Part shown: positions 1-64,000 of the stretch, piece by piece
How positions within the stretch are numbered: the first letter of the stretch is position 1
Layout of the letters: every line of letters begins with the position of its first letter
Origin: Capsaspora owczarzaki ATCC 30864
Taxonomy: Eukaryota > Opisthokonta > Filasterea
Assembly (NCBI RefSeq): GCF_000151315.2
Contig: NW_011887293.1
Span: 1,403,585-1,467,584, forward strand
Direction: 5' to 3'
DNA: 64,000 nucleotides
Made by a program: the position numbers and the translations under genes
Notes under the pieces: model-generated
Seen by the model: the letters and a program-made list of their open reading frames with translations, nothing else
What the model was told of the DNA's origin: nothing
Databases searched by the model: none

Positions 1-1865
1 ACTCGCCACTCACGAAAGCCATCGGACGGCTGGTCATGCTCACTCGCATTGATCTTGGCTTCAACCAACTCGAGTAAGGGAGGACTTTTTTTTTTCTTTT
101 TTTCATTCGCTCTTTGCAGCAACTTGACTCATTCGCCTCGTTACTTTGCTCTTCTCCCTTGCAGGGACTTGCCTGACGAATTTGGTCATTTGCGCAACCT
201 CAAGTACATCGATTTGAGCAACAACGACTTGAAGGTACATCCTCGAACGCCGCGCCTTGTGCCGTGCGCCGTTTACCAACCTGCTCTTTTTGTCTTTCTG
301 TTTCTCCCCTCTTTGGCCGTCCGCAGATCATTCCGGTGTGCGTTTGCAAAATCGCCGGCCTCGAGTACCTGAACCTCGAGCAAAACAAGATCAAGCTCGT
401 GCCCCCGGAAATTGGCCAACTGACTTCGCTCAAGGTTGGAAAAATGCGCACGATTTTTGTTGTTTTTCGTGCTTTGAAACACCAGTTTCGTCATCACTGA
501 CCCTATCTTTGTTGTTCCACCGTCTGTACCTCACACACAGGAATGGCTGCTGAACAACAACAACATTAACAAGCTTCCGGCGGAGGTGGGCTCGCTCTCC
601 AAGCTTGTGAAGGTGACGCTGGCATTCAACAACCTGCGCGAGCTGCCGAAGGCTGCCGGTGAATGGGTCGACATTGAAGAGCTCGATCTCCGCGAAAACA
701 ACAACATGGTGGAGCTTCCCGCGACCAGCCAGCTGTGGAAGAAGCTGCGAAAGCTGCTCATGCGCAACACCAAGCTCGAGAAGCTTCCCGCCGGTTTTTC
801 CGCGTGGACTCGTCTCAATGAGCTGGAACTCAAGGACAACCCTCAGCTCCAGGAAATCCCAGGTACGCGAGGCGTTGGGGCGGGGGGGGGGCGCAGAGAC
901 TGATATTCTGCTTGGTTCATGGGTTGTGTTTTTTTTTTTTTGTTGTTGTTGTTGTTTGTTTGTTTTCTCTTTTTTTTTCTCATCTTTTGACTGTCGCTCA
1001 TGCTCGTCCAGAGGACATTGGTCAGCTCAACAGTCTGACCCGTCTGGATTTGTCGTCGTGCTGCCTGACCACCTTGCCCGACTCGGTCGCGCAGCTCACG
1101 CAGCTGCAGCTTTTGGATTTGAGGCAAAACCAGCTGACCACCTACTGCATCCCTCAAGGCATGCGCAACATGCAGTCCATGAAAAAGCTGTACTTGCAGT
1201 AAGTGAACTTTTTTTTGTTTGCGCCTTTTTTCTTTGTTGCAATGAGCATTTTTGGTTGCATTTGGCAAACCGCCCTTTGCTTCGCTCGCGTTCCAACCTC
1301 GGCTCACTTTGGCTTTGGACAGAGAAAACCGCATCGAAATTGTTCCTGACGATGTGCTCGAAATCAAGTCTCTTGTGGAGCTGGACATGAGCAGCAACAC
1401 AATGTACTCGCTCGCGGACGATATTCGCAAGCTCACGATGCTCACCAAGCTGTCGCTCAGCTTTAATGCGCTCGAGTCACTGCCGGCCTCGATCGGCATG
1501 CTCACCAACCTTCAGACTCTTGAGGTGCGCAACAACCAGCTGAGCGCCCTCCCCGACGAGATTGGCGACCTGCGCAGCCTCATCAAGCTTGACGTGAGCA
1601 ACAACAAGATCAGCAAGCTCCCCACGTCCATGTGCCAACTCAGCGCGCTCCAGACGCTGGATACCTCCCACAACCAGCTTGTTGAGCCTCCGGCCGACAT
1701 TATCAAGGACGGTCTCGCTGTGATTCTGCAGTATCTTCGCACCAAGCATGGTAGGTGCAAGTGATGGGCGAGAGGAGGATTTTTTTGTTTTTGGAGGAAA
1801 CGAAACAGATGACTCACAGTGTCGAGGTGTGCTTTGATGAATCCTATTACGCAGGTAAAAACTGA
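1..1865 (+). CDS. Leucine-rich repeat protein, 5' end outside window
   Basis: Partial gene entering from the left edge. Proposed exons are <1-73, 165-234, 327-434, 541-862, 1012-1198, 1323-1750 and 1855-1865; all joins are GT-AG and keep one frame (about 398 residues visible). The product is almost entirely tandem LRRs of about 23 residues of the LxxLxLxxNxLxxLPxxI type (for example IDLSNNDLK and LDLSSCCLTTLPDSV), as in the SHOC2/LRRC40/PIRL class of intracellular LRR proteins. It ends with a short cap, ILQYLRTKHGKN, resembling the ILxYLR ending of LRRC40-like proteins. No signal peptide, membrane segment or catalytic domain is visible, so a cytoplasmic scaffold role is inferred. The last exon of 11 nt is the weakest join: the alternative acceptor near 1819 would read on for longer. 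Which LRR subfamily it belongs to cannot be settled without the missing N-terminus. Confidence 0.8.
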
Positions 1866-2064
1866 AGGCTTTCGAACTGATGTTGCTTTTTGTTCTTTTT
1901 CTCTTGTTTCTGTCTGTGTTCTGCCAATGTAATTCTTGTTCCAATGGAAGTGAGGAATGATTCAACATTCGCAGTCACTCAGAGTACACCTCCATCATCT
2001 GCATTTGACTAGGATTGTGATGCAGTCTCTGTTTCAGCACGCTTTGTTCCCAATCATCACTCAC

Positions 2065-3356
2065 ATGTTTGGCGTGATTGCAGTGGTGGTTGCGCTCGCT
2101 CTCGGAGCAGTCTTCCTGCACTCCTTCCCAATGGGCTACCATGCTCGCATGGTCTTCTATGCCCTGCAGGGTTTCCGCCGTGGTCGCTTCTCTCGCTTGG
2201 ACGAGGTACGTCGCTGATGTTGGGGCAATGCGAAATCTGCCGCTTTGTCACGCTCTGTCTCTCTCTCGCGCGCGTCGCCCCGTCAGCCGACCTCTCCTCG
2301 AACCTGATCGCAGTGGATTGCATTCAAATCACAATCCACTCTACTTCTTGTGATGCGCTCGGACTCTCGCGATGCGCTCTCATTCGGATGGTGATCTCGT
2401 GGTCGGAGAAGCGGGATTTTGACTGCTGCTGCCAATCCCGAGTCCAATCCAAGGCTCAGTTCATCAGAGCAATCCCAGGCCAAGTCCTATGGAAGCTTGG
2501 ATGAATTCTTATATTCTTGTATCGGCAGTGTTGTTTCCGATCGCTGGCAAAGTCGCAGCACAAATTTCCAGCGAACAACCTGCTCTCACCTTCCCTCCTC
2601 ACACCATTGAATGCACTCAAACCATTCACTCACTTGAATTGTCTAAATTTGCTCTTGATTTACAATTTTGATCTTGCGTGTCTCGGTACCTCGGGGGCCA
2701 AAACCAACAACAAACCCATTGAATGGTTCGGCCGTTTTGCTCCATTGCTGCAGCCGGTTTCTCAAGAACAACGTGTCCTGATTGACGATCTGGATATCAA
2801 CATCCACATGAATAATGCGAGGTATGTATCATTGCTCGGGCTATTTCCAGCAACCGCTTGGAGAATGCCAACCTTGGCTAAAATCGTGTGATGATTCCCT
2901 CACATGTATCCTCCTCCCGCCGCCAGATACAATCAGTACGCAGATTACGGTCGCTACACGTGGTGCTGCCGAGTTCTTGGAAAGTTCAGCCTCTTCAAGA
3001 CCTACCGCATCGCGAACGGCGGTGTTGCGATGAGCTTTTTGGCCGAATTCAAGCCGTTCGACCGCTTCCTCGTCCAGACCCGATTGGTTGGCTTTGATGC
3101 AAAGTGGTTTTTCATCTCGCATGAATTCACTGCCCCGAACGGCAAGGTGCACGCTCTGGGCATTTGCAAGATGGTCTTCAAGAACGGCCGCAAGACCATT
3201 CCGCCGCAAGAAGCCTTCGAAGCTCTTGGATACAAGGTTGAGGCTGATCGCTTTAACGCGGAAGCCGGTGCCAAGTGGATGTCCAGCGCGGAAGCGTTGC
3301 AAGCGCACCTCGTGGCTCTTGCTGGCCTGCGAGATCCTTCTGCCAAGGCTTCTTGA
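2065..3356 (+). CDS. THEM6: THEM6-like 4-hydroxybenzoyl-CoA thioesterase-fold protein
   Basis: Exons 2065-2205, 2754-2821 and 2927-3356 give 212 residues, the size of human THEM6 (208). The N-terminus is a hydrophobic signal anchor (MFGVIAVVVALALGAVFL) followed by a basic stretch, as in THEM6. The hot-dog signature is clear: DLDINIHMNNARYNQYADYG matches the DLDxxxHMNNARYxxxxDxxR core of the family. Family members sit in the ER membrane; a fatty-acyl-CoA thioesterase activity is inferred from the fold and is not proven for THEM6. The ATG at 2065 is preferred because it puts the hydrophobic anchor first; an in-frame ATG lies at 2020. The first intron (548 bp) is long for this window and shows no convincing extra exon. 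The gene is convergent with COPE. Confidence 0.87.
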
Positions 3357-3736
3357 AAAGCTCCACTATTGTTTCATTTGATTGTATTTGACTGAAAAAA
3401 AAAAACCACAAATACACATGACTTGATCGATGAAAGAGAGAGAGAGAGAAAGTGTGTGTGTTGTGTGAAAGCGAGAGAGATCTCACATCTCTGCCTTCCA
3501 GTCCGCGAACAAATTTCGGTCGGAGTGCCAAAGTGGAAGAATAGACAGTAGCGCATGGGAGTCACAGCAATATTGGCAAAGTCGGCAACGATTGCACATA
3601 AGGTCCAAAATAACAAGGTAACCAGAGTCATATTGAAGCTGTAAATGAATCAACTTGGTTGACAACAATTTCATGTTAAACGAGTTTGATTACTAATTTT
3701 GCTACACACCAATTCCAACAACTACACGCCAGGGCC

Positions 3737-3767
<31 letters not shown>

Positions 3768-3780
3768 CGTTGTTTCGTTT
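3357..3780. other. Convergent 3' intergenic stretch with A29 tract
   Basis: Space between the stop codons of the THEM6-like gene and COPE. It holds a short (GA)n tract near 3434-3448 and an uninterrupted run of 29 A at 3739-3767, ending 13 nt from the COPE stop codon. On the COPE sense strand the run is poly(T), so it is not a poly(A) tail of COPE. No coding potential is seen. Confidence 0.7.
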
Positions 3781-5479
3781 TCAAGCCTTGACCTGTGGTG
3801 CAAACTGCTCTGCCGCACGGTCGAATGCACGCTCTTTGGCAAGCAAATCGCGGGTGAAAGGGTGTGCGGGGGCTTCGTCCTTGAGTTGGTTGACAAAGCG
3901 GTTGATGACCTCTTGAGGCTTGTTTTGGTGGATGGAGACTGTGACAAGGTTGGCAATCGTGTCTGGGTCGCTCGAGTCCTGAGAGGGACAAGGAGGCAAG
4001 CAGCAAATGAGCCAACAAAAAAGGGGGTGAACAATTTTTTCAAGTACGCTGAAATGTACCTTGGACAAGGCCTCTTGCAACAAGCTCTCGGCTTCTTCCA
4101 AACGGCCCTGGTGCAAATGACACACGGCCTGTCCGTTCAGCAGTGCCACAGTCGGGGAATATTTCTCTGCCATTTCTTGGAAGATAAAGTACGCTTCTTG
4201 GTACTTGTCGCCACCCTGTAGCACACATGTGCAAGATCAAAATCGAGGACGTTGCGCGAGCGATGAGCACAGGGCTTTCTTTTCAAGCCAGGACACACCA
4301 GCAACAACAGCAACAACAACAACAACGACATCAACAAAAAAACCACCCTACCACTGCCAAGTTGACCCAGGCGTTCGTCAGTTGAGTCAAGGTCGAGTCG
4401 TCATCAATCTCTTGCATGCGCTTGAGCTCCTTCTTTGCGCGCTCGACAAGATCGAGGCGGAGATATGCCTGTGCGCAGAGTGCGATGCTGCGACAGACAC
4501 CAGCCAAGGAACAAGTCAGACAAGAAAAAGCAAAAGCGCGATGAGAGACCACCAAACTGATTGGTTGACAATGTCATTGCATGCTTCTCTTCTTTGCCCA
4601 TTTGCAAAGATGGTTGCTGTATGCCTGCATCCCTGTTACCTTTCAAGATGCGTCGAGTTGTGGAGGAGCTTGAGGACCTCGTCGTAGCCGCCCTGGTGGA
4701 AGATCATGATGGCGGCAATGAAAGCGACGAATGGATTGGCCGCGCTGAGTGCGCCACCAGCGAGTGACCTGACCTGCGTGAGCGCAGCCTCCTGGTCGCG
4801 CTCGCTCTTGAGGAAGGTCGCAAGTGCCGCGACGGCGCGGAGTTCGACCGGTGCGTTCGCGTCGCCGAGCTCGCCAATGACCAGGTTGTACTTTTTCTAA
4901 AGCAGAAGAAAAGCCCGGAACATGACCAAAGGGGTCGAGTGTTGAGTGAGCGTTTGGATTGAAGTGGAGTGGATTTGATGATGATGATGTGGCCGACTGA
5001 CTCTCGCTCTCTCAGTGTCTCCCCTCCCCTTCCCCCAATTCCCCCATTGTTTCACCAATCCCGCGTCTTGTTGTATCCAGCAATACATGAGTTTGGTCAA
5101 GGTGAGGGCGGGTGACTGGTGCAGTTGAACCTGCGATCTCAGTTCTTCCTCCGTCTCTCTCGTCACTCTCTCGCTTCACTCTGCCCCCAGCTTTGGCTCC
5201 TCTGGCTGCCAGTGCGTAGGTCTTCTGTCTTCTGTCCACCCCTCGTTTCGGCTGTTGGGTCTGCTTGACGTCGGTTTTCGTTACCTGTGCAATGTATGCG
5301 CGGTAGACGAGCGTCTTTGCCTCGATGGCCCGCGCCAGGTCGAGCTGCGCCTTGCCTGCGAGCTTGACGCCCTCGGTGATGGCTGCAGCGTAGTTGCCCA
5401 GATAGAACGCAGTGCGCAGCGGGAAGAGCACGGTGTCGGTCTGCTGCTGCTGCTGCTGCGGCTGCTGCTGGTACGCCAT
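3781..5479 (-). CDS. COPE: Coatomer subunit epsilon (epsilon-COP)
   Basis: Five exons (5479-5285, 4896-4640, 4487-4352, 4215-4060, 3978-3781), all with GT-AG borders and consistent phase, give 313 residues; human COPE has 308. The family is an all-helical TPR solenoid that packs against alpha-COP in the COPI coat for Golgi-to-ER and intra-Golgi traffic. Conserved blocks are visible in order: FYLGNYAAAI near the N-terminus, KKELKRMQEIDDDSTLTQL, GGDKYQEAYFIFQEMAEKYS, LLNGQAVCHLHQGRLEEAE and a C-terminal NRFVNQLKD block. The N-terminus has a short Q-rich insert (MAYQQQPQQQQQQ) encoded by a CTG/CAG tract. The start lies 237 bp from the divergent BPI/LBP gene, so the two may share a promoter region. 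Confidence 0.95.
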
Positions 5480-5716
5480 TGAAATTTCGATAAGAAAGAG
5501 AGACTGATGATCTTTGGATTTCGATTTCTTTCTTACTGTTTTTGTTTACTATTCCAGATCGGATTTCGCTAGTCTTTCCTTTGTCTTTTTTCCCATCGCT
5601 TTTCCTTCTCCTTCCCTCTCTCTCTCTCTCTTCTCTCTCTCTTCCCTCCATTCTTACTCACTTGCTCTCTGACTTTTCTTTGTTTGTCAGCAATCATCAT
5701 CATCATCATCATCATC
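5480..5716. promoter_or_regulatory. Shared divergent upstream region COPE / BPI-LBP gene
   Basis: A 237 bp pyrimidine-rich spacer between two divergent start codons. It carries (CT)n runs around 5617-5645 and ends in an (ATC)n tract at 5693-5718 that contains the BPI-family start codon. No TATA box was recognised. The promoter role is inferred from position only. Confidence 0.45.
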
Positions 5717-7315
5717 ATGCGCTCCCCTGCCCCTGCCCCGTCGTTGCGCTCTGCCCGTCTGACCCCCCTCTTCCTCTGCCGCCTGTGCCTCTTCTGTCTC
5801 GCTGCGCACCACGCTGCCGCCGTCGTGCCTGGCTTCCGCACGCAAGTCACGCAGTCTGGCCTCGACTACCTCCGCTCGGTCGGTGTGCCGCTGCTCGTCG
5901 CCCAGATTGTCGGCATCGACATCCCCGACATTAGCGGCAAGACGAGCGTGGACGTGCTTGGCACCGTCTCGTACGCCCTCTCGAACATCAAGCTGACCCA
6001 GTTCGCAGTCCCGTCCACCGCACTCACGCTGGTCCCGGGCGTGGGCATCACGGTCGGCGCATCCAACGCGAACGGGCACATCACCGCCAACTGGAAGTAC
6101 AGCTGCTGGGCCGCCTCAGACCATGGCAGCGCTGACATTTCCGTTTCGGGCATCGCGGTGACCGTCTCTGCAGCGCTCACTGCAACCAGCGACGGACACC
6201 CCGCAGTTTCAATGACGAGCTGCTCGGCGAATGTTGGATCCATGTCCATCGACTTCCACGGCGGCGCGTCGTGGCTGTACAACCTGTTTAGCGACACGAT
6301 TGCCGGAGACATCAAGTCCTCGCTCAACTCGCAGCTCTGCGACCAGATCAAGTCGGCCATCGACACGTCCGCCAACCAGGCTCTCGCAACGCTGCCCATC
6401 GTCGAGCCCATCGACGACTACAGCGAGATCAACTTTGCGCTGATTGAAAACCCGACCTTCACCGCAACCTACCTCGACACGGCGCACAAGGGCGAGTTTT
6501 ACTACATCAAGCACCCCGTCGAGTGCCCATTCACCCCGGCCGCAACGCCCGCCAACGTCACCAACACCAAGATGCTCTCGGTTTGGCTCACGTCCTTCAT
6601 TGCCGACTCGGCCGGCTACGCCTACCTCGAGGCCGGCCAGCTCGAGTACACGGTGACCCCCGACCAGGTTCCGGCAAGCTTCCCGCTCCAGCTCAACACG
6701 GACTCGTTCCAGTACCTTCTGCCCCCGCTGTACAACATGTGCCCGGGCTGCAACCTGACGCTCACCGTGAATGCCACCACCCCCGCCGAGCTCGACATTT
6801 CCGCCGAGACGGGTCTTTCGTTCTTCATCTACGGCGACATGGAGCTGGCGGTGCTGAACGGCAGCCAGTCCATCGATGCCTTCACCCTCAACGCGACAAT
6901 CCTGTCGTCCGGCATTGTCGGCCTCAAGTCTGTCAACGGCAGCGAAATCATCTGGGGCAACGCCACCTTTGCCAGCGTCGGCATCAGCCTGCTCGAGAGC
7001 CAGATTGGCCCCTTCGACGTGTCCGTCCTCCAAAGCGCCGTCAACATTCTCTGCGAGTATGCCCTCATTCCGCTCCTGAACGCCTACATTAACGGCGGCT
7101 TTGCCATCCCCACGATCGAGGGCATCACGTTCGTCGACCCCGAAATCATCCTTGGCGACGACTACATCCAGATTGACACCAACATCAACTACGTTCCGAC
7201 CTCTGAGCGCTCCTGGGTCACGCGTCCTTCGCGCCTTGATGTGCCCGCGCCTGCTTTCTTCGCTCGCCCGGCTCCCGTCGTGGAGAACGTCCCTCAGCGC
7301 ATCCCCATCGTCTAA
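5717..7315 (+). CDS. BPI/LBP/PLTP family secreted lipid-binding protein
   Basis: Single-exon CDS of 532 residues. A signal peptide is plausible (basic start, then LTPLFLCRLCLFCLAAHHAAA). The mature start PGFRTQVTQSGLDYL matches the P.xR.T.xGLDY opening of BPI, LBP, CETP and PLTP. Further family blocks follow: IDIPDISG, NANGHITANWKY, HKGEFYY with a following P-rich loop, LTLTVNATTPAELDIS, IGPFDVSVLQ, and a C-terminal NGGFAIPTIEGITF. Two cysteines (in NWKYSCW and in SLNSQLCDQIK) may correspond to the conserved disulfide region of the N-terminal barrel. Known members form two tubular lipid-binding (TULIP) barrels that bind LPS or phospholipids. Here secretion and binding of bacterial or self lipids are inferred. 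The start ATG lies inside a (CAT)n tract and is the first ATG of the frame. Absence of introns is unusual among its neighbours. Confidence 0.9.
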   Translation: MRSPAPAPSLRSARLTPLFLCRLCLFCLAAHHAAAVVPGFRTQVTQSGLDYLRSVGVPLLVAQIVGIDIPDISGKTSVDVLGTVSYALSNIKLTQFAVPSTALTLVPGVGITVGASNANGHITANWKYSCWAASDHGSADISVSGIAVTVSAALTATSDGHPAVSMTSCSANVGSMSIDFHGGASWLYNLFSDTIAGDIKSSLNSQLCDQIKSAIDTSANQALATLPIVEPIDDYSEINFALIENPTFTATYLDTAHKGEFYYIKHPVECPFTPAATPANVTNTKMLSVWLTSFIADSAGYAYLEAGQLEYTVTPDQVPASFPLQLNTDSFQYLLPPLYNMCPGCNLTLTVNATTPAELDISAETGLSFFIYGDMELAVLNGSQSIDAFTLNATILSSGIVGLKSVNGSEIIWGNATFASVGISLLESQIGPFDVSVLQSAVNILCEYALIPLLNAYINGGFAIPTIEGITFVDPEIILGDDYIQIDTNINYVPTSERSWVTRPSRLDVPAPAFFARPAPVVENVPQRIPIV

Positions 7316-7590
7316 AAAGGATGATGTTGATGCTATGAAGCTCTCTTGGGTGTATGAATGAACAAAAAGACAAGGCTGTCAGCTGGGGGGTCTCTTCTGG
7401 TTGCTTGTTTTTGTGTCACTTTGTTTGAGAATACACTCACCAATTACTTTACTAATACCGGATCTTTGCGTTAGAGCGCTTTGCTAACCGTAGCAAAAGC
7501 TCAAATCGTGTACATTTCGAAATTTGACAACAAAAACCAAAACAACAACAACAATCACAAAACCGAAACAACAACCCAAACCAAAAGCTA

Positions 7591-10045
7591 TTAAGAACGA
7601 AGGCGACGAGTAACAGAACGCCATGCCCGGAATAGCTTGCCTGAAAACGAGCGTGAGGAGCCACCGTCCATGAGAGGCGACGGAATGTACATGGCTGGGG
7701 TGCGAGCGCGCTCGATGGCCTGCAAAAGTGCCTCGGACACTTTCGAGTCGAGGCGAGTCCTTTGCGCTGCAGCCACAACGTCCTCTGGTAGGTGTGGCAT
7801 CAGTCGCTCACGCGCAGCTTCTGGCAAGGCCAGCAAGTATTGTGGATGGTGACGAACGAGGATGAGCAGCGCGGAATAGCGCTCGGCTTGCAACGCCATG
7901 TCCACCGCAAGCCGGCCATCGACGTCGGCAATGTCGATATCGACACCATGGCGCACGAGTGCGTCCACAAAGTGCAAGCGACCCGAGCCCATAGCGCGTG
8001 ACAGTGCAGTTCGGCCGATGCAGTCGCCGAGATTGACATCCAGACCAATGTCCGCGGCGTGATCGAGCAAATGCTCGACCAGATGATAGGCATTGGCTTG
8101 AACGGCGTCCACAAGAATGGCCGCCTTGCCCACGAATGGAACGTTCCGCTCAATCAGCCAGCGCAGCGTGTCGAGGAGTTGCTCCTCGCGGAACACCATC
8201 CGAGGCGTGGTTTGGACCTTGGAATCGACAAGCGCAAGGTCGCTCTCCGCTTCAGGGGACAGATTGCTCGAGTCCTTCATTGCAGCCAGCATGATCTGCA
8301 GGTAGGTTGCAAACCCGCCGAGTTCGGGCAAGGAGCCGTGTTTGAGAAGGACTTCCGCCGCGGGCACATTTCCCTTGGCGGCAGCTGGTGTTTTTTCAAA
8401 GCACGCAACAAATGAGTATTGATTGGACGAACACAGCCACCTCTCCAAGCACGTCTTTGAATGCACCAGATGGAAATCAAACACACTCACCAACTTCGAT
8501 GGGCAGCTTGAGAGAATTGGTGCGTCGCGAATTGACGTCGCCGCCGTGCTTGATGAGAGTCTCCAAGGCGTCCAGATTGGAGCCCTCGCACGCAAGATGG
8601 AAGGCATGACCCGCATTAGGGTCGGCTCCTGCCGCCAGCAGCAGTCGCGTAATATCCAGTTCGTCCGCAAGTTCGGCAGCGGTGGCACCGTTGCGATTTA
8701 GCTGCAGTACATTCAGAGCCAGCACGGAATGGCTATGGTAGCCCGACACAATGGTATTGGGGTCGGCGCCAAGAGCCAGCAGTGCAGCCACGCAGTCGCG
8801 CTTTCCTTGAGTGACGGCGCGAATGATGGCTCGTGATGAAGAGTCGCATCGCTTGCTGTTGGGCTCTCCGTTGACATGCGCGCCTGCTGCAGCCAGCAGC
8901 TGAATCATTTCAACATTGTTGATTTCGACCGCCGACACGATTGGAGGCATGGCCACAGTTTCATGGCAGTTCGGCGAGACCTTGTGGTGGAGAAAGTCTA
9001 CAGACAAACAGGCGGCCAAAAACAGCTGGACAGTGAGCCAAAAGGTATCGTCAAAAGCCAAAACGCATTGTGTGCGTGCGTGGGCTTTTGCAAACGAATC
9101 AACAAGCCTCTCATCTGGCCATCACTGACATTTCACCATGGGAAAGTTGCGTGCCATGATGGCGCGGGACAGGGCAGAGTGGCGGGATCGCTTGCTTGCC
9201 GTGTGGTCGACAAAAAACGGCTGCAGGCGGTGGTAGCGTGCGAGCAATTGCACGGACAGATACTGGCCAGGGAATCGCGTGGCCTTGGCGAGAAGCAGGT
9301 CAAAGTACTGCTGCTCGGGTGGCGAATTTGTCGGGAGAATGCTAACATGAGCGCAGAACGAAACGTGCTGCAACCGAGTGAATGCCTCCTTCCAGTTGGT
9401 GGGAACGCTCGACACGGCATGCGCGATGCTCTGTCACAAAGCCCAATTGAGTTGGGACGAAGATCAGAATTGGATTGGCAAGTGTGCAAGAAAAAGTGCT
9501 GATCGCATCCGCAATATTGTAATAAACTCATCACTCACAGCCATGTACAGGTCCGGCTTCAGACCATTGTTGGCCAGCAACTGTCGCGTTCGGCGAATCC
9601 AAATGTCGGGTTGGAAAAAGAACGTTCGGGCCGCCCGGCACGTCCCGGACAGGCGCCACAAATCCGGCAGGCTGAGCATGTCGGTAATGAGCTCGATCAA
9701 TTCAGCAGGTAGGCTGAACAAGCCCAGGGCTTGGTTGGGATTTCCATGCACGCCAGCGTCGTTTTTCAGAATGAACGGATTGGATGGGTGCATTGGCGGG
9801 CGCGCAATCAACTCTGGCACCTTCGGGTTGGAGACAATTGTTGCCGTTGTTGCTCGTGTCGGGCGACTTGGTCCTGCTGTTGTTGCTGCTGCTGCCGCTG
9901 CTGTTGCTGCTGTAGAAGCGTGAGCAAGCATTGGAAGCTCTGTCGGTGAAGCGAGGCATGCCATCCACCCTGGAAAGTCGCTGCTCTGCACAAACTTGGC
10001 AAACCCGGAAATGTCCGGTCCCATGCAAGTGGCCGCTGCAAGCAT
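7591..10045 (-). CDS. F-box and ankyrin-repeat protein
   Basis: Four exons (10045-9539, 9430-9137, 9025-8491, 8384-7591) give 709 residues with intact phase. After an Ala/Thr-rich, disordered N-terminus an F-box begins near residue 110 (LFSLPAELIELITDMLSLPD, then LWRLSGTCRA). The rest is mostly degenerate ankyrin repeats, roughly residues 275-620, with recognisable units such as IQLLAAAGAHVN, LLALGADPN, LLLAAGADPN, LIKHGGDVN and LVRHGVDIDIADVDGR. By family logic it would be a substrate adaptor of an SCF (Skp1-Cullin-F-box) ubiquitin ligase, with the ankyrins recruiting the target; the target is unknown. The exon 3 acceptor was chosen because CTG at 9025 keeps the frame through LFLAACLSVDFLHHK. 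The basic, Ser/Arg-rich C-terminus shows no further domain. Confidence 0.85.
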
Positions 10046-10559
10046 TATTTTGGTTTTTTTGGGGGAGGGGTTTGTATGTGTGTTATTGAGAGCTCTGATT
10101 CAGAATGAAATGAGGACTGAAGGCAGAAATAAGAATTAAACGCTTCGCTTTGAACGAAAATCCGAAATAATCCCAAAAATCCAAAAGCGGATGAACGCAA
10201 GGTTATTTTGGGCGTTTGGCTGACTTTTCAACATTTTTTGGCGTCAAATTCCAGCGTGTGAAGCCGAACGACTTGCCTGGCAACAAAGGGAAGATGTGGT
10301 CAAAATATGCGTGAATGGATGGAACGAGGAGCGCTGGATCTGTCGCGCGGTGCCAAGATCGAGCGAATGCCGGTGATGTAGCAAAGCGAAAACGGCTGGG
10401 TGCTTGTTTTTGTTGTTTGGCTTTGGGGTTTGATCGGATTGTGTTTCAACTTAAAACATTAAGAGAAGCGATTGCGGTTTATTTATAGCATTCGACAGTG
10501 ATTGGGGGGGGGTGATTGGAGGAACCGAGAAGTAGCGCATGGACGGCCGTTGCAAATCT
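10046..10559. other. Upstream region of F-box gene, no feature seen
   Basis: AT-richer stretch upstream of the F-box gene start. Several short T runs are present, but no ORF with coding character, RNA gene or repeat was recognised. It presumably includes the F-box gene promoter. Confidence 0.4.
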
Positions 10560-10664
10560 CGACCGATTGTGAAATTTTGGACAATTGTGAGCAGCTCGCT
10601 TTGCAAGGCTGTCGCAAAGGGGCCAATACTGCTTGAGTTTTGTGATGTACCTGAAGGCTAACTG
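10560..10664 (+). pseudogene. Decayed partial copy of the 3' end of the downstream ART-like gene
   Basis: The segment 10627-10662 matches the last coding bases of the gene at 11762-14821 (its 14786-14821) at about 35 of 36 positions, including the terminal codons of SFVMYLKAN and the stop. Just upstream, GAGCAGCTCGCT followed by TGCAAG also recurs (10589 versus 14739), with diverged sequence between the two blocks. No open frame of useful length surrounds it, so this is a truncated, decayed duplicate of a host gene. A small matching block of the 3' flank lies at about 11340-11361, displaced by an intervening insertion. Confidence 0.7.
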
Positions 10665-10681
10665 ACTCGGAAGAGTTTGTT

Positions 10682-11337
10682 GGTTGAAAAATTGCATTGC
10701 AATTTGGGACGACTCCTGGTAATACCTTCCAGCCCTCTTCACCAACATTTCTCCCCCTCCTCTCCGCGTCATTTCGATGACGAGTCATTTGCTGTTGTCT
10801 GTTACAGCTTGGTTCATGCTGCGCGTCCCACAAGCACCTTCTGGACACGCAGTTGCGTTTGTCCGTTTCATGGAACCCTCGCGAATCACTGGAACCGCAA
10901 CTCGAACTTGACTTTCGGACGAAGCTTTATGCTTCACACTGAATCACCTCCCCGCCGCGACACACTCGCTATGTCATGTTGTTGGTTTGGCTATTTCAGG
11001 TTGCTAGTTGCGACCCACAGGCATTTCTAGACGCGCCTCGGCGCGTCATCCGTTCGCGGAACCAACTTTGAAATTGCTGGAGAACCGAACTAACCACAAA
11101 CCGACATCGTCGCTTCCCGCCCTTCTCCAATGGATATAAATTTCCCAAGGCCTGTAGTGCACGAGCATACAGGCTCGCTAATGCTATGTCATATGACCAG
11201 ACATGGCTCTCTGCCAATTTTGTGTCTCCAAGCTCCTTACACCCATGTCCATGCTCCCGCCGTGGTCTTTGAGCATTTTGATGCTTTTCCACTCTCTCCT
11301 GCCAATAAACTTCATACAAAAAAAAAAAAAAAAAAAA
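10682..11337 (+). mobile_element. Poly(A)-tailed insertion (retroposed sequence, LINE/SINE or processed transcript)
   Basis: About 650 bp with no coding character. It ends in CCAATAAACTTCATAC followed by 19 A, that is an AATAAA signal about 13 nt before an A-run, as left by target-primed reverse transcription. It separates two blocks that are nearly adjacent in the parent gene (stop codon and 3' flank at 14821/14830). A possible imperfect target-site duplication flanks it: AAGAGTTTGTTGG near 10668 and AAGAGTCGTTGG near 11335. No reverse transcriptase, pol III A/B boxes or known family was recognised, so it may be a SINE-like element, a 5'-truncated LINE or a processed non-coding transcript. 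Confidence 0.5.
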
Positions 11338-11362
11338 GAGTCGTTGGCACCAACAGCAAACG
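11338..11362 (+). repeat. Second duplicated block, 3' flank of the ART-like gene
   Basis: GTTGGCACCAACAGCAAACGG here corresponds to the same sequence with one mismatch at 14829-14849, just after the ART-like gene's stop codon. Together with the block at 10560-10664 it shows that this locus once carried a longer copy of that gene's end, later split by the poly(A)-tailed insertion. From 11363 to the (TC)n tract nothing else was recognised apart from a T-run near 11551-11573. Confidence 0.6.
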
Positions 11363-11649
11363 GCTGGTTGATGAAATGCAATGGAATGATCAGAGATCGT
11401 TCCACGAAGAGACTACAGTACAGTTGATGATAGGACTAATAGTGGGGAAGCAAGATACTTCACTTATACAAAGCAACGAGTGAACACTCTCCAAATACAG
11501 ATACTTCTAAAATCAGTCCTTCAATAGAAACTTGTTGTTTAAACTATCAGGTTTTTTTTTTTTTTTTTTTTTTCTTTCTTCTCGTTCACTCTCCTCATCT
11601 CCTTCTCCTCCTCCTCCTCCTCCTTCTCTCTCTCTCTCACTCACTCACA

Positions 11650-11652
<3 letters not shown>

Positions 11653-11735
<83 letters not shown>

Positions 11736-11745
11736 CTCTCTCTCT
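11653..11745 (+). repeat. (TC)n microsatellite just upstream of a start codon
   Basis: Almost pure TC dinucleotides for about 90 bp with one TCGC interruption near 11732. The tract ends 16 nt before the ATG of the ART-like gene, so it lies in that gene's 5' UTR or core promoter. Length variation could affect expression; this is inference. Confidence 0.95.
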
Positions 11746-11761
11746 GTCTTCATTGCTCGGC

Positions 11762-14700
11762 ATGTCAAAAGACCCGATCTCGCTCATTCGCGACGCTCTG
11801 CCACCACGCCTTGTCCCTAGCGTGAAGTCGGCGCCTGAGTTCATCAAGACTCTATCCAACCGCATTCAAACTGCACGAGTCGCCGATCCCGACTTCTGCT
11901 GGAATGCCTCCGCATTCAACACTCTTCTCACCGACGACTACGCAATCGTTTCGCAAGTGGTGCAGCTTGCCCCGTTACTCCCTGTGCTTCTCGACCGCTG
12001 CCGGCCGGCCGTCGTTCGAGATTCGGAATGGGCTTTTGCGCTCATCGTCACCCTTACCCGGTGGCTTCCGTCACAACAAACAGCGACCGTGGTCAACAAG
12101 GCGGCCGTCTGGTGGGCGACTGCTGCCCGTGACCCTACTGCCTCTGCGGAAGTCCTTGTGATCTCGCTCCAAGCTGCCAGAGAGCTGCTGGCTATGAACC
12201 GCTCGCTGCACGCTCACCTACTACACGAACTGCCGACACTGCTCAAGTTGGCCCAAAAGCCGTTCGTCCAAGCAACCGCGCTCGAGCTGCTTGCCGACCT
12301 GTGCTATGACTCCCGAGAGGCGCAATTACTCGTCGAATCGCATCAGCACCAACTTCTTCAACCGCTGCAGAACCCAGCCAAGCGTGCTACTGGTGCTCGA
12401 TACCGTGCGCCTCCGAATGAGCAACAACCCGAAATGTCAACCAAGCCAATGCCAAGATCTCCGCTTCGAAAGAACTATGTCACCGAAAGCGACAAGTCCA
12501 AGCTAGACAGCCTCAACTTGACAGCTTCTCTTAGACTGCTTCAGCGACTGGCGTACATCGTTCCGCCCGAAGCTCGCGAGGGCTCAGCCTACGTCTCGGA
12601 GCCGGCGGACGAGCTGTATATCGCTGCTCGTAGTTGGGACGGCCGCAGTTCGTTTGCGACCGCAGTGGAACATGTGTCCAGCTTGTATATGCACAAGCGT
12701 TCGACGACATACGACGAGGCGACGACAAGCACGCTTGCTGCCCTTGATGAGGCAATCAAGCCCTTGACCCCATCTTCCGTGTCCTCGACCTCGAAGATAC
12801 AACCGGCCAGTCAAAGCTCGGTCAATTCGTTCGTCGTACAGTCTGCGTTGCGAGCGCTGGCGAACACCTTGTTCGCAAACCCTCCCGCGCAAAAACTGGT
12901 GTATGAGCGCAAAGGCCTGGGCGTTGTGCAACAAGTACTCGACTACATTTCTTCGAATGAGCGACTTTTATCGTCCCAGGCGTTGCGCATGCTCGTCGCC
13001 TGCGCCGACGTGGTTGGCAATCTGCTGTTCGGTGACCCAACCATGCAGGATTCGACCGCAGCTGCGAAAGCGGTGGCATCGCTTCTGCGGCTGCTTCCAT
13101 CCCTTCCTTTGAGCGAAGGAGCAGCCGTTATCAAGAACGTGAGCATCGGCACTTACCTAAGCTTCAAAACTCGCGCTTTGACTCTTGGCGGATCTGTGCT
13201 TTCCACCATTCGAGACTGGCTGCAGAGCAACACAAAGAAGAAGCCAAGCGCGTCGACCTCGATCGCAAATCCGACAAGTACAACAGCGGCGACTGCCATT
13301 GATGCGGCATCAGCTTTTTCGCTGGTACTTATCTCGACCCTGAGCAATGCTATCAAAAGTGACCAAGTGGCAGAATGGGTGGAGGCTGCGTTCGCGTCGC
13401 TCGACGTCTTTGCCGATGCTCGGCCTTTGCATGAGCCAGCGCTGGCAGTATCATCCGCTCTGTGCTTGGGCTGCCAAGAGCAGCTCAATCAGACACAACG
13501 CCAGCCACTTGAGCCCAAGATCGCGCTGTTGATTCCAGATCGTCCAGGCAGTGCTGCCGACGCGATTCGCTCAGGCACAGCTGCATGTCCGCCGTCTGGT
13601 GGTTCAACTTTGGCACCAACCTCTGCATTGTCGTTATCGTCCTCTATCGGCATCGATGTGGCACAAGTTTCCCCACCAAGCTTGGCTCTCTCTGCTACGT
13701 CATCGGACCCTTCGTCCTCGTATGCTGCTCTGCCACTCGACCATCGCGAATCCGTAATTCGCCATCTCGTACTCGTTGGGGTACACGAGACGGCGGCACG
13801 CGGCTTTGTGTCGCGTCTGCGGAGCACAGTCGAGCGCGAGCCAGTGCAGTACTGGTGCGACCGATTTTTCGAAAAGCGCGAGAGTGCGCTGGCCGAGACA
13901 TGGTACTACCAACTCCAAAATTTCTCAGCCAACCTTCAAGACATCGACAGCCGCGCTTCGTTTGTGAAGGCCGTCAGCATTGCCTTCGACATTGAGGAAA
14001 CGTTCGCTCAGCGGCTTCTACCGTTCGTTGAACGAGTGTTTTTCTGGCGTCTCGGTCTGGCGCATTGGCTCAAACTTCTTGCAGCAGCACGCCTTCCAGA
14101 ACACGCCCGAATGGCCCGTGCTCCGTCACCCTTTCGCCAAACAGCACTCTCTGAGCAGACTAATGAACACGGCTGCAGGTTGATCGACCCTCATACGGTC
14201 GGTCCGCTTGGTCAATCAGAAAAAGTACCTGCAGGTCTCTGGGACTATGTGGACGAGGCTGACCTGGAACAATTCGCAAGCGAGCGTCAAGCCCAACTGG
14301 CGCCTGCTGAAGGCTCCCGGCTTTGGTTTCACGGCTGCAGTCAACGCTCGTCTTATAGTATCAACACCGTGGGTATCCAGCCCCAATCCTATGGAGCCCA
14401 CGATTTTGGTCTCGCGCCTGCGTTTTACGTGGGGTCCCGACTCGATCTTGCCATCGAATGGGCTTATAACAGGAGCGACTCCCGTGATGACTATGTCGCT
14501 GTCTATGTGTTCACACTACCGCAAGTGCCGTCTGTGGATCTGGAAAGGCACGTCTTTGAGACGCCTGACCAACAATGGGGAGATTTCGTTCTTGCCTCAC
14601 GCAGTTTGACCGACGCGGAGCTGACCGCACGCTTTGCCAGCCCAGCTGCACAAGAGGAGCTCGCCGGTCAGCACGACGAGATGGATTTTATTCAGGGCCC

Positions 14701-14821
14701 GGTATGGCGCTCTCAGCGCACGGCAATCGAAAAATTTGAGCAGCTCGCTTGCAAGTCTCGCGGCATGTGCCAACATGTTTCTGGCTGCTTGAGTTTTGTG
14801 ATGTACTTGAAGGCTAACTGA
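11762..14821 (+). CDS. Large helical-repeat protein with C-terminal ADP-ribosyltransferase-like (DUF3990-type) domain
   Basis: Single-exon CDS of 1019 residues; the start is the first ATG after the (TC)n tract. Residues about 1-560 are rich in Leu/Ala helices and look like an ARM/HEAT-type solenoid (for example VQATALELLADLCYD, SSQALRMLVACADVVGNLLF). A Ser/Pro-rich linker follows, then a second helical block near 650-780. Near 850-955 the pattern LWFHGCSQ ... HDFGLAPAFYVGSRLDLAIEWA ... VAVYVFTL ... WGDFVLASRS resembles the H-G / DFGxGFY / AxxWA / WxxF pattern of DUF3990, an ADP-ribosyltransferase-fold family. That assignment rests on motif pattern only. No signal peptide or membrane segment is seen. 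It could ADP-ribosylate a target recruited by the solenoid, or be an inactive fold. The C-terminal tip SFVMYLKAN is duplicated 4 kb upstream. Confidence 0.7.
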   Translation: MSKDPISLIRDALPPRLVPSVKSAPEFIKTLSNRIQTARVADPDFCWNASAFNTLLTDDYAIVSQVVQLAPLLPVLLDRCRPAVVRDSEWAFALIVTLTRWLPSQQTATVVNKAAVWWATAARDPTASAEVLVISLQAARELLAMNRSLHAHLLHELPTLLKLAQKPFVQATALELLADLCYDSREAQLLVESHQHQLLQPLQNPAKRATGARYRAPPNEQQPEMSTKPMPRSPLRKNYVTESDKSKLDSLNLTASLRLLQRLAYIVPPEAREGSAYVSEPADELYIAARSWDGRSSFATAVEHVSSLYMHKRSTTYDEATTSTLAALDEAIKPLTPSSVSSTSKIQPASQSSVNSFVVQSALRALANTLFANPPAQKLVYERKGLGVVQQVLDYISSNERLLSSQALRMLVACADVVGNLLFGDPTMQDSTAAAKAVASLLRLLPSLPLSEGAAVIKNVSIGTYLSFKTRALTLGGSVLSTIRDWLQSNTKKKPSASTSIANPTSTTAATAIDAASAFSLVLISTLSNAIKSDQVAEWVEAAFASLDVFADARPLHEPALAVSSALCLGCQEQLNQTQRQPLEPKIALLIPDRPGSAADAIRSGTAACPPSGGSTLAPTSALSLSSSIGIDVAQVSPPSLALSATSSDPSSSYAALPLDHRESVIRHLVLVGVHETAARGFVSRLRSTVEREPVQYWCDRFFEKRESALAETWYYQLQNFSANLQDIDSRASFVKAVSIAFDIEETFAQRLLPFVERVFFWRLGLAHWLKLLAAARLPEHARMARAPSPFRQTALSEQTNEHGCRLIDPHTVGPLGQSEKVPAGLWDYVDEADLEQFASERQAQLAPAEGSRLWFHGCSQRSSYSINTVGIQPQSYGAHDFGLAPAFYVGSRLDLAIEWAYNRSDSRDDYVAVYVFTLPQVPSVDLERHVFETPDQQWGDFVLASRSLTDAELTARFASPAAQEELAGQHDEMDFIQGPVWRSQRTAIEKFEQLACKSRGMCQHVSGCLSFVMYLKAN

Positions 14822-15081
14822 ACAGGCTGTTGGCACCAACCGCAAACGGCGAAACAATGAACCGGCGAAACAACTCAGCGACGGCAACGACGCATCCCTT
14901 GAAATTTCCGTTGTTGCTGCTGCTAGCGGTGGTTGTACTTGATGCAATGGAAATTCAATGTGGTACATTCAGTCAATGCATTCATTCAGTCAATTTTGTT
15001 TGTGCGTTTGAGCGAAGGCGGCACGCGAGTGAGAGCGAGCTTTATCATCCGAGCTGCACAAATTTGGCCCAACGCTCAAGA

Positions 15082-18000
15082 ATGACGACTCTGACTGAGA
15101 TGACTATCACTCGTAGCCACCCGAGTCGTCGCCAGCAGAGCGGGAGCAGAGCGGCTCAGAGTCATCGGCAATCACTACGCACCCGCTCGGCCGTGTCGCG
15201 CGCAGTCGCCATCGCATGCACTACGTTGATGCTGCTTGCATGTACTACTAGCAGTTGCAGCGGCAGCACCGTCAGTAGTGCCAGTCGCAGTAGCGATGCA
15301 GAGTGGCAAGCGATGCTCACTGCGGCTGGACTGCCCGTGGATCTCCCTCGACCAACGCCGCCGCCACCGCCTGGCACTGCGTGTGGCTGCTCAGTCCCAT
15401 CACAGCCGCAGCAGGAAGATGGCAGCGGTGATGGCCAGCAGTCCTCCGCGTCCTGCGCCGCTGCTGCATCCTCAGGTTTCAGCAATTACAACACGCACCA
15501 TTACCATGACTGTAATTCCCATTCCCTTGACCAGGACTACCATTGGAGCGAATTTCCTACTGCACTGACATACACTGCGACGGATGACCAAGCGCGAGGC
15601 GGATGGCGAGTCGCCCAAGATCAGGATCAGGATCCATCTCAGGATCAATTTCAGGATCAACTGCAAAGTGCCGATTCCTCCAATTCCCGCTCAGACGCGA
15701 TCGCACTCGCACACGCGTACAAGAAGGGCCAAATCGCAGTCGAAAGGGTGCCGTTCGTGGACGACTCAACCCAAAGGCAATCATCACCCGACAGCAATCC
15801 GCCGCGCGCTTCACAGATTGCACGGAAGCCTCGCCCGCACCGATTTGCCCCGCCGAACGACAGGCACAAGGTGCTGCAAAAGCTGTTTGGCGCGCACGGA
15901 GCCAAGGTGTTTGCCACCGTTTTTGAACGACAGTTCCTGCACATTCGTCACCATCGCGCCGCAAGCCAGCCAGAACTCGATCTGCGTCGCTTGATCCATC
16001 CAGACGACCTTGTTGCCATCACCCGCGTCTACAAGCTCGTAATCAATCACGAGTTTCTTGTCATCAAAAACGAAAAGGCCGTCTACCCCGTGGACAGACC
16101 AGCAACTAACACGGCGCTGCTGGTTGCTGTGCACGACGGCGCAACCGTCATCCTTATCTCGGCCCACAACTTCCACGCGCCGTTGATGCGGCTCGTGGCC
16201 GACGTGGAGCAAACGTTGGGCGTGTTTTCCGACGTCTCGGCCACATTCACCGGGCCCGTCGATTACTTTTCGCGGCCGCGCTCTCCAATGTTCGATTTGA
16301 TTCTAGTCCAGACGTTTGGTTCACAGGTAACGAAGAGATCGTTGTGGCGTTTCCCATTCTCGTGCCTTTGGGCTTGTTTGGGCTGTTTCAGCGGGTTGCC
16401 TTTTTTTCGACTCATGGCATTGTTCGTGGTGCAGATCTGGCGAGTGTGTGAGCCCATATTCCCGCTCCCTAATGACAAGTACGATGGCAATTTTATGCCG
16501 AGCGAAGCTCTCCAGCACTGCGTTGACGCACATCTTCAAGCAGGCGATGGTCAGTGATTGGTTTTTTTTTTGTTGTTTTTGTTGGTTTTGTCGTTGTTGT
16601 TGCTTGTTTTTGTTTCTGCTGCTCTGCATGACTTGCTCTTTCGGGACCCATCTCTGCCTTCTCTGACGTTTGTTTGGATTGACTTCTTCAGTGCTTTATA
16701 TTCCTCGAGGGACGATCATTTCATCAAGAGCGACTGACGAAGCTTCCCTTCACGTTACTATCAGTCTGCATTCTCACGACGCCTTCACATGGCACACGGT
16801 GCTGGAAACTTCGCTTCGGGTAAGTTGCTCTTCTGCTGATGCAATGCACTCGTCTGTTCTTTGTTTTCTTTGTGCTGGTCTGACGCGTGCTCTTCTTCCC
16901 ATGCCCTTCGCATGGCGCTTTCCCCTCTAGGCACTCGTTTCCGCAAACCCGCAATTCGAAGAGCCCATCTACATTCCGCGGTTTGAGTTCCCGCCAATGG
17001 ACACTTTTGTGCCATTTTTGTCGCGGCCGAAGCTGTCGCAGCACCCTGCTGTCGGCTTGTTGCAGCTGCTCGAAAATTCGGGCTGGTCTCGATCGCAGCA
17101 ATTTGAACGACCCATGCGGATTGGATCTGGCATGCTGTTGAACTTGTTGCTCAGACTTGTCAGCATCGCGCCGGACGATACGAGTACTCGGCAAACGTTC
17201 CCAGCCTGGCTGCTCGTGGACCGCGCCAACCTCGAGCCGACTGCCACCAACCTCAAGGCCATCACGGAGCATATCGAGTTTTTGATCGTCCATCTGCTGG
17301 ATGTCTTGGAGACGCGCCTCCATTTTGTCCAGTATTACATGACACTGAGCCCTGCCCGACACCGCGTGTTGCAAGAGCGGTCCCGCGCGCGTGGTCCCGA
17401 ACCGTCAAGAAAGCAGCAAGCGAGTGATGAGTTGCTGAATCAAGCGGTGCGGGATTGGGATGCTGCAGTCTATCGGTCGTTGCTGCAGGAGACCATGTCC
17501 GAGGAGGATTTGGAGAACGTCCGTCATATCACGAGCCGGCTTCGAGAGCTGCTCAGACCAGCACTGGCCCAAGACAAGCTGGCCACAATTGTAAACCACG
17601 CGATCGAAAACGTGCGACAAGACCAGCTGGCGGGGCTTTTGGCGCAGCCATTCAATTTTACCAGCCTGGCGCGCATTCCTGACCTGACGCTGAATGCACG
17701 ACTCCAGCGACCGGCGCGTATGCTAGCAGGCACAATCCCCCTCAACTTTGAAGACGGCGAAACAGATCTTCCCGCCACACCGCTGTTTGCGTGCAATCGC
17801 GTCCGCGTCAACGTCGACGTGGACGCTGCCCGAATCATTGCGCTCGTACTCAAGGCCCGAGGCCCGTTTTCTGTCGGCAATGTGGCCGTACTTGCGTCCC
17901 AGCTGGCTTTCGACCAGGACGACGTGGACGAGTTTTGGACGCAGGAAGGCAAGGAAGGTGGAGGTGACGTTGAAGCCGCACCCGATGCCCAGGCTTCTCT

Positions 18001-18169
18001 CGAGCTTCTCTCTCTAAAAGAGCGCGAACGCGTAGAGACTCTGGCGTTGACCATTGCCAAAGACCTCGTGTCGAATGGCTGTCTGCAAATCGCACAGACG
18101 GAGCTCTACCGCGAGCGGGTTCTCGGATGGGAGCTGCCCAACGAGCTTTCCTCGTTTTTGAAAATGTGA
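15082..18169 (+). CDS. NO66/MINA-like JmjC (cupin) protein lacking the HxD iron motif
   Basis: Exons 15082-16326, 16435-16549, 16692-16819 and 16931-18169 give 908 residues. The family (RIOX1/NO66, RIOX2/MINA) hydroxylates ribosomal proteins using Fe(II) and 2-oxoglutarate. Family landmarks are FERQFLHIRHHRA (F..KPLxIxR), GATVILISAHNFHAP, LVQTFGSQIWRVCEP (near 403-420), GDVLYIPRGT (about 452) and SLHVTIS with a following TW (about 473). The third iron ligand, His in SLHVTIS, is present. The HxD pair expected in the P-H-Y-D-D stretch reads P-R-S-P-M near 395-400, so both other ligands are absent. A winged-helix-like C-terminal half follows. The first ~200 residues are Ser-rich with a hydrophobic run (VAIACTTLMLLACT), hinting at membrane targeting rather than the nucleolus. 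An earlier in-frame ATG exists at 14857. Confidence 0.8.
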
Positions 18170-19024
18170 ATTGCGGGGGGTTGCGCGTGTGTGTTTCATG
18201 TGGCTTTGAGCTTGCTCGGAGTTGGTTGACCACTGAGTTTTTGGTATAGATCTACTTTTTGTTTCCTGTTCTTCATATCTTTCTCTCGCAACCAAGCTGA
18301 TTCATCCGTTTCTTGTATCTGTCTGTATGTTGGTCATTTTATTGTATTCCCAAATGCACCCAACATTTGAAGTCAGTTCAGTCCTTTTTTGTTGTGGTTT
18401 ATTCTGCTGTAAGGAAGCAAAGCCAAAACTACAAAAATACAAGAATAAAAGAAAGAATACGCGATGCGAATGCGAGATTTTCGCCTTTTCCCATGGCAAT
18501 CTCCTCCCTTTTTTTTTTTTCTCGTTCCACACGTCGTTCATCCTCACTCGCGGCCCTCGCTGTCTGTCCTCCTCTCTCTCTCTCCCCCTCCACCATTGCT
18601 GGGGTATTTTCACCCTCACTGCTTCCCTGAGTTTCTCTCTCCTTCTCTCTCTCTCATTGCTCACCGTGTTGTGCTCCATTCTTTTTTTTTTTTTTCTTTT
18701 TTTACCGCATCCAACTCACCTTCCCCTCCTTTTGTCGCTCTGCCTCCCTCCTCCCCCCTCCCCCTCCCCAAACCCTTCCAGCGCCTAGTCACTAGCATTA
18801 CACCCGCACTCGTCAAAAAAGTGGGACGCAGCGCTCTGGCAATCCGGGATTTTGTCGTGAACTTGACCGCCGCTTCCTATTTTGGTGCTCGTTCCTCGAA
18901 GCATTCAGAGACGCGCTGCTTCCCCCTCTCGCTAACCCTAACCCAACGGTCGCCAGCTTCCCTATCAGAAGGCCCGTTTGGCACCACTCTCAACAAGCAC
19001 AACTCGGGACAGTGGCGAGCAGTG
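18170..19024. other. Intergenic / 5' UTR of receptor kinase, pyrimidine-rich
   Basis: Contains T runs (for example around 18511-18521 and 18680-18694), many CT-rich stretches and a short CTAACCCTAACCC (18933-18945). The reading frame of the next gene is open upstream to 18464 but low-complexity there, so the ATG at 19025 was taken as the start. No other gene is seen. Confidence 0.5.
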
Positions 19025-22000
19025 ATGACGATGACGACGTGCAACAACAGGCCTGGTCGCCTACCGATCATCCGAATGCGTCAGTTCCTACCGCTCTTAC
19101 CATGCATTGTAGCCACCACTCTCCTGGCCATCTCGACGATGCCCGCAGTCTGCGACGCCGCTTGCACGGGCACTACATCGGCTGATTTTTCACACCTGAA
19201 CACTGCTCTTGTCAGCGGAATCCCCTCCATTTGCATCGATGATACCATCACCTGGTCGGCCAACACGCCGCTGCAAATCCAGTTCTCGACCTCATTCGGG
19301 TGCAACGCCGATCAGCGATGCACGTTCGATGCCAATCACCACACTTCGTGGTTTTCATTCCCGGATAACCAAGGAAACACGCCCTTGACGGTGACCTTTG
19401 ACAGCTTTGCCTTCATCAACCTCGCGTACGCCGCAAACTCGGATGGTGGCATTGTTGTCGATCCCGACACCGCGCCGGCCATCACCCTCATCTTTAGGAA
19501 TTGCTCCTTTACATCCAACGCGAACACTGCGGTGAGGCTTTCTCGCGCGACGGACACTGTCCAGCTGATTTCCACGTCCATCACGGGCAATCTGTACACC
19601 CACAACACTCCAAGCATTTCCGTTGCCAGAGCATCTGTTGTCATGACGGACATGACTTGCGCAGGTACGCCAGCCGCTCGGGCTGTATTGCATGCCGCCC
19701 TGTTGATGCTAGGATTGATTTTCTCTCACATTGTGTGTGTGTGTGTCGTTCGTTGCAGACAACTATGCTCCGACGACGATTGGTGTCTGCTTTAGCTCGG
19801 ACTACTGTGACAATTGCAACAACGCCTTGACTATCACTGGTTCCACTTTTCGGAACAATACCGGGAAGCAGGGTGGCGCCATTGCCAGCGCAGGAACAGG
19901 AACTGTGTCCATCTCGCAGTCCACCTTCCTTGCCAACCACGCCACAGACTACGGCGGTGCCATTCAAGCGCAGCTGTGCAACTCCTTTACCCTATCCTAC
20001 AGCAATTTCACAAGCAACATTGGTGTTACAGGAGCCGGTGCGATCGCCTTGAGCAATCCGGGTCCCGCGGCCTTGGACCATGTGTCGTTTGTTGCAAACA
20101 TGTGTCTCCGTGCTGGGTGTACAGGCGGCGCTGCCAACCTGGGAACGAACGCTGGCGCTGTTGCGATGATTACGAACTCGTACTTTGAAGCGAATTTAGC
20201 ATCTGTAAGAAGACTCAGTGTCCACGGCCATTTGCATTCATTGCTATGCACAAAGGGTGTATTGAGTTCCGATCTAACCCTGCTCATTGTGTCAGGGCTA
20301 TGGCGGTGCGCTTTCTGGTGCAAGCAAAGTGCTGACGATTGCCAACACGCAATTCATCAACAATGGCTACGGAGTCACAAACAATTCCTACACACGAGGG
20401 GGCATCATGGATTTCGGCGACTGCTTGAGCATTCGAGTCAAGTAAGGTCGATACGTTTTGTCGCTGCTGCATTTGCCATGCACCGCCTTTCAAGCGAAAA
20501 AAACAAAACCAAAACAACAGTTGCTCAATCTCACAATCTTACTGACCTCTATGAAACGCCTGCATTGGTCTAGCAACTCTGTCTTCTCGGGATTTGCACA
20601 AGGTGACGGCGGATCCAACGCAATAACACTTTTCACAGCCGAGGGCGCGAACGGCGACGTGGCAGTGACCAATTGCTTGTTCGAACACATGTACTCGGGC
20701 CAAAACGGACCGATTTTGGAACTCGCGGGAACGACTGGATCACTGTCCAACACTGTCTTCCAAAACATGGTCGCGCCCGTTGCAGACTATGGCCCGGTCA
20801 CCATCTTTCCTGCCGACTCTGCACCCCCGTTTCACGCGTTCGTTGTGCGAAACTGCACTTTTGTCGACATGGTGGGGTCTCAGGGTGGGGCGCTGTTTTC
20901 TGCGCAGTCGCTCTCGGTTTCCAGCTCGACTTTTCGCAACTGCTCTGCCGTCGAGCACAATCCTGTAGGTGGGGCGATTCGAGTCAGCTTTGAAAACATT
21001 GCGAGCCCAACGAAGACAGTCAGCATCAGCTCATGCACGTTCGTCGACTGTGCTTCAACGGGCATTGACGGGAGCGGATACCAGGGAGGCGGTGCCGTTT
21101 CGATCGGGAATGCCAAGAGCGTGTCGGTGTCGCAGTCTAGCTTTGTGCGCTGTCTGTCGCTCCGACAACCAGGCGGCGCCATTGCCACCCTGGTCGACCC
21201 CGATGTCCGCGCTGTTGCTCAGCTGACAATTTCCAACTCCAACTTTACAGGCTGCATCGGCAGATACGACGGAGGCGCGATTGCGGTCGACACGCAGTAC
21301 CAAACAACAATTTCTCAGTGTCAGTTTGCCGGCAATCGCGCAATCTCTTCGAGTAACCAGCACGGAGGCGGTGCTATCTTGGTGGCTTTGAATAGCACTC
21401 TGGCGGTTGCAAACTCTGTATTCTCGAACAACTCTTCCCCGGATGGCTATGGCGGAGCCATCTACCAAGGCGCCAATACTCACTACGACGGTGCCACGAT
21501 CACGTTGACGTGTAAGCCGGAAAAAAGAAATGTCGGACTGGTGTTGTTGCGCGAATTCTCGTCGGCTTGCTTGGATCATCCATGTTCATTTTTTCCCTCT
21601 GTCGTTGTTATTGTTGCTGCTGCTGCTTGCTTGCTTGCTTTGATCTTTGTGCGTCTGAACAGCCAACCAGTTCCTGCAAAACACTGCAGCGACGGGCGGT
21701 GCCGTCGCGGTCGGCTCTCGGGGACCCGCTCAGCTTGCGCTCTTCAAAAACAATGCGTTCACCTCAAACGCTGCGCCAGCGGGTCGAGGCTCGGCAATCT
21801 ACTTTCTCGAAGATAACGATGGCGAAATGTTCAACATTTTCGTCAACTGCTCCTTTGTCAATCACACTCTAAGCCTCCCTGCGTCGACCGTGGTGCAATT
21901 CGAGAATCAGCCCCGATCAGCCTTTGTTGGCTGCACCTTTTCCAACAACACTTCCGCACAGAGTCAGTCGGACATTGGAGTCGAGTCGGACTTGACTTCC

Positions 22001-23713
22001 AACCGATACTTTATCGGATTGGACAATCAATACTCGTCGGGACTGGGCAGTCTCCGTCAGACCGTGTTCAGCAATCTCGAATCGTCCAGCCAGAACACCA
22101 TCGTGTATGCGAGCAACACGAGTGATTATTGTGAGCTTTGCCGAACACACCAAGTCCTGTGCCAAGCGGTGAATTGTAACAAGTCCAATCCCCCACCCGG
22201 TGACTCGGGCAGCAGCGCTCCGTTTGCAGCCATTGGAGGTGCTATTGGTGGATTGGTTGCCCTCCTTCTCATCCTGTTTGTCGTCCGGCGGTATCGCAAA
22301 AAGCGTGCCTCGAAGCCGGAATTCCATTCTGCAACCTCGTCTCGAGCAACACTGGCTCGTCCTGAGAACAACACTGTCATTGCAATGGAGCCCGTTGTGA
22401 TCAACGGCGACAACAGTTTTGGTGTGACAAGCAGCCTCAAGGACTCGCCTCCCGCTGCTCCAACGCAACAGTACGAAATGATGGGGCCAACGCCTGCCAA
22501 TGGTGGAACAGACGGCGGCTACGTTGCGCTTCAGCCAACCCCTGATAACGACTACGAAGTGATGGCCTCAGACGCGACGTCCGGCGACTATCTCGAGATG
22601 GTGGCGGCGAAGGCGCAGAAGGACAACATGTACGAGTTGCCGGCTCAAATGCTGCGCGAAAATCTCGTCATGCTCGTCCCACGCTCCATCAATCGCGCGA
22701 GCGTCGAGTTCAAGCAGGAGATTGGTCGCGGCGCCTTTGGTCAGGTGTTCAAGGCCAGCATTCCGACAATCTTCCACGACCAGCCCAGGCCGGGCGTGCC
22801 CACGTCCTTGACGGTTGCCATCAAGACATTGCAGGAAGGCGCAGATGAGCGATCGCGCGAGGACTTTGCTTCCGAGTCGCAGACGCTCCTCCAGTTCCAG
22901 CACACCAATATTGTCACCGTGCTGTCCGTCATGACGGAAGCCGAGCCCCACTTGCTCATTCTCGAGTACTTGCCGTTTGGCGATCTGCGCGGCGTGATTG
23001 AAAAGGGCGCCAATATGAATCCGTGCTTGCACCTCACGTTGGCAGAAAAGGTCCACGTTCTCGGCCAAATCTCGTCGGGCATGACCTATCTTGCGTCCAT
23101 TCGCTTTGTCCACCGCGATCTGGCCGCTCGCAACTGCTTGGTCGGTCCGATGCTGACTGTGAAGATTGCCGACTTTGGCCTGTCGCGTGCCCTGTCGGTT
23201 GAGCGCGACTACTATCGAGTCGAGACCAAGGGCAAGCTCCCCGTCAAGTGGATGGCGCCCGAGTCGCTCGAATACCGCACATTCAGCACGGCGTCCGATG
23301 TGTGGTCCTTTGGTTGTGTCATGTATGAGGTGTTTTCGAACGCGGGCAAGCTGTACGAGGGCATGACTGTGGATGCCATCATTGACTATCTGCGGTCTGG
23401 CAAGCGCATGATGCAGCCAGCTGACTGTCCTGATCACTTGTAAACGAAGCCACCCTGTTCTTGGACGTGCTTGCTTTTGACGTGTTTTTTGATTGTGGAG
23501 AGGCAACCGACGCTGATCTGTTTTATTTGTGTTTTGTGATGTGTTGTTGTTTGGTTGTTGCTTTTGTACTGCAGGTTTACGCTTGTCACTCGATGCTGGG
23601 AGCAAGATGCCAACGCGCGGCCCTCTTTCCCCGAGATTTCCGGTTTCTTTGCGATTGCGCGGAACAAGAAGGATCAGATTCGTGATGTTGGTTTGATTGT
23701 TTCAGACGCTTAG
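19025..23713 (+). CDS. Receptor tyrosine kinase with parallel beta-helix-like ectodomain
   Basis: Six exons (19025-19664, 19759-20204, 20296-20441, 20574-21511, 21663-23439, 23575-23713) give 1361 residues. Order: signal sequence near 18-45, then about 850 ectodomain residues of repeated short strands (xGGAI, FxNNxA, ISxSxF), the pattern of right-handed beta-helix (pectin-lyase-like) repeats. A membrane helix lies near 908-930 (GGAIGGLVALLLILFVV) with basic stop-transfer RRYRKKR. A juxtamembrane segment carries five tyrosine motifs (YEMM, YVAL, YEVM, YLEM, YELP; about 990-1055). The kinase domain is about 1076-1345: GRGAFG, VAIK, HRDLAARN, DFG, VKWMAPE and CWEQDANARPSF. All catalytic residues are present and HRDLAARN marks a tyrosine kinase. 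The last intron splits the kinase C-lobe; the stop apparent at 23441 is intronic. The YxxM cluster predicts PI3K SH2 docking. Confidence 0.92.
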
Positions 23714-24015
23714 GTGTTCTAAAGCGATGGGGGTTTTTCTCCCGAAGTGCGTTTAGGCTCCGTTTGCTTTCTTTTTTATTCTCGTCATTGTATCGGTTTG
23801 TTCTTGTGTGGTCTTGTGTTTGTGTGGTCTTTGTTTGTGTGTTGCGTCGTTTTCATCCGTTTTCATACAGTTTCCAATCATTTCCCAATTTCAATTCAAC
23901 TTTACTTTCTTTCTTTGCTTCTCTCCTCGAATTCTCGCTTTGTTTTTCTTTTTTTCCCTTTTTTTATTATTATTATGTTCGGGTGACTGTCATTCTCCAT
24001 TTTTTGGTCGCAACA
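23714..24015. other. Intergenic, T-rich
   Basis: Space between the kinase stop codon and the FKBP8 start codon. T-rich throughout, with short T runs near 23941-23975. No coding potential seen; it presumably holds the 3' UTR of one gene and the promoter/5' UTR of the next. Confidence 0.5.
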
Positions 24016-26101
24016 ATGCCTGAGATTGAAGAGCTCGAGCAAGACGAGGACTTTGTGCAAGTTGAGCGGGCGGACGCAGCGTCGCCACCACCTGAGACGC
24101 CTGCCACCACTGCGACCGACTCGACTGCAACTGTGTCGAGTGACGCTCGTGCTGCATCTACGCAACCGCCTCCGGTGTCCGAGCAGCGTGGCGCTGGGCT
24201 GGGCGGTTCGGCGACTGATGACGCTGCTTCTTCTTCTGCGAACTCTTCCTCGACTTCTGCTGCTGCTGCTTCCAAGGCTGGCTCGTCCTCCAAGCCCAGC
24301 GACAGCAACAGCAACAACAAGGGAGAACGAGCGTCGGGAATGGCAAAGTCCAAGGCGACCGACGCGAGTGCTGAGCTGGACAGCGGCAACAGCAAGGATG
24401 ATGACGAGGTCGACATGCTCGGCAGCGGACAGCTCCTCAAGAAGGTAACCACACTGTTCTGCTTTGCGCATTTCGCATTTTGAAATAGTTCGAGAGCGAG
24501 CGAGCCTCTGTTCACGAGCAGCGGAAAGTGGCAGGCAGAGCAGGGCGACGAGCACGGGTTGTGTGTGTATGCACTGGGTTTGGCTCAGCGCGCTGACTTT
24601 CCCTTCCCCTCCCCACACCCCTCTATGCGTTTGCATTTTTTTTTGGCTTCTGCTTGAATTGTCTGACTATCGTTTGTTATTGAACAGACGCTGCGCGCGG
24701 GCAAAATCGATACGAGGCCGCAGAATGGCGACGTGGTCACTGTGGCGTATGCATTGCGACTCGCGGGCTCGACTGAGATTGTCGAGCAGGTCGACTCGGC
24801 CACCTTCCGCTTGGGCGAAGGAGACACTTTGCTCGGTATGTTTGTTCATTCGATTGCGGACGCTCTCAAAAGATGAGATGACGTGGGTGGATGGGAAGTG
24901 GGCATTTTCGATTTGTGCTGACCTGTCAAACCTTATGCTGCGTCCCTCTCTCTGTCTCTCTCCTTCAATTCCCCCCCCCTCCACCTCACTCTCCGTCTCA
25001 CAACACAGCCATCGACCTTGCTTGCGCCATGCTTGACATTGGTGAACTCGCACGAATCAAAGCCTTCCCCAAGTTTGCCTACAAGGAGGCTGGAAAGTGA
25101 GTCGCCAGCTTGTTCTTGTGTTTGGTGCCAACTCGGATTAGGTTTTTTTTTTCGGTCTGATCTGGCAATTCACCATACTTGTGACACGTACTGTTGTTGC
25201 CATCAGGCCCCCTGGCATTCCTCCGAATGCGCATGTCGAGATTGAGCTCGAGCTCAAGAAGGTGGAAATGTCGGACGCAGACGCCCCGCTCACATCGGTC
25301 GAGTCGCTGCTCCACGCCCTGAACGGCAAGAAGGCTCGCGGCAACGAGCTGTTTGGCCGAGGAGACTGGGAGGAGGCCATCAACTCGTACTCGCGCGGCC
25401 TCAGGCTGATCGAGAAGGGATTGGCGCGTCAGACAGAGATTGAGGAGACGCTCAAAAAGTTGGACGACTCGGAAGATTCGGCGGAAGCGCGCAAGCTGCT
25501 CACCTCGCGCGCCGCCACCAACGAAGAGCGGTCAGAGCTCCGTACATTGCATTTGGCCTTCCTAAACAACGTGGCGACCTGCCAAATCAAGCTGGAGCTC
25601 TATCACCAAGCGCTCGAGACTGTTGGCACGGCCTTGAAGCTCGACCACATGAACATCAAGGCGCTTCTCCGCAAAGCGCAGGCATTGCGCTACCTGAGCA
25701 ACTTTGACGAGGCGCTCGCCCCGCTCAATCTTATCATGGAGGCCATCTCCCCAGCCCAGCGACCACCGAGTGATGTTCGCGAGGAGCTGACGTTGGTGAA
25801 GCAGCTCAAAAAAGACGCCGACGACAAGGACCGGGTCGTCTATCGCCGCATGATGGAAGCAATGAAGCGACAACACATGCGAGATCCCGTGGCTGCACTC
25901 GCTGCCGATGAAGCCGCCGAGCGCGACTGGAAGGCTTGGAGCGACAACAAGTGGCGAAATCCTGACTTTTGGCTGCTCTGGGGCTCCATTGTCTGTGCGA
26001 TTGTGCTGGCTGTGGTGCTGCGTCAATCAGGCGTTCTCGATGCGCTCATGCCCGGCGATGCAAATCCGACCGTCCCGAGCGGTCAGCATGGCGAACTTTG
26101 A
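24016..26101 (+). CDS. FKBP8: FKBP8-like tail-anchored immunophilin
   Basis: Exons 24016-24444, 24688-24835, 25009-25096 and 25207-26101 give 519 residues. The order matches FKBP8/FKBP38: an acidic, disordered N-terminus; the LGSGQLLKK lead-in; a divergent FKBP domain (about 142-250, with GDVVTVAYALRL, FRLGEGDTLLAIDLA, and GIPPNAHVEIELEL); TPR helices (about 260-440, with GNELFGRGDWEEAINSYSRGL and NIKALLRKAQALRYL); and a C-terminal membrane anchor (about 476-497, FWLLWGSIVCAIVLAVVL). FKBP8 sits on the mitochondrial and ER surface, binds Hsp90 and Bcl-2 family proteins, and acts in mitophagy in animals. The usual FKBP active-site aromatics are largely missing, as in FKBP8, so prolyl isomerase activity is doubtful. 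Confidence 0.92.
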
Positions 26102-26458
26102 AACGCCCCTGTCGACGTTTCGTGTGCGATGTGTGTTGTGGATGATGTGAATTGCGTTTTGAATTGCATGCGGAAAATCTCCTCCTTTTGTTGCGTTGAT
26201 CGTGGGTGGTTGTTTGTCTGTTGAAAGTACGAAACGTACAGTGTACTGACTCTATTTACGTTTTTTTGGTTTTTGTGGATGAATGGAGTGACTTTTTGAG
26301 ATCAAAATTGTTCTTCTTCGAACTACAACAAAACGTTGTTTGAAAAAAAAATGCGTAAATTAAATGTATTCCAATGCTCTCAATCATGAAGAAGCAAGTC
26401 CACATAAAAACAAGTGTGCAAATCCACAAACACACAAAACAAAAAGACACCGAGGTCC
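26102..26458. other. Convergent intergenic stretch FKBP8 / ERLEC1-like
   Basis: AT-rich spacer between two convergent stop codons. It has short T and A runs and AAATTAAATG near 26357. No gene or repeat recognised. Confidence 0.5.
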
Positions 26459-29207
26459 TTACGGGATTGGCACTCCGTAGTCATCACGAGTCTGAATTAA
26501 CTCGCACACCAACGGAGAAGCAAGGACCATGCGGTAGCGGCAGGTGCTGGGCTCGTCGATGGCCATGGAGACCACCGATGGGTGCCGGACCACCTCTCGA
26601 GTTTGGGGGTCGGTCACGTCTCCGCTGGCGCACATGAGATGCAGCTCTGTGTTTCTGGGCTCGCCCGTTTTATCGCAGAGTTCGCCGTTGGAAAAGTAGA
26701 GTACGGTGCCTGTGGTAGCAGTTTCGATCGCTGTTTGAGCATCCCGATTCAGCGACTTGAACCAGGCGACATGAGCCTTCGAGTCCCATTTCCCAATCAC
26801 CATCTCCGGCTTGCGTGTCGAGACACCTCCAGCGCCATATTCGACGTGGAATTGCTTGATGTGCCGGCCGTAGCACAGCTCGAATTGCCACCACCCGCCG
26901 GTGGACTGACGGGAGTAAGCAACAAGCAAGCAGGGTGAGTTGAGACCACCAAATTAAAAAAAAAACCAAACCAGAAAAACAAAAAAAAAGTCAAGTACGA
27001 CGACATACAGCAATGATGCAGGTACTGGAAAGCAAGTTGTGAACATCCGTTGAATCGCCGTCAAAGGGTGTCGATGACAGCCTTCCGTCGGCAAAAATAG
27101 CATTGCCTTGATGAGCGACCGGCGCCACGACCGTCTCTGGGGATTGAGGTTGGGTCGAATCCTTGGGTTTGCCGCCAGCGGCGTTCTTGCTGCGCGACTG
27201 AGCTTGATTTAGCTGTTGCCTGGCTTGCTGTTGCTGCTGCTGAGCCAGTTTTCTTTGCTGCTGCGAGGCCACAGCTGGATCGAACTCTGAGCGTGATTGC
27301 GTTTGCTCGTGCTGTTGTTGTTGTTGTTGCTGCTGTTGTTGCTGCTGTTGTTGCTGTTGTTGCTGCTGTTGCTGCTGTTGCTGATGTTGTTGCTGCTGCT
27401 GTTGCTGTTGTTGTGACTGCGGTTGATTCAAAGCCGCCGGCTGATTTGGTGTAGCCGGTTTGGATTGCCCTTGCTCTTGCTTTTGTTTTGATTGCTGCGT
27501 TTTCTGCTGGTGCAGAATGGCAAGGAGAGATTGATCGTCCAGTGCAACGCGTGGAATGGAGTTGCTTCCAGCGCGAGAGCGAACGTAGGCGTTTATGTCG
27601 AATGTCTTGCGTACCTGCCGGTGCAGATCAAGCTCGGCTTTCAGGAAAGCCACGCGAGCTTTATGGTTAAGAGCTAAGGCGATCTCCAATTCAGATGCCT
27701 GGCTGCGCGGGTCGACCCCGCGCTGCTGCTGGCGAGCCACATAGGCAGTGGCTGCAGCTAACTCACTCTCTGCTTGACACAGCTCCCAGCTGGTGGCCAT
27801 CGCATCTGCAAGTTGAGGAACCGACCCAAAATTGACCAAAGGGTCGCCAAAGAGGTTCTCGTGCATCCTGGCGGGCACGAGCGTTGCGGGAACGCCTGGG
27901 TCTGGAATCTCGGAAGGAAAGCATGCAATCGGCTCGACGGGAGAAGCCTCGACCACGTAGTTTGTGTTGACGCAGAGCGTTGGAGTGGCAATGACGACCA
28001 AGTAGACACACGTGGCTGTTTCCTCGAGATGGATGATTTCGGCGGTGGTCAGAAGCTTGTTGCAAATGAATCGGATTTCGGCGCGGCGAGGAGCGCCAAT
28101 CAGCCCGCACGGCGCGCCGCCATCAATGTGAGTCGCGTAATACGGAACGTCCTGGTGAATCCAGCGCATGCGCGGCGGGACGGCGTTGGCGAGGGTCAAG
28201 TGCTCTGCCGGAGCTGCGGCCACCAGCGGCGCCTTGTACACGCCCAGCATGTACTCGTTGGGGTCGCCGCCGGGCTTGACTGGAGCGGGCACGGTTTGGC
28301 CGCGGTCGAGATGGTACTGGCGCAGGTGCTTCTCGTGGCAGTATTCGTACGTCCAGTACGCCTCGATTCGCAACAAGCACACATTGGATCGCATTCCTTT
28401 GAGCAGCGTCGCAGGCGAGAAGCTTGCCGAGAACTTCCGATGTTGTTGGGAGGACGATGATGGATCGTCAGCGCGGCCTTCAGTGGTGCTTGGAGCAGCA
28501 GGAGGGATGGCGCAGTGAAAGCGACCTCCTGGCAGAGCGTTGAACGGCAACAGCGGCACGCCAGCAGCCAGAGCACGATCCAGTACTGTCCTTGGCTTGA
28601 CTGCATTTGCATCGGCATCGGCATCAGCATCAGCATCAGCAGTAGGGCTGCCAGCTTTGCTGGGATTGGCGTTGGGATTGGCCTGACCGATGTCTGCAAG
28701 CAGCGGCCGGGGAGTACCATGGCCATTAGGGTTACCATTGCCATTAGCATTGCCAGCAGCACTCTTTGATCCTTGCTTTGTCCCGCTCTTGGTTGGTGGT
28801 GCGAGCGACGGCGGAAACCCGAGCTGGACCGAGTAGCGGACCGTGTCATTGAACGCCCTCGCCTACCAGAGGCACAAAACAGAAAGAGCAAGATCAACGA
28901 CAGTATTGACGAACGCACATCAGAATGATCGAGGCAGAGTGAGTCGAGTGAAGATGAGTTGAGCTTTGTATGGGACGAGCATTAGAACGGCGCTTTTTTT
29001 TTTTTTTTTTATACTTACGAGGAGCGCTTTGCCGGGCGCGTGCAGGCGATCGCTGTGGTGAGGATGGCTACTGTCGAGCGATTGCTCGTGATGTTGCTGA
29101 TGCTGGGCGGCGGAAGGGTCGTCGGGGACTGCTGCAGCCAGAACAGCAGCAATCGCTATTGCAAGCGCAATAATGGCAATGCAGTTGGCTCGCAGCAGCC
29201 GCACCAT
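26459..29207 (-). CDS. ERLEC1/OS-9-type ER lectin with two MRH domains and polyQ linker
   Basis: Exons 29207-29019, 28862-27009 and 26905-26459 give 829 residues. Residues 1-26 form a signal peptide (CIAIIALAIAIAAVLAAA). The first MRH domain (about 215-365) has WTYEYCHEKHLRQYH, CGLIGAPRRAEIRFIC and ETATCVYLVV. The second (about 690-825) has GGWWQFELCYGRHIKQFH, CDKTGEPRNTELHLMC and EPSTCRYRMVL. Both keep the Q, R, E and Y positions used by MRH lectins to bind high-mannose glycans, and the second has the WW pair of OS-9. Two MRH domains are typical of ERLEC1 (XTP3-B), which hands misfolded glycoproteins to the HRD1 ubiquitin ligase in ERAD. The linker holds a long Gln tract with His interruptions (genomic 27310-27418). 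Human ERLEC1 is about 480 residues, so the linker accounts for the extra length. There is no HDEL/KDEL. Confidence 0.88.
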
Positions 29208-29633
29208 GAAATGCTGTTTTGTGAGGACAGGAGAGGACTGGTTTGAATTCAATATAAAACGTGGAAATACGTGGAGTCATGCAGCTCGTTTGCTATTGCA
29301 TGGGCTTTGGTACAGTACAGGATGGTTCAGAGCAAGGCGCAAATCTGACGCTGCTTTCGCCGGCAGCTACCTCGAAACAACTCCTGTTCCACTCGAGGTA
29401 GAGAATCGGTATAAACGAAGGATCTTGCAAGATTGATTCAAGGATGTGGGTTGGCGGGGGGGGGGGAGCGAATTGCTTGATGTTGGTTCTCGTTGTGTGC
29501 TCCTCTCGCGCGCGCTCTGTTCCTTGCTTGCTTTTCATTGTTCATTCCGATAATTTCCCTGTTGTCGTTTTCCATTGCTTTTACAGCTCAGATTTTGTTT
29601 GGTTCAGGTCACTCTTTTTGTTCATTTGCTGCA
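29208..29633. promoter_or_regulatory. Divergent upstream region ERLEC1-like / DAP3
   Basis: Spacer between divergent start codons. AATATAAAAC at 29251-29260, about 45 bp upstream of the ERLEC1-like ATG, is a weak TATA-like candidate, with a G run at 29455-29467. Promoter function is inferred from position. Confidence 0.35.
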
Positions 29634-32854
<3,221 letters not shown>

Positions 32855-33138
32855 CATTGATTTGTAGTGCGGCTTGACTATTTTTTTTTTCCTTCTTTGT
32901 TTTGGATGAAACACGTTGTGGTGCACTACGAGCAATATCGTGAAAAGTCTGCAGCGACGGCTATGCATACACAAACTCTCTATTGCAATCACACTGCCAG
33001 CACAAGACAACACAAGAAAGTTTAAACAAAAAACGTTACAATACAAGCTCAAAATGTAAATTAACAATTGCATTTCACACGAAATCGAAAAGCGAAACGA
33101 CCAGCAAGAACGCACTTTTTTTTTTTCCCGCGTTATGT

Positions 33139-36100
33139 TTAGTCGACGCTGTAGAGGGCATGTGTTGAAGTCTTGCGTGCGTCTTCAACCGACTGAGCAT
33201 TCAATGCCGCCACCTTGGGATGCGGCGGTGGTGCAGAAGTGGTCGAGGCGGGAGCCAACCCGAGCTTTTCGAGCTTCTCGGCAAGCTTCTGCTCGGGCGT
33301 AACGGCCTCAGCAGGCTGCGACGACAGGGTTGCCTCCGACGCGTCCATCAATTTGTTGACGAGCTTCTCCAGACCGGTGGGCGGCACGGCTCCCGGAGAG
33401 ACTTGTTCCTTCGCCTGGTTGAACGGAGATGCAGCGCCAGAACCAGCATTGGTTGGCGACAAAGGGCGCTCGGGCGACAAGGGCTCCATTTCGCCAGTGC
33501 TGGCCGACGCCATCTTCTTCTTGCCAGCAAACTTGCGGGTGAGTTCCCAGAAGTTGGTGCCGTCCACGAACGCCTCCTTGAGCGTAAACTTGGACAACTC
33601 CTTGGGTTCCTTCTCTTTCTTGGGATCGTCCTTGTCCTTCTTGAGCTCGTCCTTGTCCTGGGAGCCATGGCTGCTGCGGGTGAAGCGGTGGTGCGAGTGT
33701 TTGTTGCGCTTGCCATGCGGCTGCTGCTCAACGGGGTAAGGAGCATCCTTCTCGAGAAGGACATAGTCATCATCGTTGTTCATGCTGGTTCGCTCGACAG
33801 GAGTGGCGGATGCAGCGTGGACAGCCGCAATTGTCGGTGCTGATGCGCCAGCAGCTGATGCGCCAGTAGACGACAACAACGACGAAGAAGCGCCCAAAGG
33901 TGCTGGCGAGCGCGACGCCTTCTTGCCGGCGTAAAAGTCAGCCAAAGATACGGCGCCAGGGGAAGCTGACGTGAGCGCAGCAGCCGTCGAATGCAATTCC
34001 GCGTGCGTTGGCATACGCAGTGTCGGACGTCCACGCATGTCGGCATACTTGAGCTCGCCGCGCAAGACCGCCACAAGAGCACGGAGCTGGTCGCGGGACA
34101 GGCCAGACCCCTCGGAAGTCAAGACGTCGAGTGGTGTTTGAGAAACCGCATTCAGGGACAGCGTGGCGCCGGCCTCGACGAGGAGAGCGGCGATGCCAAT
34201 ATGGCCCTGGCGAGCAGCCAGGTGCAAGGGAGTGTTCTTGCCAAAGTCGCGCGCATTGCCTGAAGCTCCCAGGTTGATCAGCAAGCGCACGGCCTGCTCG
34301 TTGTTGGCCAAAACGCACGAGTGCAACAAGGAGTGTCCCGACGACTTTTCGGCGACCATTGACAAGAGCGAGCCGGCAGCCTTCGGAATCGGGGCGCTAG
34401 CAGCAAGCTTGGCGCAAGCTTCAAACACATGCCAGTGTCCGCCGCGGATGGCAAGGTGCGCAGGAGTTGCGCCAGTCTCGAGCTCGCAAGCCAGAAGGGC
34501 TTTGATGGCTTGAGCTTGGATGCGTGCCAAAAGACGCAGATCGGCAGGTTTGGGCTTTGTCTCACCAGCTGGCGCCTGTGCAGGGGTGTTGGTATTGGCG
34601 GGTGGTGCCTGGGCGGAGCCGAAAACGCCAAACACTGCCATCGCAGTTGCACGATCGCCGTGTCGGGCAAGATAGTGCAGACTGTTACGGTTGAAGTTGC
34701 GCGCATTGCTCTGGCCCAGGTCTGCGCCTGCAACGAGCAAGAGCCGTGCGATGGCAGCTCGCTTTTCAATGACAGCAGAATGCAGGACCGTCTCGCCCAT
34801 GTCGTTGACACTCTGCAAATCCTCGGCTGCCAGGAGCGGCAGCAGGGCCATTGTCGAACGCAAGTTGCCCTGGGCGACTGCGGTGTGCAAGGGTGAGTCG
34901 CCATTCTCGTTTGGTGCGGCGAGCAATTGGCGATGCAGAGCAAGCAAATAACGTGCGTCCCCAGACGCTGCAAAGCCTTGAACGGCACGAACAGTCGACA
35001 GAGCAAGCTGATGCAACTTGTGCTGGTGCATCGGGATGAGGCTGTTGAAATTGAAGGGCTCGTCGCCGCCCTTGCTGCTGCTGCTGCCGCCGCCGCCGCC
35101 GCGACCGTTGTTGTTGGCATCGCTGCCATCATGTCCACCGTTATTGCCTCGGCCGCTGCCACTGCCATTGCCACCGTCAGAACCGTCAAAGCGGTCCATA
35201 AAGTCGCGCATGCTGTCATCACGGCGACGCTTGCGCGCAGCCAGCTCGGCGTTGCGGACGGCAGCCTCTGCGGGCAGATACGTGTACTCGACGTACTGCG
35301 ATTCTGTCTCGTCGTCCGTGTCCAAAATCGAAATGCGCACCGTCACTGGCGCAGTGATGGTTTGCGTGTGGTACGGGGGCAGGGTCAGCACGACCGCATA
35401 CTGGTGGTGGAAGAACAAGTTGGCGCCAGGTACATTGCAGTCCGCCTTGAGTGTTTGCGGATTGAGCTCCCAGGCGGAACCGGATGGGGCTTGCACAGAC
35501 CACTGCGTCGGGTCGGTCATGCGCACGCCCGTCACTCCCTTGCGGATTTTCGAGCAGAGCATAATGACTTCGTTGCCGCCAGTCACCGGTCCAGAAGAGT
35601 GTGAAATTTTCGTGATGGCCAGTTTCGCTGTGTGCGCAAAAGGGGGAAAACAAAAAGAGGGTTGAACAAGAGTGAGACCAAAACAAACACACACACACAC
35701 AAAAAAAAAAACCACAAACAGAAGTTGCAAAAATGCACAAACGAATGGAACAAACAGCCATTGCAACCTACCATTGTAAATGGGCTGAGAGATTGCTCGG
35801 CCGTAAAACTGAGTGTTGCCAGAAACGAAAACGAGCTCAAACATGATGCGAACGCAGCGCTGGTCGTCCTTGCTTCGAACGGGCGCCTTGGACTTGTCCT
35901 TGTCCTTGTTGTTTGCCTTGTCCATGATGACGGCAATGTTGTCAAAGCGCGCAATGCGCTGTGGGCCCTCCAGTGGAGCTGCGGGAATGCCGCCGAGGTG
36001 GTGCCAGTGTTTTTGTTGGCGACCCGTGTGCGGATCGGGCATCTTGGTCACCAGAACAGCAGTGACGAGAGCCATTTCAGGGACGACACGTGCATACTTG

Positions 36101-36954
36101 GGATTGACCATGAGGGTGGGGAATGAGTTCTCGCCGGCGAGAGAGCGCTCGCGCTGCTCGCTCATGTAACGGAAGCGAGCAAACTGGGCTGGCTCCTCGG
36201 TCACCATCAGAAGGTCTTCCACAAGAGTTGCGGCGCCCTCTGCGGCCGCTTCGGCGGCACTCAAGAGCCGATTGATGCGGTCGGGCGTCAGCGCGGCGAG
36301 CGCTGCGGATGTCCCACCGACGGTGACGGGACCGCTGCTGGTTGATACCGACGGCGAAGCGATTGGGCTGGCCGCGGGGAACGCCGTGGCGCTTGCTGAA
36401 GAGTCGGCAGTTGCCGGACTGGTGGCAGTGATGGTCAAATCCATACCAGTGGTGGGCGAGAAGCCGAGGTCATCGGGCAGCCCGACCATACTCGTGTTGG
36501 CAGAAACGGAACGGACGGGGTGGCCGAGAATATTGGCCAACAAGATGTCGTCCGCCTCCGAGGTGGATGCCAGCCTGGAGTTGCCCGTGAGGCCCACAAG
36601 CCCCAATTCGGGAGATTGCAGGGACATGTCCTGCGACGCGGGTGAGGGTGAGAACAGGACCGACCCAGGCGATGGGGTCGAGTGTGAGTCCGACGAGCTG
36701 CTTTGGTTGTGGCCTCGTCGTGGGGGTGCCTGGGCCAACTGCGGCTGCTGTGGCGGCGGAGGAAACTTGGGAATGCCGGAAATGTCCAGCGACGTCGAGA
36801 CCGAGTTATACAAGCCCATGTCGCGGAACAGGGACAGTCCGTCGCTGTGCAAAATCATGGCGGCCATGGTCGAGTCGTCCATCGCGAGCAGGTTGGCCGT
36901 GTGCTCCTGCAGCGAGAGGTTTGGGTCCCATCCAGACAATTCGGAGAGGTCCAT
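33139..36954 (-). CDS. NFKB: NF-kappaB family transcription factor (Rel homology domain plus ankyrin repeats)
   Basis: Two exons (36954-35772, 35627-33139) give 1223 residues. The frame is open through the intron, but GT-AG borders and the restored motif PIYNAKLAITKI show that it is removed. Order: acidic Ser/Pro-rich N-terminus of about 250 residues; Rel homology domain from about 257 with recognition loop RFRYMSEQRERSLAGENS; the IPT/dimerisation half from about 395 (GPVTGGNEVIMLCSKIRKG); a nuclear localisation signal ARKRRRDD near 525; a Gly/Asn-rich stretch; then six or more ankyrin repeats, about 625-900 (NENGDSPLHTAVAQGN, LLINLGASGNARDFGKNTPL); and a Ser/Lys-rich tail. This is the p100/p105 layout: ankyrins would hold the RHD in the cytoplasm until the C-terminus is removed. 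The Gly-rich segment may act as in p105 processing. No death domain was recognised. The redox Cys of the animal loop (RFRYxCEG) is Ser here. Confidence 0.93.
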   Translation of the reverse strand: MDLSELSGWDPNLSLQEHTANLLAMDDSTMAAMILHSDGLSLFRDMGLYNSVSTSLDISGIPKFPPPPQQPQLAQAPPRRGHNQSSSSDSHSTPSPGSVLFSPSPASQDMSLQSPELGLVGLTGNSRLASTSEADDILLANILGHPVRSVSANTSMVGLPDDLGFSPTTGMDLTITATSPATADSSASATAFPAASPIASPSVSTSSGPVTVGGTSAALAALTPDRINRLLSAAEAAAEGAATLVEDLLMVTEEPAQFARFRYMSEQRERSLAGENSFPTLMVNPKYARVVPEMALVTAVLVTKMPDPHTGRQQKHWHHLGGIPAAPLEGPQRIARFDNIAVIMDKANNKDKDKSKAPVRSKDDQRCVRIMFELVFVSGNTQFYGRAISQPIYNGRLQWLFVPFVCAFLQLLFVVFFFVCVCVCFGLTLVQPSFCFPPFAHTAKLAITKISHSSGPVTGGNEVIMLCSKIRKGVTGVRMTDPTQWSVQAPSGSAWELNPQTLKADCNVPGANLFFHHQYAVVLTLPPYHTQTITAPVTVRISILDTDDETESQYVEYTYLPAEAAVRNAELAARKRRRDDSMRDFMDRFDGSDGGNGSGSGRGNNGGHDGSDANNNGRGGGGGSSSSKGGDEPFNFNSLIPMHQHKLHQLALSTVRAVQGFAASGDARYLLALHRQLLAAPNENGDSPLHTAVAQGNLRSTMALLPLLAAEDLQSVNDMGETVLHSAVIEKRAAIARLLLVAGADLGQSNARNFNRNSLHYLARHGDRATAMAVFGVFGSAQAPPANTNTPAQAPAGETKPKPADLRLLARIQAQAIKALLACELETGATPAHLAIRGGHWHVFEACAKLAASAPIPKAAGSLLSMVAEKSSGHSLLHSCVLANNEQAVRLLINLGASGNARDFGKNTPLHLAARQGHIGIAALLVEAGATLSLNAVSQTPLDVLTSEGSGLSRDQLRALVAVLRGELKYADMRGRPTLRMPTHAELHSTAAALTSASPGAVSLADFYAGKKASRSPAPLGASSSLLSSTGASAAGASAPTIAAVHAASATPVERTSMNNDDDYVLLEKDAPYPVEQQPHGKRNKHSHHRFTRSSHGSQDKDELKKDKDDPKKEKEPKELSKFTLKEAFVDGTNFWELTRKFAGKKKMASASTGEMEPLSPERPLSPTNAGSGAASPFNQAKEQVSPGAVPPTGLEKLVNKLMDASEATLSSQPAEAVTPEQKLAEKLEKLGLAPASTTSAPPPHPKVAALNAQSVEDARKTSTHALYSVD

Positions 36955-37481
36955 GGTGATGGTGTTGGTTCTTGAGTTTCCCCAAAGAAAAAAAAATTGC
37001 AGGATGTCTTGTTTCGTGAGAGGCGAGCTTGTGACTTCTTGAGGTTGTTGAGCACCACCACCGTCAACCAGTCAGGGTTGATTCACAAAAACGCTGAACT
37101 TGCGCTTGAGCTTGGATGAGATGGGATGGCGTTTCGAACGGCACGGCTGACTTTGCCTTCCTCCTGAGAATGCAACAAATGAACAAGCACCAAAGTATAA
37201 ACCTAAAATGAAGCAAACCACAATCACAAGACCAGCAGCGCAGAGGGTGAGCAAAACGATAGTATCCAATGCAATGCAAACAGCCAGTCAATCTGTGCCT
37301 TTTTTTTTTTTTTTTTAATCTTGTTCCAATCAAACAAAAGTTCGAACTCTTCATTGTGCGGTTTTTTTTCCCCAATGTTTGCTGCTTGCTTTGATGATGG
37401 TTGGTTTTCTGTTGTGTTTGTTTTGGCTGTCGTTTGCATTGCACAAAGAATCGAAGAAGAACGTTTTTGGGGAAATTCCCC

Positions 37482-37531
<50 letters not shown>

Positions 37532-38507
37532 GACGCCACATTGCCGCTTCTTTTTTTTTTTTTTTTTTTTTTTGCCTTCTCTCACTTCTTGCCCCCGTTT
37601 CCCGTTTCCCGTTTCCCGCGCGCCCCCCGCTCCGCATGATTACAGCAGTCGCCTTGACTGTATGCAACACCCGAGCTCGCGTCGTCGCGTCTCCCGCCTT
37701 CTCGTCTGCCACCGCAGCTCGGTTTTCAGCATTTTTCCCCGCCTTTTTCATTTTCCCCATCTTCTTCGCTCTTCTGTTTTGGACCTTGTGCGACCGATGC
37801 CGCCATGTCCAACCCCCTCCCCCATTCACACAATCACACACACACACAAGTACATCAAGCGAGACGAAGAGCGGCGTTGCGCTTTTGGAGTGGAGATCGC
37901 AGGACTGATGACGCGTCGTTCTCTCTCTCGCTATCATGTGGCGCTCTCACTTGCTATTCCCCAGTCCTCCCCCTCATCCTCCCCTTTCCCCAACATCTCG
38001 CCTTCCCACCAAAAAGGTACCATCCATGCAATCAAGCAAGCAAAAAAAAACACACAAATCCAACGTACTTTTGCTGTTCTTTCAGACTAAAATCAAAACG
38101 AGACTGAGAAAAGAGGCAGAAAAACAAGGAAAAAGTGGAGTGGAACATGTACACCCAAAAACATGTACGCCCTCAAGAACTCAGAACCCCGAATCATTAT
38201 TGACGCATGCGTCAATGGGCTACGAAGGTACCGTGCACTGGAGAGTATCGTGAAATGAGAGAAGCGCTCAGCCCAAGTCCGACCTGAATGAACGCTGGCA
38301 AACCAATGTTTTTGCTCAAGCCGCCAACCAGTCAATCACTTTTCTCGCAAACAGAGTGCATCAATGTAATACTAATAGTTGTATTGCGTTTGACAGGCAA
38401 CCAGACGAGCGAAAAAGCAAAATAACCGACATCGTCGTCCAACAAACAAACAAACTCGAAACCACACCGCAACCTCGCAGCAACTCTCTTCCAAAACTGA
38501 GTCAACC
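36955..38507. other. Intergenic, homopolymer-rich
   Basis: Upstream of the NF-kappaB start and downstream of the A/S-stalk gene. It holds a 44-T run at 37484-37527, another T run at about 37551-37573 and a (CA)n stretch near 37836-37848. An open frame at 37072-37269 (-) with a hydrophobic segment starts with TTG and is not supported. No RNA gene recognised. Confidence 0.5.
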
Positions 38508-39627
38508 TTACACCTCGTCCGCTTCGGCTTCAGCACGCTTGGACGCCGAGGTAGGGGTCTGGCTGTACGCGGGCGGAGCCGCAGATGCGTGCTGCTCCAT
38601 TGCGCGCATGCGCTGCTCGAGTTCGCGCAACTTGGCATCTTTGGCTGCAAGCTCGGCACGCAGCTTGGCAATGTCTGTTTCTTGCAATTCTCGCTCCACT
38701 TGAGCGACATGCAGACACGCGTCCTTGTGCGCGACGGTGCGTTCATGCTGACCCTGGACAAACTTGAACGCAGACTGCTCTTGCACAAGCTGCTGCTCAA
38801 GTGCAACAATCCGCTTCTGAAGGCCATCCTCGGTAGAGCTGGGTTTAGCCACGGCAGAGGTATGACTCGCCAGAGGATTGGAGGCGGTTGAAGCCGTGGG
38901 GTGCACAGAACCCGTCTGAAACTCGAACGGCTCGCTGGACAAGAGCAAGCTGCTGCGAGGGCTGCCAACAATGTTGTTCAGCACGCTGCTGCGCGGATCC
39001 GAGCCCGAGGGTGTCCGAGAACGAACGTTGCTCACGTCCGAGAAGCTGCTGCTCACAAAGCTGGCACGTTCGTAATCCTCGCTGCCGATTGAAATATTGT
39101 CGTGGTCACCGTGATGATACTTGTACACGCGGCGAGTCGGGAGCTGGATGCTATCACTGGCAGTGTCTTCTTTACGGCGGCTTTTGCGTCGCTCGAGCTG
39201 GCGGCCTCGGTGGCGTCCGGCGAGCACGGCAAACAGGACAACGAACAAAAAGAACACTCCGGTGACGGTAAACCCAACCAAAGGCACGATGGATGAGCTC
39301 GACTCTGAGGCGCCGATAGGCCACGACTGTCTGGTTTGCGACGAGGTGAGCGGGTTGACGAACGTCGTCTGGACAGAGGATGTAACGGGTTTCGGATTGA
39401 AAAATGTAGCTGATAAATCGATCGTGCCCGATTCGGAGGGAGCAGGTGTCGCACCGTACGACTGCAACTCGGTCGTCGACAGTGGCAAGGTGCCGTCGGT
39501 TGTCGCATCCGGTGAATCATCTATGACCAGTGAAGGTGACGCCGAGGGTGTCGGCTCTGAGCCAGGTCCAGCGGTCGACGGCTGCGGTTCGTAGGGGGTT
39601 GTTGGTGAAGGTGAGACATTTGCATGG

Positions 39628-39659
<32 letters not shown>

Positions 39660-40091
39660 CGTCGTGTTTGTGCTTGTTGCCAACGGCGCCGATGGAGAGG
39701 CTTGGGACAACGGCTCAGACGAACCCACCTCGGCAGAACCAGCAGACAACGAGGACGACGTTTGAGGCAGAGGAGCGGCGGTGGTGGTGGGCAGTGAGAC
39801 GCTGGTCGGTTGGAAGGTGGCAGGACTCGAGTTGCTGGGGCCATGGGAATTATTATTCGCAGCGGACACGGATGACGCAGAGGCCCGCGAAGCACTCGAC
39901 GTATTGGACGCATCCAGCAGTCGCGATGCATCAGACGCTTTCGAGGCAAACGAGGCATTCGACGCACGGGTGGCCTGCGAAGCGGCGCTGGCTTTGGATG
40001 CGGCCGATGCAGAGGAGGCGGTAACTTGGCTCGCGGTGGCGAGACTCGCAGAACTCGCCGCCGCAGCATCGCCGCCCAGGATGTTGCCCAT
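38508..40091 (-). CDS. Single-pass, mucin-like Ser/Ala/Thr-stalk membrane protein with coiled-coil tail
   Basis: Single-exon CDS of 527 residues; family not recognised. Residues 1-75 are an irregular SAS/AS repeat (ASKASAASQATRASNASFAS). Then comes a Thr/Ser/Pro-rich region with a T12 run, a likely O-glycosylated stalk. A membrane helix lies near 272-295 (IVPLVGFTVTGVFFLFVVLFAVLA) with basic RHRGRQLERRKSRRK. The cytoplasmic part ends in a coiled coil of about 70 residues (LQKRIVALEQQLVQEQ ... LRAELAAKDAKLRELEQRM) and a PPAY motif, a possible WW-domain ligand. No signal peptide is encoded at this ATG. An in-frame stop lies about 45 nt upstream, so either a missing upstream exon supplies a signal or the helix acts as the anchor. 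The SAS stalk resembles that of the next gene (40877-44196). Confidence 0.65.
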
Positions 40092-40876
40092 TGTTGCAAA
40101 GAAGAAAAGCAGAAGTACGGTGCAGTGTATATGTCAAGTGCAGTGGTGGATTCCGCAAAATGCGCAGCGTGTTGCTTGGAAAAGCGATGAAATCAAAAAA
40201 AGCAAAATGCAAATAAAAAGTGTGAACTTTGCTAAAATGAGGAAAATCGTTACCTTAAAAAACACACAAAAAAATCAAAGGAAAACAACAAACTCAAAAG
40301 TATGCAATGCGAATGAAATGAGTCATCGGGGTGTATGGTGGCATATGGACTGGAAATTCAGCCCATAAGACCAAGTAGAATGAGGGCAACAGAGGGCTAG
40401 CTGGGCGGGTGCACCGTCTGTGTGCTGTATGAGACGGGGGAGCGGGTGGTTGTCAAGCAATGCGAACCGAACGACGCTCCAGAGAAAAGCGCGTTTGTCG
40501 TGAAGCGAACCCGACACGCGCACAAAGTTGGCATAGCCTGTTCATGCAACGTCAATGGTCCAGTGAGCAGCAACACTTATCGCTGCCAGCTCATCTTCAC
40601 TAAGCATGTAACTTGCTCGAGAACCGAGTGTAGAACGCCATGCCCATCGTTCAGCTCGGCATTCATCGCTTCAGTCGCTCAAGCCTCAACCACATAAAGA
40701 TCCTTCCTCAATTGAGCGTTGTCTTCACATCTATGCTAGACCTGCTCTAAAGAAGAAAAACAGAAACAACTGCATTGATGTCACAAGAACAGAAAATCGC
40801 ACGACACACTGCGCAAGGACACGTCACATGCAGCGAGAACAAAGGAAGCATGCACATTGTTGTGTTTGTTGTTTGT
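40092..40876. other. Intergenic between two stalked membrane-protein genes
   Basis: Separates the start of the A/S-stalk gene from the stop of the amidase-like receptor; both are on the minus strand. No coding exon, RNA gene or repeat was recognised. If the A/S-stalk gene has a missing 5' signal-peptide exon it should lie here or further right. Confidence 0.4.
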
Positions 40877-43800
40877 TTACTGACTCGCCTGGTTGTGAAC
40901 CACGAGCGTGTACTGTACAGCATCCGATCTTGGAGCCTGAAGTTCGTCGTAGTTGCTCTGGGCGTTGGTGGTGTTGGCATACTCGTTGGTTGAAGGCTCG
41001 ACCTGGCCAGCCGCATGCACCGAGTCGTACAAACTCGAGTCGACTTGGGCAGTCGGGCGCACCGAGTCGTACATACCAGAGTCGGCTGCCTCCATTTGTT
41101 TCGCGACAGCAGCACTTGGAGCGGAGAGTGAGTCGTACAAGGCCTCCGTTGCATGATCATGCGCAAAAAGAGGGTTGGCAAACTCGTTCGGGGCACCATC
41201 AGCCGTGGGATTGAAACTCATGCGCAGCTCAGCGTCGCGAATTGATGCGACGTTGTTCGTCTTTGCCTGACGGCGGCGGCGGCGAGTCACCAACACGACA
41301 AGCAAGAGAATCAGCAATAACGCGGCCACGCAGCCAACAACACCTCCAATGATGGCAGCCACATTGACGGCAGAGTCTGACGCGCGAGCAGCGGCAGACG
41401 CTTGAGAGGCGGCCGAGGCGACTGACGCGACTGACGTCTCATGTGCGGACGATGACGATGCCGCAGCTTGTTGACTCGCTTCTGACGCGCTAGCAGCAGA
41501 CAACAAAGTTGCAGAGGTGGCAGCAGCGTCAGACGCTTCAGAGGCAGCAGATGCGTCGGACGCTTGAGAGGCAGCAGACGCGACCGATGTCTCATAGGCT
41601 GACGAAGATGCCGCAGCTTGTTGGCTTGCTTCTGTAGCAAGGGTTGCAAGTGTAGCAAGGGTAGCGAGGGATGCCGAAGCGCTCGCGGCACTAGCCGAGG
41701 TCGCCAGACTTGCCATTGACGTTGCAATCGCCGAAGCGGACGCCCGGCTCAGCGACGACGCGAGAGGCGCGGGAGTAAACACCAGCTGGCTCAAAAGCGC
41801 TTCCATCAGGTTGTCACGCTCTGTCTTGGAAACAATTGTCTCGAACGGGAAGCCCAGCAGGCATGATGCGATAGAGACATCGCGGAAAAGCACGCCCGCA
41901 ATCAAGCTGCCGCTGGTTGCACCGTAGTTCAAGATAGGCGCGCTACCACCAGTCGTGGACAGGGCGTCGGGGCTCGGGACGCCATAAGGCTTGCCCATGC
42001 CAATTCCACTCGGGCTGTTGAAAGTGACCGTACTGGAGGCCACGGAAAACGACGAAGCGGGGCGGACCACGTAAATTCCGCTGTTGGTGTTGCTCAGTCC
42101 GGCTTTCAGCGTACCAGAAAGGAAGCTTGGCGATGCTGTCGCCAGACTGGAGGCCACCTCAGAGCCGCTCACCAGCAACGAGCGCAGCTGAATTCCTCCG
42201 CTATTCATCCAAGTCGTAATAGTGGTCTGCTGGGCCGACGAAATGGCCCCAGCCACGCCCGAGACCTGCGAGTCTGTGCCAGCAAGCCAAATCACAGTGT
42301 TGTAGCCGTTGAGGTTGGTTGCCCAGCTCGCATCCGAAAAGATTTCGTTGGCCGCCCCGTCGAACGCGTAACCTGCTGCCGCTGCTGCCACCGACAGCGC
42401 GTGCTGGATGATATAGTCGCGTGTGTACCGACCCTCGACGTTCGTGGACGTGAACGTAAAATCGCCTCGGACGCCATCGACAAGGACCATGGTTGCACGC
42501 GTTCCAAAAGCAATTCGGCGGACTGCCGTCGTGAGCTTGCTCATCGCTTCGCCACCGGCATTGACACCAGCCACCTTGAAAAAGGCAAGTTGCCATGGCG
42601 CAAGACTCGTGTGCATGTAGCAATACGTGGAACCAGTCAGGGCCGCAGAAACAATCACACCGTCATCCCAGCCACGACCATCGCTTGACGTGTAGAGTTT
42701 CCAAGCTGTCGGAACAGCAGTAGACTCTAGCGAGTCGGTGGGCTGGCGCCAGCAAATGTTGACGCTGGTTTGGGTGTTGATGGTGTGCAAGTGCGTGACA
42801 GGAAGCGGAAAGGCGACTGCAGAAGTCGAGAGAAAGCTTCGCAGCAGCGCCTTGTAGAACGTGCGACCAAGCTGATATTCCAATGCCAAAAAGAATAAGT
42901 GAATAAGGTGGACATCAACGTGGTTGCAAAACGACAATTTTGTTTTTTTAGTTTCCTGCTCACAGATTCGCGAAAGTAGTCACTTGCAAACTTGGCCACG
43001 TCTGCTGGGACGTCCATGAACATCGGCAGGGTGGAGAACGATGGCACGAGGGTGTTCAACTGAAGTTCCGCGTAGTTGTGCGTGCCAGTGACATACACGG
43101 GCTGGCCAGAAGTTCGACTCATCTCAGCTTGAAACTTGTCGCGCAGCAAGTCACCGCGATTTTGCACATTCGTGGACAGGGTCACAGATGTCGCTCCTCC
43201 GTAGGTGGCTGATCTTCCATTCGAGTAGCTCACAGAGGTAGTACCTCCCACACCAGGTGTGCCGCAGCAGTTTGTCTTCATCTGGATGTGCGCCCAAGAG
43301 GCAAACGAATTGGACGGCGACACGACTGTTTCCTCATTGTAAAGTAGCGACGAGTAGGCCGCGTGTCCCGTCTCTTGATCAGTTGATCCGAGTGAGTAGT
43401 TCAAGTATGTCAAGAAATTCGTTCCAGTGAAATGCCATCTTGGATGGGACGTGGCAGAGCCACAACCGACGCGAATTCCATCAGCAACAATGTAGCCCGT
43501 GTCTCCTGGAGCAGCTTCGGCGGCCGTGACTTGATTTGAGATTTCCACGCGGAAATTGGTGGTGGTAAAGTAGAATCGCCCAACGTATTGCCAAATGTCA
43601 CCGCGCGTTTGCTGGCGCAGGAAAACGGTCGAGGTGCCGCCAGAATGAAAAATTCGCACCAGTGTCTTTGAGGCTCGATTGGCATGCTCTGTGTATCGCA
43701 TGTATACGGGGTAGTACCCATCCGCAGCGAGGGTGGTCGTGTACGCAGCATAGGAGGTTTCCGTGGAAGTGCCCTTGATGTAGCGAACACCTCCAAGGTA

Positions 43801-44196
43801 TCCGCCGCCGTAAGGCAGCCAGTCTGGGGCCGAAAAGCCTGGCAGAGAGTCGTCGAGGAACTTTTCATCTGGAGTGTCAAACCACCGCTCGCGAGTCATG
43901 TAGACGTTCAAGCCGGCGTTGGCCAGATTGTCTTGCACATACTGAATGAGAATTTCTTGCATGAATGTGTCCTCCAAAATGGAATACGAGCCGCCAGCAG
44001 TCCAGCTTGAGCCAGTCCAGCCGTACATTGGCGACAGCACCACATTGTAGCCGTAAAGGTTGGGGCGGGTCGTGTTTGCGGCATCCACATACTGTGTGGG
44101 CACATTGTGAATGTCTGCGCGCACAAAGGCGGCGGTCAACCAGCTCAGCGCGAAGGCGACCGTGACGAGCCGACTCGAACAGTGGCCGGGATGCAT
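40877..44196 (-). CDS. Single-pass receptor with bacterial amidase/golvesin/FN3/GATase-like ectodomain and tyrosine-motif tail
   Basis: Exons 44196-42964 and 42871-40877 give 1075 residues. Order: signal peptide (about 1-27); an amidase-like part with VVLSPMYGW, LEDTFMQEI and NAGLNVYMTRERW; a golvesin-type beta domain (about 150-235: YPVYMRYTEHA, HSGGTSTVFLRQQ, WQYVGRFYF); an amidase-like second part ending YFRES / LGRTFYKALLRSF; an FN3-like part (PLPV, DSLESTAVPTAWKLY, NAGGEAMSKL); a GATase-like domain (MVLVDGV, YNTVIWLAGTDSQ, LLVSGSEVASSLA); a Ser/Ala stalk; a membrane helix (GGVVGCVAALLLILLLVVLV); and a tail with YDSL, YDSV, YDSV, YANT, YDEL and YTLV. This ectodomain order is that of Bacteroidetes proteins annotated xanthan lyase or N-acetylmuramoyl-alanine amidase. 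The zinc His of S-H-G reads M-Y-G and the C-terminal catalytic Glu region is not conserved, so catalysis is doubtful. A ligand-binding receptor signalling through tyrosine phosphorylation is inferred. Confidence 0.85.
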
Positions 44197-45191
44197 GGAG
44201 CTCGCAGGATGTTCTGTGTTGTGGAGGTGATGTGGTTTAATTTTGGTTCAAACAGTGGAGTGGCACGCAGGGACATGTGAACGTGAAATGGTCAGCAAAC
44301 GACACAAGAGCAGATGTCACTGGACATACAAAACCCGCTCAATCAAGCATGGCCGTCATTAATTCGACACAGATGTGCGGTTTTTGTGGTCTGTTTTATT
44401 GCTTGTGCTTTGCCATTTTCCACCACGGGGAAGTGGGCGGTTGGAGAGAACTCAACGCGAAAGTTGGCGTGGACTGAACCGCTGCTGCCTCGTCTCACTT
44501 CTCTCCCTCTCTGGCTCTCACCCTAGCTCTCTCCTTCGTTCTCCCAAAAATGAACCAAATCAATCCAGATCAAAATATCAAGGTGCGTTCCAAACCCTCC
44601 AGCTCGTGAGTGACAGATGGTTTGCGGTTTATGTGCAACCAGTTTTCCCCGTGTTTCCTATTGCGCTCAACCTCGACCGATGCGCTATTGCTCCTGATCA
44701 GGAGCTGCAATATTCACACAGCTCGCTGCTTTTTGGTTTTGGGGTGCTCCGTTTTGTGGTAGATCAAGGCAGCGGCAACCACGTCTCCTTTTGTTTTGTT
44801 TTCGCTTCAGCCACCTCCAACAAATCCGAACAAATGTAACATCTGTCGTGCTTTCGGGGTCACTTTTTGTGATTTCCAGCACAACATAATTCGGCATGTG
44901 GGTAGAACGAGTGACTGTTCCAGAAGATCGGTCGAGAGTGCATTTGCGAATGGGCGAGAGAGGGTTGACTGGGGCTCGCCGGCGCAATCAGGGGAATCGA
45001 GGTCGGGCCATGCATAGCTCCACAAGAACGATAACTCACATTGAGAATGACCGAAAATGAGAACTGGCATTGTGACTTGACAAAACATGAAATATAAAAT
45101 TGCATTCCAAAACAAATCGCAATTTTTTTTTTTTTTTTTTTTTTTGTGATTAACATGGCGCCAAAATCTCGTCATAGACACGGAACTAAAA
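44197..45191. other. Intergenic, no gene recognised
   Basis: About 1 kb between the amidase-like receptor start and the MSH5 stop. It holds a T run at 45124-45145. The short open frames here lack coding character or ATG starts. The receptor promoter is presumably within it. Confidence 0.45.
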
Positions 45192-48100
45192 TCACAATGC
45201 AAGTCGTGCAACATCTCCAAGCAAGGCAGAGAGGGACTCGCCACCAGCCAAATCGCACTGGAGAAAGCAAGAAACAATTTCTCGGTGAGCTGCTCGGCGA
45301 GTGACGTCGCTTTCTGTCTCGCCCAGACGATGCACACGATCTCCACGAGCATGGAGATCGGTCACTTGCATTCCTCGAGCAACAACTGGCACCAATAAAA
45401 AACGATACCAAACAATTGTCAGGGGGGGGGTGAACGGGCGAAGCAATGCAGACGTCGTTTCGAGTTGTGTGGTACCTGCCAGAGGAACTCCGGCCAATCC
45501 AGCAATGCGACAACCAAAAGAGCTTTGGGCGGTGCCAGAAACAACGCGGTAGAGGAAGACGAGGTCGTTCGTGTTGCCGTGCAAAGTTGAATGCTGATTG
45601 CCACCTCCCAGGCAAGCTCGCTTGCGAGCTACATCTGCATCTGCATCGATTGTGTTGGTGTGCTCTGAATTAACATTCCGAGGTGAGACCAACGCATCGC
45701 GCGGAGCCACAGTCTCCAGAACTTCAAGGCAGAAAAACTTCAGTAGTCCTGCCGAAATGGCGGCAGGAGGCAAGAGGCCCGGCATGCAAAGTTTGTGAAA
45801 GTGCGTAGAAATCACCGTCTTGGGGCAGGCAGCGCCACGCGACACGAGCTCCGACACGACGGCGCTGAGCAAAGCGAGCCCATCAGCCGCCGAGGTGCCT
45901 TTGCCAAACTCGTCAATCACTACCAAAGAGCGTGCGGTGGCAAAACGCAGGGCAAGCACGACTTGGTTGAGATCGATCATGAAGGTCGATCGAGCCACGG
46001 ACACTGATTCGCGTGTATGAATGCGCGTGAATATGCGGTCCACGCATCCGAGAACGGCTCGCTCTGCAGGAACGAAGCTTCCGACCTGGGCCAAAAATTG
46101 GATCATGGCAATCTGTTGGGTCGTGTGCGCAAACCAGAAACACAGTCAATGTGCTGTAGAGACAAAAGAAGGAGGGGAGACAAAAAAAGGCGGGGGGGGG
46201 GGAAGAAACGCAGCCGTTCTTCGGTCGGATTCATTGCTCACCTGCTTGAGGTAGATTGATTTTCCGCTGGCGTTCGGGCCAGTGACGATGTGGACTGGTC
46301 CGCTTTGAACACTCAAGTCAGTGTCGTTGGGAATGAACGTATCCACGCACAGTTCCTGGAGAGGGTGTCTTCACATTTCGGGTTGTGTTTTTCAAGATAA
46401 AGGCAAATTTGAGTCTCGGAGATTCCGGGATTGCATTGGACACTTTGCTCTCAAATGAAGCAGAACGTACCTGCCACCCGTAATGTCAAGAACGTTCTCT
46501 TCCATCATGACAGGCTGAGTGTAGTTGTACTCTCGGGCAAAGGAAGCTAGAGCAAGAAAACTATTCGTAACAGCGATGAGACTGGTATTCAGCAGTCCGA
46601 GCGCAGCTCCATGAGAGAATGTTGCAACTTGCCAGTCCAAAGTAGCAACAAGATCCATTATTTTCGCGACGGAACGCGTGCGCTTGAGCACTTCCTTCTG
46701 CAGCCCGTACATGATATCCGTTTCGCGATCTAGCGGGCAGCGTCGCACTTGTTATCACAACGGGGAACGCAAATGGCACTACAAATGTCCGTCCAACACA
46801 GAGTCTTACCGATGATATCACCATGAATATCACCCAACTCCTGATCCATTTCTGTGATGACAAGAGAAAGGTCGATTGAGCCACCTTCTCCAACATCGCC
46901 CCTCCGCGTCTTCTTCCTGGCACTTAGAGTTACCCCGCGTTCTAGGGCTCTTGTAGTGGATTGAATGTTGCGTCACAAACTAAGTGGGAAACCAGCCATC
47001 AATTCAACGGTCAGTCATTCACTGCGTTTTGAGAACCGCCACGCCGCTTTGTAAAAACCCACCTGAAAATCAAAGCCAGTAATGGCAAAGTCCTTCTCCA
47101 TTCGCATGGTAGGACGACGCGGTACGGCCACAAGGTACCCAATTTGCGGAAAGTAGACAACATTGCATTCGTCGATTTCGGCATTGTCGTCCATTTCGGC
47201 AAGAGCGACGTTCGTCTGTGAATTGAGGAGTTTGGAAAGTTGCGGAAAACAGGTTCCAACGTGAGGTCGGTGTCTGGACATCGTCACTCGAGCACATTGT
47301 AATCGCCCATACCATAAGATCAGGAAGGCCTTGGTACATTCGCTTCATCTCTGCTCAGATATGTGAAGGGACAGTTGGTCTCAGAATAACAAAAGGATAT
47401 GGTGCGTTACGTCGTACCATCAAGCGTGTTGTCGATGGCGGCCTTCACGACAAAGCGCTGCTGTACAATGGACTGGTCAAAGTCAATCTAGTGGAAGAGC
47501 GAGTGGTGAGACAGCCCAAAAAACAAAAACCCTCAACCAAGCAATGAAGCAGGCAGAGCTTGACGTGAAAACACAATAGAAGTGATGTTCTTACAATCTT
47601 GTTGATCAGCGCAATGGTTTCTGGAATATCGGGGCCAAAGCAGCTGGCAAACTGCCATCAGTGAAACAGAATAGTGCAACAGAGCAGTGAGACAGGAGTT
47701 GTAAATGTGGTCAAATCAGATGACCAAGTCCCACGAAAATGACTGACGTGCCGTTCTCACCTCCGAAAAGATACGCAGATCCGAGTTCAAAGCTTTCAGC
47801 GCGGTTTGGAGCTGCACAGCGTGATACATGGACTATGGCGCGAGTTGATGGTGAGCAACTTCTCTTGGCTGATGATGCACAATGAGTCTGCACCATCCCT
47901 GCGTACCTTGAAGAGAACTTTCCAGTCACTGGGGCTCGCATGGGATCGTTGCATAAATCCAATGATGCGCTGCAATTCGCGCGGCATCGTCAAGCATCAG
48001 GTGCTGTGACACACAAAGAAGAGCAAAACCCCTTATGCGCTCACGTACCACCATGTTCTTGATTTGTCTCACACAGTCTGTCAGCACCTTGAGAGTATCG

Positions 48101-50006
48101 GCGTGCTCTGGGTTGAGAAGAAAGGCAATTGTTCTGTGTCGCTCACGGATCTCGGACAAATCGGCCAGCGGTCTGAGAAACCATAGACTGGTCGGAGTTT
48201 TCAGAGCAAGTCGAGGTGATTTTACGAAGGTGAGAGTGCCGAAATAAGAGCATTTCAGCACGCCATGTGACAGACTCACCGGAGCTTCGCCGAGCCAAGG
48301 CTAGTGCGGGTGCGATTTGCAAGCCCGAACAGAGAAAGACCCTCCTTCCCTCCATTTTTGCCCAACTTGCCAGTCACCGGGTGTGACTCTTTTTGGAAAA
48401 TTTGCAACGAACTGCGAGCCATCATTCCGTTCATGTGCTCATGGAGTGAATCGAGAAAGAGTGTGAATTGGTTCAAGGCAGTCAGAACGTGGTGTTACCT
48501 GAGCGCGTTGTCATCCATCGCCATCATGCGGTCCCTAAAAAATGCAAGACACACCCTCGGGATTCAGTACATGGAGAGTGAACAATGTCAAAACAAAACG
48601 AATGAGCATGAATTCCCATACAGGCAGGTCATTTCAATGGTTGTAATCGGCACGCGGACGTGGGCGTCCTCGAGCTCCACACCTACACGGTGCAGCTCGA
48701 TGAATCGAACCAGAGCGCCAGCTGCTCGAATCTGATTGGGAAGGAGAGTGGGAAGTTGAAACCCCAATGACTATTTGCGCTGGCACCCACCATGCTTACC
48801 ATTTGTACATTCTCGAACGGGACTGCGGATTGAATAAACACCTCGCGTTCTTCATCTCGAAGATACGGTGGAACCATCGCGCAATGGGCGTGGATGAGAC
48901 GACGTTTGCACAGGTCTGGAGCGAAATCACCAGCCGGTAACTTTTCCAGAGTGCAAGCGGGCTTGCCTTCGCCTGCCACGCCAGTTGCTGCACGCAAACG
49001 CATACATTTTTTTTCCAATTCAGCATGTGTGTTTGGTGCCAGCACAGAGGCAGTTTGGCAAGTGAGCGGCCAGTCAAAATCAAGCATCGACTCACCCATC
49101 AGCCCTCGAAGCCGGACGACGACATCCTCGTCCTGATTTGTTGAAATGACAACTACATCCGGGCTGACTTGCATAAACACTGTGTGGGCACGCATGTCAA
49201 TCAACCATCAGTGCGAGCGAGAGGGGTGGAGTTGCAACTTGAAGGGCAGCACAACTTCAAGCGGCCTTACCCATCTCCAGAACGGACAAATCGTTCGCAT
49301 CGCGAACATCGCTGATGACATGAAGCTGCATTGTATTTGTATCATAGTAGGCAGCGCCCAGCATGCCACTGCGCCACGAAATGGCGAGAATGACGCGCTC
49401 ATGTTCATCGAATGCATCGTTCTCAGTTTCCGGGACGTCTGTTCCAGCAGCCGCCCCTGCAGCAGTCAGACTGGCTGCAGATTCTTCTCTGTGAGATGAA
49501 GCAGCGGTCGACGTGGAAGTGGAACAACTGGTTGTCTGAACTGAAGCGGCGTCGACACCAGTCCGATGCTGCGGTTGGAAGCTTCCACGCGACAGTGTTG
49601 TTGTTGCTGTAGTTGTTGATGTTGTCGATGCTGCTGACGAGGGATTGTCGTGGACTGGAGCAATCTGGGCGCTTGTGCCGAGATCCGCCTCTCTCCACTG
49701 GGAGCAACTGGCAGTGTCGCTCACCCGCCGCATTGCAGCGGCCTCGGCAGCAGCGGCAGCGCCCAATGACACTCGAGTGACAGTGTGCCCAGTTTCACTC
49801 TGCGGCGTGTGCAGCGAATGCGCGCTCGGGCCGTGCAAAGCGCTAGTTGTTGGCTGAACGCCGCGGCGCACGCAACTTGCTCCGTCTTGAACGCCAGCGC
49901 GTGCAGGCTCGCTCTGCGCCGCAGCAAATGCGCGCTGTGCATGACGCGCGTTCCCATTGTCACCAGGGAGTGCGTCGGTGTCGCGCGCAAGAGTCCGAGT
50001 GCTCAT
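45192..50006 (-). CDS. MSH5: MutS homologue 5, meiotic crossover factor
   Basis: Eighteen exons, 1065 residues: 50006-49271, 49179-49096, 48987-48800, 48731-48622, 48534-48499, 48411-48280, 48187-48049, 47969-47907, 47832-47761, 47651-47595, 47487-47418, 47350-47313, 47215-47063, 46912-46810, 46729-46471, 46368-46242, 46112-45476 and 45385-45192. Family blocks: [47 protein letters not shown] with [36 protein letters not shown], Walker [34 protein letters not shown] and Walker [15 protein letters not shown]5 pairs with MSH4 to stabilise Holliday junctions in meiosis; it lacks mismatch recognition. The first 215 residues are a Ser/Thr/Ala-rich extension absent from the human protein (834 residues). 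An insert of about 45 residues lies after the ATPase STHFHKL block. The exon 14 acceptor (46912 or 46909) is the least certain. Confidence 0.93.
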
Positions 50007-50210
50007 GCGTTCAACTTTGCAAAAAACGCGCGAAAGTTTGAAACAAAAAAAAAAAAAGCCTTTTGAAACACCCACAAAAAAAAAAAAAAAAATGAAAGAA
50101 AGAAAAAAAAAGAAAGAAAGAAAAAAAAGCAAGACTGAATGTTTGTTGCTGTCAAAATAGTAATAATAATAAATCTCAGAATTGAGGTTGAAGCGAGGTT
50201 GCTGATGATG

Positions 50211-50215
50211 CTATG

Positions 50216-50252
<37 letters not shown>

Positions 50253-50730
50253 ATGGGATGCTTGCTGCTTCGCCAGGCGGTTGTGCCACAGGTTGTAGAG
50301 CTCCCACATTGTGTACAGGATCCACATCAAGACCAGCGTCGCTACCACCTGCTGCTTGCGAGCGCACGCCTGCTGTTGTTGTTGGCTGCGACACGCAACA
50401 CAAACGCGTCAGCAACGAGCAGCGTGAGTGCACGCTCATCACAACACTGCTGACCCGGAGATCTCTCTTGTCACTCTCCTATTGTCGTTGTGTAGGCTCG
50501 AGCGTGTGTGTTTTTTTGTTGGAAGCAGTGTTCCTCGAGTCTGAGCGTCAATTTTTGGCAGAGAGTTTCATCCTTACAGGTTTGCCATTTGCACCGAAAA
50601 CGAAACAAAGACTGAGCGGTCGCCTTTGGAAACTCGCCCCACGAACCACTCACGATGTATGTTCCAGTTTTTTGGTAGCGATGAAAGCTGCGATGCATTC
50701 ATTGGGGCACAAGGCGCGAGGTGAAGCCAT
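50211..50730 (-). CDS. Possible small tail-anchored protein, three exons
   Basis: Candidate gene with exons 50730-50654, 50623-50578 and 50372-50211 (94 residues). All borders are GT-AG, including a consensus GTGAGT donor, and the frame stays open. Exon 1 encodes MASPRALCPNECIAAFIATK. Exon 3 encodes a strong membrane helix (VVATLVLMWILYTMWELYNLW) followed by basic residues and a polySer tail from a GCT/AGC tract (50220-50251). The family is not recognised. The layout would suit a small ER or mitochondrial membrane protein. The exon 3 acceptor is ambiguous because several CAG triplets lie together, and the whole model could be chance in a repeat-rich stretch. Confidence 0.35.
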
Positions 50731-50948
50731 TGTGAATCTTTGTGTTCGTTGATGCACTCACCGAAACCAACAACTCGCATGCGGCTAGCGACGTTGATGA
50801 AATAAGCCGCAAAAATGCAATGGCGATTCATTCGAGTGAACGGAACACAAAGACACAACACACAACCCAACAACAGAAAGCGAAAGGCAACAACGACAAA
50901 AAAAAACAAAAACAAAAAAAAAAAAAGCGCGCGAAGATAAAGTTTGGC

Positions 50949-50990
<42 letters not shown>

Positions 50991-51730
50991 GTAGCTGTCA
51001 AACTACTCGGAGCGGCGTTCGTCGCTTGGCTTCGACATGTACTTGCGCTTGAAGCTCTGACGCAAGTGCAATACTGCATCAGGGCTTTTTATCTTGCGTT
51101 TGGGTGCTGCGAGGTGTCTTGGTGCAGCAGGCAATGCTTGGCGAGAGCTGGATGGGAATCGCGCGGATTGCTATGCCCCTTTTCTCTCTCATCGTTCCAG
51201 CTCATACTGGCGCTCATTCAAAAGACTTAGGATTTGCTTCTCTGTCCACATTGTGTTTTTTTTTTTTATTACAAAAAATCAAGTGATTTTTTTTTTCCTG
51301 TTTTTTATTTATTTTTTTGTTTTTTCGCACTGGTTTTTCATTGAATCCTGTTTTTTTTTTCCCGCTTTTTTTGATTTTCAAAATTCAATTTTTAAAAATT
51401 GATTTTTTTTTTTTTTCAATATTGAAAAATAAAAAATCGAATTTTTATTTTTATTTTTATTTTTTCAATGCAACTTTCAGTACCGAATTTTTATTTTCAA
51501 CTCGAATTTTTTTGATAATTTTTTATATAATAATTTTTTATTATTTTATTCTAATTCATTTTTGTATTATTATTCCTTTTTTTTTTTTTGGCTTTTTTTT
51601 TTTCTTCCTTTATTTCAATTTTCGCGCCATTTTTCAATTTTTTCAATTTTTTTCCCTCTTTTTTTTTTTTTTTTGTTTCCCAACTTGTTTTCTTTCAACC
51701 ATCAACCAAAAGTTGACATTCCCCGAAACG
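50731..51730. other. T-rich, AT-rich island upstream of the AT-hook gene
   Basis: Contains a 37-T run at 50953-50989. From about 51245 to 51720 the plus strand is overwhelmingly T with some A (TTTTTATTTTTATTTTT, TATATAATAATTTTTTATTA), far from the GC-rich norm of the window. It ends about 10 bp before the AT-hook gene start. No coding exon is credible. It may be a promoter, a 5' UTR pyrimidine tract or a nucleosome-depleted region. Confidence 0.6.
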
Positions 51731-53236
51731 ATGGCCAAGCGCGGAGCACCTTCATCATCATCCTCGAGCTCGAGTGCGCCTGCGGTCGCGAGCAACGCCG
51801 GCGTGATGGCTGCAATGCCGTTTGCGATGAACGCCGGCTACACCAACCTCAACGCGTACCAGGCTGCGATTCTGGCGCAGCAGCAGCAGCAGCTCCAGCA
51901 CCAGCACCAGCAGCTCCACCAGCACCAGCAGGCGCAGCAGCAGGCGCAGCAGCAGGCGCAGCAGCAGCAGCAGCTCCAGCACCAGCATGCCGCCTCGCTG
52001 CAGGCCCACCAGGCTCACCAGGCTCACCACGCCCAGGCCCACCATCACCAGGCCCAGCTCCAGGCTCAGGCCGCCGCGCTCCAGGCTCAGGCCGGACAGC
52101 AGGTCAAGCGAGGCCGAGGCCGCCCGCGCAAGATCATTGATCCGAACGCGCCCAAGACCGCGGCGTCGACCAAGACCACCAAGGATGGGAAGCCTGCAAA
52201 GCCCAAGCCACCGCCGATCTATGGCCCGGACGGCGTCGAGATCAAGCGTGGACGAGGCAGGCCGCGCAAGGACGACTCGCAGAATGGAGCGTCGGCGCCG
52301 GTCGTCCACCTCAATCCGGACGGCACCAAGCGAGGCCGCGGGCGCCCGCACAAGGACGGATCGGCTGCTCAGCCGTCGTCAGCCGCGAGTGGATCCAGCA
52401 AGCCCGCTGCGGCCACGAGCGCCAAGGGTATGGCTGCGTTGGCTTCGTCCAGTGCCTCGGCTGCCGCCACCGCTGCCGCTCTGGCTGCCGCGGCTGCTGC
52501 CATCAACGGATCGGGCAAGGGCCCCGCCGCGCTGAACGCCAAGAAGGGCTCGGCTGCTGCTGCTGCCGCTGCGGCGGCTGCGGCTGCTGCGGTAGTTGCT
52601 GCCTCTGAGAAGAAGGGCCGCGGCCGCCCAAAGAAAAACCCGGGCGCCCTGACGGACAACGCCAAGGCCGCTCCCGCTGGCAAGGCTGCAAAGCTCTCGG
52701 CCGCTGATGCTGCGCTTGCCGCCGCTGCTGCCGCCAAGGCCGCCAAGCTTGCGCCCAAGTCCAAGGCCGCTGCTGCCGAAGCTTCGAAAGCGGCTGCTGC
52801 TGCTGCTGCCGCCGCCGCCGCTGCCCTTGCCTCCAAAAAGCCCGCCAAGCCTGCCTCGAAGGGCGCTGCTGGCTCTACCCAGGCTGCTGCTGCCGCCGCT
52901 GCTGCCCGTCCCAAGAAGGCTGCGTCGTCCAACATGTCTCCTGGTGAGCAGACGCTCATCCAGACGCTGCTGAAAAAGTCGGTCGACGAGCTCAAGGACT
53001 CGCTCCGCCACAACCATCAGTTGCTCACTGGCAGCAAGAGTGATCTTGCGGCGCGTGTTGCCGATGGCATGCTGCGTGGCGCACTGCCTAAATGCCCGAG
53101 CTGCAACCACGGTCAACTCCATCTCTCGTCGCAGGGATCCGTGTACTGCCGAGGGTATTTTGTCGAGGATACTGACTTCCACCGATGCGACTTTGTCGCA
53201 GATTCCGTTCCGCGCCTGCCCTGGCAAACCAAGTAG
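51731..53236 (+). CDS. AT-hook chromatin protein with C-terminal PADR1 zinc domain
   Basis: Single-exon CDS of 501 residues from the first ATG after the T-rich island. An N-terminal Gln/His/Ala-rich region (about 50-125) is followed by four AT-hooks: KRGRGRPRK near 126, KRGRGRPRK near 172, KRGRGRPHK near 200 and KKGRGRPKK near 294. AT-hooks bind the minor groove of AT-rich DNA. Long polyAla runs and Lys-rich linkers (histone H1-like AKPAK/KAAK) separate the domains. The C-terminal ~85 residues match the PADR1/third zinc-finger module of PARP1: a helical part (VDELKDSLRHN), LAARVADGMLRGALPKCPSC, then VYCRGY and HRCDF, giving the C-x2-C, C, C zinc ligand set. No WGR, BRCT or PARP catalytic domain follows. 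A nuclear architectural role is inferred. GCN-repeat coding makes it prone to length change. Confidence 0.85.
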   Translation: MAKRGAPSSSSSSSSAPAVASNAGVMAAMPFAMNAGYTNLNAYQAAILAQQQQQLQHQHQQLHQHQQAQQQAQQQAQQQQQLQHQHAASLQAHQAHQAHHAQAHHHQAQLQAQAAALQAQAGQQVKRGRGRPRKIIDPNAPKTAASTKTTKDGKPAKPKPPPIYGPDGVEIKRGRGRPRKDDSQNGASAPVVHLNPDGTKRGRGRPHKDGSAAQPSSAASGSSKPAAATSAKGMAALASSSASAAATAAALAAAAAAINGSGKGPAALNAKKGSAAAAAAAAAAAAAVVAASEKKGRGRPKKNPGALTDNAKAAPAGKAAKLSAADAALAAAAAAKAAKLAPKSKAAAAEASKAAAAAAAAAAAALASKKPAKPASKGAAGSTQAAAAAAAARPKKAASSNMSPGEQTLIQTLLKKSVDELKDSLRHNHQLLTGSKSDLAARVADGMLRGALPKCPSCNHGQLHLSSQGSVYCRGYFVEDTDFHRCDFVADSVPRLPWQTK

Positions 53237-53756
53237 TCGGGTGTGACTGCCTCAAAAAAAAAAAACAAAAAAAAAAACGATTGTTCTGCTCCCGTCGGCT
53301 CGTCTTACTCCGGCCCCAATCCTTCTGTCGGGTGTTCGCTCTGGTGCTGAGCTGTTTCCGCCTTCTCTTCAGCTCGCCACTCTCGCTCTCGTATCACGTT
53401 TCTCTTCTTCCTTTCTTTTTTTTGCGTCTTTTTTTTTCCGCTTGTTGCTGGCTTTGAGCCCGTTCGTCGCTTGTTCTTGTGTTTTGAATTGTAACTCGAA
53501 GCTGATGTCTTGTGCTGTTATTGTCGGTTTGCTCGTGGATTGCTCCCTTGCGTTCGCGGATCAGCTCTCGCGCTCACATGGTGTTATCGCTCTTTCTCTT
53601 CATCCCTCTCCTTTCACATCCACTTTTTTTTGTCGTTGCTGCTTGCTGTTGTTATTGTTCTTCGTTGCATAAATGTCCGTGATGGGCGTTTCTACTTTTT
53701 TCCGTCTTCGCTTTATTTTTGTTTGGTTTTGGCTTCCAACACGCCAATAATGATGT
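53237..53756. other. Convergent intergenic stretch
   Basis: Between the stop codons of the AT-hook gene and the ARLSN-repeat gene. A runs just after 53252 and T-rich DNA near 53415-53440. No gene, RNA or repeat recognised. Confidence 0.5.
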
Positions 53757-55538
53757 TCATTCCAGTGTCAAGGAGGAGTTCGGAGGCATCATCGTCAGCG
53801 TTTCCGCACCACCAGCATTTAAAGCACTCGTGGTCAGTTGGGCTGGTACCGAAGAAGCAGGTTGCGTGTTTCGGCCGCGCTTGAAAAAGTAGCTCAGAAT
53901 CCCGCCAACCACGTCGTCCACCGAGCTGTTTTCGGCTTTCAGAGGCCAACGACGAAAGCGATTGCTCAGCACGCTTTCCACGGCCGGTACCACCAATCGG
54001 CACAGCTGTACCGCGCTATCGCCGGCCGCGGCCGAGTGATCAAAGGCAAGCTTGAGCACCACGAGCACAGGAATGTTCAGAGCAGCAGGCACCGACTCTT
54101 GGGGCCGGTAAAATCTGAGAATGTGAGGAATCGTCACCAGTTTTGAATACGGCTGAAGCGCCGTCCAAAGAGCATCGATGTTTTCGAACGTCCAAAAATC
54201 GACATTGTCGAACGAAACAGCCGGGAAGTCAGTTTGAAGAAGGGCTGCAAAAACCAACCAAGGGTCGACTGGATTGTCTGAACTCTGGAGCTTCGCCAAG
54301 AACTTGTCAATAAGGTCGATGACAAGAATAGAGCGGCCAGGCTGAATATGAGAGCACAAGTCTTCGATGGTCATCGTCGAGTTCCAAATCGACACCAGCT
54401 GGTCAAACTCGAGTGGGGTTGGGTCGCTGAAGCGGTACGATTGCAAGAATTCAGGAGTCACAATTTTGGTAAAGTCTGCCACACTGGTGCTGCTTGCGCT
54501 GCTTGCGCCGGTCGGAGTCTTTTCAAAAAGCCTGATGAGGTCGCTCTCGTTTTCGCTTCTGGGATGACTGGCAGGCAACGAGGCGTCCAGAAGCGTGAAT
54601 GTCGGATCGGTCACTGGGCTCAGATTGGTTGAAAATACAGAGTTCAGAAGGGTGGAGTTGGGATTGGGCACCGAACTCAGCACGTTGAAGAGAATGCTCG
54701 GGTTTGGGTCAGGGAACGTGAGGACAGGAAGCTCGAGTATGGTGCTCACGAGATGCGCAAATTTGGAGCGGCAAGATTCTTTTTGAACATCTTGGATGCT
54801 TGAGCTTTGGCAAAGCCAGCATTGCGGGGTGCCTTTTTCCACAATGGACTTATCCAACAAAAGTTTCTTCCGTCCTCGACTGTTCGTTTTGGGTAATTTC
54901 GAATCGGTTGTGGGGCTCGGCACACGGCTGGATGAGGTTGACGGACTCGAAAGGTTGGAAAGACGTGCGCTCTTCCTGGGGAACCCTGTCGAGCCTTGCG
55001 AGTCTTGAGAACTTTGCGAAATGCCACTCGACCAACTGGCTGCAGGGCTGGGCTCAAGGCTGGATGACGTTGACGGACTCGAAAAATTGGACAGACGTGC
55101 GGTCTCCGGAAATCCTGTCCAGCCTCGCCAGCCTGGAGAAGCGCTCGAATGCTCACGCGAACCAGTGGCTGCAGGGCTGGGCACAACACTGAATGACGCC
55201 GACCAACTCGAAAAATTGGAAAGACGTGCGTTTGTCCTCGGGAAGCATTGAGGTCCTTGAGGTCCTTGAGGGCCTTGAGGGTCTTGCGAGCCCGGCGAAC
55301 CAGGCGAAAGCTCGTTTGCCCAAGTGGTCGCCAGCGTCGATGGGTTCCCAGAGTTGCAATAAAGGTACTGTGGTTCCAGAACATTTTGCGGCTCTTGTAC
55401 GCTGGACCTCCAAGGGGTCAGGTCGCTGGGTGCTACAGGCTGTGCTGCCGCATGTCCGTCACCCGGCGGTTCGGTCTCCGCCGGAGGAGTTTGGCAGGCA
55501 AAGGATCGGTCCATGGTGAGCCTACACAAAATGACCAT
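53757..55538 (-). CDS. Unrecognised intronless protein with three internal Ser-rich repeats
   Basis: Single-exon CDS, 593 residues from ATG 55538 or 585 from ATG 55514. The N-terminal third is disordered and carries three imperfect repeats of about 45 residues, each with a core like ARLSNFSSPSTSSSLEPSP preceded by a GFPRKS-type lead; two short collagen-like GPQGPQGPQ triplets precede them. RLS is a basophilic kinase consensus. The C-terminal ~330 residues look globular, with alternating helices and strands (IEDLCSHIQPGRSILVIDLI, WTALQPYSKLVTIPHILRFY, LNIPVLVVLKLAFDHSAAAG), but match no family known to me. The ILVIDLIDKFLAKL stretch is Walker B-like, without a visible P-loop. No signal peptide or membrane helix. 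Long length without stops and consistent codon use support a real gene. Confidence 0.7.
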   Translation of the reverse strand: MVILCRLTMDRSFACQTPPAETEPPGDGHAAAQPVAPSDLTPWRSSVQEPQNVLEPQYLYCNSGNPSTLATTWANELSPGSPGSQDPQGPQGPQGPQCFPRTNARLSNFSSWSASFSVVPSPAATGSREHSSASPGWRGWTGFPETARLSNFSSPSTSSSLEPSPAASWSSGISQSSQDSQGSTGFPRKSARLSNLSSPSTSSSRVPSPTTDSKLPKTNSRGRKKLLLDKSIVEKGTPQCWLCQSSSIQDVQKESCRSKFAHLVSTILELPVLTFPDPNPSILFNVLSSVPNPNSTLLNSVFSTNLSPVTDPTFTLLDASLPASHPRSENESDLIRLFEKTPTGASSASSTSVADFTKIVTPEFLQSYRFSDPTPLEFDQLVSIWNSTMTIEDLCSHIQPGRSILVIDLIDKFLAKLQSSDNPVDPWLVFAALLQTDFPAVSFDNVDFWTFENIDALWTALQPYSKLVTIPHILRFYRPQESVPAALNIPVLVVLKLAFDHSAAAGDSAVQLCRLVVPAVESVLSNRFRRWPLKAENSSVDDVVGGILSYFFKRGRNTQPASSVPAQLTTSALNAGGAETLTMMPPNSSLTLE

Positions 55539-56440
<902 letters not shown>

Positions 56441-58748
56441 TTAGACTTGAGTGCCTGGCGATTGTGGCAACCAGACCTCATCCTGTGCCTTGAATATTTC
56501 CCGAAGCCAAGCCGCGCAATCCACTTGTTTGGTGCGATACTCCTGGATGAATGGATGCTCCTGTGAAAGGTCGCAGCAGAAACAATGCAACATGCCACGT
56601 CAGTTGACAAACGTTCGATTTTCTAGTGCCCAACAAGCTCAAAAAAAGACCCAAAAACGACAAGGACCATACCAAAAGCTTTTTCAAGCCAGGTCGCAAC
56701 TGAGGATTCTTGATCATGCTGCAAATGAAACGACCAGACACCCAACAAACCCATGAATCAAGCTGTGCGATCGACATGTACGAATCAAGCATACGTCAAA
56801 GCATCTCAGCCTTACCAATTGTCGATAAAATCTCGGAATTCGACAGAGAAACTGGGGTCCGACAGCTTTGGCGGTGGGCCGTTCACAATGTAACCAAGAA
56901 GCTCGAAAATGGCCATTGGAGTTGAGCGCTTGCCTTCCTCAGGAGGAATCGGGAAGCGGCCAAGGGCCATCTCGATTAGAGAGATACCAAGAGACCAAAC
57001 GTCGGACTGCACAGAGTAGTTGTCGCCTTCAAGGCGTTCGGGCTATCAGGGAATGACCATTACAATCAAATGAGCAAATAAAAGGGACAGGTATTCACAA
57101 CGATGATGGGTGAAAGTAAGGGCTCTTACCGCCATGTACGAACGTGTGCCGACGAAAGAATTGGCCATCGAGTTGATGAGCTCACCACTAACACCAAAGT
57201 CACAAATCTTGATATCTCCATTCATGTTCATAAGAATGTTCGAGGGTTTGACATCTGCAGTAGATGGCAGTCAAGTGAGTCAAGTCCGCAACGGTTGATC
57301 GAGGTGACATGGCGGCTCCACTCGATGGATGATCTTGTGTGCTTCGCGCAGATACAACAACCCTTCAAGGACCTGTTGTCAACGAGAGAGAAGTGAGGAA
57401 CAGTCATGAGAAAGGAAGAGACCCCCCCCCCTCTCCAAAAAAAAACCTCCAAAGAATAAAAGAGCACGAGCCAGGGAAAAATTAATAGAGGCACGTACGG
57501 CAAAACCGATCTTTCCCAGAACCGGCTCCGGAATGCGGCCCGAAGCCTTATAAATATAGTCCAAAGAGCCAGCATCCTGACGAGACAAAGTCACACAAGC
57601 CCCAACCAGCGCACGTTAGTACGTTCGTCCAAAACAACCCGGAGCCAACGAGTCATCAAAGGGCCAGTACCATATACTCCAAGCAAATGTTAATTTCGTT
57701 GCCCGTCAAAAAGGCGCCGTAAAACCCGACAATGTAAGGGGATTTGCACTTGTGTAGAATTCGCAATTCCTGCAAAATTTGCATCCGCACAGTTGGTTTC
57801 ATTTCAAGATGGATAATCTGAAGGAGGATGAGAAGCAAAGAAAGAGAGAGGAAATGGCAGAGAGACGCGAATGGAAGGGGAGGGAGGGAAGAAGAATGCA
57901 TTGGTGAGTTGCTGAGTTACCCGGCATCCAAAATCGCAAAAAAAAAAAAAAAAAAAAAAACACAACCATACCTTTCGTGCCATCACCAACTTGGTCGGCC
58001 GATGCAGAACTTTGGTAACAACACCAGAACTACCGGAACCGAGATCGAGCAGCCGCTGAAAATCCGTCTCTTTCAGGTCAATGCCCTTCTCGGCGCTCAA
58101 GCGCAAAAACTCCTCCACATTGTTGGTCGTGCTCTCGATCGGCGGAGCACCCTCCTTGTAAATTTCCTCCTCTCCGGCATGACTGTTATAGTACTCTTTG
58201 GTGACGGTGAGTGGTGGTGGCTTTTTTGACTTTGTGGCCGCGGGCGCGCCGCCAGAAGGAACGCGCACGGCGGGCGCAAAAGCACCAGAGACAACTGGTC
58301 GACCAGCAGTGGAGGCGCCAAGTGTGGGCACGACTGGATGAGCGGCCTGCGTGACTGTTGGTGCCTGTTGTGACGACGACGAGGCCGGCACGACGGCAAC
58401 GCTGCTAGCAGCCGATACCAATCCGAACGGATCATCCTCAGAAAGCGACGTGAGCGACGACGTGGATGATGACATGCCACCAGCGCCAGTGGCGGGAAGC
58501 GCGAGCGATGTCGCTTCCGGACGATTGCTGGAGGAAGCCGCAGCGTGAACAGGGGCGGCATGCGAGCTCGTTGTGGACCGATGCTCGGCGGCCTGAACCG
58601 TCCGCTCGTCCTGAGGATCCATGGATGGCGGTGGATGGAGTCCAGACGCCGCGGGCAACTGCAACGATGACGCTGCAGACGCTCCCGGTGGCAACGACGA
58701 CGCAATCCGCAGACCGATCTTGTTTCTGACCTTTGCTGGCGAGTCCAT
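56441..58748 (-). CDS. MAP2K: MAP kinase kinase of the MEK1/2 class
   Basis: Eight exons: 58748-57972, 57817-57671, 57576-57499, 57372-57321, 57254-57130, 57042-56816, 56718-56673 and 56560-56441; 523 residues. The kinase domain spans about 230-500 and follows MEK1/2 throughout: [32 protein letters not shown] (catalytic Lys), [50 protein letters not shown] and [19 protein letters not shown]. Both activation-loop serines (S-M-A-N-S) are kept, so Raf-type activation and phosphorylation of an ERK are inferred. It lacks the Pro-rich insert of MEK1. The Ser/Pro/Ala-rich N-terminal 230 residues begin with [10 protein letters not shown], a plausible ERK docking (D) site. The exon 4/5 join inside HRD needs a non-canonical border (GT-CA or TG-AG); the conserved protein sequence fixes the phase. 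Confidence 0.92.
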
Positions 58749-59327
58749 GTTTTTGTCGGAAACTGCTCGTCAACGTCTGACTGCTTTGTGGTAGTTCGTA
58801 TGGTTTTTTTTTGTTTCGCCTAGAAACCCTCTCCTTTGCGTGATTTTGACGGGTGAAGTGACCGAGCCGGGGGATGGGATTCAGATTGAGCACCAGATTG
58901 GATTTGCAGCTGTCCTCGATCCAGGGATCTCTGTGATGATTCATTGCAATTGTAAATTTGCCCAGCATGTGAGTTTTGATGACTTGTGTTTGCCCCAAAA
59001 ATCGAGGTTCCATTGTATTGTGGTTCTTCTTTTCTCGCACGCACGTTGACTCGAACTCGGGTTTTTTTTTTTTTTTTTTTTTTTGTGATTGTTTCAATGC
59101 AAACAATGATTTTTTTTTTTTTTTTTGGTCAATGCTTTGAGCTGGATTTCTCTTCTTTTCTTCGCCGATGACACGATGAAGCTGAGGACGGTGGTCCCAT
59201 GATGACAATCCCATGATGATGATGATGATGATGATGATCAGATATCAAGTTGGTGTGTGTCGCAGATGTGATCGGCCGATGGAACGTTCCTTTGGCTTTT
59301 TTTTTTTTTTTTTTTCGCATTGTGGGA

Positions 59328-59358
<31 letters not shown>

Positions 59359-60915
59359 TTGGTAGTGACTTTTTGGGCTTTTCATGGTTCTCTCTCTCTC
59401 TCTCTGTCTCTCTCTCTCTCGTTGGCCAACTGTCACTGATGCGTCAATGCATGCATATGTGTGGTGAATGTGAAGCCGTGGTCGCTCAAGCCCGAAACAA
59501 CAGCGCGGTAACACACGTTAATGCTCGCGGAATCGCAAATCTGGTCACCAAAAAAAAAAAAAAAAAAATCGATTTTTTTTTTTTTGGTTTTAATTTTTTC
59601 ATTCCCCTTTGCCCTCCCCTCCCCTTTCAATCAATCCGTCGGGGGGGGGGGGGAGCTGATTCCGCGGCGATGCGCTCCAACGAAGCAAGTTCAGCCACAA
59701 AGCCCGCCATTTCAATGCGAGTGCGTGGGGCGCTTTGTCCATTCACATTCACGCGTCCAAGGCAAACGAAAAATAAAAAGAATACAAACCTCCTTCGGAT
59801 TGAAATGAATACCGAACAGAAGGAACGAAAAAAAAAAGTGGTAAAAAAAGAGTAGGGAAACAAATTCGTTAAAATAGAACAAGCATAGGACGAATTCACG
59901 AAAACTTGCAAAGCCAGGCAATGATTTCTTAGGAGGGAATTTCCGTTGACAATGCATTGGGATTGCGAGTTTGTTCTTTTTTTTTTTGTTTTGTTTTTTC
60001 TTGAGGCTGAGCGGGGGGGGGGCTTTCTCGCTTTGGCTTCGAGCTCACGAGTCTTGCCGCACACCAGCTTGCGCAATGCCATCCAATCGACCAGCCACAC
60101 ATCGCTGCACAGCCCGAAGTAGCGTCTCTGAGGACGATCGAACATTTTTTTTTTTTTGATGGCTCGCTCCTTCCATGCACCTTCTTCCGCCTTGGTTCTG
60201 GAGGGGGCAAGGGCATGAGTCGCCCTCAGTGGCAAACAGTGAACGTGCACTTGTGCTTTGGGGGTTTTGCCCAGCCACCGCAACCCCAAACCAAGCGAGT
60301 CAATGCAAAAGCAACAACTGGGGAATAAAAAAAAAAAAAATCAAACAAACCTGGTGCTGAAGAAAAAAAAAAAAAAAAAAAAGAGTGTCAAAAACCGGCT
60401 CGGCTCGCAAAATGGAACCTGAAGTTGAACAATCACGCAATCCTGTACATGAAGAGCTGCGAGGAAGCGCTCTGATTGTGCAAATCTGCTGCTGTTCAAC
60501 CGAGAGAAAAAAAAAGCCACCGGGCGGCGAAACCGAAGCTTGTGAACTCAAAACAGAGTGCCTCGAGTCGACCTCATCCGTCCAACGAACGTATCATCCC
60601 GCGATCATGGTGTGTGAGACTGAGGTGTATTTGATGGCATTTGAATGCGTATGGATGGATGCCATGGCACATTTTTGGAGCAAGCAACGGTCGATACCTT
60701 TCGCAAAAGCTCTCAAGACGCAAACCCAGCAGCGATCGATGACAGCAGCAACAAACAACAAGAAATCATCATTAACAGGTATATAACAAGAAGACAGTAT
60801 CAAAGCAAAAGCACAAACAAACTCAAAAGGTAGAGTGAGCAACCTCCAAGGGCCAAACTCGCAAACTCAAAAGACACAGCAACAAACGAAAACATCACCA
60901 AAACCAAAAAACAAA
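58749..60915. other. 2.2 kb homopolymer-rich intergenic region
   Basis: T runs near 59060-59084, 59109-59127, 59300-59316 and 59336-59361, (GAT)n near 59211-59240, a CT tract near 59391-59420, A and T runs at 59550-59585, G runs near 59641-59653 and A runs near 60331-60343 and 60362-60382. Two short GC-rich, coding-looking pieces on the minus strand (about 60025-60150 and 59660-59760) could not be joined into a convincing gene. The MAP2K promoter is presumably at the left end. Confidence 0.45.
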
Positions 60916-63900
60916 TCACTCATTGTCAGCAGGAATAAAGAAGGACTGGGTGGTGGTGGAATGCGCTCCGTTGTGAGCACGCAAGAGACCAATGTAGTTG
61001 TCGAGCCGCACGAGCTTGCGAGAATCGTCAAACAAGCCGGCGGTCGTGTAGTAGCAGAAGCGGTTGGCGTCGTGGTGCCACGCCATCTCCTTGCAGTGCG
61101 TGATCGAAGCAGGCATGTCGAAAATGTTGTCGTAGCAAGCAATCGCCGTCGAAGGAGCGCCAGGCACCGCCTCATCCCAGGTCAGGATGGACATGTCGGA
61201 GGGTGCGATAGGTTTGGTCAGGGCAAACTCGACCTCAACGCCAGCCGGACTCGATTCAGGGTCTCGCACACCAAAGCCAATCACAAGCAACTGATCTGCC
61301 TCCCAGCAGCTCGCCGTGGCGTTCTCTGCAAACACGGGCGGCGTCAAGTCAATCAGGGCCGTCGCGGTCGTGGGTACAGTCGAGTAGCCGGCGCGGTTGG
61401 TTGCAACGACGCTCGCGCGGTACACACCGGAGTGCGCGAGGGGCTTGTTGGTGATTTGGATAAAGTTCAGAGTGGCAGGGATGGTGCCGTTCTCGAGCAT
61501 CACCCAGTCAGCTCCGCGTTGCTCCTCGAATGCGAACGAGTAGGTGGCAAGGCCAGAGTGCAGGTCGGAGAAGTCCTCAATCTCGAGCAGAACGGACGAG
61601 TTGGCCGCAAGATACTCGACGGCGCCACGAAGATAGTCGTAAATAACCACGCTGCCCACGGTTGGTGTGATGGCAGTGATTTGGACACCATCGCTGTGCG
61701 CCACCGTGATGGCTGCAACGTTGTTGACAGCCTCCAGCGTCACAAAGTACTTGAGTCCGTCAGCACCAGAGGTCAGGTTGAAGGACGCGCTGGTCGCCAG
61801 ACCCACCGACGTCATGGGCATCACGTTCAAAAGTCCCTTGCCCGTGCCGATCGCCCAGCGGTACTCGAGAATGCCCGACTCTGGATCGTCAAAGCCGTCC
61901 CAGTTGGCCGAAATCTCGTTGGTGGGTTGGTAGACGGCATCTTCCGTGGTGCTGAGACCGTCCCTCAGCTGACCCAGCGCGGGCGGCGTGAGGTCCACGA
62001 GCAGCTTCTGCGACGTCATCTTGGCGCGAATACCAGCGCCATTGATGGCCACCAGCGTAATGTAAATCTCCTGTCCGTGAAGCAACTCCAAGGCCGAGTT
62101 GGTCGCGTTGGTGGCCTCGCCTTCGACCTCGAGATACTCTTGGATTTGCGTGCCGCCGGGCCGCGTGCCGATGGCCCACTGGAAGCGGTCAATGCCGGAT
62201 TGCATGTCACGCCAGTTCGACCATGTGACAATGATTTGCGTCGGATCACGCTGCGCACAAACAGTCGGAGTGCACAGGGCATGGCGCTCGGGGTCAAACG
62301 GCAGCAACGCGCCAACGTCGGGTGCAGACGCGTCGGGCACCAGGCCGTCGGAAACAACAACGCTGCTGCTGGTGCCAACAGCATTGAGCACGTACACCGA
62401 AACGTACAGCTTGCCAGCCAGCGGCGTGGGCGAGACGAACGTGGCATTGACTTGCAGGCCGACCGAGGTGAATTCCAGGACGTCGTCAGCACCAGGAGTG
62501 GTTCCGATCGCCCAGAAGTACTCGGCCAGCGGAGCGTACATCCCTTCGAATCCCCACCACATTGCAGAAACAGTGTATGGATCGCTGCTGTAGTCGGCGT
62601 CCTCCGGGCCCAAGCCGTCCACGACAACACCGGCCATTGGCGGCTGGTTGTCCACCATGACGCCGTCCGAGGCACGCTCCAAAAACAAGCCAGACTCGGT
62701 GTAACAGCGAATTGTCACATAGTAGTGGTGGCCCACCAAGAGCGACTTGCCGTGCGCCGCCAGATCGAACGTGACATTGGTTTGCTGGCCAACAGGAGTA
62801 AAGTCCTGCACATTGTTCAAGTAGGGAAGTGTGCCGACAGCCAGCTCGTAGCGGTTGGGCAGCTGCGGGGAAGTGTCAAAGGCTTGGCTCCAGGATGCCG
62901 AGATGGAGCTCGAGCTCGACTGGTAGTCCAAGTCCTTGTCAGGCACAAGACCATCAAGCACGCGATAGCCACGCTGCAGCACAGCACGAGGCGCAGAGTC
63001 CAGCACCTTGACGCCATTCGAGTTGGCCAGGTAGCACGTGCCGTCGTTGGCAATCGCTCGCACTTGGAAGAGGTACTCTTGCCCTTCAATCATCTTGAAA
63101 GAGTCGCCGCAAACTTGCGTTGGGAAGGCCTTAAAGTTGGGATTGTGCACAGTGCCAACCGCAACACCGCTTCGCGTTGCCATGTCGGCAGTAACCGCGT
63201 GCAGGAATTGGGTGCACAAGACATCTCCGTCGGACAGACCCGAGCGTGACTTGATGGAGAATTCGAAACGAACAAACTTGCTGCAGATGGTCGAGTGCGA
63301 GCTGCACCAGTTGGAAAAGTCAAAGTTGCCAGAGAAGGTGTCGTTGTACGGTTGGTAGGTAATGTCCGAGCCAACCACAAACCCGTCAAGGACTTGCACG
63401 CTGCCAGTCAGGTTGACTGTGTTGTTGGAGGCACACACGACATCGGCATACGGCAACAGGCGCGAGTCTTGCAGCGAGCGAGAGTACGTCGGTTGGGCAC
63501 ACCACAGCGACGCGCCATTTCGCGCAGTCACTGCAACAGAATACGGCGTCGTCGTGGCATCAAAACCGACAGGCAAAGTGACAACGGTCGTCATCAGGGT
63601 GACGGTCGCGTTGGGAGTGGGCGTGACATCCTGCGACACGAGGTTCGAACCAAGCAACGCAGAGCCCACCAGCACACGGTATGTCGCAATATCAGACTCC
63701 TCGTCAACAAAAGCATCCCATGTCACGCGGATAGTCGTCGATGACAGCACTTGGTGCTCCACCCAGCCGCCAGCGGGCGACGACCAGTCCACCACAAACG
63801 CCGGGGAGCTCACCAGCGCCGAGCCGACACCCGCGCCGTTGACGCCTTCAGCGACAATGTGGTACTTTTCACCAAGCTGCAGGGCGAGTTGTGAGACCAT

Positions 63901-64000
63901 GCCACCAGGGTAGGTGCCAGTCATCTCAATGTCCATAATGTCGCGGCCGCGATGGCCCTTGTGCTGGAGAATGTTGACTGCCGTGTAGTTGACGGGGCGA
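60916..64000 (-). CDS. Large FN3-like repeat surface or secreted protein, 5' end outside window
   Basis: Open frame of at least 1027 codons running off the right edge; the ATG at 63936 is internal. It is built of beta-rich repeats of about 100-130 residues whose recurring core is SxSWxxFxDPESGIxxYRWAIGTxxG followed by TSVGLxTSAxF and LxxGxxYYVTxxAxN. This is a fibronectin type III-like pattern with the spacer DGLxPxxDxxY between units (for example VLDGLVPDKDLDYQ). Cysteines are sparse and paired (SSHSTICSK, CYLANSN). Many N-x-S/T sites fit an extracellular location. There is no membrane helix before the stop, so the visible part is either secreted or the distal part of an ectodomain anchored N-terminally. 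The last ~60 residues (ASITHCKEMAWHHDANRFCY) differ from the repeats. Adhesion or matrix roles are inferred only. Confidence 0.8.
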   Translation of the reverse strand, partial: RPVNYTAVNILQHKGHRGRDIMDIEMTGTYPGGMVSQLALQLGEKYHIVAEGVNGAGVGSALVSSPAFVVDWSSPAGGWVEHQVLSSTTIRVTWDAFVDEESDIATYRVLVGSALLGSNLVSQDVTPTPNATVTLMTTVVTLPVGFDATTTPYSVAVTARNGASLWCAQPTYSRSLQDSRLLPYADVVCASNNTVNLTGSVQVLDGFVVGSDITYQPYNDTFSGNFDFSNWCSSHSTICSKFVRFEFSIKSRSGLSDGDVLCTQFLHAVTADMATRSGVAVGTVHNPNFKAFPTQVCGDSFKMIEGQEYLFQVRAIANDGTCYLANSNGVKVLDSAPRAVLQRGYRVLDGLVPDKDLDYQSSSSSISASWSQAFDTSPQLPNRYELAVGTLPYLNNVQDFTPVGQQTNVTFDLAAHGKSLLVGHHYYVTIRCYTESGLFLERASDGVMVDNQPPMAGVVVDGLGPEDADYSSDPYTVSAMWWGFEGMYAPLAEYFWAIGTTPGADDVLEFTSVGLQVNATFVSPTPLAGKLYVSVYVLNAVGTSSSVVVSDGLVPDASAPDVGALLPFDPERHALCTPTVCAQRDPTQIIVTWSNWRDMQSGIDRFQWAIGTRPGGTQIQEYLEVEGEATNATNSALELLHGQEIYITLVAINGAGIRAKMTSQKLLVDLTPPALGQLRDGLSTTEDAVYQPTNEISANWDGFDDPESGILEYRWAIGTGKGLLNVMPMTSVGLATSASFNLTSGADGLKYFVTLEAVNNVAAITVAHSDGVQITAITPTVGSVVIYDYLRGAVEYLAANSSVLLEIEDFSDLHSGLATYSFAFEEQRGADWVMLENGTIPATLNFIQITNKPLAHSGVYRASVVATNRAGYSTVPTTATALIDLTPPVFAENATASCWEADQLLVIGFGVRDPESSPAGVEVEFALTKPIAPSDMSILTWDEAVPGAPSTAIACYDNIFDMPASITHCKEMAWHHDANRFCYYTTAGLFDDSRKLVRLDNYIGLLRAHNGAHSTTTQSFFIPADNE

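Follow-up and report, generated by a model that had tools for sequence, protein, structure and literature searches.

A bacterial-type amidase–golvesin ectodomain in a family of putative membrane receptors of Capsaspora owczarzaki

The gene and its ectodomain

The stretch of Capsaspora owczarzaki DNA analyzed here (64,000 nucleotides, hereafter the window) carries at 44196..40877, on the minus strand, a gene whose model joins two exons into a type I membrane protein of 1,075 residues, with the following features.

42964..44196, minus strand: exon 1, residues 1-411, with signal peptide, Amidase_3-like N-half, golvesin insert and Amidase_3-like C-half (gene model, Pfam, alignment with 13 bacterial rows)
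44116..44196, minus strand: putative signal peptide, residues 1-27 (from sequence; the paralogues likewise start with hydrophobic leaders ending before DIH)
44023..44025, minus strand: Tyr58, at the position of the bacterial first metal His (alignment of 22 bacterial rows and 9 protist copies)
43972..43974, minus strand: Glu75, sole survivor of the four positions, replaced by Gln or Pro in the other eight copies (alignment)
43468..43878, minus strand: golvesin/CBM6-CBM35-CBM36-like domain inside the amidase-like domain, about residues 107-243 (PF25275 match 138-243)
43276..43278, minus strand: Lys307, at the position of the bacterial second metal His (22 bacterial rows and 9 protist copies)
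43027..43029, minus strand: Leu390, at the position of the bacterial catalytic Glu (22 bacterial rows and 9 protist copies)
42872..42963, minus strand: intron, phase 0, GTGAGC...CAG, 92 bases (gene model and paralogue comparison)
40877..42871, minus strand: exon 2, with the end of the amidase-like domain, FN3, GATase-like block, stalk, membrane helix, tail and stop (gene model)
42518..42802, minus strand: FN3 domain, about residues 435-529 (profile search, and Pfam fn3 in relatives)
41777..42487, minus strand: Rossmann/GATase-like block ending in GFPFET, about residues 540-776 (alignments with 13 and 12 bacterial rows; the fold name is an impression from sequence)
41375..41776, minus strand: Ser/Ala/Thr-rich stalk, 75% S+A+T over residues 777-912, the presumed swap joint for signaling ends
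41285..41359, minus strand: single membrane helix, about residues 916-940, followed by RRRRR (hydropathy up to 3.24)
40877..41284, minus strand: cytoplasmic tail, residues 941-1075 and stop, with Tyr990 (YDSL), Tyr1012 (YDSV), Tyr1026 (YDSV), Tyr1042 (YANT), Tyr1052 (YDEL) and Tyr1065 (YTLV)
41165..41182, minus strand: FANPLF, an FxNPxF-like motif, residues 975-980 (tail motif comparison)

The exon junction (42964/42871) is supported by the reading frames of bacterial homologues, which continue uninterrupted across it, and by the paralogues, which show the same break; an alternative acceptor 21 bases downstream also preserves the frame. Donor and acceptor were inspected in the window gene and in the paralogues L010, L011 and L012, the five other paralogues being judged by translation only. 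The homologous intron is open in frame in L015 and L017. A preliminary description of this gene had listed a series of motifs, and those checked were all found (LEDTF, NAGLNVYMTRER, HSGGT, WQYVGRF, YKALLR, NAGGE and LLVSGSE); the receptor build that it proposed, with a Ser/Ala stalk, one membrane helix and six tail tyrosines, is likewise present in the sequence. Pfam gave no kinase match in the window protein, which is thus not itself a receptor tyrosine kinase. Rfam and tRNA scans of the 64,000-nt window each returned zero hits.

From about residue 45 to residue 776, the protein aligns with bacterial secreted proteins in an identical segment order (Amidase_3 N-half, golvesin insert, Amidase_3 C-half, FN3, Rossmann/GATase-like block, GFPFET end), with a best E value of 1e-53; a 749-residue ectodomain query matched a bacterial protein at E 4e-43 over residues 20-748. 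The bacterial homology originally proposed for the ectodomain thus holds over its whole length and with the full module order, at about 26-34% identity in the long bacterial matches. Such matches occurred in 21 of 290 genomes around the first bacterial hit and in 28 of 40 genomes from the phylum of one matching genome (best E 1.2e-53). Among the sequences searched, in which this genome was the only eukaryote, the complete module order was confined to bacteria and to this genome. Golvesin_C (PF25275) scored above its curated cut-off in the window protein (57.9 bits vs 31.6, E 1.5e-15), and the golvesin insert also matched the C-terminal stretch of a Paenibacillus xanthan lyase (PDB 6f2p, E 5.6e-10). 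The Amidase_3 C-half fell under the Pfam cut-off (18.6 bits vs 27, E 0.002), and here the assignment follows from bacterial intermediates, 9 of 13 aligned sequences matching the Amidase_3 model at E 0.01. FN3 structures were recovered by a profile built from the window sequence and 12 bacterial sequences; Pfam fn3 was detected in 11 of the 13 members of that set, the window protein itself being without a match.

The alignment also bears on whether this ectodomain could still be an enzyme. The columns that we take to be the zinc ligands (two His, one Glu) and the catalytic Glu of the Amidase_3 family read His-Glu-His-Glu in all 22 bacterial rows, whereas the nine protist copies described below retain them, in order, in 0, 1, 0 and 0 cases. 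Three of the four presumed metal or catalytic residues are therefore lost in every copy and the fourth in eight, the exception being Glu75 of the window gene. The loss of the metal His first noticed as a change from S-H-G to M-Y-G is real, and it extends to the second metal His and the catalytic Glu. With Tyr58, Lys307 and Leu390 at three of the four presumed catalytic positions, we reject an active Amidase_3 amidase.

Nine loci and their signaling ends

The gene had initially been taken as a single case. The gene and its build are real, but the genome has nine such paralogues, this one included, and two of them carry kinases. A search of the genome found nine golvesin loci (the window gene and L010-L017), an exon-2 ectodomain query returned the same nine loci plus one partial copy, and the nine form one clade with 100/100 support in a tree with bacterial rows. 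L011 and L012 run from a leader through the ectodomain and a membrane helix into a tyrosine kinase (PF07714, E 1.3e-47 and 2.8e-47, plus kinase motifs), while the window gene and three paralogues end in short tyrosine-bearing tails that carry FANPL[FL] and YDxPhi motifs. The kinase copy L012 and the tail copy L016 share 96.2% DNA identity over 2,990 bp, and because this identity breaks off at the repetitive Ser/Ala stalk, comparison of the copies indicates that signaling ends have been swapped between them at that point. L014 and L016 remain similar through the tail, at 90%. Compared with three of the paralogues, the window ectodomain shows 40-48% identity.

Between close copies, the ectodomain shows dN/dS values of 0.05-0.45; the tail value (0.56 for L014/L016, the sole measurable pair) indicates weaker constraint. 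In this assembly, the ectodomain frame of L011 and that of L012 are each interrupted once. The ends of L013, L015 and L017 are broken or devoid of tyrosine, L013 contains a partial duplicate, and no clear acceptor was seen at the corresponding site for the first intron of L010; some members of the family may thus be in decay or incorrectly assembled.

Tail motifs and candidate partners

Tyrosine motifs in the window tail exceed those in composition-preserving shuffles (p about 3e-4), YxN being the exception; the enrichment covers YD, YxxPhi and ITIM-pattern contexts. The three tyrosines that had been assigned to the ITIM pattern were confirmed to lie above shuffles, with three matches to [ILVS]xYxx[ILV] against 0.165 expected (p 3e-4), whereas such sites are at chance level in L010 (0) and L014 (1, p 0.11). 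The ITAM-like pair fared less well: Y1012 and Y1026 do form YxxV-x10-YxxV, but the ITAM consensus is YxxL/I-x6-12-YxxL/I, with Leu or Ile, from which Val deviates. The window gene resembles ITIM/ITAM-type immune receptors in its short tail, its several YxxPhi motifs and its three ITIM-pattern sites and differs from them in this Val and in its ectodomain, which has no relationship to either Ig or C-type lectin domains; we see no evidence of common descent. As potential readers of phosphotyrosine, 34 SH2 segments were found in the genome, with some domains counted as two halves.

The preliminary account of the tail was right about its six tyrosine motifs and overlooked a conserved FxNPxF-like element, FANPLF. 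FANPLF or FANPLL also occurs in L010, L013, L014 and L016, and FDNPLF in L015; the element is absent from L017 and from the kinase copies L011 and L012, and joint action of the two tail types is therefore not a given. When the genome was searched for PTB domains with PF00640, without a positive control, 0 matches were obtained.

FxNPxF/Y and YxxPhi are types of sorting signal, and one could therefore envision an endocytic or phagocytic receptor that internalizes bound bacteria or polysaccharide with little or no tyrosine-phosphate signaling. The presence of FANPL[FL] or FDNPLF in six of the seven kinase-less copies, two of them tyrosine-less, and the YxxPhi enrichment in the window tail are consistent with this. 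However, YD and ITIM-pattern contexts are likewise enriched there (p about 3e-4) and sister copies are kinases, which hints at phosphotyrosine signaling, and we regard this uptake reading as possible but not probable.

Origin, ligand and interpretation

Contamination can be rejected: the window gene has an intron, its eight paralogues have introns and lie on five contigs, and the neighbors are eukaryotic. These neighbors include a Rel-homology/ankyrin gene and MutS_V, and the Rel/ankyrin protein is organized as reported for Capsaspora NF-kB (PMC8677719). Elsewhere in the genome, the 20-base forward primer for Capsaspora GAPDH (PMC9170242) has a single exact match, compared with 0 for controls; to the eye, the 251 bases surrounding this site resemble the end of a GAPDH exon, but their 22-residue piece matched 0 Pfam families and they did not contain the reverse primer. 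For coYki, neither a stretch of 90 bases nor a 20-base primer found a match. The ectodomain had been traced to Bacteroidetes, and the tree does not bear this out. The protist clade falls outside the Bacteroidota xanthan-lyase/Cbeg branch, and the Bacteroidota rows, of which there were two, are no closer to it than others, so that Bacteroidota as a demonstrated donor are rejected at this sampling; the best bacterial scores came from genomes other than the two Bacteroidota used. A phage origin found no backing in PHROGs (matches for 0 of 2 ectodomain halves) or in viral contigs, none of which matched the bacterial homologue used as query.

Bacterial Amidase_3-golvesin-FN3 secreted proteins (L018-L020, L051 and others) are like the whole ectodomain in end-to-end order. 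They differ in keeping His-Glu-His-Glu and, in the parts read, in having no stalk, membrane helix or tyrosine tail. In Bacteroides such proteins are annotated as xanthan lyase, and both L018 proteins match Germane at the N-terminus, one above and one below the cut-off. L011 and L012 share their build with holozoan receptor tyrosine kinases, reportedly treated by Suga et al. in 2012, from which the window gene, being kinase-less, differs; in the literature searched, no kinase of this type with an amidase/golvesin ectodomain was found.

Taken together, we consider it probable that the family consists of glycan or cell-wall receptors with swapped signaling ends, whose catalytically dead amidase-lectin ectodomain derives from a bacterial gene acquired once. 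The gene would have encoded a secreted cell-wall amidase/lectin (Amidase_3 split by golvesin, FN3, GATase-like block) and entered holozoan ancestry, the direction from bacteria to holozoan being our inference. The module order was kept, and a leader, introns, stalk, membrane helix and cytoplasmic end were added to the bacterial-type set. The inactive ectodomain would act like a lectin, making a receptor that recognizes bacterial polysaccharide or cell-wall glycan, or else an N-glycan. Clustering could then lead to phosphorylation of the kinase-less form at YDSL, YDSV, YDEL and YTLV, either by a co-clustered kinase member or by a cytoplasmic tyrosine kinase, and the phosphorylated tail would recruit SH2 proteins, while FANPLF may couple the kinase-less receptor to PTB or endocytic adaptors.

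Alternatively, the same receptor might bind a eukaryotic N-glycan, on the organism's own cells or those of a snail host, and its role would then lie in recognizing self, aggregating or attaching to a host instead of sensing bacteria. According to the Bacteroides report, the CBMs of Cbeg4 and Cbeg5 bind a Gal-GlcNAc-Man-Man motif found in N-glycans; these proteins, the closest characterized relatives by domain order, are likened to ours by description rather than by sequence, having a signal peptide, a golvesin-class CBM and FN3, and differ as secreted bacterial effectors with no membrane or signaling part reported there (PMC9166713). Among Capsaspora receptor tyrosine kinases, two, of which one has an extracellular FN3, are also reported to be upregulated in aggregates (PMC3870316). 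Yet a golvesin-type module is present in a xanthan lyase too, and the remaining ectodomain has an amidase scaffold, which in its ancestral form presumably acted on peptidoglycan, so that an N-glycan ligand appears to us rather unlikely.

A comparably doubtful proposal is that the kinase-less forms are paired or decoy receptors, binding the same ligand as the kinase forms and damping or modulating their action. Ectodomains that are almost the same (96% identity in DNA) but lead into different ends, together with the three ITIM-pattern tyrosines of the window tail, speak for it. The divergence of the window ectodomain from the three paralogues compared (just 40-48% identity), the frame break in both kinase copies in this assembly, and ITIM-pattern sites that do not rise above chance in L010 and L014 speak against it. 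Least probable, and in our judgment improbable, is an ordinary member of the holozoan receptor tyrosine kinase radiation known from earlier work, whose unannotated ectodomain involved no transfer into the lineage (an ancient eukaryotic gene lost elsewhere, or given to bacteria): the genome has many kinase segments (176 matches to PF07714 when 134 out of 545 candidates were scored, a count that takes in Ser/Thr kinases) and a golvesin domain is reported from another eukaryote, as Dictyostelium golvesin (PMC9166713), but the intact active site sits in bacterial forms, as does the complete module order outside this genome, the only eukaryote searched.

A bolder reading may be offered, tentatively and as one we consider less probable than not: that a complete bacterial wall amidase/lectin, captured and disarmed, became the ectodomain of a paired-receptor system, with kinase-bearing and kinase-less (ITIM-like, FxNPxF) ends exchanged via the stalk, forming a phosphotyrosine-coupled sensor of bacterial glycans that resembles innate immunity and predates animals.

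The family bears on the ligands sensed by premetazoan receptor tyrosine kinases and on the origins of their ectodomains. Here the origin of one ectodomain can be read, as an entire multi-domain bacterial-type protein that lost its active site and was joined to phosphotyrosine signaling, and a ligand class, bacterial wall glycan or polysaccharide, is suggested in a host, Capsaspora, that is transfectable. The family also illustrates how receptors that have a common recognition part, some with a kinase and some without, may arise by exchange at a low-complexity stalk.

Layout of the receptor gene and its neighbours

The motifs and coordinates given for the receptor gene in the preliminary description are correct. 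Its two exons are separated by an intron of 92 bases (GT-AG, phase 0), and they belong together because bacterial frames cross the position of the protist intron unbroken. The product, of 1,075 residues, begins with a hydrophobic leader and an ectodomain reaching to about residue 776, followed by a stalk that is 75% Ser, Ala and Thr, one strong membrane helix (about 916-940) with an Arg run after it, and a tail of 135 residues with six tyrosines.

44196..42964, minus strand: exon 1 of the receptor gene
42871..40877, minus strand: exon 2 of the receptor gene
38508-40133, minus strand: next open frame downstream of the receptor gene, on the same strand
33142..37071, minus strand: NF-kB-like gene, Rel-homology dimerisation and ankyrin domains
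21659-23440, plus strand: gene for a further PK_Tyr_Ser-Thr kinase (E 3.3e-73), roughly 17 kb away from the receptor gene
11543-14818, plus strand: frame of 1,092 aa; close to its end, a DUF3990 match barely over the cut-off

The translated NF-kB-like gene has a basic, Gly-rich stretch between its Rel-homology and ankyrin parts and a long C-terminal extension, a layout that fits the published account of Capsaspora NF-kB (PMC8677719). Capsaspora owczarzaki, the probable host on this layout, is also favoured by a published GAPDH primer of that species, which has a single exact match in the genome and 0 control matches; two coYki stretches gave no match, and the 22-residue piece around the primer fitted no Pfam family. 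By eye, the frame at 38508-40133 shows a stalk-like Ser/Ala-rich stretch and then a region rich in Thr and Pro, with a hydrophobic helix and a tail resembling a coiled coil after it; the frame had no Pfam match.

Bacterial homology and origin of the ectodomain

Golvesin_C was the sole Pfam family above cut-off in the protein (57.9 bits against 31.6), the C-half of Amidase_3 matching below cut-off. Of 48 pattern matches from a family-alignment scan of GTDB genome contigs, one was a relative: 'bacterium UBP4_UBA6127' has a locus where two genes of the same build as the ectodomain lie side by side. This match (E 4e-43) spans residues 20-748 of the 749-residue ectodomain query, and the bacterial homology proposed in the preliminary description holds over the whole ectodomain. 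Around that genome, 21 of 290 genomes searched matched as well. One of these (G014) belongs to a phylum in which 28 of 40 genomes matched, the best at E 1.2e-53 with 32% identity over residues 20-744. Two genomes of this phylum hold more than 20 matches each, a large uncharacterised bacterial expansion. Genes annotated as 'xanthan lyase' in Bacteroides finegoldii and Parabacteroides distasonis plasmid records also share the build, bearing out the segment order earlier ascribed to Bacteroidetes proteins of that annotation. When the nine copies from the Capsaspora genome were aligned with 13 bacterial rows (three from one contig), module order was identical end to end: Amidase_3 first half, golvesin insert, Amidase_3 second half, FN3, and a block with LLVSGSE, ending GFPFET, whose sequence gives the impression of a Rossmann/GATase-like fold.

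Two unrooted ectodomain trees (22 rows; 31 rows, two of them partial) both unite the nine protist copies in a single clade, supported at 100/100, which favours a single origin for them. That clade did not group with Bacteroidota in either tree (two Bacteroidota rows), which gives no support to the proposed capture from Bacteroidetes; the trees name no donor. Alternatively, the ectodomain may have had an older presence in eukaryotes with later losses, one eukaryotic genome having been searched.

A nine-gene family with exchanged signalling ends

The genome (27.46 Mb, 29 contigs) contains nine golvesin-bearing loci, and the exon-2 ectodomain as query returned the same nine plus one partial duplicate adjoining the paralogue L013, on the minus strand, whose ectodomain exon is partly duplicated in tandem with a second QLGRAIYKG copy. 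Leader and ectodomain blocks are present in all nine, and the Ser/Ala stalk and membrane helix in those copies examined for them. Beyond these shared parts, L011 and L012 run on into tyrosine kinases (PF07714, E 1.3e-47 and 2.8e-47). Both contain HRDLAARN and DFGLSR, and WMAPE was observed in L011. L010, L014, L016 and the receptor gene have short tyrosine-bearing tails, and the ends of L013, L015 and L017 are broken or lack tyrosine. In L014 and L016 the stalk is followed, ahead of the membrane helix, by an EGF-receptor-like Cys module (Furin-like, E 1.1e-8 and over cut-off, in L014; judged by sequence in L016). Giant Ser/Ala repeat stalks are found in L015, which has an open frame of 1,324 aa, and in L017, whose frame of at least 1,689 aa is cut off at the locus edge; both can be read in frame through the intron that precedes LGR. 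In the present assembly the ectodomain frame is broken once in L011 and once in L012, and a clear acceptor was not seen in the first intron of L010, whether through sequencing error, polymorphism or decay.

Between the kinase gene L012 and the tailed L016, identity is 96.2% across 2,990 bp, a similarity that begins upstream of the start codon and stops at the end of the Ser/Ala stalk; L014 and L016 are alike (90%) through their tails. The kinase gene L011 and the tailed L010 share 82.6% identity as far as a point within the stalk, and the ectodomain tree places L011 and L012 in separate subclades, each beside kinase-less copies. By these identity limits and tree positions, one recognition part has on two or more occasions been joined to differing signalling ends, the repetitive stalk serving as the joint.

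Motif counts in the tails were compared with 20,000 residue-preserving shuffles; the motifs were picked after inspection of the tail, and the p values are uncorrected for motif number. The receptor tail has five YxxPhi (shuffle mean 1.0, p 3.5e-4), four YD (0.45, p 2.5e-4) and one FxNPx[FYL] (p 1.2e-3), and its YxN (YANT) is in no excess over chance (p 0.38). The ITIM-pattern sites proposed earlier number three, above the shuffle mean of 0.165 (p 3e-4); the proposed tyrosine pair, YxxV-x10-YxxV, is present but deviates from the ITAM consensus. Tyrosines lie within YxxPhi in 4/4 cases in L010 (p 4.5e-4), 3/4 in L014 (p 0.015) and 3/5 in L016 (p 0.027), with zero, one (p 0.11) and two (p 0.004) ITIM-pattern sites, respectively. 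FANPL[FL] or FDNPLF occurs in six of the seven kinase-less copies, L017 being the exception, and in neither kinase copy. Elsewhere in the genome we found 34 SH2 segments, part of them halves of one domain, and at least 176 PF07714 matches (134 scored among 545 candidates, Ser/Thr kinases included), many sharing the exon break of L011 and L012; a PTB search of the genome, run without a positive control, gave no match.

Loss of the active site and probable function

Four ectodomain columns, which we take to be the metal His, metal Glu, metal His and catalytic Glu of Amidase_3, read H, E, H, E in all 22 bacterial rows and are kept in 0, 1, 0 and 0 of the nine protist copies, the third column being less certainly aligned in a diverged region. 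The receptor has Tyr58, Glu75, Lys307 and Leu390 at these positions, and the suspected loss of the metal His and the C-terminal catalytic Glu thus holds. Between close copies, dN/dS was 0.05-0.26 for the exon-2-type ectodomain (four pairs), 0.38-0.45 for exon 1 (three pairs) and 0.56 for the tail (L014/L016, the sole pair measured). From the column counts and dN/dS, we conclude that the presumed active site is lost in all nine protist copies and that the remaining ectodomain is under constraint.

Unicellular holozoan receptor kinases with unusual ectodomains are reportedly a known kind, Suga et al. being said to have described them in 2012; in a literature search below full-text level, none was seen to be described with an amidase/golvesin ectodomain. 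According to PMC3870316, aggregates show a rise in one Capsaspora receptor kinase whose extracellular part includes FN3; this kinase might be L011 or L012.

Taken by itself, the golvesin insert matches the structure 6f2p, a xanthan lyase of Paenibacillus, in its C-terminal stretch (E 5.6e-10). By domain order, compared by description, Cbeg4 and Cbeg5, two lectins from Bacteroides, come nearest among characterised proteins; for them PMC9166713 describes a signal peptide, a CBM of the same golvesin class, FN3 and no enzymatic domain, the CBMs binding the Gal-beta1-3GlcNAc-beta1-2Man-alpha1-3Man motif. The two aligned Bacteroidota rows (the 'xanthan lyase' genes L019 and L020) carry a full amidase-type H-E-H-E, although Cbeg4 and Cbeg5, of the same domain order, are described there as non-enzymatic lectins. 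Because of the match to 6f2p and the likeness to Cbeg4 and Cbeg5, the best reading of the receptor is a dead amidase/lectin whose ligand would be wall glycan, polysaccharide or N-glycan. Exon 1 contains the golvesin insert, and its weaker constraint would be in keeping with a shifting ligand preference. We infer binding, phosphorylation and adaptor recruitment: the ectodomain would bind glycan, and the tail would then signal or drive uptake.
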